Positions 1 through 33,567 of a DNA stretch of 33,567 nt are shown piece after piece. The stretch is from Candidatus Sumerlaeota bacterium (lineage in GTDB: Bacteria; Sumerlaeota; Sumerlaeia; JAFGJS01). How positions within the stretch are numbered: position 1 is the stretch's first letter; the number at the start of each line of letters is the position of its first letter. The DNA lies in NCBI GenBank assembly GCA_016928995.1, contig JAFGJS010000061.1, positions 1 through 33,567 on the forward strand. The letters are read 5' to 3'. The notes beneath the pieces were generated by a model. It was given only the letters and a program-made list of their open reading frames with translations. It was not told where the DNA came from and did no database searches. The position numbers and the translations under genes were made by a program.

Positions 1-45
1 GCAACAAGAGCAGGAGCTTGAGCAATGTATACAAAATTGTCGCCA
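1..45. repeat. Probable right-hand end of a GAGCAA-arm dispersed element (truncated by the window edge)
   Basis: The first bases carry AAGAGCAGGAGC followed by GAGCAATGTATACAAAAT. This matches the right arm and 3' flank of the two full-length elements at 17228-17430 and 33264-33466 (AGAGCAGGAGCAAGAG in one, GAGTCAAATACACAAAAT in the other). I read it as the tail of a third copy. A short open frame (3-74) also crosses this stretch and could be the 3' end of a gene, but the repeat match explains the sequence better. Confidence 0.4.
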
Positions 46-275
46 AGGACGATCACGGCGTCAAGATTAATTGACGACACGCCCTAGGAGTTTTTTGACG
101 AAATCATATTCGCAGCTCGTTATCGCGATCCTAATTCGGTTGCCATGGAAATCAAATGGTCACGAGTATGACGATCGCTGTGCTTATTTCGATCACGATT
201 TAGACATATAACGCTAAAAATCAGCAGATTGCGGACTCATCAATTGCATTTATTTGTATGGTTCTTTTTTGGCTA

Positions 276-1007
276 TTACTCGTCCCATCTTGACCACTTC
301 ATGCCTTTGGCATCTTTAAATATCGTCAGACAATCCCAATTCATTCCAGCAACTTGAAAACACATATTGCGCCCGGTTCGCATAAGCCAAAACAAGTTTC
401 CTTGTGTATAGAAGAATTCCATTTTGCCTTGTGCTTGGTTTTTATCCCAGCAGCCTAATGGTAATGGATCTAGTTGACTTAAAAGTGCTTCAATATCTTC
501 TTTTGTGTCTGCTTTTTGAAGGAAGTACCCGCATTCCGGATCAACAGTCGCCTCAAATACAATACTTTGAAGCAAAAAAGCAGTTGTTGTCTCAGATACT
601 TTTTCCCAGGAATCGTCGATTGCCTTGGAATAATCCGGGCCAATTGAAGTGTAAACTGCTGGATCATTAGAATCGTTTGATCCTGGCTTTGCTGCCCATA
701 CCTGACACCACTGATTCTCTGCGCGAAATAATAATCCATTGTTTTCTAAGTATTCCAATCTATCTGGAGATAGAAATGAATCTTGCCTGGAATGAAAATG
801 CTTGGATCTACCAAGATTTCGATAGAACCATCTCAATGCATAAGGAATCTGTAAGGTTGTAAGTTCCTCTTCGCAATAGCCGTCTTCTTCTCCCAGTGGT
901 CGATACCAGAGTTCGATAAAATTACGTAGAAGATTTAATCTCTCGCTTGGTTTCTCTGTTTCAGAGAAACTTTTCAAAGATTCTTCAATGCTTTCTAGAT
1001 TACTCAT
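276..1007 (-). CDS. SUKH (SMI1/KNR4)-like protein, possible orphan immunity protein
   Basis: A 243-residue soluble protein with no signal peptide or membrane segment. The start at 1007 (MSNLES) is chosen because AGGGGAGG lies just upstream; a longer frame to 1061 lacks this. The segment around residues 50-120 has the SUKH-type layout: IPYALRWFYRNLGR, then a segment ending in FLSPDRLEYLENNGLLFRAENQ, then DPAVY. Many SUKH proteins are immunity proteins to contact-dependent or polymorphic toxins, and others are general binding modules. No toxin gene is visible in the window, so an immunity role is only inference. The gene is clearly more AT-rich than the metabolic genes from 1.9 kb onward, which suggests recent acquisition. 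It stands alone on the minus strand, with no coupled neighbour. Confidence 0.5.
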   Translation of the reverse strand: MSNLESIEESLKSFSETEKPSERLNLLRNFIELWYRPLGEEDGYCEEELTTLQIPYALRWFYRNLGRSKHFHSRQDSFLSPDRLEYLENNGLLFRAENQWCQVWAAKPGSNDSNDPAVYTSIGPDYSKAIDDSWEKVSETTTAFLLQSIVFEATVDPECGYFLQKADTKEDIEALLSQLDPLPLGCWDKNQAQGKMEFFYTQGNLFWLMRTGRNMCFQVAGMNWDCLTIFKDAKGMKWSRWDE

Positions 1008-1152
1008 AAATGCCTCCCCTAATGGGATCGACAGCGTCGAAATCCTCGGCAGCATCTGCATGGTTTGATCAGACGGTATATGTCTTTCATCAATCTATGT
1101 CTGACAGTTCATTCAGGAATACTACTTGTATCTTGATTCGAATGAGGACATT

Positions 1153-1632
1153 TTAAGCGAACCATTGATGGCCGCAATCCTGGCATTTGCGGTTTTTTCG
1201 GATTGGCGGCGCAAGACCGGGCACGGCGACTGATATTAAAGTCAAAACAAATGCGACAATCCAAAAAAGGCTGAATTGCCAGTTTTGGATGTTCTCCGAA
1301 CCGCATTCCGGACAGCGGAATGCCTCGCTTGGACGGATGCGATTCGCTGCAGGATTATCCTGTTCGTTCTCATGATCCGGTTTCTTCGGCCGCTGCCCCT
1401 GGATTTCGCGCAGAATTTCAAGCGCTCGCGGCACGGAACTGGCAGGAACCTGCAGTTTGATGCCGCCCAAGGCGGTCGAGTAAACGGGATTGGCGGAGAT
1501 AGCCTCTTCATCCATTAAGAAACACGGAATCCCTTCGTGTTCCAGTTCGATGCGCACCAGATGGGCGTCCAGCGGGAAATAGAACGTCGCAACCGTCGTA
1601 AAATCATCGAATGTCATCTGCGATGTAGCCAT
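1153..1632 (-). CDS. DUF2007-domain protein with a zinc ribbon split by a membrane segment
   Basis: A 159-residue protein. Residues about 8-75 look like the DUF2007 'putative signal-transducing' domain: a TVATFYFPLDAHLVRIELE strand-helix, then GIPCFLMDEE, then GGIKLQVPASSVPRALEIL. After an acidic/basic linker come two cysteine knuckles, CPECGS and CQDCGHQW, typical of a zinc ribbon. Between the knuckles lies a hydrophobic stretch (FSLFWIVAFVLTLISVAV) long enough to cross the membrane. The biochemical role of the family is unknown. The ATG at 1632 is used; an in-frame TTG at 1656 and an ATG at 1617 are alternatives and none has a good Shine-Dalgarno sequence. No operon partner is visible. Confidence 0.6.
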   Translation of the reverse strand: MATSQMTFDDFTTVATFYFPLDAHLVRIELEHEGIPCFLMDEEAISANPVYSTALGGIKLQVPASSVPRALEILREIQGQRPKKPDHENEQDNPAANRIRPSEAFRCPECGSENIQNWQFSLFWIVAFVLTLISVAVPGLAPPIRKNRKCQDCGHQWFA

Positions 1633-1737
1633 ACTGATTATTTTATCATGATGCAAACAGAGGTCAATGGCTTTCTTGACGTCTGCCGACCATCTTCCAG
1701 GAATATTCCATCGGGAATTTCTAAAAATGATGATTGT

Positions 1738-1825
1738 CGCAGAGACACGGAGCGCACAGAGTGTAAATAATTGTATTTACGTGCATTACAAAATCAGTCC
1801 TTTGTGTCTTCGTGTCTTTGTGGTG
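1738..1825. repeat. Inverted pair of CACAGAGA-type repeats
   Basis: CGCAGAGACACGGAGCGCAC at 1738-1757 is matched in inverse orientation at 1800-1825, whose reverse complement contains CACAAAGACACGAAGACACA. About 38 AT-rich bases separate the arms. The same repeat words occur as direct copies at 23009-23077. This is the dispersed intergenic repeat seen in many environmental genomes; as RNA the arms could pair. It lies in the 310-bp gap between the DUF2007 gene and thiE, where I see no other gene. Confidence 0.6.
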
Positions 1826-1942
1826 ATTTTATTGAGGTTCCTTTTAATCAATTCAGGCCGCCGCCGTCCATAAAATCGCTTGCAACACGTCGGGCGAGTC
1901 CGCATCATGCACAGCCTGAAGCTTGAGATAACGTAAAGACTG

Positions 1943-2602
1943 ATGGAAAACCACCCGCGGCGCCAGCCGATCCAGCAATGGGACATTTATCCGATCACCA
2001 GCCTCGAACTGGCGAACGGCAGGAGCTATCCGGAAATCGCGGAGGCGATGCTGGAGGGCGGAGCGCGCGTGATCCAACTGCGCGACAAGCAGACCGACTT
2101 TCACGACCTGGTGAAAGCCGGTCGCGATATGGCGCGGATCGTGCGCGACAGCGGGGCGCAGCTGATCGTGAACGACAATCCGTATCTGGCCAAGGAGATC
2201 GGCGCGGACGGCGTGCACCTGGGGCAGACGGATTGTCCGGTGGACATCGCGCGGGACATTCTGGGGCCGAACAAGCTCATCGGCCTATCCACGCATACGA
2301 TCCACCAGGCCTTGCGGGCGCAGATGCTGCCGAATGTGGATTACATCGGCTGGGGCCCGATTTTCGCCACGGAGACCAAGCCCGGCGCCAATGAGCCGCT
2401 GGGGCTGGACGGCGTGGCGTGGGCCGCGCGCAACCTGAAGATCGCGTTCGTTTGCATCGGCGGCATCAATGCGGAGAACATAGAGAGCCTGGCGCAGCGC
2501 GGCGCGAAAATCTGCGCGGCTGTTTCCGCCGTCATGCAAAATGAGGACATCACCGCATCGACACGAAAATTGCGGCAAATGCTGACCGGCGACCAGGAAT
2601 AG
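1943..2602 (+). CDS. thiE: Thiamine-phosphate synthase
   Basis: A 219-residue TIM-barrel enzyme that joins hydroxymethylpyrimidine diphosphate to thiazole phosphate, giving thiamine monophosphate in the cytoplasm. Visible family motifs in order are VIQLRDKQ, LIVNDN, ADGVHLGQ, IGLSTHT, DYIGWGPIFATETKPG and CIGGI, and the length is normal. They favour true ThiE over the TenI paralogue because the substrate-binding Q-R-K and N-D residues and the ATETKPG loop are kept. The start at 1943 has only a weak ribosome-binding site. No other thi gene is adjacent and I see no TPP riboswitch (no CTGAGA box) in the upstream gap. It is followed 34 nt later by the sulfotransferase gene on the same strand. Confidence 0.92.
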   Translation: MENHPRRQPIQQWDIYPITSLELANGRSYPEIAEAMLEGGARVIQLRDKQTDFHDLVKAGRDMARIVRDSGAQLIVNDNPYLAKEIGADGVHLGQTDCPVDIARDILGPNKLIGLSTHTIHQALRAQMLPNVDYIGWGPIFATETKPGANEPLGLDGVAWAARNLKIAFVCIGGINAENIESLAQRGAKICAAVSAVMQNEDITASTRKLRQMLTGDQE

Positions 2603-2636
2603 ACTCAGCCGGTATATCGTCTCAAAGGGCTTTGAT

Positions 2637-3422
2637 ATGCGAAAAATCTTGATTTACACCATGCATAAATCGGCCTCGATGTTTCTGTTTGAACTCATCG
2701 GTGAAATGGCTCGCATCCTGGAACTCCCGCACTATTCCGACAATATCGAATCATGCCGCGAGCTTCTCAGGAACTCATGCTGGAACGGCCTGATGAACGA
2801 CGAGAGCGGACCGGCGTGCTTTGGACCGATCCGTGTGGGAGAATACATCCCTCAGTTCCCGGAAAATCCGGAAGATTATTCGATTATTGTGCACTTGCGC
2901 GATCCCAGGGACGTGTTGACCTCTCTATATTATTCGTACGTATACAGCCATCCCAGGGAAGTGGGCGTGTTTAATCCGTCGGACGATCAAAGAGGGGAGT
3001 GGGAGCAACAGGGCATTGATGAGTTCGTGTTAGAACACGCTTCTGAATTTGTGCAGCGCTATGCAGAAGTGCAGACTAACCTGCTCGGAAATGACAATGT
3101 TTTGTTGCTGAAATATGAAACGATGGTGACCGGGTTCGATCGATGGCTGACTGATTTTTTATCGGCCTTTCAGCACATTGAACCTCCGCGTAGGAAGGCT
3201 ATCGGTGTTTTGCCGCTTCCCCAGGCCACGTATGAAACGATCTATAAGAAGCTTTATCATAAACACCGGGCAAGTTTCACCGTGAAAAGCGAAGATCGAT
3301 ATCAGCATAAACGGCAAATCCAACCGGGGGATCATCAGCGCAAATTAACCGCCGGCACGATTGACGCGCTTAATGAGCGATTTTCCGGAGTGCTGCAGGC
3401 GTTGCAGTATGAAGTGCGATGA
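2637..3422 (+). CDS. Sulfotransferase-family protein (PAPS-dependent type)
   Basis: A 261-residue cytoplasmic-type protein. Residues 8-20 (TMHKSASMFLFEL) have the 5'-phosphosulfate-binding loop pattern, here MHKSAS rather than the classic PKSGTT. Residues 84-97 (IVHLRDPRDVLTSL) form the 3'-phosphate-binding motif with the conserved Arg and Ser, and a basic C-terminal HKRQIQPGD segment resembles the RKG-type PAPS loop. Sulfotransferases of this fold transfer sulfate from PAPS to hydroxyl or amino groups; the acceptor cannot be inferred. AGGG lies 8 nt before the ATG. Base composition is slightly more AT-rich than that of its neighbours. It is probably co-transcribed with thiE by proximity only; no shared pathway is evident. 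Confidence 0.75.
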   Translation: MRKILIYTMHKSASMFLFELIGEMARILELPHYSDNIESCRELLRNSCWNGLMNDESGPACFGPIRVGEYIPQFPENPEDYSIIVHLRDPRDVLTSLYYSYVYSHPREVGVFNPSDDQRGEWEQQGIDEFVLEHASEFVQRYAEVQTNLLGNDNVLLLKYETMVTGFDRWLTDFLSAFQHIEPPRRKAIGVLPLPQATYETIYKKLYHKHRASFTVKSEDRYQHKRQIQPGDHQRKLTAGTIDALNERFSGVLQALQYEVR

Positions 3423-3474
3423 AGCTGTGTGGAATCAAGATTGAATGATCGCATCATAAGGAGCATAGACGACA

Positions 3475-4863
3475 ATGGGCGAGTTTCGCATCGAAAAGGA
3501 TTCATTGGGCGAGATCCGCGTTCCGGCTGAGGCGCTGTATTCGGCGCAAACCCAACGCGCCGTGGATAATTTCCCGATCAGCGGCATTCGCTTTCCCCGC
3601 CCGTTTATCCGCGCGCTCGGGCTGATCAAAGCCGCAGCGGCGCAGGCGAACCTGGAATTGGCGCTGCTCGACGCCGAGCTCGGCAAGGCGATCATGGAAG
3701 CGGCGGACGAGGTCGCCGGCGGCAAGTGGGATGAGCATTTCCCCATTGACATCTATCAAACTGGCTCCGGCACCTCGACAAACATGAACGCGAACGAGGT
3801 GATCGCCACGCGCGCGTCGCAGATCTTGGGCAAGCCGCACAGCGTGCATCCCAACGATCATGTGAACATGGGGCAGTCGTCGAACGACGTGATCCCCACG
3901 GCGATCCACGTGGCCGCTTGCATCGAGGTTCAGGAGACGCTGCTGCCGGGCATGAACGTCCTGCGCGAATCGCTGCTTAAGCGCGCGGAAGCGCTCAAGC
4001 ACGTGGTGAAAACCGGACGTACGCATCTGATGGACGCCATGCCGCTGACGCTGGGGCAGGAGCTCGGCGGCTGGGCTTTCCAAGTGCAACAATGCATTGA
4101 GCGCACGCAGGATACGATGCGCCGTATGCGCTATCTGCCGCAAGGCGGAACGGCCGTCGGCACGGGGATCAATGCGCATCCCAGTCTTGGCCGCGTGATC
4201 GCCGCGGCGCTGGCGGAAAAAACAGGCATTCCATTCGAGGAGACGCCGAACCACTTCGCCGCGCAATCGGCGATGGACGCGCCCGCGGAACTCAGCGGGC
4301 AATTGAAGACCTCCGCCTCGGCGCTGATGAAAATCGCCAACGACCTGCGCTGGATGAACAGCGGCCCCATCGCCGGACTGAACGAGATCACGCTGCCCGG
4401 TCTGCAGCCGGGCTCCAGCATCATGCCCGGCAAGATCAATCCGGTCATCTGCGAGGCGATGATGATGGTCTGCGGCCAGGTCATCGCCAACGATACGGCG
4501 GTCGCCATCGGCAACGCGCGCGGCAATTTTCAGCTCAATGTGATGCTCCCGTTGATCGCGCATAACCTGCTGAATTCGATCACGATTCTGGGCAACGCCT
4601 GCCGCGTGATGGCGGAAAAGGCCGTGGACGGCTTCAAGGTGCATACGGATCGCATCGGCGGCCTTGTGGCGAAAAATCCGATCCTGGTCACGGCGTTGAA
4701 CGCGATCATCGGCTATGACAAAGCGGCCATGATCGCCAAGCGCGCCTACGCCGAAGGACGCACGCTGAAGGAAGTGGCGCTGGAGGAGACCAAGCTGAGC
4801 GCCGCGGATCTGGATCGCATCCTGGATCCGATTCAGCTCGCCGAGGGCGGAATCAAGCAGTGA
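3475..4863 (+). CDS. fumC: Class II fumarate hydratase
   Basis: A 462-residue enzyme interconverting fumarate and malate in the TCA cycle; iron-independent, homotetrameric in the family. The signature GSSIMPGKIN sits at 313-322 with the catalytic-loop serine at 315; GRTHLMDAMP at 181-190 supplies His184; SGTSTNMNANEV near 98-109 and SSNDVIPTA near 135-143 complete the active site. Length is typical. The GTG in GGTAVGTGIN and the fumarase-like ending separate it from aspartase and argininosuccinate lyase. AAGGAG lies 11 nt upstream of the ATG. Its stop codon overlaps the start of the next gene (GTGA), so the pair is translationally coupled. Confidence 0.96.
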   Translation: MGEFRIEKDSLGEIRVPAEALYSAQTQRAVDNFPISGIRFPRPFIRALGLIKAAAAQANLELALLDAELGKAIMEAADEVAGGKWDEHFPIDIYQTGSGTSTNMNANEVIATRASQILGKPHSVHPNDHVNMGQSSNDVIPTAIHVAACIEVQETLLPGMNVLRESLLKRAEALKHVVKTGRTHLMDAMPLTLGQELGGWAFQVQQCIERTQDTMRRMRYLPQGGTAVGTGINAHPSLGRVIAAALAEKTGIPFEETPNHFAAQSAMDAPAELSGQLKTSASALMKIANDLRWMNSGPIAGLNEITLPGLQPGSSIMPGKINPVICEAMMMVCGQVIANDTAVAIGNARGNFQLNVMLPLIAHNLLNSITILGNACRVMAEKAVDGFKVHTDRIGGLVAKNPILVTALNAIIGYDKAAMIAKRAYAEGRTLKEVALEETKLSAADLDRILDPIQLAEGGIKQ

Positions 4864-5618
4864 CCTGGTTTGATGATCATGTCGAGATTCCGGCGGAAAT
4901 CGAACGCTCGCTGCACCAGCTTTTCGCCGCATTGAAAACCGCGCCGGACGGCGCTGTGTTCAATCCCTGGTTCGACGTCGATCCCGATTATGACCAATCG
5001 AAAAAATGTCCGGCCATCCGCCGCGCGCAATTGCGGCAGTGCCTGGCGGAACGCTGGATGCATCCCGCGCGCTGCCTGCTCATCGCCGAGGCCATCGGCT
5101 ATCAGGGCGGCCATTTCACCGGCATGGCGATGACCTCCGAACGATTGCTGCTGGGCGAGCTGGAAGCCAAGGGACTTTGTCCCGGCCACGTGTTTCTTGG
5201 TCTCGAACCGCGCCGCACCAGCAATCCCGCGTCGCCCAAACTGAAAAACGTGATTCAAGCGAAGGGTTTCAATGAACCGACCGCAACCGTGGTGTGGGGC
5301 TGGATCGTGGATTCCGGTTTCGATACGCGCGACTTCATTCTCTGGAACGCCTTTGCCTGGCATCCCTTTCACGCAAACAAAGGCATGCTCAGCAATCGCA
5401 CGCCGAACGACGATGAGCTCCAGCAAGGCCGGCATGCCTTGATTACGCTGCTCGAACTCAGCCGCAAGCATTGCGGCGATGAGCTGCGCATCGTCGCCAT
5501 CGGCAAAAAATCCGCCGAGTTGCTCAGCGCGCTTGACGTCTCCGCGCCATCCGTGCGGCATCCAGCCAATGGCGGCGTGCCGGAATTCCGCCGCCAGATG
5601 AATGAACTTCTGCGCTGA
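4860..5618 (+). CDS. Uracil-DNA-glycosylase-superfamily protein
   Basis: A 252-residue protein starting with GTG at 4860 that overlaps the fumC stop by 4 nt. It matches the bacterial UDG-fold family in which motif 1 reads GEAPGYRG..TG..FTSE: here residues 74-94 give IAEAIGYQGGHFTG then MAMTSE. It also has LWNAFAWHPF at 161-170, LSNRTPND at 177-184 and a C-terminal RHPANGG at 233-239, the usual His-Pro-Ser/Ala DNA-contact loop. The family excises or binds uracil in DNA; activity of this member is untested. The usual GEAPG is AEAIG here (Gly to Ala and Pro to Ile), which could alter catalysis. The link with fumC is likely only operon packing. Confidence 0.75.
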   Translation: MTWFDDHVEIPAEIERSLHQLFAALKTAPDGAVFNPWFDVDPDYDQSKKCPAIRRAQLRQCLAERWMHPARCLLIAEAIGYQGGHFTGMAMTSERLLLGELEAKGLCPGHVFLGLEPRRTSNPASPKLKNVIQAKGFNEPTATVVWGWIVDSGFDTRDFILWNAFAWHPFHANKGMLSNRTPNDDELQQGRHALITLLELSRKHCGDELRIVAIGKKSAELLSALDVSAPSVRHPANGGVPEFRRQMNELLR

Positions 5619-5704
5619 ATGCGAATACGGAATAAGCTGATCAACAAAGCAACCATCACTTCGATGTCTTGCATCATCGTCTTGATCGTTATGGATCGAC
5701 GATA

Positions 5705-5768
5705 GCATTTATCGAAAGTTTTTGCGTATTGGTCAGCGGTCACTGCCGAGGGCGGCTGTGCCACATTT
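5705..5768 (+). repeat. Dispersed 64-bp intergenic repeat, copy 1
   Basis: This stretch matches 20571-20633 with only three substitutions and one T insertion by hand alignment. Shared words include GCGTATTGGTCAGCGGTCAC and GGGCGGCTGTGCCACATTT. It lies outside genes in both places and in the same orientation. No open frame is conserved between the copies beyond what near-identity forces. The core GCGGCTGTGCC recurs in the left arm of the 12-kb element (12162-12172). Confidence 0.85.
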
Positions 5769-5831
5769 GATGGATGCAGATAAAGCTTTCGAGAGCTGCT
5801 TGCTCTGTTGAAAGGCTATGAATTGATGATC

Positions 5832-5932
5832 GCACTCGTACGCGTACTTGATAATAAGTTGCAATCCGGCACGAAAGCGATTAAATCGAGCACGAGTACG
5901 AGTACCGCTACGCTGAGTACGAGTACGAGATA
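5832..5932. repeat. GAGTAC-arm palindromic element
   Basis: The left arm CACTCGTACGCGTACTTGA (5833-5851) pairs in inverse orientation with GAGCACGAGTACGAGTAC (5888-5905). A further GAGTACGAGTACGAGA block follows at 5915-5930. In between on the right side is CCGCTACGCTGAG; its reverse complement CTCAGCGTAGCGG shares CAGCGTAGC with the right arm of the 12-kb four-helix-bundle element. No ORF is inside. Confidence 0.6.
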
Positions 5933-6150
5933 GGGTTTTCAACAAAGCAAGAATGGTCTTAAAAAACTTAAAATACGAACCAGGGGTGGCAATAATTATC
6001 ATAAAATCAATCCGCTACGCGGCATTGAGTCGTTGTCTAAAATTTCAATTAAAATTCTTGAATGTCTTTTTAACCGATGGTAGGATGCATACGCTAACTG
6101 ATAGCAAACGCAATCATTATCGCTTTTTCATGTGATCGAGGCGCCAAAAA

Positions 6151-6183
6151 CAAACGCCGCAGAGCTTATTGCTGCGGCGTTTG
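6151..6183 (-). terminator. Perfect 12-bp hairpin; reads as a Rho-independent terminator on the minus strand
   Basis: CAAACGCCGCAG (6151-6162) and CTGCGGCGTTTG (6172-6183) are exact inverse complements around a 9-nt loop. On the minus strand the stem is followed directly by TTTTTGG; on plus there is no T-run. Oddly, there is no minus-strand gene immediately upstream of it, so it may block antisense or read-through transcription, or have lost its gene. Confidence 0.6.
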
Positions 6184-6298
6184 CCATATGTATTTGTTCA
6201 TTTTAATGCACAAAATGGCATTGTGCTGGACATGCTGGCCACGGCAAGGTTTGATGTCTGTGTTTTCATGGCGATTCAAATCACTTGGTGAACACGGC

Positions 6299-7147
6299 AT
6301 GCGTTTTGTTTCTTTCCCTCTGCGATGGATTGTTCTGTTGAGTTTGGCGGGGCTGTTGAGCGGCTGCTGCATGCTCGGCAGAGAGTCCTATGATTCTCCC
6401 TGGCCGGCGCCGTTGCCTGAAGCGCTCACGCAAGATCAGGCATCGCGCCTGCTCCAAGCGCGTTCCCCGGAGATCGCATCGCTGCAGTGTCAGACTCGCA
6501 CAGTGATTCAGCGCCGGCGGCGGCCCGGCAAACTCGACCTGAGCGTTACGTTGCTCTATCAAAGTCCGGAGCAATTGCGCCTCATCGCCCGACAGCCGGG
6601 CATCGAAGAGCTGGCGATGGACTGGCTGATGACCGGCGACGCCTTTATGATTCAATTGCCGCGGCAGGGCGCGATGTCATGGGGGAGTTTGCGGGCCTTG
6701 AGAGCGGCGGACAATCCGCTTGGCCGTTTGAGGCCTTTGCTGGTGGTTGACGCGCTCACCGCTGAAAATTTGCTCGCGCAAGCATTGGCCGATCCAGACG
6801 CTCAGGCGGAATGGAAGATTAAGCGGGAACGCTATGACGCGATGCTGGAATCCGGCGGCCGGCGTTTTGAGTATCGCCTGCGCCGGACGGATTTGTTGCC
6901 TGAACGCCTGATCATCAGCGACGATCAAGGCAAGAAACTTGCGCGGATCTATTATGAGGGATTCAATCTGGATGCGGATACGCCTGTGCCCAGCGCGATG
7001 AAAATCGTGGACGTGCTCAGCGGCACAATCCTGCGCGTGAAGGTGAAGGTTTTGAAGCGGAATCCAGCGTTGAAAAACGCGGTCTTTCAGATGCAGCCCA
7101 ATCCGCGGCTGCGATACATCCCGCCGGATGAGCTTCAGCTGGATTGA
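6299..7147 (+). CDS. LolA/DUF4292-like outer-membrane lipoprotein
   Basis: A 282-residue lipoprotein precursor. The start at 6299 is chosen because it gives a textbook leader, a basic MRFVSFPLR then a hydrophobic core, ending in the lipobox LLSGC with Cys23 as the lipidated residue. Longer in-frame starts upstream only add an unlikely extension. The body resembles the LolA/LolB half-barrel in its DUF4292-type form: QARSPEIASLQCQTRTVIQ early, a LSVTLLYQSPEQLRLIAR strand pair, ELAMDWLMTGDAFMIQLP, and a late RIYYEGF and KIVDVLSG. Family members sit in the periplasmic leaflet and are thought to handle lipoproteins or lipids. It is convergent with the response-regulator gene, with only 21 bp between them. 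Confidence 0.65.
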   Translation: MRFVSFPLRWIVLLSLAGLLSGCCMLGRESYDSPWPAPLPEALTQDQASRLLQARSPEIASLQCQTRTVIQRRRRPGKLDLSVTLLYQSPEQLRLIARQPGIEELAMDWLMTGDAFMIQLPRQGAMSWGSLRALRAADNPLGRLRPLLVVDALTAENLLAQALADPDAQAEWKIKRERYDAMLESGGRRFEYRLRRTDLLPERLIISDDQGKKLARIYYEGFNLDADTPVPSAMKIVDVLSGTILRVKVKVLKRNPALKNAVFQMQPNPRLRYIPPDELQLD

Positions 7148-7168
7148 TTGTCGTCTTCCAGCGGATGC

Positions 7169-8140
7169 TTAGACGTTGCAGAGGGCCTTGTCGATGGATT
7201 CCAGCAGACGTTCGGGCTGGAACGGCTTGGCGATCAGACCAGCCGCGCCGAGGCTCATCGCATGTTGGCGTTCCTCAAAATCCGCTCGCGCCGTGACAAG
7301 TATCACTGGCAGCGTATGCAGCTCGGGATCCATGCGAATCAGTTGAATCAACTGGTATCCTGAAAGTTGAGGCATCACGACGTCCAGCAGGAGCAGGTGC
7401 GGCTGATATTGCCGCAGTTTTTGCATCACGTTGATGGGATTCGTGTCGCCCTGCACGTCGTATTCATCTTCCAGCACCGCTTTAATATAACTGACGACGC
7501 TGAGGTCGTCGTCCAGCACGAAAATACGCATCTTCCCGTTGCTTTTCGCTGGCGTCGAACTGGGCGGAAGATCCATATCCCAGTTGGAAGTGTTGATTCC
7601 ATCCTTGACTTCGAACCCGACGCTGGCGGACTCCTCGAGCGCCGGTGATTGCTTTTCGCGGCGCTGAATCGCCGTGATCGTCATCTTTTTCTCGGTGATT
7701 TCATGCGAGGTGCGTTCGATGTACTCTTCCAGCGTGCGTCGCAGCGCTTTCAGATCCAGGGGTTTGGTCACATAGCCGCTAATCAATGAAGAATCCACCG
7801 CTTCACGCAATTCTCGATTCACCTTCTCGCTGAGCATGAAGATCGGCAGATTGGAAAACTTCGCGTTTTTACGGATCGCCCGTGATGTGCTCAAGCCATC
7901 CACACCCGGCATCTGCGCGTCCATCACCAGGATATCCGGCTCATATAAATCCAGCTTTTCCAGCGCCTCCATGCCGTTCAGCGCTGAAATCATCTCGTAT
8001 GAACCGGAAAAATGCTCGTAAGCCTGCTGTAAGACATTCGGATCATCGTCACAAACGATCATTCGCCATTTTGGATATTTTCCCACGCTATCCATCCATC
8101 CGCTTTGATGTTTGCCCGCTTGCCGTTCCATTGGCATCAT
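7169..8140 (-). CDS. Response regulator with two receiver domains and no output domain
   Basis: A 323-residue protein. Receiver 1 (about 25-142) has the acidic pocket CDDD at 30-33, phospho-acceptor Asp74 in LVMDAQMPG, Ser104 as the switch residue and Lys126 in TKP. Receiver 2 (about 203-322) has LDDD at 209-212, Asp253 in LLLDVVMPQ, a TARAD switch and AKPF. A low-complexity linker joins them. No DNA-binding, GGDEF or kinase domain is present, so it likely acts by protein contact, as CheY-like or phosphorelay proteins do. No histidine kinase is adjacent. Alternative starts at 8131 and 8095 exist; the one at 8140 has a poor ribosome-binding site. Confidence 0.85.
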   Translation of the reverse strand: MMPMERQAGKHQSGWMDSVGKYPKWRMIVCDDDPNVLQQAYEHFSGSYEMISALNGMEALEKLDLYEPDILVMDAQMPGVDGLSTSRAIRKNAKFSNLPIFMLSEKVNRELREAVDSSLISGYVTKPLDLKALRRTLEEYIERTSHEITEKKMTITAIQRREKQSPALEESASVGFEVKDGINTSNWDMDLPPSSTPAKSNGKMRIFVLDDDLSVVSYIKAVLEDEYDVQGDTNPINVMQKLRQYQPHLLLLDVVMPQLSGYQLIQLIRMDPELHTLPVILVTARADFEERQHAMSLGAAGLIAKPFQPERLLESIDKALCNV

Positions 8141-8212
8141 CCCAATGCATCATATTTCCTCGATGCTTCAATACAATCCTCCCCGCGTTTAGCTTCTATT
8201 TTCCCTGTATCG

Positions 8213-9121
8213 TTATAACTCATCGGAAAAATGCGGGCTGTACTTGCGAAAAATTTTAATTCCTATATAGTAAAATATCATTGAAAATATCAGGCTATAC
8301 GCAAGGAGCATAAGCAACTGCGTGTCTGTCGGGTAATCCATCCGGGCCTCCTTCGGATATGCTCCAAACACCAGGATCCGCTGATACGCGACGAGGATCG
8401 ACGCCATCGGATTGCTGAAGTAGGCCCAGGTGAACACAGTGTCCACATCCCATTGCCGCGCGGCGAAAAAATCACCCGCCAGCGCCTTGAACTGTCTGCG
8501 CGCCAGCGTCACCGGATAGATGATCGGACAGACGTAGAACCATGCGCTCAGGCAGAGTTCGGTGACCGAACTGACATCGCGATAAAACACGTTCAGCGCC
8601 GAAAGCATCAAGGCCATCCCCATGATCAGCAGGGCGTGCACCGCCAGCGCGACGGGCAGCAGCAACAGCGACCATCCTGGAGCATGTCCATAACACAGCA
8701 AAATGAAGTGGAACGCGATCAGGGCCAGGATGAAGTGGATCAAACCCGAAAGAACTGATGATGCCGGAAGGATTTCAGCGTCGATTTTGATCTTCTTGAT
8801 GAGGTTTCCGTTCACCAGGATCGAGTTCATCGCGTCTTGCAGCGTGCCGGTGAAAAAGCTCCAAGTCAAAACGCCGGCCAGCACAAAGATGCCGTAGTCG
8901 ACCTGAAGGTCCGCCATTTTGCGGATGTTGAACACCAGCCGGAAGACGCAAATGATAATCAGCGCCAGAAACAGTGGTTTGCCAATAGACCAGAATAATC
9001 CAAGCATCGACGCCTTGTAGCGCGTCTTTAAATCCCGCTTGGTCAAGCTCAACAACAACTCGCGTTTATGCCATAACAGTCGAAGCATTCCACCCGGCTC
9101 GATCCGTACCAACAGCAGCAA
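8213..9121 (-). CDS. ABC-2 permease, polysaccharide/O-antigen/teichoic-acid export type
   Basis: A 302-residue inner-membrane protein with about six transmembrane helices. The N-terminal ELLLSLTKRDLKTRYKAS followed by MLGLFW is the hallmark of the Wzm/TagG/KpsM family, which forms the channel exporting lipid-linked polysaccharides with a Wzt/TagH ATPase. No such ATPase gene is adjacent; the two ATPases in the window belong to other permeases. The frame opens with TTG at 9121, preceded by GGAG; an ATG at 9088 is the alternative start and would still include the conserved motif. It may work with an ATPase encoded elsewhere, for surface polysaccharide or glycolipid export. Confidence 0.8.
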   Translation of the reverse strand: MLLLVRIEPGGMLRLLWHKRELLLSLTKRDLKTRYKASMLGLFWSIGKPLFLALIIICVFRLVFNIRKMADLQVDYGIFVLAGVLTWSFFTGTLQDAMNSILVNGNLIKKIKIDAEILPASSVLSGLIHFILALIAFHFILLCYGHAPGWSLLLLPVALAVHALLIMGMALMLSALNVFYRDVSSVTELCLSAWFYVCPIIYPVTLARRQFKALAGDFFAARQWDVDTVFTWAYFSNPMASILVAYQRILVFGAYPKEARMDYPTDTQLLMLLAYSLIFSMIFYYIGIKIFRKYSPHFSDEL

Positions 9122-9324
9122 TTTGCTCCGTGCCCGTTTTTTTTATGTAATCCTTATGAAGAGAACTATCCACGAAATTTCTGCTCCCCGCAACTGTTTT
9201 CGTTGCATCAGGCAACAATTTATCCACTGAACCGTGGATGTAAAATCAAAATAATCCAAATTTTTACAGGAACAAACGTTTCCCTGTGTTCGGTGACGTA
9301 CATGTCAACCTGTCATCGCAACTG

Positions 9325-10305
9325 CTACAGCCGGTCTTGCAGAAAGCCCGCAAAAGTTTCCATCAAGGGGCAATGCGCCGCTTCAAGGGGCGGAGCTTTG
9401 CGCCGGCGATCCACGTACAGCACGCCGCGCACAGCCTCATCCGTCGCCTGCAACGGCGCGCAGATCCACGAGTTGATCTCCAGCTCGATCATGCTTTGCG
9501 TTGGTTCGCAAAATTCGGTGTCCGTGTCAAAACGCGAGTATTGCAGTTGGCCGGTTTGCACGCATTTTTCCGCCACGCTCAGGCTTAAGGGCGGCTTTTC
9601 TTCGTCCTCGCGCCGGTGCATCCAATCGCCGCTTTCGCCGTGATGCGCGCGCACGATCCATTTTCCGCTTTCCGGATGGATCATCATGATGAAGGCGCAA
9701 TCCGCGACGAATTGCGCGGCGATGATGCCAATCGCCAGGTTCAGCCGCTCATTCAGGCCCGCATTGCCGTCCAGCGCGCGGCGCAAAAGGCGGCGCAGCG
9801 CTTTTTGCTCGATCCCGCGGCGGCAGTCGTCCCACGACTCGCGCAATTCGTGCAGCTTGGCCGCCAGTTCTTCCGGCGCTTCCATTTCGATCCGGATCAG
9901 GCGGCTGGTCCACTGATCCGGCAGTTGCGTGTCTTCATGCGCCAGGCGCGGACGCTCCAGCCGCAAGGGCGTCTCCGCCGTGTCGGCCGCGGCGCGCGTC
10001 GAATGGGCTTCGTCGTCCATGAAAAACATCGTTGTGTGGCCGATGCGGATCTCATCACCCTGGCGCAGCGTGTGCTGGCGGATCTTTTCGCCGTTCACGT
10101 GCGTGCCGTTGCGGCTGTTGCGGTCGCGCAGGATGCAGCGCTGATCCTCAACCGTGATTTCCGCGTGACGATTCGAGCAGATCGTGTCGTCCAGCCGGAT
10201 GTCATTCGAGATGCCCCGGCCGATGTAGAACGTCGCCTGGCCGGATAGATACACTGTATAAGCCCAATTGCCCGAACCTTCGATCACCAATCGTGCGTCC
10301 TGCAT
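9325..10305 (-). CDS. FHA-GAF signalling protein
   Basis: A 326-residue cytoplasmic protein. Residues about 5-97 form a forkhead-associated domain: IGRGISNDI, SNRHAEI and DRNSRNGTHVNG carry the Arg, Ser, His and Asn that bind phosphothreonine. After a linker and a charged helical segment (about 130-180), residues about 185-325 look like a GAF domain, ending in ICAPL, VRGVLYVD and METFAGFLQ. Such proteins read Ser/Thr phosphorylation and couple it to a small-ligand or dimerisation module; the partner kinase and ligand are unknown. No catalytic output domain is present. A weak AAGG site is 8 nt upstream of the ATG. The 218-bp gap upstream holds nothing I can name. Confidence 0.8.
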   Translation of the reverse strand: MQDARLVIEGSGNWAYTVYLSGQATFYIGRGISNDIRLDDTICSNRHAEITVEDQRCILRDRNSRNGTHVNGEKIRQHTLRQGDEIRIGHTTMFFMDDEAHSTRAAADTAETPLRLERPRLAHEDTQLPDQWTSRLIRIEMEAPEELAAKLHELRESWDDCRRGIEQKALRRLLRRALDGNAGLNERLNLAIGIIAAQFVADCAFIMMIHPESGKWIVRAHHGESGDWMHRREDEEKPPLSLSVAEKCVQTGQLQYSRFDTDTEFCEPTQSMIELEINSWICAPLQATDEAVRGVLYVDRRRKAPPLEAAHCPLMETFAGFLQDRL

Positions 10306-10523
10306 AATGGTCGCCTTATATGGAAAAGTTTTGTCGCGTGCTGATAGGCGGCGCCGGATTCGGGAGTGCTGTTATCTCCCTAGATCCAAGCGAAACCAAT
10401 TCACGTTCGGACAAATATTTTGCTCATAATCTCCGCTAAAGACAAGATGAAAATCAAAGGAATGTAACAAGGGGCGATACGTTCGATTCCCCAAGACATT
10501 CGCGAAGTTGTATTATGGCAGGA

Positions 10524-12107
10524 TCAACCGCGCCGCACGAGCTCGCCGTTTTCAAACTCGGGCGGGATGTACGCCGCCGCTTCGATGGCATCTAGTTCCT
10601 GTTTCCAGACGTGATTTTTCCGCGCCACCCATACATAGAGCAGCGCGGCGGCGGCGAGATAAAACAGCGACGCCAGCTGGCCGGGATAATCCGCCAGGTT
10701 GATCGCCGGTGGCAGCAGGCCGGCGCTGGACTTGCCGATGTCAACATACGCGTACATGGGCAGCGCGTAAAACGGGGAGATGCCCGCGATTAAATGCAGC
10801 GATGTGTGGACTAATGTATCCAGGCCCATCGGCAAGACGATCGCCAGCAACGCCACGATCCACAGACTGGCCGCGGCGCCAAAGGCGATGCGGAAGCAGA
10901 CGCTGCGCTGGTAAAACTTCAATGAGAGAGCGCGGCTGAAGACCGCGAGGAAAATAAACGGCGGGATGAGTGAAAACGCCATCGCTTTGAATTGCGTCAA
11001 GGCCAGGGCGCCGCGCGTGCTGAAGAACCACCAGCCCAGGCCGCTCGTGCAGACAATCAGCGCGATGAAATACAGAATCCCGTCGTCCAACACGGCGAGC
11101 GCCGGAACGCGCTGATGGATTTTCCAATTATCCGTCCCTACCTCGACTTGATGGATGTTCAGGATGATCGCCCCGGCGAAGTAGATCAGCAGCGACAGGG
11201 ACCACCAAGTGTACAGCGCCTGCGTCGTCATTTTCGGCAACGCCCAGAACACTCCGACGACAGTCAACAGCAGCGTCATCGACATTAACGTATACTGCGA
11301 GTAGTTCAGCGGGCGGTTGTCAAAGTCGTACACCTTGCGCGCGGCGATCACCAGCGTGACCAGCGAGATGAACAGCGGCGGCAGCGAGGCAAAAAACCAA
11401 TCCGGGATCATATAGCCGAACACCGGCAGCGCGCCCTGGCCGAACAGCGTGCTGCTGGCGCCGAACATGGAATAAATGCCCCAGATGATTCTTTGCCGGA
11501 AGAAGAACAGCACGACGAACAGAATCGCCACAGCCAGCATCACGCCCTGGGCCGTGCGGGTTCTTTGATTGATGCTCGACGTGTAGATCCCCAGCGAGGA
11601 AAGCAGGATGGAACCGAGCAGCAATGCGCCGAAGGTCAGGTACACGTCGCTGAGCGAGCGTCCGCCGAAGAGCAGCGTCACGCTCACGATCGGCAGCGCG
11701 CAGCCCAGCAGCAGCATCACGTAGAGCGTGGTGCTGAGGAACGATCCGACGATGTAATGCGACGGCGGCAGCGTAGTCACGCGCAGGAAATCGGCTGTTT
11801 GGCGTTCACGCTCGGCCGTAATCAGCGACGCGGTGATCGCCGGGGCCAGGATCAGCACCAGAATCCCCTGGATGATCTCCATGCCGTTGAAGATGTTCTC
11901 GCCGATGCTCTTGGTGTATTTGATCATCTCTGCGCTGCGGCTCTCGAAGCGCCACAGCCCCGCCGCCTGCACGAGCAGGATCGCCAGCGTCACGATGCAC
12001 AGCGCGCCGACGTAGGCGATGAGGGAATAGATCATCGCCTTCCCGCGCATGCGCCGCCGCATTTCGCGGGTCAGGATGGGGTTGTCTGTGATGATATCGA
12101 GCAACAT
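10524..12107 (-). CDS. ABC-2-type permease (last gene of a three-gene ABC operon)
   Basis: A 527-residue polytopic protein with roughly a dozen hydrophobic segments. The N-terminus NPILTREMRRRMRGKA is typical of ABC-2 permeases that work with GldA/NatA-like ATPases, and TAERERQTADFLRVTTLP is the cytoplasmic coupling-helix region. GGGAG lies about 9 nt before the ATG at 12107. In the direction of transcription it follows the ATPase gene, but the expected tight junction is occupied by the four-helix-bundle element; the left inverted arm begins only 16 nt upstream of this ATG. If the transcript is cut or folded there, this gene's expression could be set apart from that of its partners. The substrate is unknown. 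Confidence 0.78.
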   Translation of the reverse strand: MLLDIITDNPILTREMRRRMRGKAMIYSLIAYVGALCIVTLAILLVQAAGLWRFESRSAEMIKYTKSIGENIFNGMEIIQGILVLILAPAITASLITAERERQTADFLRVTTLPPSHYIVGSFLSTTLYVMLLLGCALPIVSVTLLFGGRSLSDVYLTFGALLLGSILLSSLGIYTSSINQRTRTAQGVMLAVAILFVVLFFFRQRIIWGIYSMFGASSTLFGQGALPVFGYMIPDWFFASLPPLFISLVTLVIAARKVYDFDNRPLNYSQYTLMSMTLLLTVVGVFWALPKMTTQALYTWWSLSLLIYFAGAIILNIHQVEVGTDNWKIHQRVPALAVLDDGILYFIALIVCTSGLGWWFFSTRGALALTQFKAMAFSLIPPFIFLAVFSRALSLKFYQRSVCFRIAFGAAASLWIVALLAIVLPMGLDTLVHTSLHLIAGISPFYALPMYAYVDIGKSSAGLLPPAINLADYPGQLASLFYLAAAALLYVWVARKNHVWKQELDAIEAAAYIPPEFENGELVRRG

Positions 12108-12123
12108 GGTTACGCTCCCGCGT

Positions 12124-12175
12124 AAGGGTCTAGGGTCTGGGGTTTAGGGTCTGGTGATGGAGCGGCTGTGCCGCA
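12124..12175 (+). repeat. Left inverted arm of the four-helix-bundle element
   Basis: The arm reads AAGGGTCTAGGGTCTGG, GGTTTAGGGTCTGG, then TGATGGAGCGGCTGTGCCGC. It pairs with the reverse complement of 12673-12726 with about eight differences, several of which would be G-U pairs in RNA. The unit is a heptamer, AGGGTCT or GGGGTCT. Confidence 0.85.
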
Positions 12176-12255
12176 AATAAATAGATAACTTTCATTTAAG
12201 CGGGCGAAAACGCCGTTGTCTCCATGTCATCAGAAAATTCGCATTTTCAAAACTT

Positions 12256-12618
12256 TTACTTATCCTTTAAGGAATCCTCCAGTTTGTGCAGCATCCTGCC
12301 GATGATTTGCAGTTCATCCCAGATTGGTTTAATTTGCTCCTTATTCACGTATGATAGTTTTGAAGCGACGATCAGCAATGTTTCCAATTCAGCAAGCGAT
12401 CCTTTGGCGAATGAGATGTGGCGCAGATAATCCCCACGATGCACCCGGGCGTAACCTTCTGCGATATTCGCCGGAATAGAAACTGCCGCTCGTTGGGTTT
12501 GGCTGATCAACCCGTACTTTTCTTCAGCCGGATATAATAATGTCAAAGAATAAATCTGCACTACCAACTCGATCGAACGCTTCCAAACATCCAAATCGCG
12601 ATATGATTTCAACGCCAT
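12256..12618 (-). CDS. Four-helix-bundle protein (23S rRNA-intervening-sequence / S23 type)
   Basis: A 120-residue helical protein with the full family signature: DLDVWKRSIELVVQIY at the start, EEKYGLISQTQRAAVSIPAN, then IAEGYARVHRGDYLRHI, FAKGSLAELETLLIVA and a final amphipathic helix. Length is standard (about 115-125). Homologues were first seen as ORFs in intervening sequences of bacterial 23S rRNA genes and occur widely as solitary chromosomal genes; the Avd protein of diversity-generating retroelements shares the fold. Known structures are pentameric, basic bundles thought to bind nucleic acid, but no activity is established. Here it is the only gene between the two inverted arms. No strong Shine-Dalgarno sequence is seen; GAGAAA lies about 8 nt upstream. 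Confidence 0.93.
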   Translation of the reverse strand: MALKSYRDLDVWKRSIELVVQIYSLTLLYPAEEKYGLISQTQRAAVSIPANIAEGYARVHRGDYLRHISFAKGSLAELETLLIVASKLSYVNKEQIKPIWDELQIIGRMLHKLEDSLKDK

Positions 12619-12672
12619 TTCTATTTCTCTACGTTGAGAATATTTATCTATGAAATTTTAAAGTCTCTTATT

Positions 12673-12726
12673 CCGCAGCGTAGCCGCTCCATCCCCAGAC
12701 CCCAGACCCTAGACCCCAGACCCTTT
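12673..12726 (-). repeat. Right inverted arm of the four-helix-bundle element
   Basis: On plus it begins CCGCAGCGTAGCCGCTCC, continues with four AGACCCC/AGACCCT units and ends CCTTT. Its reverse complement aligns with 12124-12175 without gaps over the heptamer section. The inner tip CGCAGCGTAGCC (12674-12685) recurs as CGCAGCGTTAGCC inside the GAGCAA-arm element at 17321-17333. Confidence 0.85.
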
Positions 12727-12737
12727 GATCCGGGAAC

Positions 12738-13679
12738 TCATTGAACGTTGCCTTTCGTAATCGTCATGAAAATATCTTCCAAATCCAATTCCCGCTCCTG
12801 CACGGCTTGCGGGAAGATGTCGTGCGGCGCCAGGACGCGCGAGAGCGAGATGTCCGCCGGGGCGTCTTCCTTCAGGTGCACTTCGAGCCGCACGCCGTCG
12901 ATGCCGACTTCCGCCACGCCTTCGTGCGCGATGAGGATGTCGTGCGTTTTGTTCGCTTCCTCTTCGCTGGCCAGTTTGATGTCCACGATGCGCACGCCCT
13001 TCAGCTTGCTCGTGATTTCGTCGATCGGGCCGCTCACCAGCAGCGAGCCTTTCTCGATGATGCCGATCGTGTTGCAGAGCTCCTCCAGCTCGGTCAGGAT
13101 GTGCGAGGAGATCAGCACGGTCTTGCCCATCTTGCGCAGTTCCTTGAGCAGTTCGCGCATCTCGATGCGCGCGCGCGGGTCGAGTCCGGAGGCCGGCTCG
13201 TCGAGCAGCAGCACCTGCGGATCGTGGATCAGCGTCTTGGCCAGGCAGAGGCGCTGCTTCATGCCGCGCGAGAGCGTCTCCACGTAGGCGTCGTGCTTGT
13301 CCGTCAGGTCGGTCAGCGAAAGCAGGTTGTCGATGATGTCCTTGCGCCGCTCCTTGGCGATCTTGTACGCCGCGGCGAAAAAATCCATGTACTCCCAGAC
13401 CTTCATGTCGTCGTACACGCCGAAGAAGTCGGGCATGTAGCCGATGATCCGCTTCACCGCGTCGGGATCCTTCATCACGTTGTGCCCGCCAATCTCCGCC
13501 GTGCCGGCCGTGGGCTGGAGCAACGTGGAGAGCATCTTGATCGTCGTCGTCTTGCCCGCGCCGTTCGGGCCGATGAAGCCGAAGATGTCCCCCTTGTTGA
13601 TCGTCAGGTTGAGTTGGTTCACAGCCGTCAGATCGCGGAATTTCTTCGTCAGATTGAAGGTTTGAATCATTGCGCTCAT
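12738..13679 (-). CDS. ABC transporter ATPase (GldA/NatA/CcmA-like)
   Basis: A 313-residue ATP-binding subunit. Walker A GPNGAGKTT is at 37-45, the Q-loop position reads YMPDFFG near 81-87, signature LSRGMKQR is at 136-143, Walker B VLLLDEP is near 156-162 and the H-loop is SSHI near 191-194. The C-terminal about 80 residues form the regulatory extension usual in ATPases that pair with ABC-2 permeases. The ATG at 13679 overlaps the TGA of the upstream membrane-protein gene (ATGA), so the two are translationally coupled. The natural permease partner is the gene at 10524-12107, now separated by the inserted four-helix-bundle element. The substrate is unknown. Confidence 0.92.
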   Translation of the reverse strand: MSAMIQTFNLTKKFRDLTAVNQLNLTINKGDIFGFIGPNGAGKTTTIKMLSTLLQPTAGTAEIGGHNVMKDPDAVKRIIGYMPDFFGVYDDMKVWEYMDFFAAAYKIAKERRKDIIDNLLSLTDLTDKHDAYVETLSRGMKQRLCLAKTLIHDPQVLLLDEPASGLDPRARIEMRELLKELRKMGKTVLISSHILTELEELCNTIGIIEKGSLLVSGPIDEITSKLKGVRIVDIKLASEEEANKTHDILIAHEGVAEVGIDGVRLEVHLKEDAPADISLSRVLAPHDIFPQAVQERELDLEDIFMTITKGNVQ

Positions 13680-16366
13680 GGCAGCGCCTCCGATGATATA
13701 TTGATGGTTTCCGGTTGAATTTGCATCGACACTTCTAGATCGTAGAAGCTGCTTCCTTCCATGCCGAAGGACAGCATCTCCTGGTTGATCTGGGATGACA
13801 CGCGAAACAGCATTTCTCCGCTGAATGGATTGACAAACTGCGGCGAATTGATGGCGTAGATGCGTCGCTGAACCTCTTCCATTCGCCGCCGTTCCTTGGA
13901 GAACTGCGCCAGCTGCCCCACCATGTTGTTATTATAAAATGGTTCGAACTTGCCCGTCGAGAAATTATAAACTTCCACCAGCAGTGAACTGTTCAGTTCC
14001 TCGTCGCTCATTTTGCTGGAATTCGGCTGCCAGCGGTTAAACGTGGCGCGGATGTCAAGGTCTCTCGGGCGCATCGGCGCGCAGGCTTCCGGCATGCGCA
14101 TCGCCAGCAGCAGCGACGCGTTCGTCAGCTGGAAGCTGTCGCTATTGCCAAAGCCCGGCGGTACGACCGCCGTGCCTTCGTCGCTGATCATCGGGCGCAG
14201 CATGCCCTCTTCGAACTGGAAACTATCTCCGGTGCGACTGGGCGCCAGATCGACGACGAACAGCGCGTTGCTTTGCTGCGGGCTTTGTTCGGCGGGATCG
14301 ATCTTCACCAAGTCGATCAGATCCGTCGTGCGGCAAAGCAAGAACGGCATGTTGCCCTGACGGCGGAAGATCGCCTTGTCGAAACGGAAATCCTCATCGT
14401 CGCCGCGCTCCGCGTCAAAACTGTCAAAGCGGCTCTGGATCAAATTAATCGCCACGTCCTTGCTCAATGCGCCGCCTTCCGAGGCCATCAACGAGTTGCG
14501 CAGTTGTCCCGCGAACTGCGCCGGCGGCAACAGCCGCGACGTATATTGCGCCGGATCGAGCAGCAGTTCATCGCCCTGCCGCCAGGAGTCGATGCGCGCG
14601 GCCTTCAGGATGGTCGTTTTGGCGCGAGTTCGCTCCGGCATCATCAGATACACGTCTTGAAAGTTGTATGGCGTGTTGTTGATCAGACGGCCTTCCAGAC
14701 GATTGGTTTCTGATGCGGGATCATAATCCCAGGCGATCTCGCCTTGAAAGCCGCCGTCCAGGTCCAGCAAATCCTGCGCGGCCACTTGCTCCAGCGCCCA
14801 TTGCTCCAGTACCTGCGAGGCGATTTTGATATTGCGGTCGTCTTGCGCGAGCTCGACCGTCTCGCCCGCGCGGTTGCCTCCGCTCGCCGCCAATCGTTTC
14901 AGGAGCAGTCCCATGATTCCGCCGCTGCGCTCCAGCCAGCGGTCCTGCGCCACCACCGCCGCGGTGTCTGCTTTGGGCGCGATGGAGTAGCGTGATTTGC
15001 TTGTGGACCAGATCATGCTTTGCGAATTCACCAGCGCCGTTTGCTCGCCGATCTTGCATTCCACGAGATGATAATGGTCCAGCGTACGCTTGTCGCCTTT
15101 GGTCAGCACGCCCAGACCGTAGGTTCCCAGGCTGAAACCGAGGATGATCACCGGCAGCGTGAACCAGGCCAGCTCCAGTTTCTTGATTTTGGCCAGATAG
15201 AGAAAGTTGATCGGACCGACCACGAGAAAGTAGAGGCCCAGAATGGCCAGAATGAGGATGATGCTCGGTGGATTGTACGAGCCCACGACGATGTTGCGGC
15301 CGATCTCCACGCCGAAGTTGTTGATCAAACTGGGGATGGTGTGCTCGCTCAGCGGCGCGTCCCAGAGCATGCGCACCAGCGGCGTGCGTTCCAGGTTGGC
15401 GTCGTCCAGACCAAAGGCCCAAACATCCACGAAGCCCTTGCCGCGATGAATGCGCCGCGCCAGCGTCAGCGGTCCGTTTTTCAGCAGAACCTTTCCCGAC
15501 TGACCCGTGATTGGCGAGACTTCAGCCATGATTTGCTTCCGTTCGGCGCCGTATTCCTCAAACGGGGCGATTGGAATTTCCGTTTGGCGCGGCGCAAGGA
15601 AACTCACTCCCAGTTCGCGCTCGACGAACGAGCCGGCGTAGAGCTCGGCGTCCTTGCCGCCCAGGATCAGCGCGTGGCCGCCGCTTTCCACCCATTGCAA
15701 TAAAGCTTGCTCCTGCTGCGCGTCGAGTCCGTTGCGCTCGATGCGCGGAATCACCAGCAGCGACACGCCTTGATAGCCATACCAGCGGTCCGGCAGCGTT
15801 TCCGGCGGGACATAGGTCGTCGCTTGTCCCCGCACGCCGGAGCGCATGGGCGCGCGCAACGATCCTTGCTGCGTCGAAGCGATCACGCAGAGCGGATTGC
15901 GCGGATCGTTCAGCGGCAAGTCGTCCAGCGTGGTGTTGAAGATTCGCCGCCCGGTTTTGTCGCCCAGCTTGCGCGTCTGGTAGAGATTCAGTTCCGGCCG
16001 GTATCCGCCGTCCAGCGCCTTGTCGGAAAAACGGGCGTACAGGATGTAGCGCTTGCGCGAATTGCCCACTTCCACGTCCTGCCGGAAGATATACTTGCGG
16101 CCAGTCGCGCTCGACGTCTCCACGGTCAGATAGCCGAAAAAAACATCGAGGTCTTCGGCGGTTTCACCGGCGGCCGGGCGATTGGAGAGCGTCACATAAA
16201 CCGGCGTCCAGACGCCGGAGTGATACTTGCCGTTGAAGCCGACGCGGTATTCCTCCGCGTTAATCTCCGCCCATGCGGCGCCCGGAAGCAAAATCGCGGC
16301 GAACAGCGCTCCAAGCGCCGCTTGCGTCAAACGCAGACCCAGATTGTTGGCGCCCATTCGCCTCAT
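13676..16366 (-). CDS. Large exported membrane protein, first gene of the ABC operon
   Basis: An 896-residue protein. The start at 16366 (MRRMGANNLG) is chosen because GGAGTGGAGA lies upstream and the residues that follow make a clean signal peptide ending near PGAAWAE; the frame extends to a TTG at 16435 without a good ribosome-binding site. After a beta-rich exported N-terminal part comes a glutamine-amidotransferase-like segment (LLVIPRIERNGLDAQQEQAL, then WVESGGHALILGG), as in GldG and related proteins. Two transmembrane helices follow (around PSIILILAILGLYFLVVGP and WFTLPVIILGFSLGTYG), then a long C-terminal domain with no further obvious helix. It is probably an accessory subunit of the ABC complex acting in the periplasm. 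I do not recognise a precise family for the whole protein. Confidence 0.7.
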   Translation of the reverse strand: MRRMGANNLGLRLTQAALGALFAAILLPGAAWAEINAEEYRVGFNGKYHSGVWTPVYVTLSNRPAAGETAEDLDVFFGYLTVETSSATGRKYIFRQDVEVGNSRKRYILYARFSDKALDGGYRPELNLYQTRKLGDKTGRRIFNTTLDDLPLNDPRNPLCVIASTQQGSLRAPMRSGVRGQATTYVPPETLPDRWYGYQGVSLLVIPRIERNGLDAQQEQALLQWVESGGHALILGGKDAELYAGSFVERELGVSFLAPRQTEIPIAPFEEYGAERKQIMAEVSPITGQSGKVLLKNGPLTLARRIHRGKGFVDVWAFGLDDANLERTPLVRMLWDAPLSEHTIPSLINNFGVEIGRNIVVGSYNPPSIILILAILGLYFLVVGPINFLYLAKIKKLELAWFTLPVIILGFSLGTYGLGVLTKGDKRTLDHYHLVECKIGEQTALVNSQSMIWSTSKSRYSIAPKADTAAVVAQDRWLERSGGIMGLLLKRLAASGGNRAGETVELAQDDRNIKIASQVLEQWALEQVAAQDLLDLDGGFQGEIAWDYDPASETNRLEGRLINNTPYNFQDVYLMMPERTRAKTTILKAARIDSWRQGDELLLDPAQYTSRLLPPAQFAGQLRNSLMASEGGALSKDVAINLIQSRFDSFDAERGDDEDFRFDKAIFRRQGNMPFLLCRTTDLIDLVKIDPAEQSPQQSNALFVVDLAPSRTGDSFQFEEGMLRPMISDEGTAVVPPGFGNSDSFQLTNASLLLAMRMPEACAPMRPRDLDIRATFNRWQPNSSKMSDEELNSSLLVEVYNFSTGKFEPFYNNNMVGQLAQFSKERRRMEEVQRRIYAINSPQFVNPFSGEMLFRVSSQINQEMLSFGMEGSSFYDLEVSMQIQPETINISSEALP

Positions 16367-16501
16367 CGTTCTCCACTCCAGCCCATTTATCGGACTCCGC
16401 GTCTTGATTTCCGCCGCCGTCTGCGCATTGGACAACGCAGCCGGGTAAAAAGTTTCTTCGGAAGCTTAGAAAATGCAAGGACGGCGATTCCGTCCTGCGG
16501 A

Positions 16502-17119
16502 TCACTTGATTGTGTTATGCCCCACGAGCGAAAGGAATTCGTTGCGCGTTTGGGCCGAGGTGCGGAAGGCCCCGAGCATCGCGCTGGCCAGCGCCACGGA
16601 TTCGTGTTTTTGCACGCCGCGCATCATCATGCACAGATGCTGCGCTTCGGTGATCACCCCCACTCCAAGGGGCTGGAGATGCTCGCGCAAGCACTCAGCG
16701 ATTTGCAGGGTCATGCGCTCCTGCAACTGCAAGCGCCGGGAAAAGACATCCACGATCCGCGCAACTTTGCTCAGACCGATCACCTTGCCTTTGGGGATAT
16801 AGCCGATATGCGCTTTGCCGAAAAACGGCAACATGTGGTGCTCGCACAGGCTGAAGAATTCGATATCCTTGACGATCACCATCTCATCCGATTCTTCGGT
16901 GAAGATCGCGTTGTTGATTACCCGCTCCACATCTGTTCGATAACCGGAGGTTAAAAAGCTCAGCGCACGGCTCGCGCGCTCCGGCGTCTTGAGCAACCCC
17001 TCCCGGTCCGGATCTTCGCCCATCCGGCTCAGCATTTCGCGAATCTGGGGTTCGATTTTCAGCGTATCGGCAGGCATGCCGTCATCGCCGCTCACAGCGG
17101 CAGCATCGTAAGTTTTCAT
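16502..17119 (-). CDS. folE: GTP cyclohydrolase I
   Basis: A 205-residue enzyme converting GTP to 7,8-dihydroneopterin triphosphate, the first step to folate (and to queuosine in some bacteria). Zinc ligands are visible: Cys92 and His95 in [10 protein letters not shown] and Cys163 in [36 protein letters not shown] and the C-terminal [14 protein letters not shown] are family hallmarks, and length is typical for the bacterial type I enzyme. It is monocistronic as far as I can see: 135 bp separates it from the ABC operon it precedes on the same strand, and repeat A lies upstream. metF at the other end of the window shares the folate pathway but is not linked. Confidence 0.96.
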
Positions 17120-17227
17120 CAGTTTGATTCTCGACCGTCCTGTTCATTAATTAATTGGGAATACTAAATATGCCTTGACCGGATGCGCAGGGTCAATCCT
17201 CAAAACATCATTCCATGTCGATCTGGC

Positions 17228-17430
17228 GCATTTTGACTTTGTCCTGTGTCTTTTTTTGCTCTTGCTCTTGCTCTTGTTCTGATATGATGCCTTTTCGCCC
17301 AGCCAATAATTTCATTTCTACGCAGCGTTAGCCAGTTGAATCCGATTTCCAATTCCGGCGCTGGATTCTGATTGAGAGCAAGAGCAAGAGCAGGAGCAAG
17401 AGTCAGCAACGAGAATCCGTACAAACTTGA
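17228..17430 (+). repeat. GAGCAA-arm dispersed element, copy A (203 bp)
   Basis: The left arm has GCTCTT units at 17258-17278 and the right arm GAGAGCAAGAGCAAGAGCAG begins at 17375; they are inverse complements around a loop of about 95 nt. Copy B at 33264-33466 aligns along its whole length: shared blocks include GCATTT, ACTTTGTCC/ACTTTATCC, CCTTTTC, ACGCAG, TTGAATCC, GATTGAGAGCAAGAGCAAGA and a shared tail ending CTTGA. The number of hexamers in the right arm differs by one between the copies. It fills the 335-bp gap between folE and the membrane-protein gene; no gene is present there. Confidence 0.85.
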
Positions 17431-17454
17431 CATGCGCTTATGTCGACCGTCACG

Positions 17455-19551
17455 TTATTTTTTATCGTCGGATCGGACGATGCCGCTTAAATGATAAAGA
17501 TCCACGAGCTCATCGTGATAGACCGGCTGGCGGTCGTTGAGGTATCCCGGCGGCGCTGCGAGGTAATCGCAGCCGAACTTGGCGCAGGCGGCCATTGCTT
17601 GCCGAGGCTCCAGCGTCCATGGTTCGTCCGTATCCCACATGTCGAATCCAGGGCGTTGCAATGCTTCCGTGATTTCCAACAGGCGCAAGGCGTATAACGG
17701 ATCGAGATAGACTGCGTAGCCGTCGGTCCTCTCGTACAGCGCTCCCCGCTTTGTGCGGGTGCGGAAAAAATCGAAATCCTCATGATAGACCAGGAAATAT
17801 GCGTCTTTCGGCGTATGCTGGCGAATCCATTGCACCGCCGGATCGAAGCGCGTGTCTGCTTTGACGAAAAAGACGCTGTCGCCCCGGGCGCGCCGGAAAT
17901 CGATTTGCGTGCTAGATAGAATCAGCAACATGGCCATGCCAGCCACCGCGCAGTGAACGGGCCGGGGAGGCGAAATCCATGCCAGCGCTTTGCGGAAACC
18001 CCTGGCATGCGCGACGGCGGTCAGCGCAAAGGCCAGCGCGATCAATTCAAACCAGTACTGTGTGTAACATGCTCCAAATGAAATGCCGCGGACGAACATG
18101 GTGATGAAGAACGGCGAGTAATGCAGGAGATCAAAGATCCGGAGCAGATCGAAGGGGGCGTGCATTTGCGCGGCGATCCAAAGCAGCATCAATGCCGGCG
18201 TGGCTGAAACCAGAGCCAGAACCGCCGTTGCAAAGCGTGGGAACGGCCGGAATAGCATTCGATCCTGCGGCGTGATCCAGCGCAATCCGATGAACCCCGC
18301 GCAAAGTACGGCGTAATTGGAGCTGAGCAGAAATAACAGATATCCCGTTTGCTGCCGCAAGGCCGCGAAGTAAAGCACATGCAGCAGCAGGCCTGCCGTG
18401 GCGATGGAAGCAAGCAGTTTGGCGTATGAATCTTTCTCCGTCGAACGCCGCGTTAGGCTCCAATGATAAATCAAGGCCCAGGTCAATAATGGAATCAAGA
18501 ACGCTCCGGCGCGCGCCGGTTGCAGCTGAATCAACAGCCCGATTTTTAAAACATCGGCTCCTATCGCCCCGATGATGATCCATGTCAGCAGCCCGGCCGT
18601 CATCCAGCGAATCGAACGCAGCACGTCCAGCTCGATTTCGCCTTCGGCGTTCTCGATATTGCGTCTTTTTTCGAACCAGTCAGCGCCCAGCGTCAGCAAT
18701 AGCGCCAGCGTTCCATAAAAGCGCAGCGCGACATGCCAGGGCACGCCGAATGGGTCGTAATGAATGGAGAAATTTTTGACGACCCATCCCTTCCACCACG
18801 CAAACGGCGCATCTGGTTGGGACATGGTGCGCAAAGCGGAAGGACCGAGCGCCAGGAGCGTGATGATCAGGCCCGGCGCGATCCCCAGCGCCAGCTTGCG
18901 GATCATGCGCAATCGTTGCCCGGTTTCCGCGCCGGCTATCCGTCCGGCCGCCCATCCGAACATCGCGCACCATACGCACAGGCCGCGCAGCGGATGGATC
19001 GCGCAAACGCCGCCGCAAAGCAACGTTGCGGCCGTCCAGCGGCCATGGATCAGGCATGCCAGCGCGGCCAGGGCCACCGGCGCGGCGGCCGTCGCATGCG
19101 TCACGTAAGTCAGATTCAACGGCGAGGCGCCGGTGAGCGGCTCGGACATGCCGCAGATGCCGAACGCCGCCAGCAGCGGCGCGGCGGGCGTTTCATTCCG
19201 CAAGCGCCATGCCCCCGCCATCATCGCGGCGATGCAGCCGAATTGAAACAGAATCTGCAGCAGCCAGAATGTCCGTGTGAGCTGCTCAGGCTCCCCCAGT
19301 TTGCCCAGCAGATAAAAGAAATACGTGGGGGCGCGGCAATAGAGTTCAACGACGGGATCATTGGGATAAAGGGACGGATCGTGGACTTTCTGCATCACAG
19401 TCCACTGGAGCTCATGATTGACTTGCGGCCCCAGGCCATAGCCGCAAATGAGAAGCGAGAGAGCCGTGAAGGTGATCAGCGCGGGAAAATATAACGCAAG
19501 GTCGCGTAGCCAAAGGCGGCGGTCTGGATCGTGTCGGCGGCGGCCAGGCAT
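17455..19551 (-). CDS. Polytopic membrane protein, GT-C-like architecture
   Basis: A 698-residue protein with about a dozen transmembrane helices and an exposed C-terminal domain. The first periplasmic loop (about residues 45-75) has VMQKVHDPSLYPNDPVVELY. The C-terminal part has FDPAVQWIRQHTPKDAYFLV, DFDFFRTRTKRGALY and DPLYALRLLEI, a layout seen in lipid-linked-sugar glycosyltransferases and DUF6798-like proteins. I cannot name a donor or acceptor. The start at 19551 is supported by GAGGGGG upstream. It is 13 nt downstream of yhbY on the same strand, so the two are likely co-transcribed, though no shared function is evident. Confidence 0.6.
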   Translation of the reverse strand: MPGRRRHDPDRRLWLRDLALYFPALITFTALSLLICGYGLGPQVNHELQWTVMQKVHDPSLYPNDPVVELYCRAPTYFFYLLGKLGEPEQLTRTFWLLQILFQFGCIAAMMAGAWRLRNETPAAPLLAAFGICGMSEPLTGASPLNLTYVTHATAAAPVALAALACLIHGRWTAATLLCGGVCAIHPLRGLCVWCAMFGWAAGRIAGAETGQRLRMIRKLALGIAPGLIITLLALGPSALRTMSQPDAPFAWWKGWVVKNFSIHYDPFGVPWHVALRFYGTLALLLTLGADWFEKRRNIENAEGEIELDVLRSIRWMTAGLLTWIIIGAIGADVLKIGLLIQLQPARAGAFLIPLLTWALIYHWSLTRRSTEKDSYAKLLASIATAGLLLHVLYFAALRQQTGYLLFLLSSNYAVLCAGFIGLRWITPQDRMLFRPFPRFATAVLALVSATPALMLLWIAAQMHAPFDLLRIFDLLHYSPFFITMFVRGISFGACYTQYWFELIALAFALTAVAHARGFRKALAWISPPRPVHCAVAGMAMLLILSSTQIDFRRARGDSVFFVKADTRFDPAVQWIRQHTPKDAYFLVYHEDFDFFRTRTKRGALYERTDGYAVYLDPLYALRLLEITEALQRPGFDMWDTDEPWTLEPRQAMAACAKFGCDYLAAPPGYLNDRQPVYHDELVDLYHLSGIVRSDDKK

Positions 19552-19564
19552 TCATTCCCCCTCG

Positions 19565-19858
19565 TTAGATGCGGTATTTGCGTTTTTTCGGATCGGGATG
19601 CTGACGGAATAAAATCGCGACGTTGCCGATGCGCGCCACTCGTTCAGCTTTCAGCGACTCGGCCAGTTGCGTGCTCAGCGTGTCGCGCTCTTCCTTGAAG
19701 GCGATGAACTTCACCTTGATCAGCTCGTGCGACTCCAGCGCTTCGTCAGCCGCGACCGATACGGCTTCGGTCAAACCCGCCTTGCCCACATTCACCACCG
19801 GGCGCAGCGGATGCGAAAGCTGCTCCAGCGCTTTGCGTTGTTGGCTTGTCAATGGCAT
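19565..19858 (-). CDS. yhbY: YhbY/CRM-domain RNA-binding protein
   Basis: A 97-residue single CRM domain. LTSQQRKALEQLSHPLRPVV begins the domain, the diagnostic GxxG-type loop is VGKAGLTE at about 24-31, followed by ALESHELIKVKF and a C-terminal ARIGNVAILFRQ, RKYRI. Bacterial YhbY associates with pre-50S ribosomal particles and binds precursor 23S rRNA. It is the first gene of a two-gene unit with the membrane protein at 17455-19551. Given the rRNA-intervening-sequence-type gene at 12 kb it is tempting to see a link, but they are 7 kb apart in separate units and I infer none. Confidence 0.92.
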   Translation of the reverse strand: MPLTSQQRKALEQLSHPLRPVVNVGKAGLTEAVSVAADEALESHELIKVKFIAFKEERDTLSTQLAESLKAERVARIGNVAILFRQHPDPKKRKYRI

Positions 19859-20049
19859 GTTATGGATTTCCTTTGTTCGCTGTCATGGTCTGAATTTAGC
19901 AATCATTAGCCGCTGTGATGTTAAAAGCAAGCACAAGAAATGCTGGTTTGTTTTTAACGACGATCTGGAAAAAAAGGTGTTGCCGCACGGCGGAGCGCGC
20001 GTCTATCATTCCAGATCGAACGCACAAATCAGGCATGGGAGATCGAACC

Positions 20050-20502
20050 ATGATGCGAAAAACTCTCGCGCTCATTATTGCAGCGCTGCTGGCTATTCCG
20101 ATGCTCGGCGCCATCGTGAGCACTTCCACGGACGACGTTCAGGAGATCGCCGAGCCGATGGCTCAGAGCGTGATCGATGGTTTGGAGAATGACGATTACG
20201 ACGCTTTCAGCAAATACTTCGCCGCGCGGTTGAAGGTCGTGCTCACTGAGTCAAGATTCAAGACTCAGCAGAGCTATTTCGAGAAAAACCTGGGCTCCCT
20301 GGCCAACGTGGAATATCTGGGCCATGTCAATTACACCTCTTACACGCGGACCATCTTTAAAGCTTATGCCTCGACGGCCGAGCAGGAGGTATTAATGTGG
20401 TTCGACATCGACAAACGCACAGTCACCGTCAGCGGATCGCAGCAGGATCGCTATTATCTCATCGGCTTTGAAATTCAGCCGCCGCCGACCGCCTCGGAAT
20501 AA
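20050..20502 (+). CDS. Small exported protein, NTF2-like (DUF3887/DUF4019 type)
   Basis: A 150-residue precursor. The start at 20050 (MMRKTLALIIAALLAIPMLG) is chosen because GGGAG lies 8 nt upstream and it gives a signal peptide; the open frame extends further upstream without support. The mature part has AQSVIDGLENDDYDAFSKYF and ends with a beta-rich segment, YTRTIFKAYAS, EQEVLMWFDIDKR, RYYLIGFEIQPP. This is the pattern of DUF3887/DUF4019 NTF2-like domains, in which a short helix precedes a curved sheet. The function of these exported domains is unknown. It is transcribed alone and followed by a hairpin terminator. Confidence 0.6.
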   Translation: MMRKTLALIIAALLAIPMLGAIVSTSTDDVQEIAEPMAQSVIDGLENDDYDAFSKYFAARLKVVLTESRFKTQQSYFEKNLGSLANVEYLGHVNYTSYTRTIFKAYASTAEQEVLMWFDIDKRTVTVSGSQQDRYYLIGFEIQPPPTASE

Positions 20503-20528
20503 GCGAAGGGCCCATCTGTCAAATAATG

Positions 20529-20561
20529 AATCCGCCGCGCGAATTTGATGTGCGGCGGATT
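20529..20561 (+). terminator. Hairpin terminator after the NTF2-like gene
   Basis: AATCCGCCGC (20529-20538) and GCGGCGGATT (20552-20561) are exact inverse complements around a 13-nt loop. The sequence after it, TGCTTTATTG, is only moderately T-rich, so efficiency is uncertain. Confidence 0.6.
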
Positions 20562-20570
20562 TGCTTTATT

Positions 20571-20633
20571 GCATTTCTCGAAAGTTTTGCGTATTGGTCA
20601 GCGGTCACAGCCAAGGGCGGCTGTGCCACATTT
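20571..20633 (+). repeat. Dispersed 64-bp intergenic repeat, copy 2
   Basis: Nearly identical to 5705-5768 (GCATTT then TCGAAAG, GCGTATTGGTCAGCGGTCAC, GGGCGGCTGTGCCACATTT), one T shorter. It sits directly after the terminator of the NTF2-like gene and before the convergent ferredoxin gene. Confidence 0.85.
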
Positions 20634-20680
20634 TTCAGAAAGCGCTATTTTTTTGAGAGACGTTCTATCTGAGGACGGAA

Positions 20681-20911
20681 TCAGCTGTCTCCGTCATCGC
20701 CGATCGCTTCGACCGGGCATTCTTCCATCGCTTGCTTGCACAGTTCCACTTCCTCCTCGGACTCCGGCTGTTGACAGACGTAGTCATACTCCTCGCCTGC
20801 CGCGAAGTTTTTCTCCGCGGTCTGCTCGCAGAGGTTGCAGAGAATACAGTTCGTATCGACGTACCATTTTCCCGGAACGTTGCCCGGGGCCTTGGAGTTC
20901 TTGTCCGCCAT
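20681..20911 (-). CDS. [4Fe-4S] ferredoxin
   Basis: A 76-residue electron carrier of the single-cluster type. Cys22, Cys25 and Cys28 in NCILCNLC form the CxxCxxC half and Cys65 in ECPVEAI supplies the fourth ligand. Two further cysteines, Cys46 (YVCQQP) and Cys58 (ELCKQA), are spare; related single-cluster ferredoxins often have a non-ligand pair that can form a disulfide. The region is very acidic at the C-terminus, as in most ferredoxins. GGGAGG lies 11 nt before the ATG. It follows the CDP-alcohol phosphatidyltransferase gene on the same strand by about 90 bp; no oxidoreductase partner is visible. Confidence 0.9.
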   Translation of the reverse strand: MADKNSKAPGNVPGKWYVDTNCILCNLCEQTAEKNFAAGEEYDYVCQQPESEEEVELCKQAMEECPVEAIGDDGDS

Positions 20912-21002
20912 AAAATGACGCCTCCCTGATCACGATGCATGTCGGCTGCGGCGCATCGCCCCGCAGCCGGATAGAGAAAATTAAGCGATGATTCAAGAAT
21001 GA

Positions 21003-21707
21003 TCAATCGCCCTGAGGCGTAACGCGCTCAGGATTCCGCGCTTTGTTTTTCGCCTCCATGTCGATCCGCCAGATTTGATCGCTGGTTTTCTTCATGATCA
21101 GAAGCAGAGCGATCAGCGCCGCGCCGAACAGCAACGGCAGACCGATGATGAAGAAATTTTTGCCGCAAAAAATGATCGCGGTGTTCAGCGCGATGAAGAG
21201 CAGGCGGAATTCCGTCGGCCCCACGCCGAGCTGGGTGATTTGGAACTGATTGGTGATGTTGAATGACAGAAACGCGCTGACCCACATGGCGCTCAGCACG
21301 GGCAAGGTGAGGATCAGCCAGTAGCGCGACGCTCCATCGACAATGAACATGTAGCTGATGATGATGCAACAGACGAACAGGTAATCCAGCAAATGGTCCA
21401 TGTAATAACCCCATTTGACCAGGCCGGCGCCGCGGGCTTTGCCCAGCGATCCGTCGAAGGCGTCCGTGAACCATTGCAGGAACAGCATCAGCGAACTGAG
21501 CCACAGCCAATGGAGGCTGTGCCGTCCCGCCAGCCAGCCGGATAGAATCAGCCCCAGGCACCAAAGCACGGTCATCATGGTGAGGTGCTGGGTTTTCAGC
21601 CAAGGGGGGAATCGATGCACGCTCGCATCAATGAAGCGGCGCTCGACGCGGGCGAGCGGAGATTTCATGGGGGCTTTCCGGTCGCCGGCGAAGGTTTCCT
21701 GGGTCAT
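21003..21707 (-). CDS. CDP-alcohol phosphatidyltransferase-family protein
   Basis: A 234-residue inner-membrane enzyme with about six helices. The catalytic motif is recognisable: Asp82-x2-Asp85-Gly86, then Arg92, then Gly100-x3-Asp104-x3-Asp108 (TDAFDGSLGKARG, then KWGYYMDHLLD). Enzymes of this family swap an alcohol for CMP on a CDP-linked lipid, or CDP-alcohol on a diacylglycerol, in phospholipid synthesis; the four aspartates bind the metals. The spacing differs from the usual DGx2AR: four residues, not two, separate the DG from the AR. The substrate cannot be assigned. GAGG lies 7 nt before the ATG. A small unknown gene and the ferredoxin gene flank it on the same strand. Confidence 0.82.
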   Translation of the reverse strand: MTQETFAGDRKAPMKSPLARVERRFIDASVHRFPPWLKTQHLTMMTVLWCLGLILSGWLAGRHSLHWLWLSSLMLFLQWFTDAFDGSLGKARGAGLVKWGYYMDHLLDYLFVCCIIISYMFIVDGASRYWLILTLPVLSAMWVSAFLSFNITNQFQITQLGVGPTEFRLLFIALNTAIIFCGKNFFIIGLPLLFGAALIALLLIMKKTSDQIWRIDMEAKNKARNPERVTPQGD

Positions 21708-21757
21708 TGAACGGCCTCATGGTGATATGGTTGGATCCAACAAGCGCAAAAGAAACG

Positions 21758-21979
21758 TTACGATGTCTGCTCGTCTTCATCAGCATCCGCGGCATCCGCG
21801 GGCTGCACTTCCAGCACGCTGGAGCCCGTGCGTTTTTGCCGGCCTTTCTTCACGCCGCCTAAAGATTTAGCCTTCTGCATCGCTTCCATGGCGTCGCGGG
21901 CCCATACAAACACCGGGCGTTCCACATACTTCCCACTGCCGACATGCCCAACTTTTACAATGCATTTATAGAGTTTCAT
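21758..21979 (-). CDS. Small protein of unknown function
   Basis: A 73-residue protein I do not recognise. The N-terminal half looks like a compact alpha-beta unit: MKLYKCIVKV strand, GSGKYVERPVFVWARDAMEA (strand then helix), MQKAKSLGGV. Then comes a basic KKGRQKR patch and an acidic tail ending DADEDEQTS. The layout resembles small adaptor-like domains in which a 'KCxVKV...PVFVWARDAxEAxxKA' pattern handles a short strand-helix fold. It is 50 bp upstream of the CDP-alcohol phosphatidyltransferase gene on the same strand and probably co-transcribed. Codon use matches neighbours, so I take it as real. Confidence 0.6.
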   Translation of the reverse strand: MKLYKCIVKVGHVGSGKYVERPVFVWARDAMEAMQKAKSLGGVKKGRQKRTGSSVLEVQPADAADADEDEQTS

Positions 21980-22267
21980 CGTGGACGCTCAGTATATAGA
22001 TCCCATTAGCAGATGGCGCTGATGTAAACGTTGTCTTTGCTTTCAATCAGTCATTGATTAGAGAAACAAGTCCCAATAATGATTAGGTTGTCGCCTGGAA
22101 GTCAATATTTTATAAATGACTTCTTCGTATTTCTTTCTAAAAATCGCATCATGGCGGTTATGTATTGATGCAGGGCTATATTTCCGTTGCGCTGGATCAA
22201 TGAAACGGCCATATTGCGCATTGCAGACAATCCTGCGACCCACTTCCGTGAAATGGCTCGATTAATT

Positions 22268-22999
22268 ATGTTATATCGATACGACGATGGCAACAACTGG
22301 TTCGAAAAAATTCAGGCGCAAGGGGCGCTTTGTCTCACGGTGTGTTTGCTGGCGGGATGTCTCCGGCCTCAGGCGGAGTTTTTGCCCCAGAACGCCGCCA
22401 CGCAGACTTACTCCGTGGAGCATCTCGCGCAAGAGCCGGAACTGGACCGGATGGATGGATTAAAAGCCTTTCGATCCGCTGTGCCGATGGCCTTGCGCGA
22501 GAAGGACCGTGTGATTCTCTATCGCGATTCCTGGAGCGGACCGCAGGATTTAAGCGGGGAGATCCGGCTGGCGCACTCGGATCATGCGCTGTACCTTGCG
22601 GCGCAAGTGACGGACGATGACGTGCAGTACGCCGGGCATCCGGGCGAATGGAGCGGCGACGCGGTGAACCTGTTTCTCAAAACGGAAACCGAGGAGGGGA
22701 CGCGCGAGTTCATCTTCAAATTTTCCTGCGCCGGCACGCGTTATTGCTATTACAATCGCCTGTCCTATAATGGCGAGGAGTATCAATGGGGCGCCAGCCG
22801 GGCGGAGCGCGTCAAGGGAGGGTATTGGATCGCGGCGGAAATCCCCAAGCGCAACCTGGGGCTGCTCGGAATGGGCGATGAACGCGTCTGGTTCAACGTC
22901 TCCATCGAAGACAACAACAAGGGCGGCTATATGATGCTGCTGGGTCAAAGCGAGGGTTTTCTCAACGAGCCAGCCTGGATCGCGGCGGAGTTGAGATAG
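22268..22999 (+). CDS. Lipoprotein with a CBM9-like (DOMON-type) domain
   Basis: About 243 residues. A lipobox LLAGC follows a hydrophobic LCLTVC stretch, so the product is probably anchored in a membrane. The mature part has the sugar/heme-binding sandwich layout of carbohydrate-binding module family 9: EIRLAHSDHALYLAAQVTDD (first strands), GEWSGDAVNLFLKT, EFIFKFS, GGYWIAAEIPKRNLGL and VWFNVSIEDN. Such modules are often found as solitary lipoproteins in polysaccharide-using bacteria. The leader is odd: it lacks the usual basic n-region and no start has a ribosome-binding site. ATGs at 22268 and 22253 both fit. A different frame from 22288 begins with a strongly basic segment, so a frameshift is possible. 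Confidence 0.6.
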   Translation: MLYRYDDGNNWFEKIQAQGALCLTVCLLAGCLRPQAEFLPQNAATQTYSVEHLAQEPELDRMDGLKAFRSAVPMALREKDRVILYRDSWSGPQDLSGEIRLAHSDHALYLAAQVTDDDVQYAGHPGEWSGDAVNLFLKTETEEGTREFIFKFSCAGTRYCYYNRLSYNGEEYQWGASRAERVKGGYWIAAEIPKRNLGLLGMGDERVWFNVSIEDNNKGGYMMLLGQSEGFLNEPAWIAAELR

Positions 23000-23008
23000 G
23001 TTTTTTTT

Positions 23009-23077
23009 ACCACAGAGCACAGAGAACACAGAGAACCGAATTTGTTTTTTTAATTTCACGCAGAGACGCGGAGAACT
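23009..23077 (+). repeat. Two direct copies of the CACAGAGA-type repeat
   Basis: ACCACAGAGCACAGAGAACA begins at 23009 and CACGCAGAGACGCGGAGAAC lies at 23057-23076, both followed by GAATT-type sequence. They match the words at 1738-1825. They separate the CBM9-like lipoprotein from the pseudopilin remnant. Confidence 0.65.
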
Positions 23078-23147
23078 GAATTCTTAAAAGGCCTCTTCAT
23101 TGTTATAACAGCATAAGAACATATACGCTGCTTTTGCCGTCATATAT

Positions 23148-23510
23148 TTGGGATTAAGTCCTATATACATGTCATCCAGAGCGCCAGTTTCGCGCGCCAA
23201 GGCTGAATTGCGCAGCATGGCCACCGCTCTTGAAGCATATTGTGTGGATCATAACGCCTATCCACCGTATACGATGGACCCTGCGAAACAGGCTTGCTTC
23301 AAGACGCCATTCAGAATGCCCAGTTTTTCGATAGAAGCCGGCTCATTGACGACGCCGATCGGATATCTTGCGCGCTATCCGCTGGATGAGTTCAGCCGTT
23401 GGTCAGAGGAACGCACTTTCGCTTATTTCACCAGTGACAACGGACAGGACTGGATCGTAGTCAGCATAGCGCTTTCAGCGCAAATAAGGAACCATGATAG
23501 AAGAGATTGA
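23148..23510 (+). pseudogene. Pseudopilin (GspG-like) remnant, truncated at both ends
   Basis: The 120-codon frame contains RAKAELRSMATALEAYCVDH, then NAYPP, then LTTPIGYLARYPLDEF and FAYFTSDNGQDWIVVS. This is the C-terminal body of the pseudopilin-like proteins that normally start with a prepilin peptidase site and hydrophobic helix (FTLIELL) and end WILVSPGPDG. Here no such N-terminus is seen upstream within the frame back to a stop at 23106, only a short AAFAVIYLGLSPIYMS. After VVS the expected GPDG is replaced by an unrelated IALSAQIRNHDRRD. The start is TTG. It lies beside the CACAGAGA repeats. It may be a decayed gene, or a soluble derivative of the family. Confidence 0.5.
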
Positions 23511-23603
23511 CGCCTTTGTTGTTTAAAAAAGCTTCGCCCCGGTATAAACGCCGCTGGATAAGCTTTTGCTTCCTGAATTCCGATTTCTGAACTCTGACCG
23601 CTC

Positions 23604-24344
23604 TTACGCCATGATCATGCCGCCGTCGACCTGGATCACCTGGCCGGTGACGTAGCTTGACATGCCGCTGGCGAGGAACAGCGCGATGTTCGCCACGTCC
23701 TCCGGCGCGCCCAGCGTCTGCAGCGGGATGAACTGAATGATCGCCTCGCGCGCCTTGCCGGTCATCGCGTCGGTCATCGCGGACTGGATGAAGCCCGGCG
23801 CGATAGCGTTCACGCGGATGCCGCGCTTGGCGTATTCCTTGGCCAGCGTGCGGGTCATGCCGATCACGCCGGCCTTGCTCGCGCTGTAGTTCACCTGGCC
23901 CGGATTGCCCATGATGCCGACGACGCTGGCCATGTTGATCACGCTGCCCGGTCCGCGCTTGGGCATGCGCGGGATGCCCGCCTTGCAGCAATTGAACACG
24001 CCCTTCAGGTTCACGTTGATCACGAAGTCGAAATCCTCTTCCTTCATGCGCATCATGAGCTGATCGCGCGTGACGCCGGCGTTATTCACGAGGATGTCGA
24101 GCGAGCCGAGCTGCTCCACGGCCTGCTGCATCAGGTTCTCGCAGGATTCGAGGCTCGTGACGTTGCAGGCCACGGCGATGGCGCGGCGGCCAAGCGTCTT
24201 CACTTCTTCCACAGCGCTCTGCATAGTCTCTTCATTAATGTCGCTGATCACCACATCCGCGCCGTTCTGCGCGAGTTTCAGCGCCACGGCCTTGCCGATT
24301 CCCTGGCCCGATCCGGTCACAACGGCCACTTTTCCATCCAACAT
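23604..24344 (-). CDS. fabG: 3-oxoacyl-ACP reductase (SDR family)
   Basis: A 246-residue short-chain dehydrogenase. The NADPH-binding TGSGQGIG is at 10-17, NNAG at 87-90, and the catalytic Ser140, Tyr153 and Lys157 lie in NMASVVGIMG and NYSASK. The C-terminus ends VDGGMIMA, as in FabG. The family reduces 3-oxoacyl-ACP in fatty-acid synthesis, and this sequence is closer to FabG than to other SDR oxidoreductases. The start at 24344 is chosen for GGGAG 8 nt upstream and because it starts the fold at MLDGKVAVVTG; the open frame continues to 24407 without support. No fabD, acpP or fabF is adjacent, so it is detached from the usual fab cluster. Confidence 0.85.
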   Translation of the reverse strand: MLDGKVAVVTGSGQGIGKAVALKLAQNGADVVISDINEETMQSAVEEVKTLGRRAIAVACNVTSLESCENLMQQAVEQLGSLDILVNNAGVTRDQLMMRMKEEDFDFVINVNLKGVFNCCKAGIPRMPKRGPGSVINMASVVGIMGNPGQVNYSASKAGVIGMTRTLAKEYAKRGIRVNAIAPGFIQSAMTDAMTGKAREAIIQFIPLQTLGAPEDVANIALFLASGMSSYVTGQVIQVDGGMIMA

Positions 24345-24461
24345 AATCGCATCTCCCAAACAGTGAAATTTTGCGCCTACGCTATGCCCCGCGGCAGCGA
24401 CAATCAATCAAAAGTTCATCTTTTCGGACGCGATAAGAATATCGCTCAAAAGAGACGGCAT

Positions 24462-24525
24462 AAATGTGGGAGGGGCTGTCACCAGCCCCGAATCATTCGC
24501 GGCCGGGACGGCCGCTCCCACATTT
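24462..24525 (+). repeat. Compact 64-bp palindromic repeat with three-way-junction fold
   Basis: AAATGTGGGAG (24462-24472) pairs with CTCCCACATTT (24515-24525) as an outer stem. Inside it GGGGCT/AGCCCC (24472-24489) and GCGGCC/GGCCGC (24499-24515) form two further hairpins. This is a REP/cloverleaf-like intergenic repeat of the kind scattered in environmental genomes. It sits between fabG and the chemoreceptor's terminator. Confidence 0.75.
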
Positions 24526-24537
24526 TCAACATAACAA

Positions 24538-24566
24538 CGCGCCCGTTCCCATGCGGAACGGGCGCG
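24538..24566 (-). terminator. Terminator of the chemoreceptor gene
   Basis: CGCGCCCGTTCC (24538-24549) and GGAACGGGCGCG (24555-24566) are exact inverse complements around a 5-nt loop, 31 nt beyond the stop of the chemoreceptor. On the minus strand the sequence after the stem (TTGTTATGTTGAAAATG) is T-rich but not a pure T-run. Confidence 0.75.
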
Positions 24567-24597
24567 CTGGCGGACGATTCATTCAGAATCACGAGGA

Positions 24598-26523
24598 TTA
24601 GACTGAGACTTCCTCTGTCTCTTTGCTGCGCTGCGGCTGATGTTGCGGCGCGGGATTCCGGCGGAGGACATGCGTGAGCGGCGCCGTATGACGAGGGCGA
24701 CGCGTATGTGTGGCGTGGTGCGCAGTCCGTCCGTTGGCGTTCCGGGCGCCTTCGACAAGGCGCGCAAGGTCGGCGACGATCGAATCGAGTTCGCGCGCTT
24801 GAGCCGAGAGCTCCTCGCTGGCCGCCGCGGATTCTTCGGCGTTCGAAGCCACTTGCTGCGTGACGGTGTCCATCTGCGCCACGGCGGTGTTGATCTGACT
24901 GATTCCTTCGGATTGCTCGTTGGAGGCCGTCGCAATGACCGAGACATGCTCGGCGACTTTGCTTGAACTGCCAGCGACTTCCCGGACTCCCTCGGCGGCT
25001 TTCTGCACCATGTCGGAGCCTTTGTTGGCTTGTTCGACATTGGACTGAATCAGCGCTGCAGTGTCTTTTGCGGCGATGGCCGAACGTTGAGCCAGGTTGC
25101 GCACTTCTTCGGCGACGACGGCGAATCCCTTGCCGTGTTCGCCGGCGCGCGCCGCCTCGACGGCGGCGTTCAACGCGAGCAGGTTGGTCTGGAAGGCGAT
25201 CTCCTCGATCGTCTTGATGATTCCGGAGATCTTATCCGAAGATTCCTTGATGCCGCCCATCGTCGCAACCATCTGCTCCATCGCCTGAGCGGTTTCGCTC
25301 ACGATCCGCGACGCGTCGTTCATCATCTCGTTGGCCTTGATCGCGCTGTCGGCGTTGCCTCGCGCCTGACCGGCCAGCTCTTCCAACGCCGAGGACGTCT
25401 CCTCAAGGCTCGCGGCCTGCTCCGTCGCGCCTTCAGCCAACTGCTGGCTGGATTGCGAAATTTCGTTCGAGGCCGACGCCACCTGCTCCGAGCCGGTTTG
25501 CAGCCCGGCGATCGCTTTTGTAAGAGGCTTGGTGATGGCGCGCGTGATCATATAGGCGAGGATGACGCCGAGCACGATGCTGATCGCCGCGAGCACCATG
25601 ACCAGCGCGTTTGTGCGAGCGGTGATCGTGTTCGCCTGATTGCTCAACGATGTTCCAAGGGTGTCCATCTCCTTGACGATATTCGAAGCCAGTCCCAGCA
25701 ATTCCGCCGTGGTTTCACGCTCCTTCATAATCCCCCTGATATACTGCTCGCCCGCAGCTTTGTATTCGGCGAGATAACCCGCAATGTCTCCGGCTGCGGC
25801 GGCAAGCTCGCCCTCGTTTTTCACCTGCTCGGACCAGCGTTGCAAACCGGCGATTGCGTTATCCAGCTGCTTCAGATACCCATCCCGCTGCGCATCGTTG
25901 TTTGTCGCAATCAGGTAAACGGCGGTCACGCGAAGCAGCAGGAACGGCTGCACAACGTCTTGATTCAATCCGGAGTCCATTTGCGTCCATTTGGAGAGAG
26001 CATCGGCATCGCCAGCCTTTTCCGCCTGGGCAATCGCGGGGGCAAGCACTTTTTCCTTGGCCGCGTTGATTTTGGAGGTGACGTCCCATCCAACACGGCT
26101 CCACACTTTAAACGCGTCGTCTTTCGTCGTTCTAGCCTCCATTTGAGACTCGAAACTCTTCCGGTACGCGGGAAGAATTCCCTCAATGCGCGCGAGTGTG
26201 TCCTGGTCCGCCTTCAGGAGTCCATCCGAGGTCTTCAAGCCCTGAATTTGCTTACTCAGACTTTCGTAGGCTTCAAGCAGCAACTCCCCCGCATGCTTCG
26301 ATGCTCCGTCATTTTTCTCAAAGCCGTTCGCGGCGAACTCCAAACGATGCTTGGCGCATTGATTCAAGTCGCTCAGGGCTTCATTGCCTTTTTCCATCAG
26401 CGCCGATTTAACTTTGACTTTGGACATTCCATACCATGATGTCCCGCCAAGAATAGCTGTGATGGCAATCAGGATTCCGAAGCCGAGTGTCAGCTTCATC
26501 GCCAGTTTCATGTCCTTAAACAT
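24598..26523 (-). CDS. Methyl-accepting chemotaxis protein with HBM-like sensor and almost no HAMP
   Basis: A 641-residue inner-membrane chemoreceptor. TM1 is about 11-29 and TM2 about 306-326; between them a roughly 275-residue all-helical domain has the size and pattern of a helical bimodular (HBM) or four-helix sensor. After TM2, [20 protein letters not shown] passes straight into the signalling coiled coil, with no recognisable GDL or DEIG of a normal HAMP. The tip [20 protein letters not shown] (441-460) contacts CheA and CheW. The last 45 residues are His- and Arg-rich and lack a CheR-binding NWETF end. AAAGGAGG lies ahead of the ATG. No other che gene is present, so this is an orphan receptor. 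Ligand unknown. Confidence 0.93.
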
Positions 26524-26715
26524 TGAGATCCTCCTTTGCCCCGACTTCGAATCCGAACTGTTTTGAGCGACATTTCCGCACGCCTGACCATGAGATCGGC
26601 CAAGTAAAGGTGGTGATACGATTCTGTCACTGAAGTCTCGCGGGCCAAGCTCCTGGAATTGTCAGTATTTATTTCAAGTTTTTTTGTACACTTTTTTAAG
26701 GGCATACATGTGCAA

Positions 26716-26743
26716 TTATCGGTAGTTTTATATAGTTTCTTTA
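26716..26743 (-). promoter_or_regulatory. Possible sigma-28 (FliA-type) promoter of the chemoreceptor gene
   Basis: On the minus strand TAAAGAAA (26743-26736) and ACCGATAA (26723-26716) are separated by 12 nt. The flagellar sigma-28 consensus is TAAAGTTT, 11 nt, GCCGATAA, so this is a near match with spacing one longer. It would leave an untranslated leader of roughly 185 nt before the ATG at 26523. Chemoreceptor genes are common sigma-28 targets. Confidence 0.35.
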
Positions 26744-26767
26744 TTTTTACTGATGTGTTTTGTTCGA

Positions 26768-26810
26768 TTTTTGCGAAATCCGCACATTCTTTAGTCAAAT
26801 TTCGCAAAAA
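26768..26810. repeat. 12-bp inverted repeat upstream of the chemoreceptor promoter
   Basis: TTTTTGCGAAAT (26768-26779) and ATTTCGCAAAAA (26799-26810) are exact inverse complements with a 19-nt loop. It could be an operator or a hairpin that insulates the promoter; nothing in the sequence decides between them. Confidence 0.55.
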
Positions 26811-27065
26811 TTCCCATTTTGTTGAACATTTTACCATTTTTGGGCGCATCGATAGATTATAGATTGCTCAACAATGATAACATTGCCGACTTGTTCTATA
26901 TCAACGATCCTTCGAATATGCCATGATACCCGAGCGACGTGTGGCGCTCAAAAATGGACTGCGACCTCAAGTATTTCGGCATCGATCGATGAAGGTGCAA
27001 TACACACGCTGTTTCTTCTGGAGATAATCCTTGCAAAGCCGCTCTGTGCGTTATGAAATCCCGGC

Positions 27066-28019
27066 ATGATCGAAGTGCGGCGACTCTCCAAGTCTTACGG
27101 ACCCATCGAGGCGGTGCGGGAAATCTCGTTCTCCGCGACGGCTGGCGATATCTTGGGCTTTCTCGGGCTGAACGGCGCAGGAAAGACGACCACGATGCGC
27201 ATCCTGACGGGGTACATGCCGCCGACGCGCGGCGAGGCCGTCGTGGCGGGGCACGATGTGGTGCGTGAATCGCAGGAAGTGCGCCGCCGCATCGGATACC
27301 TTCCCGAACGCGTGCCGCTTTACTATGACATGACGGTGCGCGGTTTTCTGAATTTTATGCATGAGTTGAAGCAATATCCGCGGGCCAAACGCAAAGCGGA
27401 CGTGGATCGCGCGCTGGAGCTGTGCGGCTTGACCCACGTGCAGGGACGCCTGACCGGCAATCTCTCGCGCGGCTATCAGCAGCGCACGGGATTGGCGCAG
27501 GCCGTGCTCGGCGATCCGAAAGTGATCGTGCTGGACGAGCCGACCGTGGGGCTCGATCCCGCGCAGGTGGTGGAGATCCGCAAGATGATCCGCGGCCTGG
27601 CGCAGGACCGCACCGTGATCCTGAGCACGCACATCCTGCCCGAAGTGAGCATGATCTGCAACAAGGTCGTGATCATCAACCAGGGGCGCATCGCGCTCGA
27701 GGCGCGGATGGACGAGTTGGAAGCGGCGAATCCGGCGGCGCGCCTGACGCTTACGGTGCAGGGGCCGCGCAACGGACTTGAACGAATCATCAACGACACC
27801 CCCGGCGTGCACGGCGTCGAGCTGGAACTCGCGGCCTCGCGCGAGAATTGCTGGACGCTGCACGTAGATACGCGCAAGGACACTGACGCACGCGGCGATA
27901 TCGCGCAACGGCTGGTGAACGGCGGCTGGAAACTGCTCGAACTGCGCGGCGCGGGCGCCATGCTGGAAGAGCGCTTCCTGGCGGCGACAGACAACAGCCG
28001 GAAGGAGGGCGCGGCGTAA
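27066..28019 (+). CDS. ABC transporter ATPase, GldA-like
   Basis: A 317-residue ATP-binding subunit. Walker A GLNGAGKTT is at 34-42, the Q-loop position reads YLPERVPLY near 78-86 (Glu in place of Gln, usual in this subfamily), signature LSRGYQQR is at 133-140, Walker B VIVLDEPT at 153-160 and H-loop His189. It opens a four-gene operon and overlaps the next gene by one base (TAATG, with AAGGAGG upstream). Downstream partners are a permease, a GldG-like protein and a DUF4340 protein. This set is known from gliding-motility genomes but is common in non-gliding ones too, where its substrate is unknown. Confidence 0.93.
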   Translation: MIEVRRLSKSYGPIEAVREISFSATAGDILGFLGLNGAGKTTTMRILTGYMPPTRGEAVVAGHDVVRESQEVRRRIGYLPERVPLYYDMTVRGFLNFMHELKQYPRAKRKADVDRALELCGLTHVQGRLTGNLSRGYQQRTGLAQAVLGDPKVIVLDEPTVGLDPAQVVEIRKMIRGLAQDRTVILSTHILPEVSMICNKVVIINQGRIALEARMDELEAANPAARLTLTVQGPRNGLERIINDTPGVHGVELELAASRENCWTLHVDTRKDTDARGDIAQRLVNGGWKLLELRGAGAMLEERFLAATDNSRKEGAA

Positions 28020-28795
28020 TGAAAGCCGACTTCGTTCCGATTCTGAAGCGTGAAATCTACGGCATGGCCGCCAGCCCTGGATTTTACGTGATCGCAGGCT
28101 TGTTCTTTCTGCTCGCCAGCGGATTGTTCCTGAATAACATCTACAGCTTTGTGGAAGACATGTTTCAACAGTCGCAGGATCCTGCGTATTTCCAGGAGCC
28201 CGTGAATTTCACGCGCGACGTGGTGACGCCGACGTTCCTGGGATTGGCTGGACTGTATCTCTTCTTCATGCCGATCCTGCTGATGCGCAGCCTGGCGGAG
28301 GAGCGCGCGTCCGGCACGCTCGAACTGCTTACGACCTCGCCAGTGTCGGACTGGGGGATCGTGCTGGGCAAGTTTCTCGGCGCGGTCGCGGCGAATCTGC
28401 TGCTGCTGACCGGCGCCGGAGTGTATGCGGCGCTGATGCTCTGGATCGGCGATGTGGAGTGGCCGGTGTTGATTTGCTGTATGGCCGGGCTGCTGTTGGT
28501 CGGCATGGCGTTCGCCTCCTTCGGGCTTTTCGCCTCGGCGCTCACGCGAAGCCAGACCGCCGCGGCGATGATCGGCTTCCTCGGCCTGCTGACGCTGATG
28601 CTGCTGCGGCAATTCACGCCGGCGCAGTCTGGCTGGATCGGCAAGACGGTCTACGACATCGCGTTCCAGACACACATGGAGCCGTTGTTCAAAGGCGTGC
28701 TGCGCTTGGAGGACATGGTTTACCTCGCGCTGTTCACGCTGTTTTTTCTCGTGCTCACGCACGCCATGCTCAAATCCCGGCACTGGAGGGCGTAG
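28019..28795 (+). CDS. ABC-2 permease, GldF-like
   Basis: A 258-residue protein with about six transmembrane helices. It starts VPILKREIYGMAASPGFYVI, the usual ABC-2/GldF opening, and keeps the MRSLAEERASGTLELLTTSP coupling segment that follows TM2 in this family. It overlaps the ATPase stop by one base and its own stop abuts the ATG of the GldG-like gene, so expression of the three is coupled. With the ATPase it forms the membrane channel of the complex. Confidence 0.9.
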   Translation: MKADFVPILKREIYGMAASPGFYVIAGLFFLLASGLFLNNIYSFVEDMFQQSQDPAYFQEPVNFTRDVVTPTFLGLAGLYLFFMPILLMRSLAEERASGTLELLTTSPVSDWGIVLGKFLGAVAANLLLLTGAGVYAALMLWIGDVEWPVLICCMAGLLLVGMAFASFGLFASALTRSQTAAAMIGFLGLLTLMLLRQFTPAQSGWIGKTVYDIAFQTHMEPLFKGVLRLEDMVYLALFTLFFLVLTHAMLKSRHWRA

Positions 28796-30391
28796 ATGGA
28801 TCGCTGGCTCCGGCTGGCTCCGGTTGTGGGAGCGATCATGGTCATCGGCGGACTCACGCTGATGATTCTGCATTTGCGTCTCGATCTGCCCGGCTACGGC
28901 GTGCATCCCGCCGAACCGCTCTGCGTTGTGCTGGGGCTGGCGCTGTTTCTTTCGCTTTTCGCGCGCGGCATGCAGCGCAACGCCGGCGCGTACGCGGCTC
29001 ATGCGCTGACGATGATCTTTTTCGCCTTGCTGCTGATGACGCTGTTCGAAATCGCGCAGAATCATTCGCCGCGCTGGGATCTGACGCGGGCCAAGGCGAA
29101 TTCACTTTCGCCGCAGGCGGCGCGCTTCTTGCATGAGTTGGAAAATCCCGTGCACCTGACGGTGTTCGTGCCGTCGCCGGAAAAGCGCGAGGCGGACGAG
29201 TTCATGCGCAAGTTCAGCGCCGAAACGCCGCTCTTGACATATGACATCACCGATCCCGTGATCGACCGCGCGGCCACGCAGCACGTCACGGACGATCCGA
29301 ACGTGCAGGTGAATTACGAGGAAACATACGCGATAGTGTATGATCCGGAGACGGCGGACCGGCCGCGCATGCAGCGCGAGATCCTGCGCAAGGCCAAGGC
29401 CGTGGAGCTGACTCAGGAGGCCTTGATCAACGCCGTCGCGCAGGCGCTCAATGAACGCAAGCGCACGCTGTATTACCTCGTGGGGCATGGCGAACCGAGC
29501 CTCGATCCCGTGGAGGGCGAGAATGCGCGCAGCGTTTCAACCTTGCGCGGCGAGTTGCAGGAGCGCGGCTTCGAACTCAAGCCGCTGAACGCGGCGCAAA
29601 CGGGCGTCGTGCCGGAGGATTGCGAGACGCTGCTGTGCATCGCGCCGCGCGCGGACCTGGCGCCGATGGAACGAACGATCCTGCAGGATTGGCTCGACGA
29701 GGGGGGCAAGGCGATCATCATGCTCAACCCGCTGCTCTCGAAAACCGGCCGGTTGGATCAATTCGGCGAACTGCTGATGCGTTACGGCGTTCGGGCGCAC
29801 GTGGATCAAATCGCCCTGGACTTGCAGATGGGCAATCGTGACGCGAACTACGCCATGTTTCCGATTCATTCAATCAATGAAAGCCCGCTGACGCGCGGCA
29901 TCAAGCAGAACTTCAACATGGCCTGGGCCATGCCGCTTGCGCCCGGACCCACGGCGGCGGATTATCATTTCGAAGATTTGATCTTCACCTCGGAACAGAC
30001 CTTCTCCGTCCCTGTGCCGGTCTGGTTCACCGGCAAGATTGAGCCGCCGAAAACCAGGGAAGGCTACTTTCGCCATACGCTGGCAGCGACCGTGTCGAAA
30101 GAGACCGGCGCCGGTCACGGCGTCAAGCTGCTCGTGATCGGCGACGGCGAATGTGTGCTGGACGGCGCGCGCATCGGCCAGCCGCAGCTCGCGCTGATTT
30201 TCAACGCGCTGAACTGGATGCTGGCCGGCGGCCGGCAGATCGCCATCCCGCCGGTGAAAGTGGCGAACACGCCGGCGAACTTCACGCCCCTCCAACTCCG
30301 CGTCGTCCTGCTGGTTTGCCTGGTGCTGCTCCCCTGCTCGCTGCTCTTCGGCGGATACGGACTCGCGATGCTGAGGAGGCGCATGCGATGA
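28796..30391 (+). CDS. GldG-like auxiliary ABC protein
   Basis: A 531-residue protein. Two N-terminal transmembrane helices (about 9-27 and 66-88), then an exported domain, then a C-terminal helix near 500-520. It has WDLTRAKANSLSPQAARFLH, the family's conserved segment, followed by VHLTVFVPSPEKREADEFM, LYYLVGHGEPSLDP and WLDEGGKAIIMLNPLLSKTG, the last being the glutamine-amidotransferase-like fold of GldG (Gly-His-Gly rather than a catalytic Cys-His-Glu). GGAGGG lies ahead of the ATG. The next gene starts inside its stop codon (ATGA). It likely sits in the periplasm and couples the ABC complex to an unknown substrate. Confidence 0.85.
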   Translation: MDRWLRLAPVVGAIMVIGGLTLMILHLRLDLPGYGVHPAEPLCVVLGLALFLSLFARGMQRNAGAYAAHALTMIFFALLLMTLFEIAQNHSPRWDLTRAKANSLSPQAARFLHELENPVHLTVFVPSPEKREADEFMRKFSAETPLLTYDITDPVIDRAATQHVTDDPNVQVNYEETYAIVYDPETADRPRMQREILRKAKAVELTQEALINAVAQALNERKRTLYYLVGHGEPSLDPVEGENARSVSTLRGELQERGFELKPLNAAQTGVVPEDCETLLCIAPRADLAPMERTILQDWLDEGGKAIIMLNPLLSKTGRLDQFGELLMRYGVRAHVDQIALDLQMGNRDANYAMFPIHSINESPLTRGIKQNFNMAWAMPLAPGPTAADYHFEDLIFTSEQTFSVPVPVWFTGKIEPPKTREGYFRHTLAATVSKETGAGHGVKLLVIGDGECVLDGARIGQPQLALIFNALNWMLAGGRQIAIPPVKVANTPANFTPLQLRVVLLVCLVLLPCSLLFGGYGLAMLRRRMR

Positions 30392-32202
30392 AAACCTGGC
30401 GCGCGCCGGTTCTGATGGCTGTGTTGTTCTTGCTTACGCTGGCGGCATGGCAGGCGGACGAGCACATGCTCGACCGCAAGACCGTGCGGCGCGACGAGAC
30501 GTCGCTCGTGCTGGGCATGAGCGGCCGCGAGATCACGCGCCTGCGCCTGAAGAACCGCTTCGGCGAAATGGAAGTCCGGCGCGTGGGGCCGTTCGACGAC
30601 CGCAAATGGGAATTGACCGCGCCGGAGCAGGCGCCGGGAGACTTCGACGCCATCGCCGTGATCTTGCAGAACCTCGCCTTCGCCCGGCGGGAAAACGCCT
30701 TCCCCGTCACAGGCAACGTGGCGTTGGAAAATTACGGCCTGCACGATCCCGGCGCCGTGGCGGAGTTCGAGGATGAATCGGGCGCCGTGCGCACGCTGAT
30801 CGTCGGCGACCGCGCCTCGACCGGCAATTACTATGCGCAAATCCAAGGCGAAGACGAAATCTTCATGCTGAGCGATTACGCGCGCAATCATCTGGACAAA
30901 ACGCCGTATCAGCTGCGCTTCAAGCGGGTGTTCGCCTTTGACGTGGAGCGCGCGCGATGGATTCAGCTGCGCGGTCCAGACAGCGTGCTGATCTTCATGC
31001 GCGACGAAACGGGCGGCGAGTGGCGCTTGACCGAGCCGATGGATTATCCTTGCGATCAACAGCGCGTGAAGAACCTGCTGCTGGCGCTGAGCAATCTGCC
31101 CGCCGTGGACTTCGCCGAGTCGGGCGCCAATCCACAAGACGAAAACTTCGGTCTGGATTCGCCGCATTATCGCGCGCGAGTGCGGCTCGAACCGGAAAAC
31201 GGCGAACAGCCAGAAGAAATCGAAATTCGTTTTGGCGCGAGAACAAAGGAAGATGAAAATCTGCGCTGGGCCGCGTGCAGCCTGAATGATTATATCGTGA
31301 AGGCGTATCAGAAGCATATCGACAACATCTTTCAACCGGCGGAGTATTACCGGCGGCGTCAGTTGTTCACGATGCAATTGGATGAGCTCGGCCGCGTCGA
31401 ATCACAGGGGCGCGGTGAGGCGCGCTTCACCTTGCGGAAAAACAGCGAAGGCAATTGGAGCATGATCGGCCAGCCCGATCAGCCCATCGACGCGGAGGAA
31501 ATTCAGCGGCGCTTCAGCGGCATGCTCGCGCTCCAGGTCAAGGATTTTGCGGCGGACAATGTGCAACCGGATGAACTGGCGCAATACGAGCTGAATGAGC
31601 CGCGCTTGACCCTGATCGCCACGAACACTACCGGCACGCTGAAGCAGACGCTGCAAATCGGCGCGCTGACCGAGGACAAAGGCGCGATTTACGCGCGCAT
31701 GGCGGAGCAGCCGCGGACCGTGTTCACACTATCATTGTTCGATCCGCAAAAGATCTACTGGGTCGAGTCCGACTTCTTTCTCAAGCGCATCTTCGATGTG
31801 AAGCCGGAGCAGCTCGCGCGCCTCGAAATCAAGGGCCAGCGGGAAAGCCGGATCATCATCGAACGCAAAGAAAAACTCTGGAAGGTGCGCATGAACACGG
31901 AAAGCGCTGAGCGCAACATGCCCACGGAGCGCGTGGATGAATTCCTGCGCCAGCTTTGCGACATACGCTATGCCATCCAAATCTCCCGGCTGCCGATCGA
32001 TGTGCAAGGCTTCGAGGCCTCGCCGATGACGATCCTGGGGTATGACGATGCGGGAGAGCGGATTCTCTCGCTGGAGCGCGGCGACGCGCAACTCGACGAA
32101 TATTTCTTCCGCGCCGATGAAAAGCGGCTGTATCGCGTGAAAGACTACCAGTACCAGCCGCTGGCCGAAGCTTTGCGCAACGCGTTGACATCGCCGCAAT
32201 AA
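30388..32202 (+). CDS. DUF4340-domain protein
   Basis: A 604-residue protein beginning at 30388 with GAGGAGG 9 nt upstream; the longer open frame back to 30151 overlaps the GldG-like gene and is not used. One N-terminal membrane helix (VLMAVLFLLTLAAWQ) anchors an exported body of repeated beta-rich DUF4340 units, each with a segment like MEVRRVGPFDDRKWELTAPE, FTLRKNSEGNWSMIGQPDQP or IIERKEKLWKVRMN, plus YGLHDPGAVAEFE, FGLDSPHYRARV and ELNEPRLTLIA. It overlaps the GldG stop by 4 nt. DUF4340 proteins regularly follow gldG-like genes, so it is probably a further periplasmic part of the same complex. No enzymatic motif is evident. Confidence 0.88.
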   Translation: MKTWRAPVLMAVLFLLTLAAWQADEHMLDRKTVRRDETSLVLGMSGREITRLRLKNRFGEMEVRRVGPFDDRKWELTAPEQAPGDFDAIAVILQNLAFARRENAFPVTGNVALENYGLHDPGAVAEFEDESGAVRTLIVGDRASTGNYYAQIQGEDEIFMLSDYARNHLDKTPYQLRFKRVFAFDVERARWIQLRGPDSVLIFMRDETGGEWRLTEPMDYPCDQQRVKNLLLALSNLPAVDFAESGANPQDENFGLDSPHYRARVRLEPENGEQPEEIEIRFGARTKEDENLRWAACSLNDYIVKAYQKHIDNIFQPAEYYRRRQLFTMQLDELGRVESQGRGEARFTLRKNSEGNWSMIGQPDQPIDAEEIQRRFSGMLALQVKDFAADNVQPDELAQYELNEPRLTLIATNTTGTLKQTLQIGALTEDKGAIYARMAEQPRTVFTLSLFDPQKIYWVESDFFLKRIFDVKPEQLARLEIKGQRESRIIIERKEKLWKVRMNTESAERNMPTERVDEFLRQLCDIRYAIQISRLPIDVQGFEASPMTILGYDDAGERILSLERGDAQLDEYFFRADEKRLYRVKDYQYQPLAEALRNALTSPQ

Positions 32203-32316
32203 CGCTTCGTCCAGCGCGCAACGCAACCGCGTGTTCATTCCGCTCAACTTCAACCGGCTTGATGCGCCCATTGGATCATGCCATAAAAATCCAATCTTGA
32301 ATCAATCAGGGCGGTT

Positions 32317-33183
32317 ATGAATCTGAACGACGCGCAATATTGCGGAGAACCTTTCTTCTCTTTCGAGTTTTATCCTCCCCAGACCGACCATGGAGAAATC
32401 CTGCTCCGTGAAGCGGCGCTGGAACTGGCCGAGTTAGGCCCCGCTTTTTTTTCCATGACCTACGGCGCCGGAGGCAGCACACGCGGCAAGACCGTCGTGC
32501 TGGCGTATTACTTGCAGGGCTTGACGCAGGTGGACACGGTCTGCCACTTGACCTGCGTGGGGCAAAGCAAGGACGAAGTGCGTGGCGTGCTGCGCGACAT
32601 CGAACTGCTCGGTATGCGCAACGTGCTGGCGCTGCGCGGCGATCCGCCGCAAGGCAAGGAAGACTGGCAGCCCCATCCAGACGGCTTTCAATACGCCAGC
32701 GAACTCATCGAGGAAATCAAGCATCGCGGCACGCAGCTTTCCATCGGCGTGGCCGGTTTTCCAGAAAAGCATCCCGATTCGCCGGATCGGGAAAGCGACC
32801 TGAAGTGGATGAAACGTAAAATCGACTGCGGCGCCGACGCCGTGATTACGCAGCTCTTTTTCGATAACCGCGACTATTTCCGCTACGTGGAGGATCTGCG
32901 CGCAATGGGCGTCGAGACGCCGGTCATCCCCGGCATCCTGCCCGTGCAGAGTGTGAGCAAGTTGCGCCGTTTCTGCGATCTGTGCCAGGCCCGCATTCCG
33001 GATGCGATGAACGAAGAACTCAGCCAATACGAAAACGACGACGAAGCCTGTCGCGAGTATGGCGTTCGCTACGCCGTCCGTCAAATCGCCGAATTGCTCG
33101 AAAACGGCGCGCCTGGAGTCCATCTCTATTGTCTGAATAAATCCTGGTCCGCACGGCGTATTTTCGCGGAACTGAAAATGTGA
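32317..33183 (+). CDS. metF: Methylenetetrahydrofolate reductase
   Basis: A 288-residue FAD enzyme reducing 5,10-methylene-THF to 5-methyl-THF for methionine synthesis. SFEFYPPQ at 15-22 includes Glu17, the proton donor position, and ALRGDPP includes Asp109 near the flavin. MTYGAGGSTRGKTV, HLTCVGQ, GVAGFPEKHP, ITQLFFDN, GILPVQS and GVHLYCLNKS complete the family's conserved blocks, and length is standard for the bacterial type. GGGCGG lies before the ATG. It is monocistronic, 114 bp after the DUF4340 gene; I see no SAM or cobalamin riboswitch upstream. folE at 16.5 kb serves the same cofactor but is not linked. Confidence 0.95.
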   Translation: MNLNDAQYCGEPFFSFEFYPPQTDHGEILLREAALELAELGPAFFSMTYGAGGSTRGKTVVLAYYLQGLTQVDTVCHLTCVGQSKDEVRGVLRDIELLGMRNVLALRGDPPQGKEDWQPHPDGFQYASELIEEIKHRGTQLSIGVAGFPEKHPDSPDRESDLKWMKRKIDCGADAVITQLFFDNRDYFRYVEDLRAMGVETPVIPGILPVQSVSKLRRFCDLCQARIPDAMNEELSQYENDDEACREYGVRYAVRQIAELLENGAPGVHLYCLNKSWSARRIFAELKM

Positions 33184-33263
33184 TCCGTAGTAGACAACTG
33201 TATACGTTTGTATCCTGGCGCCGGTTCGAGGCGGAGCGGAGCAGCGCAGCTTTCGCGTCGGGT

Positions 33264-33466
33264 GCATTTCAACTTTATCCGGCGTCTTTTCTTGCTCTTG
33301 CTCCTGCTCTGCTTATCAACCTTTTCATGCATCCGTTGATTTTTCCCACGCAGTGTCAACTATTTGAATCCCAATTCTAAACCTGGATGCCAGAATCCGA
33401 TTGAGAGCAAGAGCAAGAGCGAGAGCGAGAGCAAGAGTCAAATACACAAAATCCGGACATGCTTGA
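33264..33466 (+). repeat. GAGCAA-arm dispersed element, copy B (203 bp)
   Basis: The left arm has CTTGCTCTTGCTCCTGCTCT at 33291-33310 and the right arm runs from GAGAGCAAGAGC (33403) to 33440. It matches copy A at 17228-17430 in order and orientation from the GCATTT start to the CTTGA end, with the loop more diverged than the arms and the right arm one hexamer longer. It fills the gap between metF and the gene that ends at 33499. Confidence 0.85.
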
Positions 33467-33498
33467 GAAGCGCGCCCTGCGCATCGGGCGCATCTTGA

Positions 33499-33567
33499 TC
33501 AAGCTACCAAGCGTTCGCTCCAGATTTCGTCCCAGTCGTCGTTTCTTCGCGCGAGTTCGAGCAGCAA
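33499..33567 (-). CDS. 3' end of an unidentified gene (runs off the window)
   Basis: The last 69 bases on the minus strand give an open frame of 22 residues, LLLELARRNDDWDEIWSERL, then VA, and a stop at 33499. The codon use and the helix-like, charged sequence look genuine. The bulk of the gene lies beyond the window, so no function can be offered. Confidence 0.45.
   Translation of the reverse strand: MLLELARRNDDWDEIWSERLVA

Follow-up and report, generated by a model that had tools for sequence, protein, structure and literature searches.

S23 proteins are widespread and were first known from the intervening sequences (IVS) of 23S rRNA, and we know of no function for them. Among the intergenic repeats of cyanobacteria are the STRR arrays.

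The S23 family member of X. campestris has been reported as a pentamer of four-helix bundles, and excision by RNase III is documented for the IVS of 23S rRNA (PMC4990558). Heptameric arrays have been described in Xanthomonas, where GGGAATC heptamers are intergenic and occur as convergent inverted pairs (70-75 cases per genome; PMC4692102), and in Beggiatoaceae, where the unit is TAACTGA (PMC4679880). The intergenic heptamer GGGGA(C/T)T of Nostoc is among the arrays covered by these papers (PMC4692102, PMC4679880), and the terms S23 and four-helix are absent from the texts of both.

The cassettes described here share with the 23S rRNA IVS of Leptospira and Coxiella a gene of the S23 family, complementary ends round the ORF, a location inside a host transcript and a sporadic distribution. 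Unlike these IVS, they occupy an intercistronic site of a protein operon and not an rRNA helix, their arms are tandem heptamers, and free-standing copies without S23 occur. With the heptameric repeats of Xanthomonas, Nostoc and Beggiatoaceae they have in common tandem 7-nt units between genes, the STRR-type organization, and with those of Xanthomonas the convergent inverted pairs. In contrast to those repeats, they mark where gene cassettes end and follow a consensus that crosses phyla.

The S23 cassette between an ABC transporter ATPase and its permease

The window (the whole stretch of 33,567 nt that was analyzed) contains an S23 ORF enclosed by two inverted heptamer arrays. The features of the locus are as follows.

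10524-12107, minus strand: ABC-2 type permease, downstream host gene in the operon (PF12698 match weak and below the cut-off)
12125-12152, plus strand: left arm, array of four (A/G)GGG(T)(C/T)T heptamers (TRF period 7 and arm census)
12153-12185, plus strand: inner part of the left inverted repeat (GGTGATGGAGCGGCTGTGCCGC...), inverted repeat I1, common to other AGGGTCT elements of the genome
12256-12618, minus strand: S23-type gene, 120 aa, co-oriented with both host genes
12664-12696, plus strand: inner part of the right inverted repeat (...GCAGCGTAGCCGCTCCATCCCC), inverted repeat I1
12697-12724, plus strand: right arm, array of four AGACCC(C/T) units, the complement of the left heptamer (TRF period 7 and arm census)
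12738-13679, minus strand: ABC transporter ATPase, upstream host gene in the operon (PF00005, E=5e-30)

The ORF was identified as a member of the S23 family (four-helix bundle) by PF05635 (E=2.9e-35; 121.1 bits, cut-off 33.8) and by TIGR02436 (E=2.3e-32; 111.5 bits, cut-off 24), and its protein is a relative of XCC0516, the S23 protein of X. campestris, whose structure has been solved (2gsc; E=8e-37 with the family profile). A second basis for the permease assignment came from class relatives, in which the same gene directly follows the ATPase. The cassette lacks genes for a transposase or recombinase.

The heptamer arrays continue inward as a further inverted repeat of the GGTGATGGAGCGGCTG / CAGCCGCTCC type (also given as GGAGCGGCTG / CAGCCGCTCC). 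The whole inverted repeat has 62 nt per arm and 79% complementarity, and inner sequence like that of the left arm was also found at C2, C37, C76, C110 and C115 of the genome.

An initial annotation of the window had proposed an S23-type gene between inverted (A/G)GGGTCT arms, with the architecture of an IVS inside a protein-coding operon. The profile matches and the inverted arrays confirmed the former, and the complementary ends, which enclose the ORF in a stem like that of 23S rRNA IVS, the latter. The fit of the cassette at the ATPase-permease junction also held, with gaps of about 13 nt to the ATPase stop (12738) and about 17 nt to the permease start (12107) instead of the 11 and 16 nt given for it; the values vary with the arm boundary chosen.

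The sense RNA of 12108-12737 was predicted to fold at -229 kcal/mol, compared with -178 +/- 8 kcal/mol for 20 shuffles (z=-6.5). This strong stem, the gene family and stem-around-ORF layout shared with 23S rRNA IVS (PMC4990558), and the preference of S23 for the sense orientation are consistent with the initial annotation's view of a true IVS-type RNA element. According to that view, the stem in the operon transcript would be cut by RNase III, the RNA would also be the mobile form, and splitting of the mRNA would be tolerated, given a cut site between cistrons. We regard this as possible but doubtful. Some S23 copies lie antisense to their flanking genes, the 5-bp target duplications described below point to DNA cuts, and 60 S23 loci contained no rRNA match at Rfam gathering thresholds. 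The excess of G-U over A-C in the stems on the sense strand was not significant (154 vs. 126, p=0.11), and excision by RNase III is so far not supported. Sense-strand G-U bias was consequently dropped as a mark of RNA selection. The window itself had no Rfam match, its site being the ATPase-permease junction and not a 16S or 23S rRNA gene.

Arms of S23 genes and of a second gene family

Seven S23 loci were found in this genome, one of them broken (C63); one further weak partial match was excluded. Inverted short-tandem-repeat arms were present at 6 of the 7, in keeping with the initial annotation, for which such arms should recur at other S23 genes of the genome. The unit was different at each of the six loci: (A/G)GGGTCT, GAGGCATC, CTCGTT, CTTAATC, AAATTCTAAATCCG and TTTAGTGTTCAGAG. 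At the C118 locus a hairpin was seen on one side only.

Scanning GTDB genomes with an S23 profile gave 80 loci, picked regardless of arms, from Bacteroidota, Acidobacteria, Clostridia, Treponema, Chloroflexi, Cyanobacteria, Patescibacteria, Planctomycetes, ANME-1 archaea and others. A further 30 came from this genome and its relatives, and 109 of the loci were scorable, covering bacteria and two ANME-1 archaeal loci. Flank inversion was above all 60 dinucleotide shuffles (z>4) at 69 of these 109 loci, and the median flank score was 20.5, compared with 11.5 for 269 control genes of the same loci (p=9e-31). The shuffles and control genes rule out a chance origin of the arms. About a third of the S23 loci fell under the arm threshold, among them L003 and L004, which are visibly armed.

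No S23 match was obtained among 50,697 phage records (one query), and PADLOC gave no match for S23 as a defence-system gene. An Acido-Lenti-1 RNA was observed about 1.5 kb away from one S23 cassette (L126:4846-4891).

Arm pairs with a score of at least 17 (72 pairs) were scored for period. The best period was 7 in 59 of them, and periodicity exceeded that of shuffles in 65. The left arm, read on the S23 strand, had more G than C in 61 of 71 cases (converse in 10; p=5e-10). The consensus of the 59 seven-periodic left arms, over all rotations, was A G (T/G) N N (T/C) (C/T), i.e. AG(T/G)NNYY. Its shared-heptamer information was 3.95 bits, against 2.81 +/- 0.08 bits (maximum 2.99) in column-shuffled controls, and this common core indicates that arms of different loci share a grammar despite their differing sequences. 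Similarity of arms also grew with S23 identity (Mantel p=0.002), the correlation being weak (0.17) and uncorrected for kinship of the hosts.

In an unselected 400 kb of the genome, only eight inverted repeats passed the tandem-arm test, and six of these were short hairpins of short repeats with loops below 50 nt. Gene-bearing armed cassettes are thus not a general background.

A second gene family with its own arm type, missed in the initial annotation, is GxxExxY/PDDEXK_3 (TIGR04256), with eight matches in this genome. Like S23, it is a small gene with inverted short-repeat arms and several copies per genome in the same clade, where 22 of 28 scorable loci lay between inverted arms; unlike S23, it encodes an unrelated protein, which gave a weak Cas4-like profile match, and its arms have another motif. 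These arms (CCACRGAGRCACRGAGR, CACRGAGR motif) have units of 8-10 nt. None of the 22 was 7-periodic, compared with 59/72 for S23 (p=9e-13), and the ACRRAGR motif occurred in 12/22 GxxExxY arm pairs but in 0/72 S23 pairs. The GxxExxY arm motif is dispersed in the genome (57 matches, against none for a reversed control pattern). In the window, a GxxExxY-type array (CACAGAGAACACAGAG) was observed at 23014-23036, directly after a possible stop codon.

Arm type therefore tracks gene family, an argument for arms that are part of the element and not of the host's intergenic background. The converse arrangement, in which S23 genes settle in resident host intergenic heptamer arrays of the STRR-like kind, is improbable. 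It would agree with the solitary heptamer arrays that are common between genes and with those known in Xanthomonas, Nostoc and Beggiatoaceae (PMC4692102, PMC4679880). It is opposed by the different grammars of S23 and GxxExxY arms within one clade, by the GAGGCATC arms of C73, which are almost absent elsewhere in the genome, and by empty sites that lack the arms as well as the gene.

The relative G007 (L252-L280) has many AGTGGCG arrays, mostly unpaired or solitary, which abut stop or start codons. One of these follows a gyrB-like gene, and in the genome studied here an S23 cassette (C81) also lies after a gyrB-like gene.

Dispersed copies, insertion sites and empty sites

Arms of the window's type are dispersed in the 4.55-Mb genome. 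With one mismatch allowed, GGGTCTAGGGTCT had 57 matches, compared with 9 for a reversed control pattern. A census by pattern search and sampled stretches located GGGTCTAGGGTCT-type arms at about 17 places, i.e. about 16 besides the window's cassette, usually without S23. The single element of the initial annotation is real, but the annotation missed that its arms form a dispersed family which also occurs without the gene. Two-armed copies always converge (GGGTCT left, AGACCC right), several have a similar inner inverted repeat, and some show a single visible arm. Cargo-free hairpins of about 150-200 nt were found at C76, C110, C115 and C127, while other copies hold different ORFs. Among these ORFs, one encodes a DUF6882 protein (E=9e-19), and two encode small proteins without a significant family.

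A second armed family was also observed: inverted hexamer arrays (TTGCTC...GAGCAA) with spacers of about 100 nt and no evident gene lie at 17252-17402 and 33290-33437 of the window, and the hexamer recurs at C11, C37, C81 and C105 of the genome.

AGGGTCT arms on copies without S23, and on copies with other cargo (DUF6882, unknown ORFs), suggest non-autonomous MITE-like transposons mobilized by a transposase in trans, with S23 and the other small genes as passengers. Some DDE transposases make 5-bp duplications, which the duplications reported below resemble. For passengers, however, it is unexpected that arm type tracks gene family across phyla, and the RAYT transposases of the genome have their own, different palindromic flanks; this explanation is considered unlikely.

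The RAYT genes (PF01797; L242-L247) are flanked by inverted REP-type palindromes. REP/REPIN-RAYT systems resemble the S23 cassettes in combining a small gene with inverted copies of a dispersed noncoding repeat and in having gene-free copies between genes, but the S23 cassette has no Y1 transposase and its arms are tandem arrays rather than REP palindromes. Both systems are present in this genome, and the detection of the RAYT flanks suggests that comparing flanks can recognize a known system of this type.

With strands assigned by a composition-scored test, S23 was co-directional with both neighbors at 63/74 loci, compared with 43/72 control genes (p=8e-4). The distance from the upstream stop codon to the left arm had a median of -1 nt and was 15 nt or less in 31/53 cases. 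Host junctions include atpG-atpD, frdA-frdB (names read from sequence) and cas6-cas4.

In some cases the arms run into host genes and apparently supply their first codons (L183:3347-3400, metH-like; L191:3357-3440, cas4-like; C105:35588-35660 (L048), mnmE-like; these names were given by reading the sequence). In three cyanobacteria (L191, L215 and H139, Pseudanabaena galeata), S23 was observed between cas6 and cas4 of CRISPR loci; in a close relative (L312), an unrelated hairpin occupies this junction.

An empty orthologous junction, as anticipated for the window's site in the initial annotation, was found in four class-level relatives, which have the ATPase and permease and no cassette between them. 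In L092 (relative G001), the orthologous ATPase is followed by a TCGTGC array and an unrelated gene in the permease's place.

On cyanobacterial plasmids, the S23 cassette was present or absent between related records that are up to 98% identical. The sites are listed below.

Site A (tra operon): filled in Trichormus variabilis and Scytonema, empty in Microchaete, Aulosira and Nostoc linckia (97.4-97.9% identity)
Site B (traM): filled and empty (about 94% identical); in Nostoc ATCC 53789 this junction has an armed element that lacks S23
Site C: cassette antisense between nrdB and nrdA, empty relative 85% identical
Site E: exact 5-bp duplication TTCTA, beside a one-base loss
Site F: TAATG/TTATG, four of five bases matching
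Sites D, G and H: intergenic DNA too divergent for reading a duplication

At site A, empty AAAAAGTAATTAACAAAT corresponds to filled AAAAAGTAAT-element-GTAATTAACAAAT, with a 5-bp duplication of GTAAT. Exact target duplications were seen at two sites only (A and E); apart from these and site F, the intergenic DNA is eroded or replaced, and sites B and C, like D, G and H, gave no clear duplication. In Nostoc ATCC 53789, Aulosira and Trichormus, the S23 genes have 78-81% DNA identity and lie at three different sites, with CAGGAGTCAGAAT arms in all, indicating that gene and arms travel jointly.

These empty sites, and the related elements at different sites, bear out the mobility suggested in the initial annotation. 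Inverted ends, dispersed copies and presence/absence, as expected of a transposon, were all found, the presence/absence coming from the cyanobacterial plasmids and, for the window's own site, from the class level. An ordinary, immobile orphan gene enclosed by a regulatory hairpin or a pair of terminators would account for a long stem between co-transcribed genes; the empty sites and presence/absence polymorphism, the dispersed copies and the unrelated arm sequences at different loci make this reading hardly credible.

Proposed mechanism and wider meaning

The armed architecture, its breadth, the gene-specific arm grammar, presence or absence at the same site and related elements at different sites are probably best explained by a mobile cassette of IVS-like build, consisting of one S23-type gene and gene-specific inverted arms of short tandem repeats.

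Such a cassette would insert at intercistronic junctions, usually right where the preceding gene's stop codon lies, and clean insertions would show a target duplication of 5 bp. It would be kept mostly in the sense orientation, so that S23 is probably translated from the readthrough transcript of the host operon. In the most likely mechanism, the S23 protein would recognize the arms or their hairpin and then recruit a nuclease, polymerase or reverse transcriptase supplied elsewhere, and new copies would need an enzyme that lies outside the cassette's coding. Copies that lack the S23 gene would derive from the same arm family as non-autonomous forms. By analogy with 23S rRNA IVS, the arms in the mRNA may form a long stem around the ORF, which RNase III may cut.

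S23 is distantly similar to Avd (bAvd), the accessory protein of DGRs, with both profile matches below the cut-off (PF22296, E=1e-4; NF033474, E=6.5e-5, 23.2 bits, cut-off 80). No reverse transcriptase gene was found in the window, and the assembly yielded a single one, on a different contig. With these scores and no adjacent reverse transcriptase, S23 was not assigned as an Avd of a DGR.

No paper joining S23 or GxxExxY genes to repeat arms was found in searches of open-access papers, and the link is provisionally regarded as new. On a wider scale, we tentatively suggest that the cassettes could represent a previously unrecognized class of mobile elements in prokaryotes, one that occurs in many bacterial phyla and in some archaea. 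Its members would carry one small gene (S23, a GxxExxY nuclease, perhaps others) between inverted short-repeat arrays with a motif specific to the gene family, and would insert at stop codons within operons. S23 would then be the arm-recognition protein, and the rRNA IVSs would be rare copies that landed in rRNA.

The heptamer arms at operon junctions, the empty sites and the duplications provide the S23 family with a testable hypothesis of arm recognition and mobility. They also suggest an origin for part of the unexplained intergenic heptamer arrays of Xanthomonas, Nostoc and others. Finally, many operons carry apparently parasitic inserts between their cistrons, which are annotated as ordinary small genes.
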